Shown here: piece by piece, positions 1 to 38,237 of the stretch | Numbering within the stretch: the stretch's first letter is position 1 | Layout: every line of letters begins with the position of its first letter | NCBI GenBank assembly: GCA_003697105.1 | Contig: RFFQ01000144.1 | Coordinates: forward strand, 1-38,237 | Length of the DNA: 38,237 nt | Direction: 5' to 3' | Origin: Gemmatimonadota bacterium | Lineage (GTDB): Bacteria; 4572-55; J002 | Translations under genes and position numbers: made by a program | Notes under the pieces: generated by a model | What the model saw: the letters and a program-made list of their open reading frames with translations, nothing else | Databases searched by the model: none | What the model was told of the DNA's origin: nothing

Positions 1-89
1 CCCGCCATTACTGGGAAGCTAGCCAACTCGACCACGACAATTTAGATGCCCGCGCCCGGTTGGATGCCCTTCGGGCAGAAGGGTATTGA
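1..89 (+). CDS. C-terminal tail of a TPR-like protein (partial)
   Basis: An open frame enters from the left edge and stops at TGA 87-89. It encodes about 28 residues. The pattern (Y-W-E-A-S-Q-L-D-x-D-N, then A-R-A-R-L-D-A-L-R) resembles the helix B / next helix A junction of a tetratricopeptide repeat, as in many TPR proteins that end ...ARxRLxALRAEG. The start and the rest of the protein lie outside the window, so its function cannot be judged. A terminator hairpin follows 33 bases later, which supports a true gene end here. Confidence 0.55.
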   Translation, partial: RHYWEASQLDHDNLDARARLDALRAEGY

Positions 90-98
90 TAATTTTTC

Positions 99-126
99 TT
101 TACATTTACGCCAATTTGTGTAAAAT
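99..126 (+). promoter_or_regulatory. Putative sigma70-type promoter for the sensor kinase
   Basis: TTTACA (99-104) and TAAAAT (121-126) are separated by 16 bases, with TGTG just before the -10 box. Transcription would begin near 133, about 45 bases before the kinase start. The -10 box lies within the 5' arm of the terminator hairpin of the preceding gene, so terminator and promoter appear interleaved. This is motif matching only. Confidence 0.35.
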
Positions 127-160
127 AGCCAAGAGGTAAATGCGCCTATTGGCTATTTTT
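122..160 (+). terminator. Rho-independent terminator of the upstream TPR gene
   Basis: AAAATAGCCAA (122-132) pairs perfectly with TTGGCTATTTT (149-159), an 11-bp stem. A few further pairs (AGG/CCT) can form inside the loop after one mismatch. The stem ends in a T run. It lies between the TGA at 87-89 and the next start at 180. The arms are AT-rich enough for either direction. Confidence 0.65.
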
Positions 161-179
161 CATCTCCAAGACCACAACT

Positions 180-2408
180 ATGCGACTCAAAATTCTACAC
201 AAACTCCTGATTGTATTGATCTTATTTGCCGCTGTCCCCCTGTTGGTTGCCGGGCTTCGGATCATCAACATTGCCCATACCGCCAAAGAGACGAACATCC
301 TTGAAAAACATAGCGATAAAGCTCATGAAATTGCAAAAACCGTCGATTTTTATATGGGAAAATGGCTGGATGCCATGCTCCTAATTGCGAACTCTCAGGA
401 ACGGAAAGCCTTGGAGCGGGAAGAATTTGAAAATCTACTGATTACGTTGGTCGAAAGCTACGAGGACATCGTTTTATTACAAATCACCTTTTATGACGGT
501 AGCCAAAATACCGCCATCAAACAGACATTACTACGCGATATCCAACAAAAAAATCAGGCGTATGCCCAGCTGATCCAAAGCCTGCAAAAACCCACCCAAA
601 AAGCACTCCAAACCCAAGAGATCCAAATTGATGAAGTCTTTAAATCACCGGAATTAGAAACCTCATTTTTGACCATTTCCGTACCGATTCAACGGGAGCT
701 TATCGGGGTCGGCGCCCTCACCGGCATCATTGACCTCCGCGTTCTACAAAATGCCATTCAGGAACATTCCATTACAGGGCACAATGAAGACCACCGCCGC
801 CACTTGATTGCCTATATAGTGGATCAGAATGGACGTTTACTGTTCCACCCCGATATCAAACGTGTCCAAAAAGCAGAAAATCTCCACCAGATCAGCCTGA
901 TCAATAAAGTACTGACCGCCCAAACCGGCGCCATCATTACCGAGTCGTTTACCAATCTCAACGGCGAGAAGATGTTGGGTGCCGCCACATTTGCCAAAAA
1001 AGTCCCGTGGGTAGTCGTTGTGGAAGAACCCTTCAAAGAGGCGTATTATTCTGTACAACAAATGCGAACCCAACTGTGGTCGTGGATGTTGGTAGGTCTG
1101 GGTTTAGCCGTGATTTTTGCCTTCATTTTTGCGGATGCGTTCAATCGCCCCATTGCCCAGTTAGTGGAAGCGGCCCGAGGTGTCGCCGCCGGAAATTTTA
1201 ACCAGCAGGTTCATATTACCAATAAGGACGAATTAGGCGAACTTGCCAAAGTATTCAACAACATGACGGCGGAATTGCGGCGTTATGACGAAATCAATGT
1301 CAACAAATTGATCAGTGAACAAGCAAAAATTCAGGCAATCATCCGCAATATTGCCGATGGCATCATTGCTACCGATGTTCAAAAACGGATTTTGTTCCTC
1401 AACAAGCAAGCGGAACAGTGGTTTGGGGTTGATATTACCACCGCCCAACACCGGTTACTCATTGAATCCGTAAAAAGTGACAAGCTCGACCAACTGATTT
1501 CCGATACCCTCTATCCGGAAAAATCCGCCGAAGATGAGCCGAAGGATCATGCGGTCGAAATCAGCATTGTGGACGCCCAAACAATGGAAAATGTGGCGTT
1601 AAAAGCACTTGCCGCACCGGTTGTAGATGGCAAAAATCAAATTATCGGCGTGGTGACCGCTTTGCGGGACATCACCCGCGAAAAAGAAATTGACCGCATG
1701 AAATCGGAGATAGTCTCCGTCGTTTCGCATGAACTCCGCACCCCGTTGACCTCTATTCAGGGCTTCTCCCAACTGATGCTAGATGAAGACCTACCCCCCG
1801 AAGAACGTCAAAATTATGCCAATATCGTTATTAGTGAAGCCGACCGCTTGACCCACATGATCAATGAATTTCTCGACCTATCCCGCTTGGAATCCGGCCG
1901 AATGGAGATTACCCCGATCCCATTTAACCTGATTGATACTCTGATGAATACGGTCTTCGTGGTTAGTGCGCAAGCCAGTGAAAAAAATATCGCCATCTAT
2001 CCGGATTTTTACGCTGATGATGTTTACGTTTACGCCGATATGGATACCATTGGACAGGTGATGATGAACCTCCTTAGCAATGCCGTCAAATACAGCCCGC
2101 CAGACCGGGAGGTGACCGTCGCCGTAACAGACGAAGGGGATGAAGTCCGCGTATCTGTCATCGATCAAGGCTTTGGTATGAAGCAAAGCGACGCCGATAA
2201 AGTGTTTGATAAATTCTTCCGTGTCAAAAACGAAGTAACCCGCGACATCACCGGGACCGGGCTTGGTTTACCCATTGTGAAAGAAATCATTGAGCGGCAC
2301 GGGAAAACCATTCAAGTCATCAGTGAATTAGGAAAAGGGTCCACCTTTACCTTCACGCTGGATAAGGCAAAACCGGAAGATTTTGAGGTCGGTATGCCCG
2401 ATGAGTAA
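180..2408 (+). CDS. Membrane sensor histidine kinase (Cache-like sensor, HAMP, PAS, HisKA, HATPase)
   Basis: A 742-residue inner-membrane kinase that should autophosphorylate on His in response to a signal outside the membrane. The order is: membrane helix about 8-27; extracytoplasmic domain about 30-295 with the length and layout of a double-Cache domain; second helix about 300-321; HAMP about 322-372; PAS about 385-500; HisKA with SHELRTPL (phosphoacceptor H517); and HATPase with N630/N634, D662-x-G-x-G and the G692-T-G-L-G-L box. All catalytic motifs are intact. No response regulator gene is adjacent. Its stop overlaps the murJ start by 8 bases, so the two are probably co-transcribed and translationally coupled. 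The input signal and the partner regulator cannot be read from the sequence. Confidence 0.93.
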   Translation: MRLKILHKLLIVLILFAAVPLLVAGLRIINIAHTAKETNILEKHSDKAHEIAKTVDFYMGKWLDAMLLIANSQERKALEREEFENLLITLVESYEDIVLLQITFYDGSQNTAIKQTLLRDIQQKNQAYAQLIQSLQKPTQKALQTQEIQIDEVFKSPELETSFLTISVPIQRELIGVGALTGIIDLRVLQNAIQEHSITGHNEDHRRHLIAYIVDQNGRLLFHPDIKRVQKAENLHQISLINKVLTAQTGAIITESFTNLNGEKMLGAATFAKKVPWVVVVEEPFKEAYYSVQQMRTQLWSWMLVGLGLAVIFAFIFADAFNRPIAQLVEAARGVAAGNFNQQVHITNKDELGELAKVFNNMTAELRRYDEINVNKLISEQAKIQAIIRNIADGIIATDVQKRILFLNKQAEQWFGVDITTAQHRLLIESVKSDKLDQLISDTLYPEKSAEDEPKDHAVEISIVDAQTMENVALKALAAPVVDGKNQIIGVVTALRDITREKEIDRMKSEIVSVVSHELRTPLTSIQGFSQLMLDEDLPPEERQNYANIVISEADRLTHMINEFLDLSRLESGRMEITPIPFNLIDTLMNTVFVVSAQASEKNIAIYPDFYADDVYVYADMDTIGQVMMNLLSNAVKYSPPDREVTVAVTDEGDEVRVSVIDQGFGMKQSDADKVFDKFFRVKNEVTRDITGTGLGLPIVKEIIERHGKTIQVISELGKGSTFTFTLDKAKPEDFEVGMPDE

Positions 2409-3993
2409 ACAGACGACCCGTTCGGCGGGTCAAATCGCCTTTGCCACGTTGATTTCGCGGATATTGGGCTTGTGCCGCGATATGGTAAAGGCGTACTTTT
2501 TGGGTACCTCAATGGCCGCCGATGCCTTTACGGTGGCGTTTCGTATCCCCAGTATGTTGCGGCAACTGCTGGGCGAGGGTGCTCTCAGTGCCGCGTTTGT
2601 ACCCACTTACACCGAATATCTGACCCGCCACAACCGGGACGCCGCTTGGAAACTGGTCAACAATGTCATTACTTTATTGATGGGAGTACTACTGACCCTA
2701 ACAGCGGCAGGCGTGATATTCTCCCCCCAATTCGTACAGATTATTGCCCGTGGTTTTGACCTCATTCCCGGTAAGCTCACCCTAACAGTTACCCTCACCC
2801 GAATTTTATTCCCCTACATCTTTTTTGTCAGTCTTGCCGCGCTCGCCATGGGCATTCTAAACTCCCACCGCCAATTTTTTATACCGGCACTAGCACCGGT
2901 CATGCTCAATATCAGTTTGATCTTATCCGCGTTTGTCCTTAGTCCCCTGTTTGGCGACACGCCAGAACAGCAAGTATTTGGGTTTGCTATCGGAGGATTG
3001 ATCGGCGGAATGGGACAATTGGCAATTCAACTCCCCGCACTGTTCAAGTTAGGACTGCGATACCGCCCCCAATTCAACTGGCGCCACCCGGGCGTAGTAC
3101 GAATTGTCAAGCTGATGATCCCCGGTCTGTTTGGCATCGCTATTTATGAGATTAACCTCTTTGCGGATACATTTTTAGCTTCCTTATTGGAAGATGGTAG
3201 CATTGCCGCTTTGGAATATGGCAATCGATTGGTGCAACTACCACTTGGGGCATTTGCCACCGCCATCGGTACGGCCATTTTACCGGCGCTTTCGGAACAC
3301 GCCGCCCACCATAATGTTACCGAACTGAAAAAAACATTTTCACACGCCATCCGCTTGATTTTGCTGATCTTGATACCCGCTACGGTGGGCTTGATTTTAC
3401 TTGCCGACCCAATGATTCGGGTACTGCTACAACGCGGTGCTTTTGATGCCTCCCGCTCTTTACCGATGACCACCGGCGCATTGACCTTTTACGCCTTTGG
3501 CTTGTGTTCCTATGGACTTGTCAAAGGAATTGTTCCGGTGTTTTATGCCATGAAAGATACCCAAACTCCGGTCAAAACAGCGGCAGTCGCCATGCTGACC
3601 AACATTACGCTGAACATCATTCTGATGCGTTACTTACAATTGCGCGGACTCGCACTCGCAACGGCGCTTTCTGCCACGCTCAACGTGGTCTTGCTATGGC
3701 TTATTTTGAACCACCGTTTGGGGCTTAAAGTGAACCGGGAAATTGGGGTCAGTGTTATTAAAACACTGGTCGCAACTGCCATAATGGGCGGCATCTGTTG
3801 GATATCATTACAAGGGTGCTATGCGGTGTTCCCCACATCAATCCTTTGGGGACGTTTGCTGGTACTTTTTATCCCACTAATCCTGAGTCTGATCAGCTTT
3901 GTGGGCATCGCGCACCTTATGCGCCACAATGAAATCCATGAAATTATCCACTTGATCCGGCAAAAGAGGAAACCGGTACCTTCCCCCAAGTGA
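2401..3993 (+). CDS. murJ: Lipid II flippase MurJ (MviN family)
   Basis: A 530-residue polytopic membrane protein of the MOP superfamily. It moves lipid II across the inner membrane for peptidoglycan synthesis. Family features include the N-terminal run T-R-S-A-G-Q-I-A-F-A-T-L-I-S-R-I-L-G, then A-F-x-V-A-F-R-I-P (F-R-I-P), L-R-x-L-x-G-E-G-A-L-S-A-A-F-V-P near residue 50, and about 14 hydrophobic segments. I use ATG 2401, because the M-S-K-Q start aligns with the family and GAGGT lies 11 bases upstream. A TTG at 2383 in the same frame is possible but less likely. The gene overlaps the end of the sensor kinase by 8 bases. No clear intrinsic terminator follows. Confidence 0.96.
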   Translation: MSKQTTRSAGQIAFATLISRILGLCRDMVKAYFLGTSMAADAFTVAFRIPSMLRQLLGEGALSAAFVPTYTEYLTRHNRDAAWKLVNNVITLLMGVLLTLTAAGVIFSPQFVQIIARGFDLIPGKLTLTVTLTRILFPYIFFVSLAALAMGILNSHRQFFIPALAPVMLNISLILSAFVLSPLFGDTPEQQVFGFAIGGLIGGMGQLAIQLPALFKLGLRYRPQFNWRHPGVVRIVKLMIPGLFGIAIYEINLFADTFLASLLEDGSIAALEYGNRLVQLPLGAFATAIGTAILPALSEHAAHHNVTELKKTFSHAIRLILLILIPATVGLILLADPMIRVLLQRGAFDASRSLPMTTGALTFYAFGLCSYGLVKGIVPVFYAMKDTQTPVKTAAVAMLTNITLNIILMRYLQLRGLALATALSATLNVVLLWLILNHRLGLKVNREIGVSVIKTLVATAIMGGICWISLQGCYAVFPTSILWGRLLVLFIPLILSLISFVGIAHLMRHNEIHEIIHLIRQKRKPVPSPK

Positions 3994-4339
3994 TAATATT
4001 GTGGTCACCTGCGTTCTTCCCAACAACGCGAGGTCATTCCGGCAACGTTACCCCGCCCACCGGCTGACAATATAATTTTCACCCTGACATCAATATTTAA
4101 CTAACCCGTTTTATAACAATATGTTACAATTCTGGATCGTGAGTTGCATTACCAGCCAAACAGTATCAATCCAATGTTTAATCATCATTCATATTTGCTG
4201 GGGGCAATCATGAAGACAAAAAACACAACAACGACCACGGAAGCAGGTCGCAAGCACCGGGTACATCAGTTCATCATTTACTGATCTCATACCAATCAAA
4301 TAAACGCTACCTTCTGTTGTTCATCCTCCTCCCACAAAG

Positions 4340-4368
4340 CAGGGGCTTGATTTTTCATCAAGTCCCTG
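4340..4368. other. Strong intergenic hairpin without T tail
   Basis: CAGGGGCTTGAT (4340-4351) pairs with ATCAAGTCCCTG (4357-4368). This gives 12 bp with one G-T wobble and a TTTTC loop. No T run follows, so it is not a standard intrinsic terminator on the plus strand. It lies just upstream of the promoter for the zinc-ribbon gene. It could end a small transcript or mark a structured RNA. Confidence 0.5.
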
Positions 4369-4393
4369 TGTTCATTCCACCATCCTTTTTCGC

Positions 4394-4422
4394 TTGACAG
4401 CCGATCCGGATCAAATTATCTA
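4394..4422 (+). promoter_or_regulatory. Sigma70-type promoter for the 4477 operon
   Basis: A perfect TTGACA (4394-4399) is followed after 16-17 bases by TTATCT/TATCTA (4416-4422), with TATAAC immediately after. It lies about 55 bases upstream of the ATG at 4477 and would drive the zinc-ribbon / beta-protein / CcmA-like set. Confidence 0.55.
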
Positions 4423-4476
4423 TAACACCTTATAAATTCACTACTTGTTCAACGTTTTATCCGAAAAAGGTTCGTT

Positions 4477-5046
4477 ATGGTTGCAACCCTTGTTGTCATT
4501 ATTCTTTTAGCCTCCGTGGCGGGGATATATGTAGTCATACCATTATTTTCACCCCCCACCGTCAAACCGAAACGGGTTGGGGAGTATTCCAAATGGCATC
4601 GCTTACAGGAGCAAAAAACGGCGGTCTTACAAAATTTACACGATTTGGATTTGGAATATCAGATGGGAAAAATCGGGGAAGCGGATTATCAGGAACTCCG
4701 GCAAAAGCTCAAAGCAGAAGCAGCCTCCGTGCTAAGCGCACTAGACCAAGTGCAGCAACACCAACAGTGGGATAGCTGGATTGAGACGGAAGTCCGCCAA
4801 CGCCGGCAGCGCTCCCCCGGAGACGGTTCTATCGCAGAATCACCCACCTTTGAGATGAATGAGGATACACCTTTAACTTGTACCAACTGTAATCATACCA
4901 ACCCGCCTCATGCCAAATTTTGTTCCACTTGCGGAACCTCATTGGCACAACCAACGTGCCCGCAATGCGGTGCATCTTATAAAATTGGTGATAATTTTTG
5001 TAATCAATGCGGAACACCCTTGACGGAAAAGGCGAGCTCTTCATAA
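4477..5046 (+). CDS. Membrane-anchored double zinc-ribbon protein
   Basis: 189 residues, function unknown. One N-terminal membrane helix (about 3-25) is followed by a helical segment with the pattern L-x-x-L-D-L-E-Y-x-x-G-K-I-x-x-x-D-Y-x-x-L-R-x-x-L (about 50-85). That pattern is also seen in CcmI-like and other short membrane-bound proteins. The C-terminal part holds zinc ribbons: C-T-N-C ... C-S-T-C-G, then C-P-Q-C ... C-N-Q-C-G, eight cysteines in four CxxC knuckles. It has its own promoter and overlaps the next start by one base (TAATG). The next protein carries the same helical pattern at its C-terminus. With a CcmA-like ATPase two genes on, a link to cytochrome c maturation is a reasonable guess, but no more. 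Confidence 0.8.
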   Translation: MVATLVVIILLASVAGIYVVIPLFSPPTVKPKRVGEYSKWHRLQEQKTAVLQNLHDLDLEYQMGKIGEADYQELRQKLKAEAASVLSALDQVQQHQQWDSWIETEVRQRRQRSPGDGSIAESPTFEMNEDTPLTCTNCNHTNPPHAKFCSTCGTSLAQPTCPQCGASYKIGDNFCNQCGTPLTEKASSS

Positions 5047-6416
5047 TGAAAACTAAATCTTTTTTATGGCTGTTTATTTTGCTACTGCCGGGTATCGTCT
5101 CTGCCGTAACGATACGCGGAACCATCACCAACGGGACAACAGGAGACCCCGGTACACCGGATCGGGTTGTGTTGAAAATGCCGGGGGAACATGAGATGGA
5201 AGTTCATGAAACCATCGAAAGCCCCCCCGGGGAATTTACGTTTACAGATTTGAGTCTACGGGGAGTTTACCTGATTCAGGCAGATTATCAGGGCGTGAAA
5301 TATAATCTCAATATTCGTCCTGCCGGCGAAGAGGTCATCAAGGCGAATTTAACAATATACGAATCGACGCCCAATTGGGAAGATGTGACAGTGATGATCC
5401 CCCATTTTATTGTGGGTTCTGTGGATGGTGAACGGTTGCGGATCGACCGCACGTTTGGCATTACCAACAACAGTTTGAAGACAATCCATGAACCGGGTAA
5501 AGGGACATTTGTATTTGCTTTGCCGGCAAGTATTGCACTCAATGATCCACATCACCCGGTCTCGCTAACCGCCACAACCGAAGGTGAAATGCCCCTCCGC
5601 TTACCCTTAAAACCGCTCTCACCACCCGTTGATACACTTAACGAGTTAGCAGATGCCAGTTCCACAACAGAAGTAAGCGGTCTGGAGGGGCTAGAAAGCG
5701 GTACAATAGAAATTAGCGGGCTTGCCACGATTGATTTCCCCTTTTCCATAACCGAAACCGAACAGTACCGGTTGTACGGTATTCAATTTCCACTGAAACC
5801 GGGACGGACTGAGGTCAATGTGGTTTACGATGTCCCCTATACCGACAATGCCTACCAAATGATAGATTTTTATCCGTACCCGCTCGCGGAATCCAATCTG
5901 TTTGTTGTCCCACAGGATATAAAAGTGGAAAGTAATCAGGTTCGGTTTGAAAGGGAAGATGCCGAACGGCACTTTGCATTTTATGTGATTTCGGCGCTCC
6001 CTGCCAACAGTACATTGAAAATCCATTTTTCCGGGGGATCGTTTGAGGAATTGCAAGAAGCCACCGCAGCAGAGCACGATCATTCAACCCAACGAGGCGA
6101 AATCGTCCGCCGCCCTAATATCATAAGCGAAAATCGAATCCGGATTCCGGTAATTCTGACCGGACTCGGTTTACTGTTTATGATGTTACTGTTTCAGATC
6201 AGCCACCATCCCCCGCTGAATGTGGGAAGTGTTCCCAGTGAGAATAGCCGTAAGGCATTGGAACGTCAACGCGAAGCCTTGTTAAATGCAATGGCGCGCG
6301 CGGATGATGAATTCGCCGCCGGCCAACTGAACAAGCAGGATTACCAAAAGCGGCGCACCGACCTCAAAAACCGGTTGATCCACGTCCTGAAAGAGATGGA
6401 GAATACCCTTGACTGA
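5046..6416 (+). CDS. Secreted beta-rich, membrane-anchored protein with CcmI-like helical tail
   Basis: 456 residues from ATG 5046, which overlaps the preceding stop (TAATG) and has AAGGCGAG upstream. A longer frame from 5007 reads through the zinc-ribbon gene and lacks a signal peptide at its start. There is a signal peptide about 1-18 (M-K-T-K-S-F-L-W-L-F-I ... V-S-A). A carboxypeptidase-regulatory-like beta domain follows (about 20-100), then more beta-rich sequence. A C-terminal membrane helix (about 375-395) precedes a cytosolic helical tail with A-D-D-E-F-A-A-G-Q-L-N-K-Q-D-Y-Q-K-R-R, the same pattern as in the upstream protein. The bulk would lie outside the inner membrane. Function is not known. 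Position before the CcmA-like gene suggests a role with that ATPase. Confidence 0.8.
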   Translation: MKTKSFLWLFILLLPGIVSAVTIRGTITNGTTGDPGTPDRVVLKMPGEHEMEVHETIESPPGEFTFTDLSLRGVYLIQADYQGVKYNLNIRPAGEEVIKANLTIYESTPNWEDVTVMIPHFIVGSVDGERLRIDRTFGITNNSLKTIHEPGKGTFVFALPASIALNDPHHPVSLTATTEGEMPLRLPLKPLSPPVDTLNELADASSTTEVSGLEGLESGTIEISGLATIDFPFSITETEQYRLYGIQFPLKPGRTEVNVVYDVPYTDNAYQMIDFYPYPLAESNLFVVPQDIKVESNQVRFEREDAERHFAFYVISALPANSTLKIHFSGGSFEELQEATAAEHDHSTQRGEIVRRPNIISENRIRIPVILTGLGLLFMMLLFQISHHPPLNVGSVPSENSRKALERQREALLNAMARADDEFAAGQLNKQDYQKRRTDLKNRLIHVLKEMENTLD

Positions 6417-7125
6417 TACCACCGCACCGGTTCTCACAGTCGAGCATGTTTCCAAGTCGTTTCGGCGGTATGTCGCCCTGCGTGATGTGGATTTCAAGGT
6501 GTACGCCGGCGAATTTTTCGCCATTTTTGGGCGGAACGGCGCCGGCAAAACCACCCTCCTGCGCATTTTAGCCACGATTCTGAAACCCTCCAGCGGCGCC
6601 ATTTACTATGCGGGCAAGAATATCCTTGCCGACCCGGCAACCTACCGGCGGCAGTTGGGCGTGGTATCGCATAGCCCATTTTTGTACCCGGATCTGACCG
6701 GACGCCAAAATTTAGAATTTTACAGCAAACTATATGATATTCCCCACCCCACGAACCACATCGATCAATTGCTGGTTCAGGTCAATTTACAAGACAAAGC
6801 ACACCAGCCGGTACGCAGTTATTCACGGGGAATGTTGCAACGGCTTTCCATTGCGCGAGCGTTGTTGCATAACCCCCAAGTCCTTTTATTCGATGAACCG
6901 TTCACCGGATTGGACAGGTCTGCTGAAAACACCCTAGACCGGTTGCTCCGCCAAAATCATACGGGCGCTCGTATTGCGATTTTGGTCACGCACGATCTGG
7001 AAAAAGGGTATCACCATGCAGACCGGCTCTCTGTGCTGGAAAAAGGAAAATTGATCGACATGGGGCACAAAGCAGACCTCCCCTTTGATGAATTCCGCCA
7101 GACGTACGAGTCCTATCTTAACTAA
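6409..7125 (+). CDS. ccmA: CcmA-like ABC transporter ATP-binding protein
   Basis: 238 residues, a soluble ABC ATPase on the cytoplasmic side of the membrane. Walker A G41-R-N-G-A-G-K-T-T, signature S139-R-G-M-x-Q-R-L, Walker B with D162-E163 and H-loop H195 are all intact. The stretch G-V-V-S-H-x-x-x-L-Y-x-D-L-T-x-x-x-N-L-x-F-Y-x-x-L-Y is typical of heme-exporter ATPases (CcmA). The start is TTG 6409, with GGAG 7 bases upstream and an 8-base overlap with the preceding gene. No in-frame ATG fits. CcmB, CcmC and CcmE are not in the window, so the permease partner is unknown. A general ABC-2-type ATPase is the alternative reading. Confidence 0.8.
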   Translation: MTDTTAPVLTVEHVSKSFRRYVALRDVDFKVYAGEFFAIFGRNGAGKTTLLRILATILKPSSGAIYYAGKNILADPATYRRQLGVVSHSPFLYPDLTGRQNLEFYSKLYDIPHPTNHIDQLLVQVNLQDKAHQPVRSYSRGMLQRLSIARALLHNPQVLLFDEPFTGLDRSAENTLDRLLRQNHTGARIAILVTHDLEKGYHHADRLSVLEKGKLIDMGHKADLPFDEFRQTYESYLN

Positions 7126-7162
7126 ACCGATCTCTTGATTCGCGTCGCCTATCTGATAATTC

Positions 7163-9106
7163 ATGAAAGAATATCTCCGTCTCTCCCGTTATTTGATCCC
7201 CCTCTGGAAAAGTGCCGTACTGGGTATTTTCCTGATTCTGATAGCCTCACTTTTTGAAGGATTTTCCATTGGCATGCTCTATCCGGTGATGGATTTTGTC
7301 TTTTTACGAGAGGGTGATCCGGTATCCTCGCAAGGGGTCGTCACAACGGCAACCGACGGGTGGGAATCGATCCAACAACTCGCCGCCCAAACGTGGAAAC
7401 ATCGCCACCAACCGGATTTTCTCAACAGTGCCCAACAAGAGGCAAGATCCATCTGGAATGACTTCGCCGAGACCCATTCCAAACAAGATATGCTGAGCTT
7501 CCTTTGTTTGGTGGCGCTGATGTTAGTCATTGTCAAAAGTATAGTGCTGTATCTGCAACGGGTCACCTTCATCCACGTAGAACAGCGGATGCTCGCGGCA
7601 TTACGGGATGACCTCTATGCACACTTGCAAACCTTTTCGCTCGACTTTTTCAATAAGCAACCCAGTGGCGAGCTGATCTCCCGCATCGTTAACGACATTG
7701 AGATGGTGCGCAGTTTTACGGTGAGTTCCGTAGCACGGCTGATCCAGCACATCTCCAAAGTGATTATCTATCTCTCCATTGCCCTGTTTATCAACCTCAA
7801 ATTATCCCTTGTGGTCTTTTTGCTGATGCCGCCCATCTTTGTCGCCATCGGACGGCTGGTTGACCGGATCAAACGCTATAGTAAGCGTTCCCAACAGCGC
7901 ATCGCCGATTTGACCGGTGTATTGCAGGAAACGTTCAGCAGCATCCGCGTGGTCAAAGCCTTTGCGATGGAGAATTACGAAATCAAACGCTTTGCTCATA
8001 AAAATAACCAATATCGCTCAACCTTTTCGCGGTTGCTCCGCATTGAGGCAACGGTTTCCCCCATCGGAGAAGTGCTCACCACATCCGTGGCAATTGCGCT
8101 ACTCTGGTATAGCGGTAATATGATTCTTTCCACCACGTCCCCCATGTCGATGGGGCAATTTTTCGTCTTTTTAGGCGCGATTTTCTCCATGATGAGTCCA
8201 ATTAAGGCGATTGGCAAAACCTACGGTAGCATGAAACGGGGTGTGGGTGCGGCGGAACGGGTGATCGAACTCCTTGACCTTGAACCAACGATTCAGGAAA
8301 AACCAGATGCGATTGACATAAAAACGTTTACGGACTCGATTCAGTTTGAGGCGGTCTGGTTTGCTTACGAACCGGATTCACCGGTACTGAAAGACATTAA
8401 TTTTACCGTTAAGCACGGTGAAGTGCTGGCATTGGTGGGTCCAAGCGGAGGGGGGAAATCCACGCTGGTTGATCTGATCCCCCGGTTTTATGACCCGACG
8501 AAAGGGTGCATCCGGATCGATGGGATCGATTTGCGAGATTTGAAATTGGCGTCTTTGCGGCAATTGATGGGTATTGTAACACAAGAAACGATCTTGTTCA
8601 ACGATACCGTGTTTAATAACATCGCTTACGGCTGCCATGACATCCCCCAAGAGCAGGTGATCGCTGCCGCAAAAGCCGCAAATGCCCATGATTTTATCAC
8701 AAAACTACCGGAAGGCTACCATACCGTGATTGGGGAACGCGGCGTCTTTTTATCCGGTGGACAACGCCAACGGCTGGCAATTGCCCGGTCTCTACTCAAA
8801 AACCCACCGATTTTGATCTTCGACGAAGCCACTTCCGCCCTCGACAGCGAATCAGAACAATTGGTACAAGACGCCATCTCCCGCTTGATGCAAAATCGGA
8901 CAACGATTGTCATTGCCCACCGGCTTTCTACCATCCAACATGCGGATAGAATTTTGGTGATTGAAAGCGGTCAAATTCGGGAGCAAGGGACCCATGCCGA
9001 GTTGATCGCCAAAGGGGGTCTCTATAAAAAATTATATGATATGCAATTTATGACAGTTGAAAATGAGGATTCGCCCGCTGTTACCGGCGAATCCAGGGTA
9101 AATTAA
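7163..9106 (+). CDS. ABC exporter, MsbA/LmrA type (fused membrane and ATPase domains)
   Basis: 647 residues, a half-transporter expected to work as a homodimer in the inner membrane, exporting a lipid, peptide or drug. A six-helix membrane domain (about 15-335) precedes an ATPase domain (about 350-620) with Walker A G426-P-S-G-G-G-K-S-T, signature L530-S-G-G-Q and Walker B ending D554-E555-A-T-S-A-L-D. It is longer than the usual 580-600 residues, because about 65-70 extra residues lie between membrane helices 1 and 2 (about 48-115), presumably outside the membrane. It starts 37 bases after the CcmA-like gene without a clear ribosome site. Resemblance to lipid A flippases is general, so the substrate is open. 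Confidence 0.92.
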   Translation: MKEYLRLSRYLIPLWKSAVLGIFLILIASLFEGFSIGMLYPVMDFVFLREGDPVSSQGVVTTATDGWESIQQLAAQTWKHRHQPDFLNSAQQEARSIWNDFAETHSKQDMLSFLCLVALMLVIVKSIVLYLQRVTFIHVEQRMLAALRDDLYAHLQTFSLDFFNKQPSGELISRIVNDIEMVRSFTVSSVARLIQHISKVIIYLSIALFINLKLSLVVFLLMPPIFVAIGRLVDRIKRYSKRSQQRIADLTGVLQETFSSIRVVKAFAMENYEIKRFAHKNNQYRSTFSRLLRIEATVSPIGEVLTTSVAIALLWYSGNMILSTTSPMSMGQFFVFLGAIFSMMSPIKAIGKTYGSMKRGVGAAERVIELLDLEPTIQEKPDAIDIKTFTDSIQFEAVWFAYEPDSPVLKDINFTVKHGEVLALVGPSGGGKSTLVDLIPRFYDPTKGCIRIDGIDLRDLKLASLRQLMGIVTQETILFNDTVFNNIAYGCHDIPQEQVIAAAKAANAHDFITKLPEGYHTVIGERGVFLSGGQRQRLAIARSLLKNPPILIFDEATSALDSESEQLVQDAISRLMQNRTTIVIAHRLSTIQHADRILVIESGQIREQGTHAELIAKGGLYKKLYDMQFMTVENEDSPAVTGESRVN

Positions 9107-9159
9107 TGGAGAGGGTATATCGGGTTTATTTTATACGGGTATGACATGATGCGTCGCTT

Positions 9160-10527
9160 TTACACCGTAATCACTTGCCGGTAAATTTCTGCTAGCGTCG
9201 TACGCCCGTCTTGTACCGCCGCGAGTCCCCGTTCTATTAAAGAGGGGTGACCTAAATCCCGAATCGTGCTTTCGATAGCTTCCAACGCCACACCTTTCCG
9301 GATCATCTCGCGCACAGGGTCAATGGGGAAGACCTCAAAAATACCGGTACGCCCGTAATAACCGGAGTATTGGCACATCGCGCAACCCGCGCCCTTTTTA
9401 AGTTCCGCTAGATCAAAATTGCGGTGCGTACGGGCATGGTCTTGAATTTTACGCCACCAAAATGCCGCTTGATCATCGGGGATGTGTTCACACCGGGGAC
9501 AAATTCGTTTCACTTGCCGTTGAGCGATAATCAAGAGGAGCGACTCCGCCAAAACATCGTTGTGGATCGGGTAATCCCGCAAGTGACGAATGGCATCAAT
9601 CGCAAACCGTACCGGCATTTGGCTCAGGACAATATGTCCGGTGAGAGAGGTATCGACCGCTAGCTTCTCCACTGCTAGTTCCTCCGTTTCCCCGATCAAG
9701 ATCACATCCGGGTCTTGCCGGAGCACGGTTTTGTAGATGCGCTGAAATGATAGACCCTGTTCATGAACGACTGCCATCTGATTTACGCCTTCGATGTGCC
9801 ACGAGATGGGGTCTTCCACGGTAATGACGTTCATATCAGTGGTATTGAGGTGGGTCACAAGGGCGTACAGTGTTGTTGTAATCCCGCTCCCGCCGGGACC
9901 AACGACCAAAATCAAGCCGTGAGGGCGTTCTAAGGTTTGCCGAACTCGGTCGAGTTGTTCCATAGAAAAACCAAGACTTGCCAAATTCAGAAGTTGCACA
10001 TCGGGAGCAAACAAACGCAGTACCATTTTTTCGCCATCAAATGCTGGTACGGTCGTGACCCGGAACCGATGCTCGGCACCCTCCCACTTATACATCAGCA
10101 TTCCAGTTTGGGGGATTTCATCTCGATGCGGGTCTAATGACGCCATCAATTTCAAGCGGTAGAGCAGTTGTTCTGCCCACATAGCAGAAAGGGGGGGATG
10201 GCATTCTTTCAACACGCCTTCAATTCGGAAACGAAATCGCATCCCGCCGTTGTACGGTTCTAAATGCAAGTCTGTAGCGCCCTCTTTCAGCGTTAGCTGC
10301 AGTAGGTCATTGATTTTTTTTTGCACCTCAGCCGGCGTGATGGTTTCCGGCGCTGGGGGAGTCGCCGGGGAGACGGAAACCGGTGGATCATCATTCTGCC
10401 GGTTTGCTTTTGTGTTCGTATCCACCAATAATCCAAGAAAATCATCTGGCAGGGCAAGCGATGCGCCGCAATCGGGGCAAACTATGGCGGTTTCAGTAAG
10501 TTCGATCTGGCAAACGGGACATTTCAT
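9160..10527 (-). CDS. Degenerate GspE/PilB-family protein with N-terminal zinc ribbon
   Basis: 455 residues from ATG 10527 (AAGGAG 11 bases upstream; an in-frame TTG at 10533 is the alternative). It begins with a zinc ribbon (C-P-V-C ... C-P-D-C) and a Pro/Thr-rich linker, then a secretion/pilus ATPase core with G-A-T-D-L-H-L-E-P. The core keeps the family fold and the C-terminal metal site (C-P-R-C ... C-A-M-C). Key catalytic positions are changed. Walker A reads G210-P-G-G-S-G-I216-T, so the essential Lys is Ile. The usual G-E-I-R-D reads G-E-T-E-E. The usual S-T-L-H-T-N reads S-Q-M-P-V-R. ATP hydrolysis is therefore unlikely. No pilus or secretion genes are nearby. It may be a regulatory or nucleotide-sensing paralog. 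Confidence 0.88.
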   Translation of the reverse strand: MKCPVCQIELTETAIVCPDCGASLALPDDFLGLLVDTNTKANRQNDDPPVSVSPATPPAPETITPAEVQKKINDLLQLTLKEGATDLHLEPYNGGMRFRFRIEGVLKECHPPLSAMWAEQLLYRLKLMASLDPHRDEIPQTGMLMYKWEGAEHRFRVTTVPAFDGEKMVLRLFAPDVQLLNLASLGFSMEQLDRVRQTLERPHGLILVVGPGGSGITTTLYALVTHLNTTDMNVITVEDPISWHIEGVNQMAVVHEQGLSFQRIYKTVLRQDPDVILIGETEELAVEKLAVDTSLTGHIVLSQMPVRFAIDAIRHLRDYPIHNDVLAESLLLIIAQRQVKRICPRCEHIPDDQAAFWWRKIQDHARTHRNFDLAELKKGAGCAMCQYSGYYGRTGIFEVFPIDPVREMIRKGVALEAIESTIRDLGHPSLIERGLAAVQDGRTTLAEIYRQVITV

Positions 10528-10683
10528 GAGCAAATCAACTCCTTTTGTTGCAAGATGCAGCGAAATGTGGAAATCACGTTAGATACCGTATGTCAAATCC
10601 ACTCCCAAGACAAGAGTTTTTTTCGGGAACAGATACGCCTCTGTATGCCCTTGGCGGTGGTTCGGTCTGGGGCGTATTTTTGC

Positions 10684-10712
10684 TTGACTTTTAAGGTTAT
10701 CACTGATATTAT
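10684..10712 (+). promoter_or_regulatory. Sigma70-type promoter for the transporter-HEAT gene
   Basis: TTGACT (10684-10689) and TATTAT (10707-10712) are 17 bases apart, about 95 bases upstream of the ATG at 10806. The surrounding intergenic region (10534-10805) is AT-rich. It also holds a long-range inverted repeat, ATACGCC (10633-10639) with GGCGTAT (10671-10677), followed by TTTTT. That repeat may end antisense or read-through transcription before this promoter. Confidence 0.5.
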
Positions 10713-10805
10713 TTTAATTCTAAATAATTGCAAGATATTGTAAATCTAAGCCTTAAATTGATGGACTTCAAGTTATTTCCCACCTGCGGATGACCTGTTT
10801 CAGCG

Positions 10806-13800
10806 ATGAAAGAACGCTTCGCTTTTGCTTCGGCTTATCTCGAATCTGAATCCTTCCTACGTGCAAAACGGAACACCGAACGATTTCTGAAAATTCGTCC
10901 CGATGATTGGACAATTTTATTGCTTTTGTTCGGCTTGTTGTTGGCGCTCAACGTGGCACTGGGGGCGGCAGATATGCCCACCAAGGCATTGTTTTACAGC
11001 CTGATCGGCAAATCCAAAGTGCCACCGATGCTGTTTTTCAATGCGATTTTAGGGGCGACAGCGGCAATCGCCATTTCCGCATTCGTGGACAAGCTCAACA
11101 AGACCGTTCTGTTTATGTGGACAACAGCCGGCTTAACGGTTGTTGCGATTATCTCCCGTATTATTGTTGGCAATAATCCCCCCACGTGGATTCTATATTT
11201 TTTGTTTGTTTTGACGAACGCCTTTCGGGGTTTGTTGTTTATGCTGTTCTGGCTGGTAGCGGCAGAAATCTGTGACACCCGGCGGGCAAAACGCATATTT
11301 GGGATCGTCACCAGCGGCGGGACCATTGGTTCGATTCTCTGTTATTTTGTGATTAGCCGCTTGGCAACGGTCATCGGCACGGAACATATCTATGTCCTGT
11401 GGATACTCTCCCTATTTGCGTGTACGCTTATCTGCTATTATATCATCAACAATCGCTCCAAATTAGGGATTGCGGTCTCCCGTCCGGTGCGGCGCTCCTT
11501 CACGCTTCGGGATGCCGTGCAAAATGTGATCGAAGGCGCTCAAATCGTCTGGTCGGAAATCTCGCTGGCAAAAGTCCTCTTTTTTGCCAGTATTTTTTAT
11601 TTTGCGCTTTCGTACACCACCGATGTGGCGTTTGAAAGTGCGTTGGCAGACCGGCACGCGCAGGATCAGATGACCTCCGTAATGAGTCTGTTTAAAGGGA
11701 TTGCCTTTTTTGGCGCCCTCTTCGCCCAATTAATGCTCTCCAACAAGATCATCCAGAGTGTCGGGGTACACAACTCCATGCTCTCCGCGCCAATTACCTA
11801 TGCTATCGGCTTTTTAACATTGGTACTAGCCGCGTCATGGGGGGGCGGCAGTTTCCTTTACTGGACGGTGGTCATGATGGCAATCAGCCGGGACTTGATC
11901 TATTTCTCCATCTACAGTCCCGGTTACCAATCCATGTACAATTCCATTTCGGAGGATAAACGGGGGCGAGCCAAAGCCTTTGCCGACGGGGTGGGTGTGC
12001 CGATTGCCGGCGGAATTGCCGCCATCATCACCGGCGCCATGACCCATCCCGATTTGGAAGCTTGGTACGGCGTGATCATGCTGATACCCTTCATGCTGAG
12101 TTTAGCCTTTTTGTATGTCGGTTTTCGGGTAGGACGTACCTACTTACAAGCGTTGATGCAGGATTTACAAAAAGATGAAATCGTTTTTGAAAAAGAAACC
12201 CGGGCAGAGGTGGATGCGTTATTGCGTTCCCTCACCGGCGAGGACAAAGAGACAGCACTCCATGCCGCCCGCCGGATCGCAACCCAAGGGCACGGCAACC
12301 CGCGGATACCCGCCGAAATGCTGAATCTGTTTGGCAACATCAGCCTCAGTGATGTGAAATTGGAAGTCATCCGCACACTCGGTCAAATTGGGGATGAACA
12401 AACCGCCGCCGAATTGCTAAAACTATTGAAATCGGGCCAGCCAAAACCGATCCAGCTCGCCATTATCCATGCCTTGTGCCGGCTCAACTATGCCCCCGCC
12501 GTGGAGGTGATAAAACCCTATTTTGAAGATACCGTCGGCGACATGGAATTACGAGCCGCCGCTGCCGCAACACTGATGCACTTTGGCGATGAAACGGGTA
12601 CTGAATTTTTGCGAAACTTGCTCAACGATACCTCTTCTTCACGAAAGTTAGCGGCGCTGAAAACCATCGCCGAAATACCGGCGCCAGCATTGGTCAACGA
12701 GATCAACCAGACCTTCAAAACCACCATCACGGATATTCGCCGCTATGCTTGCCGGGCACTGGGCTGGATTCAAGAGGATAAAGCCATCCGTCCCCTTATT
12801 GTGGCGATGTCGGATCGGGATAGTACCGTTCAGGAGGCCGCGCAAGAAGCGTTGGTCAATCACGGTGAACGCATCTTGAAACCGTTGTTAGTCTGGCTGC
12901 GCAGTACACAAAGTCATGCTTCTGCGGACCTCCAACAGCGAATTGTCCATGTCATGGGTCGTGTGGAAGGGGAGCAAGGTGAGCAAGCATTGATCGAACT
13001 GCTCTCTTCAGATAATGACTTGCTCCGTACTGCTGCAATCAGCGCCCTTGCCTCGCGGGGCGAATTGCGGGAACGAGAACGGCTCGAACAGTACATCTTA
13101 GAAGAAATATCCACCATTTACCGCAACCTACTCTATGTTGCACTACTGGATACAAAGCCCTACCAAGATACCAAAGCCGGCACCATGATCCGAATTCTGC
13201 TGTTAGAAGAAAATGACCGCAAAAAGGATCAGATCATCCAAGCCGTCGGGCTACTGGCTCAAGAGCTTGACGCGCTGGAGTTGGTCGCCCGCAAAATTAA
13301 AAGCCCCGATAATTTCATCCGGGCAAATGCACTGGAAACACTGGAAAATTTCGGTGACCGGATCGGCAGCCGTAGTCTGATCAAACATATCCTGCCCCTG
13401 ATGGAATCCCCCCATAATGAGAACATTTTGAACCGGTTTCGGAGTGTGAAACAAGGTTTAGGTGCAAATGTCCAGCGTGTGCTGGTTGCGTTGTTAAAAA
13501 GTTCCAACCCCATTGTGCGGGCATGTGCCGTTTATCTGATCGGTGAAGTTCGCGAACAAAAACTGATGGGGATCATGAGTGAATCCTGTAGCCTCGATCC
13601 AGATTTGTTGGTACGAGATAATGTGAAAGTTGCAGTCAACCGGATTGTCTTCCCCAACCGCCCGGAAGACCCCGATCGCCCCATGACCCCGCTGGAGAAA
13701 ATATTCTTTTTGAAAAAAGTACCCCTCTTCCAAAACATGATGGCAGAAGATATTCGCCGCGTCGCCGACATTTGCGAGGAGCAAAAAGTAAATGCCGGAA

Positions 13801-14180
13801 CCATTATCATGAAAGAAAATGAACCCGTGGACTCCCCCAAACTATACGTGGTCGTCAGTGGAATGCCTCCGCAAATGAGTAATCTCAATCCGCAAGGTGT
13901 CTCCATCCCCAAATTCAAAAAAGAAGGGCAATACTTTGGCGATATTGAAGTTTTTAGCCCCGAAACCAAACCGGTCGCGGCTTCCACCGTTGAGACCAGT
14001 TACGGCGATGCCCGTCTGTTTGTGATTGATGGGCGGCGACTCCGCGCCGAAATGGAGCGCAACCCAACTATGGCGATTGAAATTTGCCGGGTTTTCAGCA
14101 AAAATGTTCGGGATACAATGAAATTGGTCGTCAATGACCATTATGCCCAGCTTCCCACTTGGGGTGAAAACGGAAAGTAA
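10806..14180 (+). CDS. Nucleotide-transporter-like membrane protein fused to HEAT repeats and a cNMP-binding-fold domain
   Basis: 1124 residues. Residues about 35-450 form a polytopic MFS-like region resembling Npt1/ATP-ADP translocase-type carriers (D-M-P-T-K-A-L-F-Y near 58; about 11-12 helices). Residues about 470-960 are HEAT-like helical repeats (A-A-x-x-L-L-K-L-L, A-L-x-x-L and similar). Residues about 967-1105 are a cyclic-nucleotide-binding-fold domain starting F-L-K-K-V-P-L-F. In the phosphate-binding cassette, F-G-D-I-E-V-F...K-P-V-A-A-S, the Arg of the usual P-R-A-A-T is replaced, so cAMP binding is doubtful. It lies 3 bases before a free-standing paralog of its last domain. The transported substrate, if any, is unknown; HEAT and cNBD parts probably serve regulation or protein contact. 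Confidence 0.85.
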   Translation: MKERFAFASAYLESESFLRAKRNTERFLKIRPDDWTILLLLFGLLLALNVALGAADMPTKALFYSLIGKSKVPPMLFFNAILGATAAIAISAFVDKLNKTVLFMWTTAGLTVVAIISRIIVGNNPPTWILYFLFVLTNAFRGLLFMLFWLVAAEICDTRRAKRIFGIVTSGGTIGSILCYFVISRLATVIGTEHIYVLWILSLFACTLICYYIINNRSKLGIAVSRPVRRSFTLRDAVQNVIEGAQIVWSEISLAKVLFFASIFYFALSYTTDVAFESALADRHAQDQMTSVMSLFKGIAFFGALFAQLMLSNKIIQSVGVHNSMLSAPITYAIGFLTLVLAASWGGGSFLYWTVVMMAISRDLIYFSIYSPGYQSMYNSISEDKRGRAKAFADGVGVPIAGGIAAIITGAMTHPDLEAWYGVIMLIPFMLSLAFLYVGFRVGRTYLQALMQDLQKDEIVFEKETRAEVDALLRSLTGEDKETALHAARRIATQGHGNPRIPAEMLNLFGNISLSDVKLEVIRTLGQIGDEQTAAELLKLLKSGQPKPIQLAIIHALCRLNYAPAVEVIKPYFEDTVGDMELRAAAAATLMHFGDETGTEFLRNLLNDTSSSRKLAALKTIAEIPAPALVNEINQTFKTTITDIRRYACRALGWIQEDKAIRPLIVAMSDRDSTVQEAAQEALVNHGERILKPLLVWLRSTQSHASADLQQRIVHVMGRVEGEQGEQALIELLSSDNDLLRTAAISALASRGELRERERLEQYILEEISTIYRNLLYVALLDTKPYQDTKAGTMIRILLLEENDRKKDQIIQAVGLLAQELDALELVARKIKSPDNFIRANALETLENFGDRIGSRSLIKHILPLMESPHNENILNRFRSVKQGLGANVQRVLVALLKSSNPIVRACAVYLIGEVREQKLMGIMSESCSLDPDLLVRDNVKVAVNRIVFPNRPEDPDRPMTPLEKIFFLKKVPLFQNMMAEDIRRVADICEEQKVNAGTIIMKENEPVDSPKLYVVVSGMPPQMSNLNPQGVSIPKFKKEGQYFGDIEVFSPETKPVAASTVETSYGDARLFVIDGRRLRAEMERNPTMAIEICRVFSKNVRDTMKLVVNDHYAQLPTWGENGK

Positions 14181-14183
14181 CCT

Positions 14184-14660
14184 ATGAAAACGGCGAAAGA
14201 ACGAAATCTCTTCCTAAAAAACATTGATCTGTTTGCCAATATGACGGACGATGAGCGGGAACTCATCGGCCGATTCTCGCGGATACAAAGCTTTAAACCG
14301 GGACAGATCATCATCAAGGAAGATGAACACGAAGAGGCTCTCAACCTCTATATCGTTATTAACGGTGAACTCGCCATGTTGAAAACGGTAGAAACCAAAG
14401 AGGGAGAACGGGTTGAAAAGATTTTTCGCTACTTGAAGGATGGTGACTATTTCGGGGAAATTGAAGTGTTCGTTGGTGAAACCTTGCCAGCATCAGCCAC
14501 CATCATTGGCGTTACAGAAGGACGAATGCTGGTCATCGATGGTAAAAAATTTTTAACAGTACTTAATAAATACCCTCATTTAACAATCCAAGTTTGCGGG
14601 CAATTTAGCCGCCGAATGCGCGAACTCAATAAGGCACACGTCACCGGCGAGGTGACTTGA
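14184..14660 (+). CDS. Stand-alone cNMP-binding-fold protein
   Basis: 158 residues, almost entirely one cyclic-nucleotide-binding beta-roll with a C-terminal helix and no DNA-binding domain. It begins L-F-L-K-N-I-D-L-F-A-N-M and contains Y-F-G-E-I-E-V-F ... L-P-A-S-A-T-I. The Glu of the phosphate-binding cassette is kept, but the Arg of P-R-A-A-T is Ala-Ser. The same features and the ending M-L-V-I-D-G-K-K align with the C-terminal domain of the preceding gene (L-F-V-I-D-G-R-R), so the two are paralogs. It starts 3 bases after that gene and is surely co-transcribed. Likely a soluble partner or regulator of the transporter-HEAT protein. Confidence 0.85.
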   Translation: MKTAKERNLFLKNIDLFANMTDDERELIGRFSRIQSFKPGQIIIKEDEHEEALNLYIVINGELAMLKTVETKEGERVEKIFRYLKDGDYFGEIEVFVGETLPASATIIGVTEGRMLVIDGKKFLTVLNKYPHLTIQVCGQFSRRMRELNKAHVTGEVT

Positions 14661-14676
14661 AAGGAGAAGGCACCAG

Positions 14677-15318
14677 ATGGAACAAGAAACCATGAGTTTA
14701 CTCTCGATTTTGCTCAAAGGGGGATTTTTGATGATCCCGCTGGCAATCTGTTCATTTATTGCCACTGTGATTATTATCGAGCGTCTTTTTGTCCTCAACC
14801 GCGCGAAAATTGATACTGAAAAATTTATGGAGCGGATTAAACATACCGTCTCGCAGGGCAATGCGCAAGCCGGGTTGATGCTGTGCGAGGATAAACAAGG
14901 ACCTATCGCCACCATCGTTAAAGCCGGTTTAGAGCGCCATGACCGCCCGCGGGAGGTTATCCGTGAGGCAATTGAAAACGCGGGTAAAACGGAAATTTAT
15001 ATGCTCGAACGCGGACTGGGTACACTGGCAACCATTGCCGGAATTGCGCCGTTACTCGGTTTTTTAGGGACGGTCACTGGTATGATTCAGGCTTTTATGA
15101 AAATTGCCGAATTGGAAGGCAACGTCAATCCCTCCATTCTTGCCTCCGGTATCTGGGAAGCGTTGCTGACAACCGCCGTGGGTTTAGCAGTGGGCATCCC
15201 CGTGTTGATCTTCTACAACTATTTGGTCGGGAGAGTCCAGCGGTTCGTGTTTGAGATGGAAAAAAGCTCCACTGAATTGGTTGATGCGTTGATCTGGGCA
15301 CAGGAAAATAAAACGTGA
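14677..15318 (+). CDS. MotA/TolQ/ExbB-family proton channel protein
   Basis: 213 residues with three membrane helices (about 15-38, 120-145, 160-185). The family block is intact: L-x-T-I-A-G-I-A-P-L-L-G-F-L-G-T-V-T-G-M-I, then L-L-T-T-A-V-G-L-A-V-G-I-P. Such proteins use the proton gradient together with an ExbD/TolR/MotB partner to drive movement or transport across the envelope. The ATG at 14677 has AAGGAGAAGG at 14661-14670. It follows the cNMP-fold gene by 16 bases and is the last gene before a terminator. No ExbD/TolR/TonB gene follows, so its partner is either elsewhere or different. Confidence 0.93.
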   Translation: MEQETMSLLSILLKGGFLMIPLAICSFIATVIIIERLFVLNRAKIDTEKFMERIKHTVSQGNAQAGLMLCEDKQGPIATIVKAGLERHDRPREVIREAIENAGKTEIYMLERGLGTLATIAGIAPLLGFLGTVTGMIQAFMKIAELEGNVNPSILASGIWEALLTTAVGLAVGIPVLIFYNYLVGRVQRFVFEMEKSSTELVDALIWAQENKT

Positions 15319-15357
15319 TAGTCGAGGAAAGGGGGGGAGGGAACCCGCAACTCACTA

Positions 15358-15393
15358 AAAAAGCGCGATCCGAATTATCGGATCGCGCTTTTT
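15358..15393. terminator. Bidirectional rho-independent terminator
   Basis: AAGCGCGATCCG (15361-15372) pairs perfectly with CGGATCGCGCTT (15379-15390), loop AATTAT. A further AAA/TTT extends the stem to 15 bp. T runs lie on both strands. It lies between the convergent ExbB-like gene (ends 15318) and the coiled-coil gene (ends 15418), and can serve both. Confidence 0.93.
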
Positions 15394-15417
15394 CTATTGC
15401 TATCCCGGACGAAGACC

Positions 15418-16005
15418 CTAAACCAGTGCATCACCGTAACTACTGCGAACATTCCGTTGGACATCATGTTCAACCTGCTCCAAGCGCTCTTCGATACTAT
15501 GCAAGCGGTCTTGGATCGTCGCATTTGATGACGTTTTTTTCAACCGTTCCACTTCATTTTTGAGCACGTCTAACTCCTCTTGAATCCGGCGTGAAACGTC
15601 CAGATGCTGCCGGGTCGATTTTAGGATCGCATCCGTCACTTGGGTAATGGTGTGTAACTGATTGAAGACATTGCTAAAATAGGCACTTTGGGTCACAACT
15701 TCACTATGGAGTTTATCCAGTTTGTGCAAATCAAGAATACCATTGGAGAGCCGTTCATCGAGTTTGAGTTCAAAGTAGGCAGAAATTTTGTCCAACTGCA
15801 ATTCTAATCGTTCATTTAGCAGGGGTAAAATCACTTGTATTAGCTTATCTTCCAATGTATCCAGCGCCACATTTAACGTGTGCCGGATGTCTGCCATTTG
15901 GGCATCCAATTCCTGATTTAGATGCGTTTGTAGCAGTACCATCATTGCCTGATGTTCATCATTGAGCGGTGTGCTTTCGGCGGTCGGTTCTATTTCGTTT
16001 GTCAT
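15418..16005 (-). CDS. Coiled-coil protein of unknown function
   Basis: 195 residues, no signal peptide or membrane helix. Nearly all is predicted helix with heptad-like spacing of Leu/Ile: about 30-100 (L-N-V-A-L-D-T-L-E-D-K-L-I), about 110-145, and about 145-185 (I-Q-E-E-L-D-V-L-K-N-E-V-E-R-L-K and L-H-S-I-E-E-R-L-E-Q-V-E-H-D-V). The first 20 residues are acidic and probably disordered. The ATG at 16005 has AAGGA 9-10 bases upstream. It lies 24 bases after the 5'-nucleotidase gene and may be co-transcribed with it. I do not recognise a family; an oligomeric scaffold is the only structural statement possible. Confidence 0.75.
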   Translation of the reverse strand: MTNEIEPTAESTPLNDEHQAMMVLLQTHLNQELDAQMADIRHTLNVALDTLEDKLIQVILPLLNERLELQLDKISAYFELKLDERLSNGILDLHKLDKLHSEVVTQSAYFSNVFNQLHTITQVTDAILKSTRQHLDVSRRIQEELDVLKNEVERLKKTSSNATIQDRLHSIEERLEQVEHDVQRNVRSSYGDALV

Positions 16006-16029
16006 AGCGCCGTCCTTTCCTTCATCGGC

Positions 16030-17679
16030 TTAACGGTCACCACCGATTTTGGTGATGCGCCCTTCAATTTTAGGGCTAATGGGGCTGTTTTTACGGATAT
16101 ATGCTTCCACTGCTTCCGAAACGGTAAAATAGAGTGTTTGGCGGGGTAAATCCGCCAGAATTTGGTAGCCGATACTGCCTTCTGCCAAATAGGCGGAGGT
16201 CACAAATTCGTAGGTTTTATTGGGGTCAAGGGGTTCCCCACCGATAGTCAACTCGGTAATCCGTTGCATCTCCGGCAGATTGGGATCAAACACAATCTTT
16301 GCCCCACTAATGTTTAAGTCCCGCCGGCGACCCTTTACGCCGGTTTCCAGAATATCTTTCAGGGTTTTACCATCCACCGTAAATTTGACAATCGTCTCCT
16401 GAAAGGGGAGAACTTGAAAAATCTTACGCGGGGTGAGTTCCCCTGCCGGTAAATCCGCGCGGAGTCCGCCTCGATTCACCAACGCGACATCTGCCTTGGA
16501 TATTTCCCGCATGGCATCGGTGACCAAATTACCCATCACCGTTTCGTAATTGCCCCGGGTTAAATCAACAAGGCTTTCACCTAAAACTTCGTCCATTCCT
16601 TTTTCCGCAATGGCGCGGCGTTCTTCCACAAAAGCGGCAATTTCAGGCACGGGCGAAAACCGGTCGGCAAAAAGCGTCACCTCTGCCCCCTCCGGCGGAA
16701 TTTCATAATCGATCAGATGTCCCGTGGTTTTATCAATCTGGAGCTCGATATGTCCCACACCAGAACCGTTGGCATAGGTCTGAGTCAGCAAGGTATGGGT
16801 TCGTGGGTCTTCATACGGCTTCCGCAACCCATAATGGATATGCCCTCCGATGATCAGGTCAACCCCCTCTACCAGTGCGGCAGCTTCCACACCGTTAATG
16901 GCAAATTCCCGCTCGTAGGGTTTACCGGCGGCGAGGGCTTCTTCCACGCGTTTGCGGTACTGCTCCTGTTCCGAAACATACGGTGAGCCGATATGGGCAA
17001 CGGCGATTACGACGGTTGCCTTTTCCTGTTCGCGGACAATTTTGACATATTTTTTCAGGGTGGGCGCCACTTTTTCAAACCGTAAGCCTTTCGTGGCATC
17101 CGGTGGGGTCAAGCCTTTGGTATCTGGATTCGCAATACCGATCAGCGCCACTCGAATACCGTTAAATTCTTTGATGATATACGGCACGACGTAATCTGCC
17201 AGTTCACCGGTAGATTCATCGATGAGGTTTGCACAAAGCACGGGAAAGTCGGCAATTTCAGCCAGTCGTTGGGCATTTTCTTTTCCCAGATCGTAATCAT
17301 GATTTCCGAACGTTGCCGCATCGTAACCGAGCAGATTCATAAATTCAATCACGGTTTTGCCTTGGTCGAACATCCCGACGGGGGTTCCCTGAAACCAATC
17401 TCCGGCATCTACCAGTAGAACATGTGCCCCCTCTTTTTCGGCATCCGCCCGAACCTCATTGATATAACGTGCCATACGCCCGCCACCCCCAACTTTGGGG
17501 GGGAACTTGGGATTCATCCATGTGGCATCCCGTTCCGTGATGTTCCCGTGGATATCATTGGTGTGCAAAACAATAAGCCGTTCGATACCTTCCTCTGCCA
17601 TCAACGGCAACGCGAAGAGCAAAGAAAGGATCAACAGCCATCTCGAATATTTTACAACGTGTGTAACCCGGCGTATCAT
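16030..17679 (-). CDS. Secreted 5'-nucleotidase / metallophosphatase
   Basis: 549 residues, exported by an N-terminal signal peptide (hydrophobic about 14-27, ending P-L-M-A). The calcineurin-like domain carries the metal ligands: H-T-N-D42-I-H44-G, D91-A-G-D94, G-N126-H127-D, and G-G-H-I-H near 280. The C-terminal 5'-nucleotidase domain (about 355-520) starts with the N-Y-E-T-V-M-G-N-L-V-T-D-A-M-R substrate region. These enzymes hydrolyse nucleotides or nucleotide sugars in the periplasm or outside. GGAGG lies 10 bases upstream of the ATG at 17679. The gene sits just beyond the terminator of the upstream four-gene membrane operon and has no obvious promoter of its own. It has no C-terminal anchor or sorting domain. 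Confidence 0.94.
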   Translation of the reverse strand: MIRRVTHVVKYSRWLLILSLLFALPLMAEEGIERLIVLHTNDIHGNITERDATWMNPKFPPKVGGGGRMARYINEVRADAEKEGAHVLLVDAGDWFQGTPVGMFDQGKTVIEFMNLLGYDAATFGNHDYDLGKENAQRLAEIADFPVLCANLIDESTGELADYVVPYIIKEFNGIRVALIGIANPDTKGLTPPDATKGLRFEKVAPTLKKYVKIVREQEKATVVIAVAHIGSPYVSEQEQYRKRVEEALAAGKPYEREFAINGVEAAALVEGVDLIIGGHIHYGLRKPYEDPRTHTLLTQTYANGSGVGHIELQIDKTTGHLIDYEIPPEGAEVTLFADRFSPVPEIAAFVEERRAIAEKGMDEVLGESLVDLTRGNYETVMGNLVTDAMREISKADVALVNRGGLRADLPAGELTPRKIFQVLPFQETIVKFTVDGKTLKDILETGVKGRRRDLNISGAKIVFDPNLPEMQRITELTIGGEPLDPNKTYEFVTSAYLAEGSIGYQILADLPRQTLYFTVSEAVEAYIRKNSPISPKIEGRITKIGGDR

Positions 17680-17703
17680 GCCGTGCGAACCTCCAAACCT
17701 TGA

Positions 17704-17741
17704 GTTTAAAACAAGACCTGAAAGGCGTACCTTTCAGGTCT
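17704..17741 (-). terminator. Rho-independent terminator of the membrane-protein operon
   Basis: AGACCTGAAAGG (17714-17725) and CCTTTCAGGTCT (17730-17741) form a perfect 12-bp stem with a four-base loop. Read on the minus strand it is followed by TTGTTTT. It lies just after the last gene of the operon (stop at 17752) and 34 bases before the 5'-nucleotidase start, so partial read-through could supply that gene. Confidence 0.85.
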
Positions 17742-17751
17742 AATAACGGAC

Positions 17752-18408
17752 TTACATACCTCCACCGCTTGCTATCTTGATCAGTTCCCCGATCCAGTCT
17801 TGGGTCAAAAACTGAATCCGGTAGATGAGCAGAGCGGCACGCGCCATCACGGTGAAACCAAAGGAAACCCCGAAGGATGCCATCAACCACCAAATACCAA
17901 CGATGCGGGTATATTCATGTGCTTTTTCCAACGCCGGGTTGTGAATCCGGCGAAAATAGAAATAACTGAGAATACAGACCACACCTAACCAAATCACAAC
18001 ATGATCAAACGATTTTTGCAGGTCACCCGCCACATAAAGCGATTTAACCGTACCTTCCAGCGCTTCAATAATATAACTGGACATGATACGTTCCAGACCT
18101 AACCCGGAGAAGGCGCCCAGAACCATCGCCAACGGAATCAGAGATAACCAGCGCACTTTTTGAAACGGTTGGGCTAACCACAACGCCCCAATTAACGTTG
18201 GAAGAATCAGAATCCAATTCGCCGCAAAATCTGTGGTCACCGGCACCCAAAACAAGCGGAGGAAAATCTGGCGATAGGTAAGAACAACGCCATAACCAAG
18301 CGAAATTCCTAAAATTAGGTGTTCGATGAATCGGGAAACGATATTTTCTTTCCAGACGAGAGACATCGCCCCCAGGGTTAGTAGCGCCGCAATTGTTGTC
18401 GTTAACAT
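17752..18408 (-). CDS. Uncharacterised polytopic membrane protein (operon gene 4)
   Basis: 218 residues with about six or seven hydrophobic segments (about 3-18, 30-48, 60-80, 88-108, 138-152, 170-195). It has no signal peptide and no family motif that I recognise. Conserved-looking spots include N-P-A-L-E-K-A-H-E-Y-T-R-I-V near 158 and the Gly-rich end G-G-G-M. The ATG at 18408 has GGAGG 8 bases upstream and lies 3 bases after the preceding gene. It is the last of four tightly linked membrane genes and is followed by a terminator. It is probably an integral subunit of a complex with the other three. Confidence 0.85.
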   Translation of the reverse strand: MLTTTIAALLTLGAMSLVWKENIVSRFIEHLILGISLGYGVVLTYRQIFLRLFWVPVTTDFAANWILILPTLIGALWLAQPFQKVRWLSLIPLAMVLGAFSGLGLERIMSSYIIEALEGTVKSLYVAGDLQKSFDHVVIWLGVVCILSYFYFRRIHNPALEKAHEYTRIVGIWWLMASFGVSFGFTVMARAALLIYRIQFLTQDWIGELIKIASGGGM

Positions 18409-18411
18409 CGA

Positions 18412-19491
18412 TTATGCCTCCTTCTTGCGGTTAAGAAAATATTGAATGTTCCCGATGAGCACCAAAATCAAGATACAGGCATGAACCAGCGCCAACGAGG
18501 GCATTCCACGAGAGGCACCCCCCACATAGGCGGCAATAACTTCCTTTGGAAAGCCGGCTTGTTCCATCTGTTTTCGGAACAAATCTGCAGATTGGTACTG
18601 GTTATTCACATACGTTTCAATTTCGGTCGCACCTCGATAACCCGGAATCACGCTGATCATCTGTTCCGCCTGCAAAAATTGATATGCTTCGGGGGCGGAA
18701 ATGGCGGTCGTTCCGGCGAAATAGGTAATCTCATCCCGATAATCGGAAGACCAGATGATCCAAGATTGATAACTGCTGGTACCGGTTATATCAGCGCAGA
18801 ACAGCAAATCCCCAAACCCATCAATCGGTTGTAAAATAGGCCAATCGTCTCGCGTCACCGTTTCCAGTTGTTCTTTCAGAAGTTGGTACACGGTTTCACC
18901 CAGTTCTTCTTGATGTTGGTCGAGCAAATGCGCGGCAATGTACCGGTCTTCACCAATCGTGGTGGCAATCGAATTTATCACGGATTCCACAGATGGGTTT
19001 GAGGTCACCAAATCCGTGTATTCTGAAGGGTCTAAATGAACCATATCCCCCACACTGATACTGCCGGTTTGTTGTTTGTAATCCCGGCCCCATCCCAAAA
19101 TAAAGGCATCATAGGGATAGCACAGCCCTAAATTTAGATAATCTTCACCGGGTTTTTTGCCATAGGTTTTACCCAGAGTGGAGATCACCCCTTCGGCAAG
19201 CTGTGCCGGCTCTGGGAAAAACCCGCAGATGATAACATTCACGTCTTTAAGGAAACACAGACGGATGAGCGCAACGGCGATAGGTTCCGTTTCGGCAATC
19301 GAGCTACCGGCATAATTGATGGAGATCATTGCCGTAGAGCCCGGTTCTGCATTTTCAATAAGATGTACCGCATTTTGGACTTCGGGAGAAAGCGGCATCG
19401 TGATTTTGATCGGGAGATAAACCCCTAAAACCACAGAGATTAAGACAACGGTATTGATAATAACCCGGGTCGTAAAAATCTTTTTCCACAT
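18412..19491 (-). CDS. Uncharacterised bitopic membrane protein with large globular domain (operon gene 3)
   Basis: 359 residues from ATG 19491, which overlaps the preceding stop by one base and has GGAGGT 8 bases upstream. A frame from 19512 is possible but less likely. An N-terminal membrane helix (about 7-28) precedes a long soluble domain (about 35-325), and a second helix lies at about 330-350 before a basic tail N-R-K-K-E-A. The soluble part alternates strands and helices (G-S-T-A-M-I-S-I-N-Y, K-D-V-N-V-I-I-C-G-F-F, Y-D-A-F-I-L-G-W-G), like a Rossmann-type alpha/beta fold. No catalytic motif is clear. The two helices suggest both ends are cytoplasmic with the domain outside, but the opposite orientation cannot be excluded. 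Confidence 0.85.
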   Translation of the reverse strand: MWKKIFTTRVIINTVVLISVVLGVYLPIKITMPLSPEVQNAVHLIENAEPGSTAMISINYAGSSIAETEPIAVALIRLCFLKDVNVIICGFFPEPAQLAEGVISTLGKTYGKKPGEDYLNLGLCYPYDAFILGWGRDYKQQTGSISVGDMVHLDPSEYTDLVTSNPSVESVINSIATTIGEDRYIAAHLLDQHQEELGETVYQLLKEQLETVTRDDWPILQPIDGFGDLLFCADITGTSSYQSWIIWSSDYRDEITYFAGTTAISAPEAYQFLQAEQMISVIPGYRGATEIETYVNNQYQSADLFRKQMEQAGFPKEVIAAYVGGASRGMPSLALVHACILILVLIGNIQYFLNRKKEA

Positions 19492-20132
19492 TAGGCACCA
19501 CCTCCCATCCACGAGCGTTCAATCCCGAAAATGATACGGATATTTGTGGCTAACATACCCACCGCCACCCCGATCAGGATAGCACGTTTCGCCGCCACAT
19601 TACCCGTCATCAGAAACCACGTACTAAACTCATTCCAATATTGACCGAATGGGATGTAGGTGTGCATCCCCGTGTTCGTGACCATTACTAATACGGCAAA
19701 GACCATCAGTAACGAGGTATGTGCCCGGCTGACGCGGAAGGCACGGTACGCGGCACTGGCAATATAAAAGGTCAACAGAGAGAACATGGTTGAGGTCACC
19801 GGAATTTGAATATTCCGAAACATCCAGTCAAATAAACTGCCTTCGGCGTTACTTTTCAATCCGGAAATCAACATCGTAAAAAAGGCAACATAGGTTACGC
19901 CGGCTAAAATCGCTTTTTGGGTGGTCGGATTTCGATCCCGCTTGGTTAAACGCCGCCCATAAGAGGCTAACGTCACGTACGTTGCCGGAACAATTGCCCA
20001 CATACTCAGCAGCGGCGCCCAACTGCTGGCTAACCGCACCGCACCTTCGGACCAGCTCGTTTCAATAAATGTAAGCAACACGTATATTATTCCGAGTATA
20101 AATACCAGAAATAACGGTATATTTCGTTGCAT
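19491..20132 (-). CDS. Uncharacterised polytopic membrane protein (operon gene 2)
   Basis: 213 residues with about six membrane helices (about 5-22, 38-56, 75-93, 110-130, 140-156, 180-200). A hydrophobic stretch T-S-T-M-F-S-L-L-T-F-Y-I-A-S-A-A-Y-R-A-F-R and the C-terminal part (A-K-R-A-I-L-I-G-V-A-V-G, then R-I-I-F-G-I-E-R-S) look like conserved signatures rather than random membrane sequence. The ATG at 20132 has AGGAGG 5 bases upstream. It lies 18 bases after gene 1 and overlaps gene 3 by one base. I recognise no transport or enzyme family. Confidence 0.85.
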   Translation of the reverse strand: MQRNIPLFLVFILGIIYVLLTFIETSWSEGAVRLASSWAPLLSMWAIVPATYVTLASYGRRLTKRDRNPTTQKAILAGVTYVAFFTMLISGLKSNAEGSLFDWMFRNIQIPVTSTMFSLLTFYIASAAYRAFRVSRAHTSLLMVFAVLVMVTNTGMHTYIPFGQYWNEFSTWFLMTGNVAAKRAILIGVAVGMLATNIRIIFGIERSWMGGGA

Positions 20133-20150
20133 TCTTCCTCCTAAATCACG

Positions 20151-21005
20151 TTAAAAGAAGCTTTGAATCGTCGTTGCCAGCGCCCCCACAATCAACGCTG
20201 TAAATAACAAAGATTTGATCAAGTCCTGAGCGACCACCGAGTTCACCAGCCGTTTTTCTTCCGAAAGTTGCGCCCCGGCGGCATAGAGTTCTTCCCCTAA
20301 AAGGGCTTTATCCGAAGCGGCAACCGCAAACGGCATCTGCACCACGGAATCCACCCCAGAAAGCACCATTGCTCCGTTCATCGTAGCGGCTTCCAGCATG
20401 ATCAACATTTCCGCCCAGAACATCCCGGCAAAAACGGCAAAGCCATGCCGGTCCCGCTCCAATCGACCGGCGACTAATTGCGCATGGGTAAACTGAACAG
20501 TCGATGCCAAAAAGACATCGGAATGGGTGCTGGGGTAATCCGGTCGTCCTTTGAGCATTGCCCGCTCTTCTAACAACGACTTGGTAATCGGCATCACCAT
20601 ATAATCTCGTTGGGGCGAATCAATGAACACATCCAGATCGATGGCTTCATCAATCGTGACCGAACCTATCGCCAATCCGGCAATCGTCGCCACATCACTG
20701 GGTGAGGAAGTTCCCGGCACAAACATACAGGGACGTCCCATCTCTGCACAGCGACCGATCCCTTCCCGGATGAACTTTCGCGGAATGACTTCCCGAATTT
20801 CACTCGCGTGAGATTTTTGCTCATAGGCATATTTAACGATCACCGAAATCAGCAAAACCAATGCAATAAACGACACGGTTTTGTCAACCGGAAAAAACCC
20901 CAGAAAGAGATCACCAGCATGTTGGTTTGTATAGGGAAAAATGAGAAGAAGGACAATCGGGAGGACAACCACAAGCAGAACATTAATCAGTATAGATCGG
21001 TTCAT
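20151..21005 (-). CDS. Membrane protein resembling the DUF6754 family (operon gene 1)
   Basis: 284 residues. Two N-terminal membrane helices (about 5-24 and 43-60) precede a soluble alpha/beta domain (about 70-255), with a third helix about 262-280. The soluble domain has G-R-P-C-M-F-V-P-G-T-S (90-100), S-D-V-A-T-I-A-G-L (103-111), an internal hydrophobic helix about 188-206 and L-L-G-E-E-L-Y-A-A-G-A-Q-L-S (235-248). The G-R-P...P-G-T...A-T-I-A-G and G-E-E-x-x-A-A-x-A-x-L-S layout matches my recollection of the uncharacterised DUF6754 family; this needs a profile search. It is the first gene of the operon, behind a good promoter. Biochemical function is unknown. Confidence 0.8.
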   Translation of the reverse strand: MNRSILINVLLVVVLPIVLLLIFPYTNQHAGDLFLGFFPVDKTVSFIALVLLISVIVKYAYEQKSHASEIREVIPRKFIREGIGRCAEMGRPCMFVPGTSSPSDVATIAGLAIGSVTIDEAIDLDVFIDSPQRDYMVMPITKSLLEERAMLKGRPDYPSTHSDVFLASTVQFTHAQLVAGRLERDRHGFAVFAGMFWAEMLIMLEAATMNGAMVLSGVDSVVQMPFAVAASDKALLGEELYAAGAQLSEEKRLVNSVVAQDLIKSLLFTALIVGALATTIQSFF

Positions 21006-21066
21006 AAAAATCCCTTTCCCGAAAAGTAAGGAGTGAAAAGGTTAAGATCATCAAAGTTGATGCCGA

Positions 21067-21095
21067 ATCCTACCATAAATCTAGGCAGAAATCAA
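21067..21095 (-). promoter_or_regulatory. Sigma70-type promoter of the four-gene membrane operon
   Basis: On the minus strand TTGATT (plus-strand 21090-21095) and TAGGAT (21067-21072) are 17 bases apart, about 62 bases upstream of the ATG at 21005. It is back to back with the helicase promoter at 21117-21144, so the two transcripts diverge from a compact control region. Confidence 0.55.
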
Positions 21096-21116
21096 GTTTT
21101 ATTTCGTAAAAACTCA

Positions 21117-21144
21117 TTGACAACCCTTTACCATTGCATATAAG
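21117..21144 (+). promoter_or_regulatory. Sigma70-type promoter of the helicase gene
   Basis: A perfect TTGACA (21117-21122) and TATAAG (21139-21144) are 16 bases apart, about 47 bases before the GTG start at 21191. AAGGAG follows at about 21174-21179. Confidence 0.6.
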
Positions 21145-21190
21145 TTGAAACTGGTACGCGATACTGAAAACGGAAGGAGATACTTAAAAC

Positions 21191-23200
21191 GTGAGTAAAA
21201 CATATCAAATCAAGCACGACCAATTATCTTTTTTGCCCTCCAGCAGCCGCATCCCCTATGCACAGGCACTCAACAGCGAACAACTGGACGTCGTGACCTC
21301 GCCTCCGGGACCCAAATTGGTTTTGGCGGGTGCCGGCAGTGGCAAAACCCGCACGTTGACCTATCGTGTCGCTTATCTGGTGGAAAAAGGGATCGATCCC
21401 CGCACCATCTTGTTAATGACCTTCACCAATAAAGCCGCCGCCGAAATGCTGAGCCGGGTGGCGCAACTCTTAGGTGGTTCTCCCAAAGGGATTAAAGGGG
21501 GAACGTTCCATCACGTGGGTAATATGATCTTGCGGAAATACGCCAAGCTCGTCGGCTATACCTCAGAATTCCTAATTTTGGACTCCGAAGATGCGAAAAC
21601 GCTAATGCGTACCGTCGTAGCCGCCTTAGGCATTGATGTGAAAGCTACCCGCTTCCCCAAAGCCGATTTACTGGTTTCCATGCTGAGTTATGCTCGCAAT
21701 GTTCGGGCAAGTGTGGAAGATGTGTTGGTCAAACGCTACCCCCATTATCTCCATCTGCAACCCCAGATTGAACTGGTGTTTCGGAACTACCAAGACCGAA
21801 AGATCGCCCTCGGCGCGATGGATTTTGACGATCTACTGGTCAAATGGTGGGAATTAATGGAACACCATCCCGATGTGCGAGATCGATTGAGCGCACAGTA
21901 CCAACATATTTTGGTCGATGAATATCAGGATACCAATGCCTTACAAGCCGACATTATTGATCATTTGGCACAATCCCACCGGAATGTACTCGCGGTGGGG
22001 GATGATGCCCAGAGTATCTACTCCTTCCGGGGGGCAAATTTTCGCAATATTATGGAGTTCAAAAAACGCTACCCGGAAGCTCAAATTTATTATCTATTAA
22101 CGAATTACCGCAGTACCCCAGAAATTCTCTCCCTAGCGAATGGCTCGATCTGCCACAACCATGAGCAATACAAAAAGGAGTTACGCCCGATCAAAGCCAA
22201 CGGCGAACTGCCGGCATTGATCCCGCTTAACAATGTGGAAGAACAAGCCGAATTTGTGGCACAACGCGTGTTGGAGTTACGCGATGAAGGGGTTGAATTA
22301 GATGAAATGGGAGTACTCTACCGCTCCCACTACCATTCGCTGGAATTGCAGGTGGAATTGACCAAACGCAACATCCCCTACCAGATTCGTTCTGGATTGC
22401 GTTTTTTTGAGCAAGCCCATATTAAAGATGTCATGGCATTTTTGCGGTTGGCATTCAATCCACGTGATGAGCTATCATGGCGACGGGTGTTGCAACTCTA
22501 CCCCGGCGTGGGTAAAGGGACGGTGCAAAAACTCTGGTTAAAAATCAGCTTTTTGGACAATATCTGGGAGACCGTTTTAAGTGATGCGTTTTTGAAAGAG
22601 GTCCCCAAGCGTGCCCAAAATAGTTGGCTCAAATTTACCGGATTGATGAAAGTACTGATTGCGGAAGATATGTTCCACCAGCCCTCCGAACAGATTCAGG
22701 AAGTACTTCACTCCTTTTATGATGCCTATGTGCGCGAAAATTTTGATAATTTTCAAGACCGATTAGCGGATTTGGATCAGTTGGCGTTATTTGCCCTGAA
22801 TTACCCCCATGCTGAAGAATTTCTGAGCGAAATCGCCCTCCAAGAAGGGGTTAAAGGGGAAACCATCATTGATGCCGACCCCGATGACGAAGAACATCTG
22901 GTGCTTTCCACCATTCACCGCGCCAAAGGATTGGAATGGGATGTAGTGTTTGTGCTCCACTGTGCGGAAAACTTCTTCCCCAGTGCCCGCAGTCTGGGGG
23001 ATGAAGGCGATCTGGAAGAAGAACGCCGGTTGTTTTATGTTGCCGCAACCCGTGCCCGCAACGAACTCTATCTCACCTACCCCATCATGGCAAAACGATG
23101 GGATGGAATGGTCATCTGTAAACCCAGCCAGTTTGTACGGGAACTACCCCCCGGCACATACGAAAAATGGGAAATTGAACGTACCTATGAGGAATGGTGA
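21191..23200 (+). CDS. UvrD/PcrA/Rep-type SF1A DNA helicase
   Basis: 669 residues, starting at GTG 21191 with AAGGAG upstream. It is an ATP-driven 3'-5' helicase acting in DNA repair or replication restart. Motif I A46-G-A-G-S-G-K52-T, motif Ia T-F-T-N-K-A-A, motif II D243-E-Y-Q-D, motif III G-D-D-A-Q-S-I-Y-S-F-R-G-A, motif IV N-Y-R-S, motif V T-I-H-R-A-K-G-L-E-W-D and motif VI Y-V-A-A-T-R-A-R are all intact. It is shorter than typical PcrA/UvrD (about 720-750), ending soon after motif VI, so the C-terminal RNA-polymerase-binding Tudor-like tail seems absent. It has its own promoter. Confidence 0.95.
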   Translation: MSKTYQIKHDQLSFLPSSSRIPYAQALNSEQLDVVTSPPGPKLVLAGAGSGKTRTLTYRVAYLVEKGIDPRTILLMTFTNKAAAEMLSRVAQLLGGSPKGIKGGTFHHVGNMILRKYAKLVGYTSEFLILDSEDAKTLMRTVVAALGIDVKATRFPKADLLVSMLSYARNVRASVEDVLVKRYPHYLHLQPQIELVFRNYQDRKIALGAMDFDDLLVKWWELMEHHPDVRDRLSAQYQHILVDEYQDTNALQADIIDHLAQSHRNVLAVGDDAQSIYSFRGANFRNIMEFKKRYPEAQIYYLLTNYRSTPEILSLANGSICHNHEQYKKELRPIKANGELPALIPLNNVEEQAEFVAQRVLELRDEGVELDEMGVLYRSHYHSLELQVELTKRNIPYQIRSGLRFFEQAHIKDVMAFLRLAFNPRDELSWRRVLQLYPGVGKGTVQKLWLKISFLDNIWETVLSDAFLKEVPKRAQNSWLKFTGLMKVLIAEDMFHQPSEQIQEVLHSFYDAYVRENFDNFQDRLADLDQLALFALNYPHAEEFLSEIALQEGVKGETIIDADPDDEEHLVLSTIHRAKGLEWDVVFVLHCAENFFPSARSLGDEGDLEEERRLFYVAATRARNELYLTYPIMAKRWDGMVICKPSQFVRELPPGTYEKWEIERTYEEW

Positions 23201-23376
23201 CAACATGTGGAATGCAAGCGACAAGATAAATAAACAATGACCGTTAGTAATTGATAACCGCAACGTTCTTACCACCCAGAAGATATTGATCCAGAACAAA
23301 ACCGGTTTGCAGGAGAAATTCCGCAGATGGGCGTTCGGATTGTTTAACCAAACCACCCCACAAATAAGGATAGTCC

Positions 23377-24852
23377 ATGAGTGACATTCTCGTTGCCCAA
23401 TCCTATTTTCTCAAATTTGATCCTAAAGAATGGAAAACCATGAAGCCCTATCCGCCCCTCGGGGCGATGTACGGGGTCAGTGTACTGCGAGAAGCCGGTT
23501 ATAATGCCCGCTTGTTCGATTGTATGCTTGCCGAAGATGAAACCGAGTTTTTGGCGGCATTGGAACGGGAAAAACCACAATATGTGGTCGTTTATGATGA
23601 CGATTTTAACTACTTAACCAAAATGTGCCTCCTGCGGATGCGGGAAGCCGCCTTCAAATTGGCAAAATACGCGAAAAAACACGGATGCACAACGATCATC
23701 CATAGCTCGGATGCCACCGATCGACTCGAATTATATCTGGATAGCGGCTTTGATTATGTCATCATCGGCGAGGCGGAATTTACTCTGCGCGAATTGATCG
23801 GGGAACTCACCGGGCACGCACCGCACCCCATCCCGGAAATCAACGGTTTGGCATACCGCCGGACAGAAAAAACCGTCCGGAATGCTCCGCGCAAAGTCGC
23901 GGATGATCTGGATGTCTTCCCATTTCCCGCGTGGGATCAGGTCGATATTGAGAAATACCGGCAAAAGTGGTTGGCTCATCACGGCTATTTTTCCCTCAAT
24001 TTAACCACCACCCGAGGTTGCCCCTTCCATTGTAACTGGTGTGCCAAACCGCTGTACGGACAAGTGTACCATAGCCGCAGCCCGCAAAATGTGGTGGACG
24101 AGATTAAAATGTTAAAAGAAAAATATCAACCGGATCATATCTGGTTTGCCGATGATATTTTTGGATTGCGTCCCAACTGGATTCAGGAATACAGTGATTT
24201 GGCAAAAGCGCAAGGGGCAGTGATTCCATTTAAGTGCCTCTCCCGGGCGGACTTACTCCTACGCAAGGATACCATCCCCAAATTAAAACAAGCAGGCTGT
24301 GAAATCGTCTGGATCGGTGCAGAATCCGGTTCCCAAAAAATTCTGGATGCGATGGATAAAGGTACAACGGTTGCACAAATTTACGAAGCCACCCAAAAAA
24401 TTCATGAAACCGGTTTCCGGATCGCGTTTTTTCTCCAATTTGGCTACCCCGGGGAACTGCGCGAAGATATTGACAAAACCATCCGCATGGTGAAGGAATG
24501 CCAGCCGGATGAAATCGGAATCTCCGTCTCGTATCCCTTGCCGGGTACTCCGTTTTATGAAAGCGTTAAAGAACAACTAGGCGATAAACAAAACTGGGAA
24601 GATAGCGAAGATTTAGCCATGCTCTTTCAAGGGGCATATGTCCCGGATTTTTACCGCATCCTGCACAAAGTGGTTCACAAAGAATTGCGCCTTTTGCAAT
24701 GCAAAAATGCATTGACCCATCTCTTCCATGAACTCAACCCCCAAACGGTTAAAAGTGTATTGGGCTACCCGATCCATTTGTTACAACTGTTGCGCTACCG
24801 CCAGCAATTGGCACAACTGGAAAAAGTGCCCACCGCCGTCTATTGGAAATAG
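23377..24852 (+). CDS. B12-binding-domain radical SAM protein
   Basis: 491 residues. An N-terminal cobalamin-binding-like domain (about 1-150) starts with the usual P-P-L-G-A-M-Y-G-V-S-V-L-R-E-A-G-Y. The radical SAM domain (about 200-400) has the 4Fe-4S motif C215-P-F-H-C219-N-W-C222 and the G-A-E-S-G-S motif. A helical C-terminal region ends the protein. Such enzymes use S-adenosylmethionine radical chemistry on lipids, tetrapyrroles or glycans, often for methylation. The substrate is not deducible. AAGGA lies upstream of the ATG. A glycosyltransferase follows 53 bases later, which hints at envelope or natural-product modification. The 176-base gap before it shows no clear promoter or terminator. 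Confidence 0.92.
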   Translation: MSDILVAQSYFLKFDPKEWKTMKPYPPLGAMYGVSVLREAGYNARLFDCMLAEDETEFLAALEREKPQYVVVYDDDFNYLTKMCLLRMREAAFKLAKYAKKHGCTTIIHSSDATDRLELYLDSGFDYVIIGEAEFTLRELIGELTGHAPHPIPEINGLAYRRTEKTVRNAPRKVADDLDVFPFPAWDQVDIEKYRQKWLAHHGYFSLNLTTTRGCPFHCNWCAKPLYGQVYHSRSPQNVVDEIKMLKEKYQPDHIWFADDIFGLRPNWIQEYSDLAKAQGAVIPFKCLSRADLLLRKDTIPKLKQAGCEIVWIGAESGSQKILDAMDKGTTVAQIYEATQKIHETGFRIAFFLQFGYPGELREDIDKTIRMVKECQPDEIGISVSYPLPGTPFYESVKEQLGDKQNWEDSEDLAMLFQGAYVPDFYRILHKVVHKELRLLQCKNALTHLFHELNPQTVKSVLGYPIHLLQLLRYRQQLAQLEKVPTAVYWK

Positions 24853-24905
24853 AGCATCTGTCTCAGCCCCTCACGTATCGGAACCGATATGGTAGGTACT
24901 ATGGA

Positions 24906-26003
24906 ATGAAAATCGCCATCAATGCCACCCCCATTCCGGCGGTAGAGTGCGGCGCCGGCGTGTACATCATTGAGCTGGTGCAGGCACTGGCTAAAGTCGA
25001 TTCCCAAAATGAATATACGATCTTTGCCAAAGCAGAGAATAAACATCATTTTGACCCATTACCACCTAATTTTCAGGTGAAATACTACCGGCTCAAAAAC
25101 CGGTATGAACGCCTGTTGTGGGAACAGTTACATCTCCCCCGCGAATTGGAAAAATACCAACCGGCAGTTTTTCATTCACCCCATTACACCCTGCCGTTTG
25201 TCACCCTAAAATACCGGAAAGTGGTGACCTTCCATGACATGACGTTCTTTATCTTTCCGCAATACCATGAATGGTTGCGACAATGGATTTTTCGGCGAAT
25301 TATGCGGCGCAGTGCCCAATTTGCCGATCACATTATCACGGTGTCAGAAAACACAAAGCGTGACCTCATCCGTTTAATGAACGTCCCCTCAAACCGGGTC
25401 ACCGCAATCAATTCGGGGGTTTCTGCTTTTTTTTATCCGCCGGCGTCTCCGCCCCGGAACATCGCGACCCCCTACATCTTGTTTGTGGGTACATTGGAGC
25501 CGCGCAAAAATCTAATCACCTTGATTCAAGCATTTGATCTACTTTGCCGGGAATGTTCGATTCCGCACATCCTGAAAATCGTTGGACACCGCGGTTGGAA
25601 ATATCAAGAACTGTTTACCGAAGTCCACCGGCGAGGTTTGGAAGCGCGCATTGAATTTACCGGTTATGTCTCCCGCCCGGAACTACGAACGCTTTACCAG
25701 CAGGCAGACCTATTTGTGTACCCTTCCATTTATGAGGGATTCGGTTTTCCGCCACTGGAAGCAATGGCATGTGGGACACCCGCCATCACGACCACCGCTC
25801 CGGCAATGTCCGATCTGTTTGTGGGGGGAGCACAGTTGGTTGAACCCTTTGATGTGAAGGCGCTAAAAACAGCAATGCAACAGGTGCTAACCCAACCCGA
25901 ATGGAGAAAACAATTGGCACAACAGGGTTGGCAATTGGCACAAACCTTTGACTGGCAACACACCGCACGGAAAACCATCGCCGTATATCAGCAATTCGCC
26001 TAA
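24906..26003 (+). CDS. Family 4 glycosyltransferase
   Basis: 365 residues from ATG 24906 (M-K-I-A-I-N-A-T), which aligns with GT4 starts. A frame from 24843 overlaps the radical SAM stop and adds a non-homologous leader. It is a GT-B fold retaining enzyme that transfers a sugar from a nucleotide sugar to a lipid or glycan. The C-terminal half shows F-V-G-T-L-E198-P-R-K-N202 and the donor-site motif Y-E277-G-F-G-F-P-P-L-E285-A-M-A-C-G-T-P. The N-terminal half has G-A-G-V-Y-I-I-E-L near 20 and H-S-P-H-Y-T-L-P near 90, as in mannosyl/rhamnosyltransferases. No other sugar genes are adjacent. Confidence 0.93.
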   Translation: MKIAINATPIPAVECGAGVYIIELVQALAKVDSQNEYTIFAKAENKHHFDPLPPNFQVKYYRLKNRYERLLWEQLHLPRELEKYQPAVFHSPHYTLPFVTLKYRKVVTFHDMTFFIFPQYHEWLRQWIFRRIMRRSAQFADHIITVSENTKRDLIRLMNVPSNRVTAINSGVSAFFYPPASPPRNIATPYILFVGTLEPRKNLITLIQAFDLLCRECSIPHILKIVGHRGWKYQELFTEVHRRGLEARIEFTGYVSRPELRTLYQQADLFVYPSIYEGFGFPPLEAMACGTPAITTTAPAMSDLFVGGAQLVEPFDVKALKTAMQQVLTQPEWRKQLAQQGWQLAQTFDWQHTARKTIAVYQQFA

Positions 26004-26024
26004 TCTTTTAATGGTGAGGATAAT

Positions 26025-28355
26025 ATGCCCGTCTCTTTTTTTAGCTTCAAAAAAACCGAGCCATCCCCAGAGGCAGAGGAATTACGCCACCAATTGAACA
26101 CCCTCAACGCCCGGTTGCACTGTCTGCGTGAACTTGCGGAGTTGGATGCCACTCAGGGAGGACTCCGCACGTTTTTTGATACCGTTTTTGAGAAGCTCGA
26201 TACGATCTTCAACTATCTGGCGGCGGGCGTCTTGCTGTTTGAATACGGCACCGATAAGCATTTGGAGCATTTTCTGGTAGGAAACAACCGTTTCAATGTG
26301 GAAGATTTGCTCTCGCGTACCTTACCGTTTCGCATGAGCGGTGACCTCAATACCGGACGCCCCGTTTACTTCCCAGACCTCTCCCAACGGATACCCTCTT
26401 TTCCGCTCAACACCTATTCCCGTTCACAGTTGTGCTTGCCCTTGCGTAGCGCCAACAAACTGATGGGCGTGATGTTGATCGAATCCGACCAATTAGATGC
26501 ATTTGATACCAGCCTGCAAGAATTCCTCGCCGTATTTGCCGCCATCGTTGCGGGGTCTATCCAGACCCATCTTCTCCGCTATGAATTAGATGAAAAACAG
26601 ACCTTGCTCCTGAAACGGGGGGAATGGATTGCCGCATTAGTCGATCTCTTCCAACTGGTCGATCAACCGGCGTACAACTTGACCCAGCTCTTTGAGCGCG
26701 CAATTTCCATCATCCAGCGAGGGTTAGAATTTAAGGAAATCGTCCTTGCTTTGCGGAATTTCGAGCAAGATCGATACGAGATTCAATTACATACCCTACC
26801 CAGCCCTACCCAACCCTTACCGGTGGATCGAATCACCCGCCTCATGGAGGAAGGGTTCCGGGTCGGGCGCTTTTCCACATTGGGCTATGCGGAAGGATTG
26901 GCAGACCCCCTTTCACTTGGTAAGGAACAACCGGCTGGGGTCATTTTAACCCCGTTCCGCAATTTTGAAGGGAAAATAACAGGCTTCATCTATGTGTTTG
27001 GTAATTTTGAACGCGGATTGCCCCCGCGCCACAAAATCCAGATGCTGGAAATCTTGGCAAGTTTGCTGGCACGCAGTAGTGAAACCCATCGAATTAATCG
27101 AGAAATTGAAGCGATCCGTTCCGACTATATGCGAATGCAGCAGGAGATCGCCCTCAAACAGGATGAACTCAACCAGATGGAGTCGAACGTCTCCAGCCGG
27201 GAGGTCACCATTGGTGATTTACAACGCGATTTGGACACCCGCGAACAACGAATCAAACGGTTACAAGAAGAACTGGCGGAAAAAGAAGCTCAACTGTACG
27301 CCGCAAAGTCTTTTCAACCCAGCCACTTATCGCTGGAAAACGAGATATTCTCGGAAGATGAGGAATTTGACCTTCTAAACTTGTACAACCTAAGTTTGAT
27401 CCTCAATTCCACCATGAATACGGACGATATCCTGGCAATCATTGCGGAGCACACCATCCAAATTACCCATACACAGGCGTGCAAAATCACCGTGCTAAAA
27501 CCCGAATCCAATGAATATCGAACAACGGTCTCTTTTGGAGTGGCGAGTCAATTTAACACGGCGGATTCGCCGGAAATGACACCGGATGACATCACCCAAT
27601 GGGTCATTGCGCATAAAAAAATGCTGGTTATTCCCGATGTGGCCACGGATGCCACCTTCCGTGAGACGGCATTAGTGCAGAAAAAAGGCGTCGCCGCCGT
27701 GATTGCCATACCCATGCTGATCGGTGACGAAATCATCGGCGTTTTGGAGGCATATGCTTACGAACCCTGCCACTTTTCCGAAAGCAATATCCGGTTGCTC
27801 TCCGTACTAGCAACCCAAACTGCCATTTCTATCAATAATTCCCAGTTGTTACAAGAAAAACAGCGGTTAGCCGTGGTCGATGAACTCACCGGGGTCTATA
27901 ATTATCGCTATTTTCAGGAAGCAATTGGGCGCGAGATCGAATCTCACCAAAATTACCCCTTTTCGCTACTGATGATCGATGTCGATAATCTAAAAATGTT
28001 TAATGATAGCTTTGGACATCTCTATGGTAGTGAGGCTCTTAAATTAGTCGCAAAAACGATTCTGCGGCATGTTTCGCCCCAAGATATTGTTGCCAAGTAT
28101 GGGGGGGATGAGTTTGCCGTCATTTTGATGAAAACCTCTAAACAAGATGCGTTTACCATTGCAGAACGTATCCGGCAGGATGTGGAACATACCGGTTTCT
28201 TGAACGGTGAAAACCGGTATGACGGGCACATTACGTTAAGCATCGGGGTTGCGGAGTGTCCCGGGGACGCGCAGGCGCAAAATCAGTTGTTTAACGCTGC
28301 CGATCAGGCACTTTACCGGGCAAAAAATCAGGGTCGTAACACTTCAGCGTTCTAA
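26025..28355 (+). CDS. Diguanylate cyclase with two GAF-like domains and coiled coil
   Basis: 776 residues, soluble. A GAF-like domain at about 40-190 and a more divergent one at about 205-350 precede a long coiled coil (about 355-430). A clear GAF domain (about 455-610) and a GGDEF domain (about 618-775) follow. The active-site motif G693-G-D-E-F697 and the D-E-L-T-G-V-Y-N entry and D-V-D-N-L-K motifs are intact, so it should make c-di-GMP. The inhibitory site RxxD before the active site reads S-P-Q-D, without Arg, so product inhibition at the canonical site is not expected. A GAGGA ribosome site lies upstream. It lies 21 bases after the glycosyltransferase and is probably co-transcribed. 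The GAF ligands are unknown. Confidence 0.94.
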   Translation: MPVSFFSFKKTEPSPEAEELRHQLNTLNARLHCLRELAELDATQGGLRTFFDTVFEKLDTIFNYLAAGVLLFEYGTDKHLEHFLVGNNRFNVEDLLSRTLPFRMSGDLNTGRPVYFPDLSQRIPSFPLNTYSRSQLCLPLRSANKLMGVMLIESDQLDAFDTSLQEFLAVFAAIVAGSIQTHLLRYELDEKQTLLLKRGEWIAALVDLFQLVDQPAYNLTQLFERAISIIQRGLEFKEIVLALRNFEQDRYEIQLHTLPSPTQPLPVDRITRLMEEGFRVGRFSTLGYAEGLADPLSLGKEQPAGVILTPFRNFEGKITGFIYVFGNFERGLPPRHKIQMLEILASLLARSSETHRINREIEAIRSDYMRMQQEIALKQDELNQMESNVSSREVTIGDLQRDLDTREQRIKRLQEELAEKEAQLYAAKSFQPSHLSLENEIFSEDEEFDLLNLYNLSLILNSTMNTDDILAIIAEHTIQITHTQACKITVLKPESNEYRTTVSFGVASQFNTADSPEMTPDDITQWVIAHKKMLVIPDVATDATFRETALVQKKGVAAVIAIPMLIGDEIIGVLEAYAYEPCHFSESNIRLLSVLATQTAISINNSQLLQEKQRLAVVDELTGVYNYRYFQEAIGREIESHQNYPFSLLMIDVDNLKMFNDSFGHLYGSEALKLVAKTILRHVSPQDIVAKYGGDEFAVILMKTSKQDAFTIAERIRQDVEHTGFLNGENRYDGHITLSIGVAECPGDAQAQNQLFNAADQALYRAKNQGRNTSAF

Positions 28356-28375
28356 ACACGGACAGGCGCCGCATT

Positions 28376-29431
28376 ATGGAGATTCTTCCACTTCTTCTGT
28401 TTTCCCTTACCCTCTTGTTGACCGGTGTAGTGTTGTTCCTCGTGTGGCGAACCAACACCGAATTTCAGCAGTCCAAATCCGATCTACTTGCCCAATTGGC
28501 ACGCTTGCAAGGCATACTGGAAAGTTCTGCGGGGCACCATCTCGCCCAGAACCTCCAGCAGTTACAACTTGAACAACGGGAAACCGCCACATTAATGGGT
28601 TCCGTCATCGAAAATTTAGCGGAGCTTCATCAAAAGTCAGACCGGTTACAAAGCCAATTTCAGCAGGATTGGCATCACACGCGAGATTTGATTCAGCAGA
28701 TAAAAATCGAGCAGCAACAGCAAAAACGGGAAGAAGACCAAGCATTTGAAGCCATCCATCGCTTGGAAGCCGTGCTTGCCGGTTCGGCACAACGGGGTAA
28801 AGCTGGCGAAAATATTTTAGCGCAGGTTTTGCAAGAGTTACCCCCCGAATGGCGAGAATACAACGTCCGGTTTGGTGGCAAAGTGGTCGAATTTGCCATA
28901 CCGCTGCCCGGCGGGAAGTACCTGCCCGTCGATAGCAAATGGACCAGCCGGACGCCCTTAGAACGGCTTACGCACACGACCGATCCCAACGAACGCCAAC
29001 ACCTGATCCGGCAAATCGAACGGGATGTGGAACGCAAAATCAGCGAAATCCGGCAGTATCTTGACCCAGAGCGAACGTACAATTTGGGCATCATGGCGGT
29101 TCCAGATGCCGTGTATGATATTTGTGGTGCCGCGCAAGTCAGTGCCTACCGGCAGGGTATCATCATTATCAGTTATCGCTTAGCCCTGCCCTACCTGCTG
29201 ATGCTCCTCCACCTGATCCGGCGCTTCACAACACATTTAGACACTGCCCAACTGCATACCACCTTACGCACTATCGCCAACAATCTGGAACAAATGGAAA
29301 ACGAGATCGAAGGTCGATTTGCCCGCTCCATCACGTCTGCCACCAACAGCCTGAACGAACTCCGCACACAACTCTCCCATTCCCGCCGGGTTATCGCACA
29401 ATTGGACCAACTGCGGGAGGAAGAGACATAA
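28376..29431 (+). CDS. rmuC: RmuC-family protein
   Basis: 351 residues. One N-terminal membrane helix (about 3-24), a coiled coil (about 28-135), then the RmuC domain. It has R-G-K-A-G-E-N-I-L near 140, P-P-E-W near 152, V-V-E-F-A-I-P-L-P-G-G-K-Y-L-P-V-D-S-K-W (about 172-191) and a helical end. RmuC proteins have a PD-(D/E)xK-nuclease-like fold and are linked to limiting inversions or recombination at short inverted repeats; the precise role is not established. It starts 20 bases after the diguanylate cyclase. The family is usually 400-500 residues, so this one is on the short side. Confidence 0.85.
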   Translation: MEILPLLLFSLTLLLTGVVLFLVWRTNTEFQQSKSDLLAQLARLQGILESSAGHHLAQNLQQLQLEQRETATLMGSVIENLAELHQKSDRLQSQFQQDWHHTRDLIQQIKIEQQQQKREEDQAFEAIHRLEAVLAGSAQRGKAGENILAQVLQELPPEWREYNVRFGGKVVEFAIPLPGGKYLPVDSKWTSRTPLERLTHTTDPNERQHLIRQIERDVERKISEIRQYLDPERTYNLGIMAVPDAVYDICGAAQVSAYRQGIIIISYRLALPYLLMLLHLIRRFTTHLDTAQLHTTLRTIANNLEQMENEIEGRFARSITSATNSLNELRTQLSHSRRVIAQLDQLREEET

Positions 29432-29538
29432 AAAATCAAAATCCCTTAATCAATCACCAGCGCCTTCCGAAAAAGGCAACCCTATCCAAAAATGAGATAC
29501 TAATGAAACCCCCCACAACCCACCGGTGATAAGAGTAC

Positions 29539-29563
29539 ATCTGGCTTCACTTCAGATTTTTTT
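29539..29563 (+). terminator. Possible weak terminator after the rmuC operon
   Basis: ATCTG (29539-29543) pairs with CAGAT (29553-29557), directly followed by seven T. The stem is only 5 bp. The T run merges into the next promoter. Position between two operons is the main support. Confidence 0.35.
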
Positions 29564-29565
29564 AT

Positions 29566-29594
29566 TTGACAAGGACTCCCTTTTCCGGTATTTT
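29566..29594 (+). promoter_or_regulatory. Sigma70-type promoter for the receiver-kinase gene
   Basis: A perfect TTGACA (29566-29571) and TATTTT (29589-29594) are exactly 17 bases apart, about 100 bases before the ATG at 29693. The remaining leader (29600-29692) has no obvious structure. Confidence 0.6.
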
Positions 29595-29692
29595 CAGTGG
29601 GATTTAGGAGGTCTATTTGATTTGAATATTGACACGACAAACGCTGGCAGTATTAAAATTGGTTTTATCACTTGACTGGAATATGTTTACCT

Positions 29693-30817
29693 ATGACACC
29701 ACGTTTGCTGGTTATTGACGATTCTCGTGAAATTCGGCTAACACTAAAATTCGCACTGGAAAAAGCGGGTTATAGCATCACATTAGCGGATAGCGGAATG
29801 GATGCGCTCGAAAAATTAGCCCATGCGGATGTCCTGCCGGATTTAATCATCTGCGATATAATGATGCCGCATATGGATGGCTACGAGGTGTATGAAAAAC
29901 TCCACGAAGACCCCCGTTATGTTCGGATACCCTTCGTCTTTCTGACAGCGAAAAGCCGGGTGGAAGATGTCCGGCGAGGCAAGGAGATGGGTGTGGAAGC
30001 GTATGTCACCAAACCGTTTGTCATTCGGGATTTGCTATCGGTTATCAAAGGCTCGCTCAAACGAGCGGAACAGATGCGCAAAGCATACGCTTTTGAACAG
30101 CATCAGGCACAATTGGAGTTACTGCACCGCTTGACCCAACACTCCAAAACGCCACTATCCATGATTCATGAGTGGTCGAATCTGCTGGCGGGGGGAAACC
30201 TGCTGTTTCACCCCAATGAACTCAAATATTTAGGCAAACAGATGCAACGTAGCAGCGAAATGGTGGATCAGATGCTAAACCAGTTTTTGCTGTTGCGCAA
30301 AATTGAAATCTCAGTGGAACAAGCCGCCCAAGGGCACACGGTTCAAGCTACACCGGTAGGCGAAATTTTGAAACGAGAATTCAATTTGGCAAAAGCCACA
30401 ACAGAATATCAGGCAGATAAGACGCTGGATTTTATCGAAGATTTTGAGGAAACCCTTATCGCAGAGCTGGCGACGCCCCATTATCTGGATGAATTGTTAC
30501 GCCTCTTGCTGGAAAATGCCGTCTATTTCACACCCGATGGCGGGCAGGTAACATTGCGGGCTTATTGGCTCGATCAGGCGGTCTGTATTGAAGTGCAAGA
30601 TACCGGTATTGGCATCCCAGAAGCCGATATTCCCCGAATTTTTGAAAAATTTTACCAAGTGGAACGAATCAATCAAGAAAACGAACAGGGTACCGGTTTG
30701 GGACTTTCCATTGTGGATGCCATCGTGACCTATCATCAGGGGGAAATTCACGTGGCAAGTCAACTGGAACACGGTTCCAAATTTACCGTCATTTTACCCG
30801 CAACACCGGTACCGTAG
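29693..30817 (+). CDS. Receiver domain fused to a histidine-kinase core (displaced phosphoacceptor His)
   Basis: 374 residues from ATG 29693; a TTG at 29672 is in frame but the M-T-P-R-L-L-V-I-D-D start fits the receiver fold. The receiver (about 4-122) has D9/D10, phosphoacceptor D55, T85 and K107 all intact. A short linker and a dimerisation-type helix follow. There the usual S-H-E-L-R-T-P-L reads T-Q149-H150-S-K-T-P-L: the His is one position later than normal and the canonical site is Gln. The ATPase domain (about 260-370) has E-N-A, D-T-G-I-G-I-P and G-T-G-L-G-L-S-I-V. Soluble, no membrane helix. It may bind ATP and receive phosphate at D55 from another kinase, but autophosphorylation is doubtful. 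Confidence 0.9.
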   Translation: MTPRLLVIDDSREIRLTLKFALEKAGYSITLADSGMDALEKLAHADVLPDLIICDIMMPHMDGYEVYEKLHEDPRYVRIPFVFLTAKSRVEDVRRGKEMGVEAYVTKPFVIRDLLSVIKGSLKRAEQMRKAYAFEQHQAQLELLHRLTQHSKTPLSMIHEWSNLLAGGNLLFHPNELKYLGKQMQRSSEMVDQMLNQFLLLRKIEISVEQAAQGHTVQATPVGEILKREFNLAKATTEYQADKTLDFIEDFEETLIAELATPHYLDELLRLLLENAVYFTPDGGQVTLRAYWLDQAVCIEVQDTGIGIPEADIPRIFEKFYQVERINQENEQGTGLGLSIVDAIVTYHQGEIHVASQLEHGSKFTVILPATPVP

Positions 30818-30831
30818 AGACCCCAGAAGCC

Positions 30832-30854
30832 GGCGTGACACCCCAGTTCACGCC
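30832..30854. other. Intergenic stem-loop between receiver-kinase and M23 genes
   Basis: GGCGTGA (30832-30838) pairs with TCACGCC (30848-30854), a perfect 7-bp stem with a 9-base loop. No T run follows on the plus strand. It lies in the 70-base gap between two same-strand genes and may reduce read-through or stabilise the upstream message. Confidence 0.4.
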
Positions 30855-30887
30855 TCATCCGTAACTCCTTATTAAATTGATAGTGGC

Positions 30888-31754
30888 ATGTTGCTCCAAA
30901 AACTAAAAATTGTCCTGATACCCTCCAATGCCAGTGAGGTCAAACGATACGCCATTCCACACATCATTTGGGTGACAACCGTACTCTTTTTACTGGCAAG
31001 TGTCGTCCTGTTGGGCTGGCTGATCTGGCAATTTAAGCACAAAATTGTTGATTCCCAACAAATTGCGACCCTCACGAAAGAAAATGCGATTCTGGAACAA
31101 AAAACCGATGAGTTCGGCAAACAAATGGCATCGTTGACCACCACCATGAATGAATACCAAAATTATACAGAACGGATCCGCCGAATATCCGATATTTTAA
31201 GCGCCTATGGCGCGGATTCCTTGCGGATTCCCCCTGTTGACTTACCGGATGAAAATCTGCTAATTGATCGGCTAGATGATCTTTTAGCCACCACCCAACA
31301 GCAGAAAATCCGGCTGCAAGAAATTATCAATTCGCTGGAAAATTATCCGGAAATTTGGGATCATACACCGTCCATTCGCCCGACCACTGGCATCAGTGTC
31401 GGACCCGGTTTTGAGGAAATCCGTGACCCGTTTACGGGCAAACTACGAATGCACGAAGGGTTAGACATTAGCGCCCCTACCGGTACACCGATTGTCGCTA
31501 CAGCAGATGGCGAGGTTACCTTTGTCGGGCAGTTGGAACGTTACGGCTGGGTTGTCGAACTGGATCACAGGCACGGGTATGAAACCGCCTATGGACATTG
31601 TTCCGTTGTGCGGGTAAAAGAAGGTGAAAAGGTCAAACGCGGTCAAGTGATCGCCTTGGTCGGGAACAGCGGTCGTTCGATCGGCCCTCATCTCCATTAT
31701 GAAGTGCGGGTGAACGGCGAAAAAGTAGACCCAATGAAATACATTCTGGATTAA
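30888..31754 (+). CDS. Membrane-anchored M23 (LytM-type) peptidase
   Basis: 288 residues. A membrane helix at about 25-48 is followed by a coiled coil (about 55-95 and 125-150), then a LytM domain (about 165-288). The zinc and catalytic residues are complete: H189-x-x-x-D193, G-H237, and H268-L-H270 in G-N-S-G-R-S-I-G-P-H-L-H. It should cleave peptidoglycan peptide cross-links outside the inner membrane. The coiled coil between anchor and enzyme domain is the layout of EnvC/NlpD-like and MepM-like regulators, but here the catalytic set is intact. A terminator follows 25 bases later. The ATG at 30888 has no strong ribosome site. Confidence 0.93.
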   Translation: MLLQKLKIVLIPSNASEVKRYAIPHIIWVTTVLFLLASVVLLGWLIWQFKHKIVDSQQIATLTKENAILEQKTDEFGKQMASLTTTMNEYQNYTERIRRISDILSAYGADSLRIPPVDLPDENLLIDRLDDLLATTQQQKIRLQEIINSLENYPEIWDHTPSIRPTTGISVGPGFEEIRDPFTGKLRMHEGLDISAPTGTPIVATADGEVTFVGQLERYGWVVELDHRHGYETAYGHCSVVRVKEGEKVKRGQVIALVGNSGRSIGPHLHYEVRVNGEKVDPMKYILD

Positions 31755-31778
31755 CCACCTACCCTTTCAATATCATTT

Positions 31779-31803
31779 GCGGGGAATTCGTCCCCGCTTT
31801 TTT
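31779..31803 (+). terminator. Rho-independent terminator after the M23 peptidase
   Basis: GCGGGGA (31779-31785) and TCCCCGC (31791-31797) form a 7-bp GC-rich stem with an ATTCG loop. Six T follow (31798-31803). Confidence 0.88.
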
Positions 31804-31857
31804 CTTTCCCCCCAACATTGCGCAGATGTACCACCCCTAACCCGTGAGGAGATTCTC

Positions 31858-34659
31858 ATGCGATATCTCACCCCATTTTGCCTTTTTTTAGCACTGTTCA
31901 GTTCCGCGACTCAAGCAGGCCAGCTTTCACCCCAACTAGCAGAAATTCGGAGTGGATTTAGCGGTCAAGAGGTCATCCCCGTATTGGTGCAACTGGCAGA
32001 TCAACTTGATCTGGACTATCTGGATGCCCAACTTACCCGGCAACAGGCATCGCGGGCACTTCGCCACCAGACGATTGTAAGCGCCGCCGACGATCTAGCA
32101 GAACAAACTCAATCTGATCTCACATCATACTTGGATGATTTGCAAGCGCAAGGTAAAGTGATTCGCTACGTAACGTACCGCATTGTCAATGCAATTGAGG
32201 TCGAAATTCAAGTGGATCAACTGGACAACCTCGCCGCTCGCCCAGAGGTGCGAATGATTTACGAAATGCCCCACGTGCAAACCCAACAATGGTTACCGGC
32301 AGATAGACCCCCATCCGGGGAGGTGCAACAACGCTCGGTAGAAAGCAATTTAGCGGCAATTCACGTTCCTCAAGTCTGGTACGAATTGGGATACACCGGC
32401 GAAGGACGTCTGACCGGCAATATTGATAGTGGCGTGGATGTGCGGCACGAGGCACTTCATGCTAGTTGGCGGGGTAACAATGGCGCTCCAGCGGAAGCGT
32501 GCTGGTTCGGAGAGACCAGCGAACCCCGCGATGATGCAACCAGCCACGGTACCCATGTGATGGGGATTCAATGCGGGATCAAACCGGCAGAAGGGGAAAA
32601 TCCAGCCGATACGATCGGTGTCGCCCCGGGTGCGCTCTGGATTGCCGCTACCAATACCAATGTGATGGCATCCTTGAACTGGATCATCGACCCGGACGGT
32701 AATCCAGAAACCCTAGACGATGTGCCGGATGTGGTCAACAATTCGTGGGAATTGCAGCAACAGTGTGATCCAAATCACCCCATCTTATTAGCGATTGAGA
32801 CGCTCGAAGCCGCCGGCATCGTCTCCATCTGGTCTGCTGGAAATTCGGGACCAAACAGTGGTACCATCGTTTTCCCTCAAAGTTATGTCAATGACCGCTA
32901 CAGCGGATTTTGCGTGGGCAACCTCAACCACAACACCATGGAAATTGTAAGCAGCAGTAGCCGGGGACCCTCCAATTGCCCCGCCAGTCTTCCCGATTCG
33001 CTTTCCATCAAACCGGAAGTCAGCGCACCCGGTTACGAGGTGTATTCTTGTGTGTCTATTAGCGATATTTTCTCCTATTTACCGCGTACCGGCACGTCTC
33101 AAGCCGCCCCTCACGTCTCAGGTGTCGTCACCTTAATGCGCCAGAAAAACCCCGATATAGAAGTCAATGAGATCAAACAAATTCTGATGGATACCGCCCA
33201 GGATTTGGGCTCCCCCGGTGAAGATAACGATTTTGGCTGGGGGCTTATCGATGCCTATGCCGCTGTGATGGCAGTGCCCCCACGTTACGGCGTAACGGGT
33301 ATCGTCACCGATGAGCGCAACGGCGACCCCATTGGCGGCGCACGCGTTTTTACCGGTAACCAGCAAACATACAGCCTAGCCGATGGATCGTATTTCCTGC
33401 GGCTGGAACCAGGAGAGTACCGCCTCCACGCCCAAGCGCGCGGATTTGAAGCCTTTGAAGCCGAAAATTTGATCACGGTAGGGAATGAAAATAGTATTTT
33501 GGACATCAGCTTGCGCCCAGAACCCAACTGGGGACACATTACCGGAACGGTGATCGATACGGAAGACCATCCGGTGGTGAATTTGACCCTGCAAGCCACG
33601 TATGGTATATATTCCACCGCAACGACAACCGGCGATGAAGGAATGTACGATTTGGCAATACCGGGCGGAGTTGATTATCAGCTCACAATGCGAATGCCCG
33701 AAAATAGTGATCTGTACTATGACCTCTTGACCCTGACCGTGCCAATGGCTGTTGATGGGCACAATGTGTTAGATTTAGTCCTAAATCCGGCAGAAAGTTT
33801 TGAGCTGGATAACGGCGATTTTAATATCAGCGGTGACGGAAGTCTGTGGGAATGGGGCACGCCCTCCGAGGAAGGGGGTCCCGTACCGGTGTACAGCGGT
33901 GAAAAATGCTGGGGCACGGTGTTGGAAGGGAGCTACCCCCAAATGATCAGCTTTGATCAATATCTGGATACGCCAGCGTATAACATAACTTCCGCAGATG
34001 ATCAGCTAAAATTTTACCAGTGGTACGAAACCGCAGAAGGCACCGACGGTGGCAACGTACAGGTCAGCACCAATGGCGGTACGTCCTGGTCAATCATCGA
34101 ACCGGTGGGAGGCTACCCGTTTGCTTCCTTGCCCCACCTGCTGGGGGAAGCTGGTTTTTCAGGCATTAGCGGTGGCGGTGAAGAACCGGTGTGGGTCCAA
34201 GCGACGTTTGATCTGGCGGCGTACGAAGGACAGACCGTTCATTTCCGCTTCCGGTTTAAGTCGTTTCAATCCGGTAGCCGGGGACGGGGTTGGTTCATCG
34301 ATCATCTCTCCGTGGGGCAGAGCTACGTGGCACAACTAAACGAAATCGATCCACCGGTAGTTGTCGCGGTGAATGTACCCCAACAAGTACGATTGTATGC
34401 CAATTACCCCAACCCATTTAACCCCCAAACGACCATCCGATATGATCTGCCCCAAGCGGAACACGTGACGTTAACGATTTATGATGTGCACGGTCATTTG
34501 ATCCGCACGCTCATTGAAGATAAACAAGACGCCGGAACTTACAAGCAAGTTTGGAACGGCACAGATACAAAGGGAAAAGCCGTGAAATCTGGGGTGTTTA
34601 TCTACCGTCTTCAGGCGGGTGACCACACCCAAAGCCGGTCAATGGTATTGTTGCGATAA
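31858..34659 (+). CDS. Secreted subtilisin-like (S8) protease with C-terminal sorting domain
   Basis: 933 residues from ATG 31858 (GAGGAGA upstream). An in-frame start at 31777 would read through the terminator and spoil the signal peptide. Signal peptide about 1-20 (ends T-Q-A-G), pro-domain about 30-135, then the S8 domain with D190 (N-I-D-S-G-V-D), H230 (S-H-G-T-H), N329 (S-A-G-N-S-G) and S414 (G-T-S-Q-A-A-P-H), all intact. Two carboxypeptidase-regulatory-like beta domains follow (about 480-560 and 565-640), then a MAM/jelly-roll-like domain (about 655-825). The last 90 residues form a sorting/FlgD-like domain starting Y-A-N-Y-P-N-P-F-N-P. That domain is known in type IX secretion cargo, so export to the cell surface or medium is likely. 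No sorting machinery is in the window. Confidence 0.95.
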   Translation: MRYLTPFCLFLALFSSATQAGQLSPQLAEIRSGFSGQEVIPVLVQLADQLDLDYLDAQLTRQQASRALRHQTIVSAADDLAEQTQSDLTSYLDDLQAQGKVIRYVTYRIVNAIEVEIQVDQLDNLAARPEVRMIYEMPHVQTQQWLPADRPPSGEVQQRSVESNLAAIHVPQVWYELGYTGEGRLTGNIDSGVDVRHEALHASWRGNNGAPAEACWFGETSEPRDDATSHGTHVMGIQCGIKPAEGENPADTIGVAPGALWIAATNTNVMASLNWIIDPDGNPETLDDVPDVVNNSWELQQQCDPNHPILLAIETLEAAGIVSIWSAGNSGPNSGTIVFPQSYVNDRYSGFCVGNLNHNTMEIVSSSSRGPSNCPASLPDSLSIKPEVSAPGYEVYSCVSISDIFSYLPRTGTSQAAPHVSGVVTLMRQKNPDIEVNEIKQILMDTAQDLGSPGEDNDFGWGLIDAYAAVMAVPPRYGVTGIVTDERNGDPIGGARVFTGNQQTYSLADGSYFLRLEPGEYRLHAQARGFEAFEAENLITVGNENSILDISLRPEPNWGHITGTVIDTEDHPVVNLTLQATYGIYSTATTTGDEGMYDLAIPGGVDYQLTMRMPENSDLYYDLLTLTVPMAVDGHNVLDLVLNPAESFELDNGDFNISGDGSLWEWGTPSEEGGPVPVYSGEKCWGTVLEGSYPQMISFDQYLDTPAYNITSADDQLKFYQWYETAEGTDGGNVQVSTNGGTSWSIIEPVGGYPFASLPHLLGEAGFSGISGGGEEPVWVQATFDLAAYEGQTVHFRFRFKSFQSGSRGRGWFIDHLSVGQSYVAQLNEIDPPVVVAVNVPQQVRLYANYPNPFNPQTTIRYDLPQAEHVTLTIYDVHGHLIRTLIEDKQDAGTYKQVWNGTDTKGKAVKSGVFIYRLQAGDHTQSRSMVLLR

Positions 34660-34670
34660 TAGAAACTAAA

Positions 34671-34703
34671 AGACGCGCCAAATCTTAATGATTTGGCGCG
34701 TCT
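34671..34703. terminator. Strong hairpin after the protease gene
   Basis: AGACGCGCCAAATC (34671-34684) pairs perfectly with GATTTGGCGCGTCT (34690-34703), a 14-bp stem with loop TTAAT. A T run exists only for the minus-strand reading (TTTTAG). On the plus strand none follows. Position 11 bases after the protease stop argues for ending that transcript or protecting its 3' end. Confidence 0.6.
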
Positions 34704-34727
34704 GCACGGCACGGGATACGCAGGATC

Positions 34728-35699
34728 ATGGTTGTTGAGCAACTCACACCGGCAGACTACCCTCATTGGGACATGTTTGTGCGGGCACAAAAAAGTGGAT
34801 CGTTTTTTCATACCACCCAATGGCTAGCAGATCGCCCTGAAGGGGAGTTTGCCATCTTAGGAGTGCGCGAAGCGGGCAAACTCATTGCCGGGTTTGCCTA
34901 TCTTACCAATCACAAATGGGGTTTACGGCGCATCCTGCCACCGAAAATCACCTCCCGATTTGCCCCGATCCTCGCTGATGAGTTGTTGACCCAACCGGAT
35001 CGAGTGCGCGACCTGCTGCTGGCACTGATCAAGCATCTGCCACCGTATGATTCGCTTCACCTGATTTTTCCTCCGACGATGCCCGATCGACCGAAATTAC
35101 CCCTGCCCAACGTGACACACCAGACGCTAAAAACCAACCGGCTCTATCCCCCTCAAACGGAGGAAAGCCTACGCAGACGGTATTCCCCGAATACACGTAA
35201 ATTGTTAAATCGCGCTCATAAACAGGGAATCCGATATTATCCCATTGATGATCCTCGGATAGTGTACCGCTTGTCAGCCCAATCCATGCAATATTCGGGA
35301 CGGCACCACCCATTGACTTTAGGCGAGTTTCTCGCCATTTTCCAACGATTCGAGGTAGGTCAAGATGTGGTGATGCTTGGCGCCGGCATAACCCGCCAAC
35401 CGCTAGCGGCAATAATGATGACCTATGACCGGCAAGTTGTGTACCCGCTGTTCTTTGGGATCAACCGGGATTCCGGTAAGCACGAAGCGGGGCTTTACCT
35501 GATGCACCACAGCATTGTTTGGGCATTGGAACAAAATCGAATTTTCGATTTTAACGGATCGAATATCCCCCGTATCGATGCGTTTTTTCAAAAGTTTAAA
35601 CCGGAATCGTGCTCGCTTTTCGCCTTGAAGCACGGGCGAACCCGGCGTATCCGGTGGTTGAATCAATTGACCACACGGTTGGGTAAACCGCTGTATTAG
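34728..35699 (+). CDS. FemAB/GNAT-like acyltransferase
   Basis: 323 residues, soluble. It resembles the FemAB-type double-GNAT fold: an N-terminal F-F-H-T-T-Q-W-L (about 26-33), S-P-N-T-R-K-L-L-N-R-A near 153-163, and the closing motif F-D-F-N-G-S-N-I-P-R-I-D-A-F-F-Q-K-F (about 279-296). Members add amino acids to peptidoglycan precursors or acylate surface polysaccharides. The exact substrate is not deducible. The ATG at 34728 follows the protease hairpin; a weak AGGA lies 3 bases upstream. The RdgB gene follows after 79 bases without a terminator. Confidence 0.8.
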   Translation: MVVEQLTPADYPHWDMFVRAQKSGSFFHTTQWLADRPEGEFAILGVREAGKLIAGFAYLTNHKWGLRRILPPKITSRFAPILADELLTQPDRVRDLLLALIKHLPPYDSLHLIFPPTMPDRPKLPLPNVTHQTLKTNRLYPPQTEESLRRRYSPNTRKLLNRAHKQGIRYYPIDDPRIVYRLSAQSMQYSGRHHPLTLGEFLAIFQRFEVGQDVVMLGAGITRQPLAAIMMTYDRQVVYPLFFGINRDSGKHEAGLYLMHHSIVWALEQNRIFDFNGSNIPRIDAFFQKFKPESCSLFALKHGRTRRIRWLNQLTTRLGKPLY

Positions 35700-35778
35700 A
35701 ACATCGTATCATCCCTTTGATAATTGTTTTAGGAATAAACTTGAAGATAACACCTATGTTCCACAAGAGGAGCCATAA

Positions 35779-36387
35779 ATGAACATTGTTTTAGCCACCC
35801 GTAACCGGCACAAAATTGATGAAATTCAAACCCTATTGCAGGAGATGAACATCCGGGTACTCTCTTTGCAGGATTTCCCCGGTCTGCCAGATGTTGTGGA
35901 GGATCGAGAGACATTCACGGGAAATGCCGAAAAAAAAGCAGTGGAAATCGCCCAATTCACCGGAATGATGGCATTAGGGGATGATTCCGGGTTGTGCGTA
36001 GATGCCCTAGATGGGGCACCGGGGGTATATAGCGCCCGTTTCGCTGGAGAACCCGCCAATGATGCGAAAAATAATCAAAAATTACTCCGTTTGCTCGACG
36101 ACACCCCCGTGGCGAAACGCACGGCACACTTCGTCTGCGTGATGAGCCTTGCCACACCGGAACAGGTGCTTCATACCGTCGAAGGGCGTGTGAATGGGCA
36201 GATTTTATACAAGCCGCGCGGTCAAAACGGATTCGGGTATGATCCACTTTTTTATTACCCGCCATATGACGCCACGTTTGCGGAAATACCGCCAGCAAAA
36301 AAAAACGCGGTGAGTCACCGCGCAAATGCATTAAAATTGATGGTTGCTTATATTCGACAGATGCCACCCAACCCATCACCCCGGTAA
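35779..36387 (+). CDS. rdgB: XTP/dITP pyrophosphatase (RdgB/HAM1 family)
   Basis: 202 residues, cytosolic. It removes XTP, ITP and dITP from the nucleotide pool by hydrolysis to the monophosphate and pyrophosphate. Family motifs are complete: A-T-R-N-R-H-K-I-D-E-I (6-16), G-D-D-S-G-L-C-V-D-A-L-D-G-A-P-G-V-Y-S-A-R (67-87), G-F-G-Y-D-P-L-F near 155 and S-H-R-A-N-A-L-K near 182. Length is standard. AGAGGAG lies 6 bases before the ATG. It converges on the quinone oxidoreductase gene with only 27 bases between, where I see no terminator. Confidence 0.96.
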   Translation: MNIVLATRNRHKIDEIQTLLQEMNIRVLSLQDFPGLPDVVEDRETFTGNAEKKAVEIAQFTGMMALGDDSGLCVDALDGAPGVYSARFAGEPANDAKNNQKLLRLLDDTPVAKRTAHFVCVMSLATPEQVLHTVEGRVNGQILYKPRGQNGFGYDPLFYYPPYDATFAEIPPAKKNAVSHRANALKLMVAYIRQMPPNPSPR

Positions 36388-36414
36388 AGCGGATAAAAGC
36401 GCGTTACGGCACGG

Positions 36415-37416
36415 TTACATGCTGGATTCGGTGTCTTCTATCCTCAGCACAATTTTACCCCGATTTTGGTTCGCTTCCATGTAGCGATGCGCTTCAGCTA
36501 CATCACTCCAAGAAAACACGGTATCAATTACGGGTTTTAGTAATTCTTTTTCAAATTTAGGTAACAGGTGGAACACCAGTTCTTGAGTTAAGTCCTGTTT
36601 GTACGCCTGTGACCGGGAACGCAGTGTAGTGGTAAGCAATTGAATCCGCTTGCGGAAGAGATGCCGCAAATCAAAATCTGGAATTTTAGAGCCGCCCATC
36701 ATCGCCAAACAGACCCATCGCCCATCCATCCCCAACGCAGTAATATTTTGTGCCCAATATGCCGCTCCCACCACATCGATCACCAGATTCACACCGTGAT
36801 TCTCCGTGACATCCAAAACGGAACTCGCGAAATCCCCGGTTTTATAATTAATGGCGTAATCCGCCCCGAGGTGACGGCAAAAGTTTGTTTTTTCATCTGA
36901 CCCGGCAGTGATGATCACCGAAGCCCCGGCATCTTTGGCAAGCTGGATGGCGGCAGTACCGACACCACTTGCCCCCGCATGAATCAGCACTGTTTCCCCC
37001 GGTTGCAGATTCCCGACCCAAAAGAGTGCTTGATATGCCGTCATAAACACTTCTGGGATACCTGCCGCTTCCTCAAATGAGAGGTTCGCCGGAATGGGAA
37101 TCAGCATGCTTTCCGGCACGGCAACATATTCCGCATACCCTCCACCGGGTAATAAAGCACAGACCCGATCCCCCTTTTTCGCTCGGCGGCATGCGTTGCC
37201 AACCTGCTGAACAACACCCGCCATCTCCAATCCTAAAATTGGGCTTGCACCGGCAGGCGGTGGATATTTACCCTCCCGTTGCATAATATCTGCCCGGTTT
37301 AGCGCGGTTGCTTTAACTTCAACCAATACCTCATCATCAGCCGGAACGGGTGCCGGGAATTCACCCATCTCCAATTGATCTGCGCCACCCGGCGCTTTGA
37401 CTAAAATAGCTCGCAT
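36415..37416 (-). CDS. NAD(P)H quinone oxidoreductase, zeta-crystallin/PIG3 type
   Basis: 333 residues from ATG 37416 (GGGAAGG 5 bases upstream; the adjacent ATG at 37419 is too close to it). It is a zinc-free medium-chain dehydrogenase that reduces quinones or enals with NADPH. N-terminal GroES-like domain with A-L-N-R-A-D-I-M-Q-R-E-G-K-Y-P-P-P, as in the PIG3 group. The Rossmann domain has H-A-G-A-S-G-V-G-T-A-A-I-Q-L-A (near 145-160). The catalytic zinc ligands of alcohol dehydrogenases are absent. It stands alone between convergent rdgB and a minus-strand terminator at 37473-37507. Confidence 0.94.
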   Translation of the reverse strand: MRAILVKAPGGADQLEMGEFPAPVPADDEVLVEVKATALNRADIMQREGKYPPPAGASPILGLEMAGVVQQVGNACRRAKKGDRVCALLPGGGYAEYVAVPESMLIPIPANLSFEEAAGIPEVFMTAYQALFWVGNLQPGETVLIHAGASGVGTAAIQLAKDAGASVIITAGSDEKTNFCRHLGADYAINYKTGDFASSVLDVTENHGVNLVIDVVGAAYWAQNITALGMDGRWVCLAMMGGSKIPDFDLRHLFRKRIQLLTTTLRSRSQAYKQDLTQELVFHLLPKFEKELLKPVIDTVFSWSDVAEAHRYMEANQNRGKIVLRIEDTESSM

Positions 37417-37472
37417 CATATCCTTCCCTTCGAGGAAAATTGGTGTGAGATGATTGATTCAGTAATTAAAAA

Positions 37473-37507
37473 AGACCATCGACCTACTTGTATTCAGTCA
37501 ATGGTCT
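37473..37507 (-). terminator. Rho-independent terminator (minus strand)
   Basis: AGACCAT-C-GAC (37473-37483) pairs with GTC-A-ATGGTCT (37497-37507), 10 bp around one mismatch. Read on the minus strand it is followed by TTTTTT. It lies between the small gene (37597-37791) and the quinone oxidoreductase, ending transcripts of the former. Confidence 0.75.
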
Positions 37508-37567
37508 CATTTCTTTTGTGAAAGGTACGTTCTGCACACAATCACACAAAAAGAAAACACATCAGGA

Positions 37568-37596
37568 CGTTGAAAATGACGGTTGGATTTTCAACG
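37568..37596 (-). terminator. Hairpin immediately after the small gene
   Basis: CGTTGAAAAT (37568-37577) pairs perfectly with ATTTTCAACG (37587-37596), a 10-bp stem with a 9-base loop, abutting the stop codon at 37597-37599. On the minus strand it is followed, after about 10 bases, by a T-rich stretch. It may act with the next hairpin as a tandem terminator. Confidence 0.6.
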
Positions 37597-37791
37597 TTAT
37601 CCTGCGTTTTGGCGCGCTTCGGCATGCTTTGCCGGAATACCCCCCATTGCCACCCATTTTTGATATGCTTTTTCAGCTTCACGGCGAATGATGGAAATCC
37701 GGCGTGGGCTCGGCTCCTGTTTCGCCATCTCATTCAGCAAGGCATGCCAGTTACTTAAAAATTTATTATAAGCGTCCCGTAAGTTGTCCAT
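37597..37791 (-). CDS. Small 64-residue protein of unknown function
   Basis: From ATG 37791 the frame encodes 64 residues beginning M-D-N-L-R-D-A-Y-N-K-F. The frame extends upstream to 37875, but AAGGAG lies 10 bases before 37791, which decides the start. The protein looks wholly helical and amphipathic (N-W-H-A-L-L-N-E-M-A-K; I-S-I-I-R-R-E-A-E-K-A-Y-Q-K-W), basic in its second half, with G-G-I-P-A-K-H near the end. There is no membrane helix or cysteine. A promoter at 37925-37952 and hairpins just downstream make it a complete single-gene unit. I do not recognise it. Confidence 0.65.
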   Translation of the reverse strand: MDNLRDAYNKFLSNWHALLNEMAKQEPSPRRISIIRREAEKAYQKWVAMGGIPAKHAEARQNAG

Positions 37792-37817
37792 AATACACAG
37801 CTCCTTCCACAATTCCG

Positions 37818-37833
37818 GTTTTCCCGGGAAAAC
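37818..37833. promoter_or_regulatory. 16-bp perfect palindrome, candidate operator
   Basis: GTTTTCCCGGGAAAAC is a perfect palindrome lying between the promoter (37925-37952) and start codon (37791) of the small gene, in its leader. Such symmetry fits a dimeric repressor site or a short RNA hairpin. No regulator gene is adjacent. Confidence 0.4.
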
Positions 37834-37924
37834 TGAATAGAAAACCTTGCCAGATCGGGAAATCCGCAAGGTCAAAAACGAATTGAAACTTTTAGCAATG
37901 GCTCATGAGGGGATTTGGTATATT

Positions 37925-37952
37925 AAAATACAGTAAAATTGAAATTTGTCAA
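37925..37952 (-). promoter_or_regulatory. Sigma70-type promoter of the small gene
   Basis: On the minus strand a perfect TTGACA (plus-strand 37947-37952) and TATTTT (37925-37930) are 16 bases apart. The leader to the ATG at 37791 is about 125 bases long and contains the palindrome at 37818-37833. Confidence 0.6.
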
Positions 37953-38072
37953 GTAGTAAAAGAATATTTTTATCCATTTGATTAAAATCAGCATTGACGA
38001 TTTACTCAAATGCATTAAATTTAGAGCCTGCGTGGTGATCCCCTCATAAATTTCTGCTCTATTTCCCCTCGT

Positions 38073-38237
38073 CACAAACTCATAAACTCCCAAACTCACA
38101 AACTCATTAAACTCACAAACTCATTAAACTCACAAACTCATCAAACTCACAAACTCATTAAACTCACAAACTCATCAAACTCACAAACTCATCAAACTCA
38201 CAAACTCATCAAACTCACAAACTCATCAAACTCACAA
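38073..38237. repeat. 17-bp tandem repeat running off the window end
   Basis: From 38097 the unit CACAAACTCATYAAACT repeats every 17 bases. Eight full copies start at 38097, 38114, 38131, 38148, 38165, 38182, 38199 and 38216, plus five bases of a ninth. A degenerate 24-base copy precedes them at 38073. The only variation is T or C at position 12 (T,T,C,T,C,C,C,C). Each unit is itself made of two related halves built on AAACTCA. There are no spacers, so it is not a CRISPR array. Confidence 0.95.

Follow-up and report, generated by a model that had tools for sequence, protein, structure and literature searches.

The window analysed here, a 38,237-nucleotide stretch from a Gemmatimonadota bacterium genome, carries a minus-strand operon of four membrane protein genes, G1 to G4 in gene order (Table 1). 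All four reading frames are intact and are spaced by 18, -1, and 3 bases (G1/G2, G2/G3, and G3/G4, respectively), so that sizes and gaps are exactly as given in an initial annotation of this DNA, as are the strong ribosome sites of the last three genes and the single terminator. The Shine-Dalgarno sequence of G1, as read from the sequence, is weak, and an alternative GTG start of G3 at position 19512 would yield a protein of 366 aa. The one promoter also proposed for the set is unconfirmed, because the minus-strand sequence ahead of G1 showed no sigma-70-like promoter.

Table 1. Genes and expression signals of the four-gene operon
Feature	Position	Strand	Description
G1	20151..21005	minus	284 aa, DUF6754 protein
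G2	19491..20132	minus	213 aa, polytopic, about 6 TM helices (hydropathy); follows G1 in relatives
G3	18412..19491	minus	359 aa from ATG start
G4	17752..18408	minus	218 aa, polytopic, about 6 TM helices (hydropathy)
Intrinsic terminator of the operon	17714..17741	minus	12-bp stem, then T-run
Shine-Dalgarno of G2	20136..20142	minus	AGGAGGA, read from sequence
Shine-Dalgarno of G3	19500..19506	minus	GGGAGGT, read from sequence
Shine-Dalgarno of G4	18417..18423	minus	AAGGAGG, read from sequence

Three of the four subunits have no family model and none has an assigned function. For G1, the initial annotation had noted a resemblance to DUF6754—a likeness that is right, but too weakly put, as both the profile match and the core residues identify the protein as an actual member of this family (PF20539; E = 5.9e-55, 186.6 bits against a cut-off of 27, spanning profile positions 5-249 of 257). 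It keeps 44 of the 70 highly conserved DUF6754 positions, including R71, R85, E88, R184, E199, E205, D232, E238, E239, D261, and K264. The layout, oriented on charge bias, would run from a first transmembrane helix (TM1) through a short outer loop to TM2, a cytoplasmic six-strand alpha/beta domain, and TM3; in most relatives, the outer loop between TM1 and TM2 is the position of an FN3 ectodomain, which is absent from the window protein.

Searches of G2, G3, and G4 against Pfam, NCBIfam, and PADLOC returned noise only, and none of the three matches a PDB sequence profile. Alignments of their homologs reveal a conserved SAxYRAFR motif in G2 (55 homologs), invariant residues E67, H337, and N348 in G3, and invariant E29 and H156 together with a C-terminal FGxSFGFTVMxR-type motif in G4 (53 homologs). 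Instead of being bitopic, as first described, G3 has an N-terminal and a C-terminal membrane helix flanking a six-strand alpha/beta domain, which is predicted to be extracytoplasmic from the charge bias of 72 homologs. No fold pointing to a transporter emerged, because neither the AF2 monomer model of G1 (pLDDT 88.0, pTM 0.80) nor that of G3 (pLDDT 85.6, pTM 0.82) had a PDB relative at E <= 0.001 in Foldseek searches. Both models have their six strands in the same order, which raised the possibility that the G1 and G3 domains are homologous; profile comparison did not support it. A natural fusion frame joins G3 and G4 at locus L097, where the internal start is retained and the evidence is hence weak; some long G4 frames (at L094 and L102) were set aside as artefacts of frame calling.

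The order G1-G2-G3-G4, seen in both the window and a second operon of the same genome (on contig C135), is complete in 88 of the 91 related modules that have enough downstream sequence, with a median gap of 4 bases. These modules occur in many phyla, many of them little studied. Adjacent pairs within modules numbered 121 for G1-G2, 113 for G2-G3, and 112 for G3-G4, while 35 instances of G4 next to G1 represent tandem modules. DUF6754 was found in 77 genomes of a broad sample of 290 (about a quarter), in 148 copies and up to 7 per genome. The distance matrices of the four proteins correlate with one another (r = 0.77-0.86, a value reached in 0 of 500 within-locus shuffles), and joint inheritance of the four genes holds even in genomes with several modules. 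The earlier reading of a four-subunit membrane complex is thus supported by kept order, co-occurrence, and joint inheritance, and neither profile nor fold searches matched it to a described transporter or enzyme complex. A survey of neighbours revealed no substrate gene recurring beside the modules. One genome of only 0.9 Mb (G198) retains the module, which suggests a basic role.

The operon had also been called self-contained, a description that does not hold: host genomes almost always carry a soluble protein, G0, and a long MutL/GlmL-type ASKHA ATPase (long MutL, unrelated to the MutL of mismatch repair), often with two small proteins, C1 and C9. G0 was present in 72 of the 290 genomes, all of them within the 77 with DUF6754, and long MutL likewise in 72, of which 70 fall within the same 77; a short GlmL-type MutL was found in 7 further genomes, none with DUF6754. 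G0 or long MutL went undetected in five to seven of the 77, some of which are incomplete. In six cases (L140, L189, L190, L198, L199, and L200), the genes form a single operon, C9-C1-MutL-G0-G1-G2-G3-G4, and adjacency across the survey includes 26 G0-G1, 22 MutL-G0, 19 C1-MutL, and 14 C9-C1 pairs. Several genomes have MutL and G0 fused, at L133-L138 and L149. G0 is mostly single copy, and one MutL/G0 set can accompany up to seven membrane modules. Long MutL measures about 600-640 aa with a C-terminal extension, and its ATPase motifs CGSTTTKA and GxDIGGATTD are at least 95% conserved. G0 combines barrel-sandwich, alpha/beta, and KOW-like regions; PDB profile searches of G0 through G4 gave nothing credible, the best match of G0 being the sandwich region of RNA polymerase beta' (E = 0.012).

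The genome under study encodes both G0 and long MutL. G0 lies on C135 beside a canonical module, and the ATPase, which belongs to the MutL/GlmL family of B12 mutase accessory ATPases (PF13941; 432.6 bits) and has ASKHA phosphate motifs, lies on contig C6 with C1- and C9-like genes. The window module has no adjoining G0 and represents a divergent second copy (paralog), placed on a long branch with weak support. Among 386 genomes, no relative of it exceeded about 35% identity over the G3 stretch that matched best, and its G3 contains an insertion of about 70 aa near residues 140-215 relative to homologs. Only 44/70, 27/36, 15/25, and 28/43 conserved residues are kept in the window copy, a partial loss suggesting that it may be specialised.

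We consider it probable that G1-G4 constitute the membrane module of an ATP-driven machine whose other components are the MutL-type ATPase, G0, C1, and C9. This reading is supported by the conserved gene set and its order, co-inheritance, co-occurrence with MutL and G0, operon linkage, fusions, and ATPase motifs, such that the complex and its partners, the substrate apart, are well supported; we infer that the parts assemble physically in the topology described, that ATP is coupled to their action, and that the work done is transport-like. G1-G4 would assemble as one inner-membrane complex, with polytopic G2 and G4 as its core, the alpha/beta domain of G1 on the cytoplasmic face, and that of G3 on the outer face. 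The ATPase would dock via G0 onto the cytoplasmic domain of G1 and hydrolyse ATP, and the G2/G4 core would relay the resulting movement to the outer domain of G3 and, where present, to the FN3 ectodomain of G1, so that a substrate is carried across the membrane or handled there. One ATPase/adaptor set could then serve one to seven modules, with the modules providing specificity.

Among the alternatives, a membrane-bound enzyme complex making a surface polymer or lipid, in which the charged pocket of DUF6754 would be the active site and MutL a kinase or ATP-dependent ligase partner, seems unlikely. It would account for the dense set of invariant polar residues in G1 (Q171 and Q223 in addition to those named above), for a fold reminiscent of MurQ and other SIS sugar isomerases, and for the presence of kinases among ASKHA proteins; acetophenone carboxylase, an ATP-dependent enzyme that the literature search on ASKHA proteins brought up (PMC5214803), also counts in its favour. 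However, the structural similarity is weak (TM-score about 0.33, E = 0.008), glycosyl and lipid genes are not prominent in neighbour clusters, and both the outer domain of G3 and the FN3/FG-GAP ectodomains point to activity at the membrane. Those same ectodomains could instead bind ligands outside, with the cytoplasmic domain signalling through the MutL-type ATPase, as in a receptor, adhesion, or signalling complex—consistent with an FN3-like ectodomain consensus in G1 relatives (6 of 80 reach the Pfam fn3 model), FG-GAP repeats inserted in G2 at L069, and genomes whose several modules differ in ectodomain length. We judge this quite unlikely, given that the window module lacks any notable ectodomain, that the cytoplasmic domain and membrane core are the most conserved parts, and that no signalling output gene is prominent among neighbours.

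Improbable, too, is a role in cobalamin-enzyme maintenance, whereby the ATPase and G0 would serve to reactivate a B12-dependent enzyme or to load it, with G1-G4 forming a membrane-bound corrinoid enzyme or corrinoid channel. PF13941 proteins are B12 mutase accessory proteins (NCBIfam GlmL models), and some genomes with DUF6754, including this one, encode B12-binding proteins. Compared with GlmL, however, the partner is longer, is linked to a membrane module instead of a mutase, and falls far below the equivalog cut-off (NF040745; 221.9 bits for the L036 homolog, cut-off 475). Moreover, genomes G152 and G126 hold the system while their sole PF02310 matches are single and partial, in proteins that look radical-SAM-type (that in G152 being under the family cut-off), and no B12-dependent mutase client was found in either; the consensus sequences of G0-G4 also contain no conserved DxHxxG motif. 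Finally, that four unrelated genes are neighbours by accident, a notion favoured by nothing beyond missing annotation, is refuted, because the gene set is conserved elsewhere in the same order and co-inherited.

The system seems not to have been described before: the PF20539 entry, to which G1 belongs, assigns no function and includes neither G2-G4 nor the link to MutL and G0, and our literature search, DUF6754 included, found nothing relevant and no published description. PADLOC models of anti-phage defence matched none of seven proteins scanned. The barrel-sandwich region of G0 is weakly similar to RnfC_N, below the Pfam cut-off (22.0 of 25.6 bits), and neither Pfam nor NCBIfam matched any of G1-G4 to an Rnf/Nqr subunit. 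Motors of the TonB-ExbB-ExbD/Mot type are sometimes neighbours of the modules, but G2 and G4 do not match the MotA_ExbB and ExbD models. With ECF-type transporters, the likeness lies in the proposed logic only, one energising set and several membrane modules; no Walker-type ABC ATPase or ECF subunit was matched among the parts in Pfam or NCBIfam. Tentatively, and with less assurance than for the machine itself, we suggest an ATP-driven membrane machine of a new class, which may be a transporter and is common in uncultivated FCB-group phyla and beyond; to power membrane complexes, it would have recruited an ASKHA ATPase of the B12-mutase-accessory type, one ATPase/adaptor set serving up to seven interchangeable four-subunit modules. 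Once the set and its ATPase partner have a name, four “hypothetical” genes become a single system that can be tested.

The window operon comprises four intact minus-strand frames (G1 to G4; 284, 213, 359, and 218 residues), and much of its initial annotation held—the tight packing (gaps G1/G2, G2/G3, and G3/G4 of 18, -1, and 3 bases), the good ribosome sites at G2–G4, and the terminator—but the claimed single promoter is unconfirmed: the sequence ahead of G1 yielded no sigma-70-like candidate. G1 matches DUF6754 (PF20539; Pfam, E 5.9e-55), whereas Pfam and NCBIfam gave only noise-level matches for G2–G4. ExbB/ExbD/TonB genes are likewise neighbours of the modules in loci from Fermentibacteria and WOR-3, and in locus L140 they precede the full operon.

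Features of the window and of related loci
Feature	Location	Strand	Description
G1	20151-21005	minus	intact gene, DUF6754 protein
G2	19491-20132	minus	intact gene
G3	18412-19491	minus	intact gene
G4	17752-18408	minus	intact gene
Operon terminator	17714-17741		
MotA/TolQ/ExbB protein	window 14677-15318	+	~2.4 kb beyond G4 end
Cyclic-nucleotide-binding protein	window 14184-14660	+	adjoins 1124-aa protein
1124-aa protein	window 10806-14180	+	reads as membrane carrier; HEAT-like repeats, nucleotide-binding tail
Protein reading as radical-SAM enzyme	window 23377-24852	+	weak B12-binding match
G2 homolog, 591 aa	L069 12722-14497	+	carries an insertion of five FG-GAP repeats between membrane helices
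L145 (genome G061)	9079-11199, 6212-8422	-	G3 with 400-aa N-terminal extension; MutL-type gene directly after G4
MutL-G0 fusion	L133 6322-9171		
MutL-G0 fusion	L134 6826-9663		
MutL-G0 fusion	L135 2-3106		
MutL-G0 fusion	L136 5132-8089		
MutL-G0 fusion	L137 894-3932		
MutL-G0 fusion	L138 492-3527		
MutL-G0 fusion	L149 8878-11925		

A second copy lies on another contig of the source genome (C135), with the four genes in identical order, preceded by a 381-aa soluble protein, G0. Identity to the window copy is ~32–34% for G1, G2, and G4 and 26% for G3, and C135 G1 has a signal-like N-terminus and FN3-type ectodomain, both absent from window G1. The window module sits on a long tree branch and is among the most divergent (G1 E 4e-55 versus ~1e-100 or better for most); its G3 carries an insertion of roughly 70 aa, with a nearest relative ~35% identical among 386 genomes. 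Because G1 retains its invariant charged core and every frame is open, the window copy is probably still functional, as a specialised module, and not a relic.

Scanning named genome contigs recovered 574 related stretches. The 79 best loci were retained; their record titles name Zixibacteria, WOR-3/Stahlbacteria, Fermentibacteria, Cloacimonadota, Latescibacteria, Neomarinimicrobia, Eisenbacteria, Coatesbacteria, Gemmatimonadota, Planctomycetota, Riflebacteria, Muiribacteriota, and others. Profiles seeded from both copies show the G1-G2-G3-G4 order to be near-universal in these loci, with modules often in tandem, two or three per locus. As the annotation had predicted, co-occurrence and order are conserved across phyla: of the 91 G1 genes followed by 2.6 kb or more of contig, 88 head a complete ordered module, and the median gap is 4 bases. 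The three exceptions include a masked stretch and frames that look broken. Across 83 modules the four proteins have correlated pairwise distances (r 0.77–0.86), and shuffling partners only among modules of one locus, which controls for species, reached the observed values in 0/500 trials for any of the six pairs. The four genes travel together—co-inheritance, as distinct from proven contact—and a chance neighbourhood is excluded.

Neighbour clustering also revealed a 600–640-aa PF13941 protein, an ASKHA ATPase of the MutL/GlmL type (distinct from the MutL of mismatch repair), together with the small proteins C1 (~115 aa) and C9 (~140 aa). Six loci (L190, L198, L199, L200, L140, and L189) hold C9-C1-MutL-G0-G1-G2-G3-G4 as one operon, or nearly so, and several genomes fuse MutL and G0 in one frame of about 950–1030 aa, apart from the membrane genes. 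We surveyed 290 genomes of the same domain, most of them in different families: 77 carry DUF6754 and 72 carry G0, every one of these among the 77; long MutL also occurs in 72, of which 70 belong to the 77. Fisher values for these counts ignore relatedness. Seven genomes had short GlmL-type MutL alone, none with DUF6754. Genomes with this conserved module almost always encode the ATPase and G0, and in the source genome MutL lies on contig C6 with C1- and C9-like genes. Long MutL conserves its ATPase motifs; C135 G0 contains a barrel-sandwich region, with weak matches to Biotin_lipoyl and RnfC_N, and a relative gives a weak KOW match.

In the AF2 models of both G1 (pLDDT 88.0, 46 aligned sequences) and G3 (85.6, 72 sequences), membrane helices flank an alpha/beta domain of six strands; PDB fold searches with both returned nothing at E ≤ 0.001, the G1 model giving weak SIS/MurQ-like matches. 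Charge bias over families suggests that the G1 domain is cytoplasmic and the G3 domain outside; the FN3 of G1 homologs and the FG-GAP insertion in L069 G2 are consistent with an outer-side position. In G3 (H337 and N348) and G4 (E29), invariant polar residues map within membrane helices or close to them.

We are confident that G1–G4 form one complex and that MutL and G0 belong to the same system. MutL-G0 would dock on the cytoplasmic G1 domain, its ATP hydrolysis would drive the membrane module, and modules with different ectodomains may share one ATPase; 77 genomes hold 148 DUF6754 genes, up to 7 each, and mostly one G0. The whole statement—complex, partners, and ATP-driven work—we regard as somewhat favoured, whereas transport-like work specifically is a tentative assignment. 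The module could instead be a biosynthetic enzyme or act as a receptor complex. Maintenance of B12 enzymes is unlikely, since the partner ATPase falls far under the GlmL equivalog cut-off and two genomes carrying the system (G152 and G126) have only single B12-binding matches, weak or partial, in radical-SAM-like proteins. PF20539 is defined as a domain with no assigned function, and our search of open-licence papers found none naming it or the system; we therefore regard this membrane system as both undescribed and new in kind.
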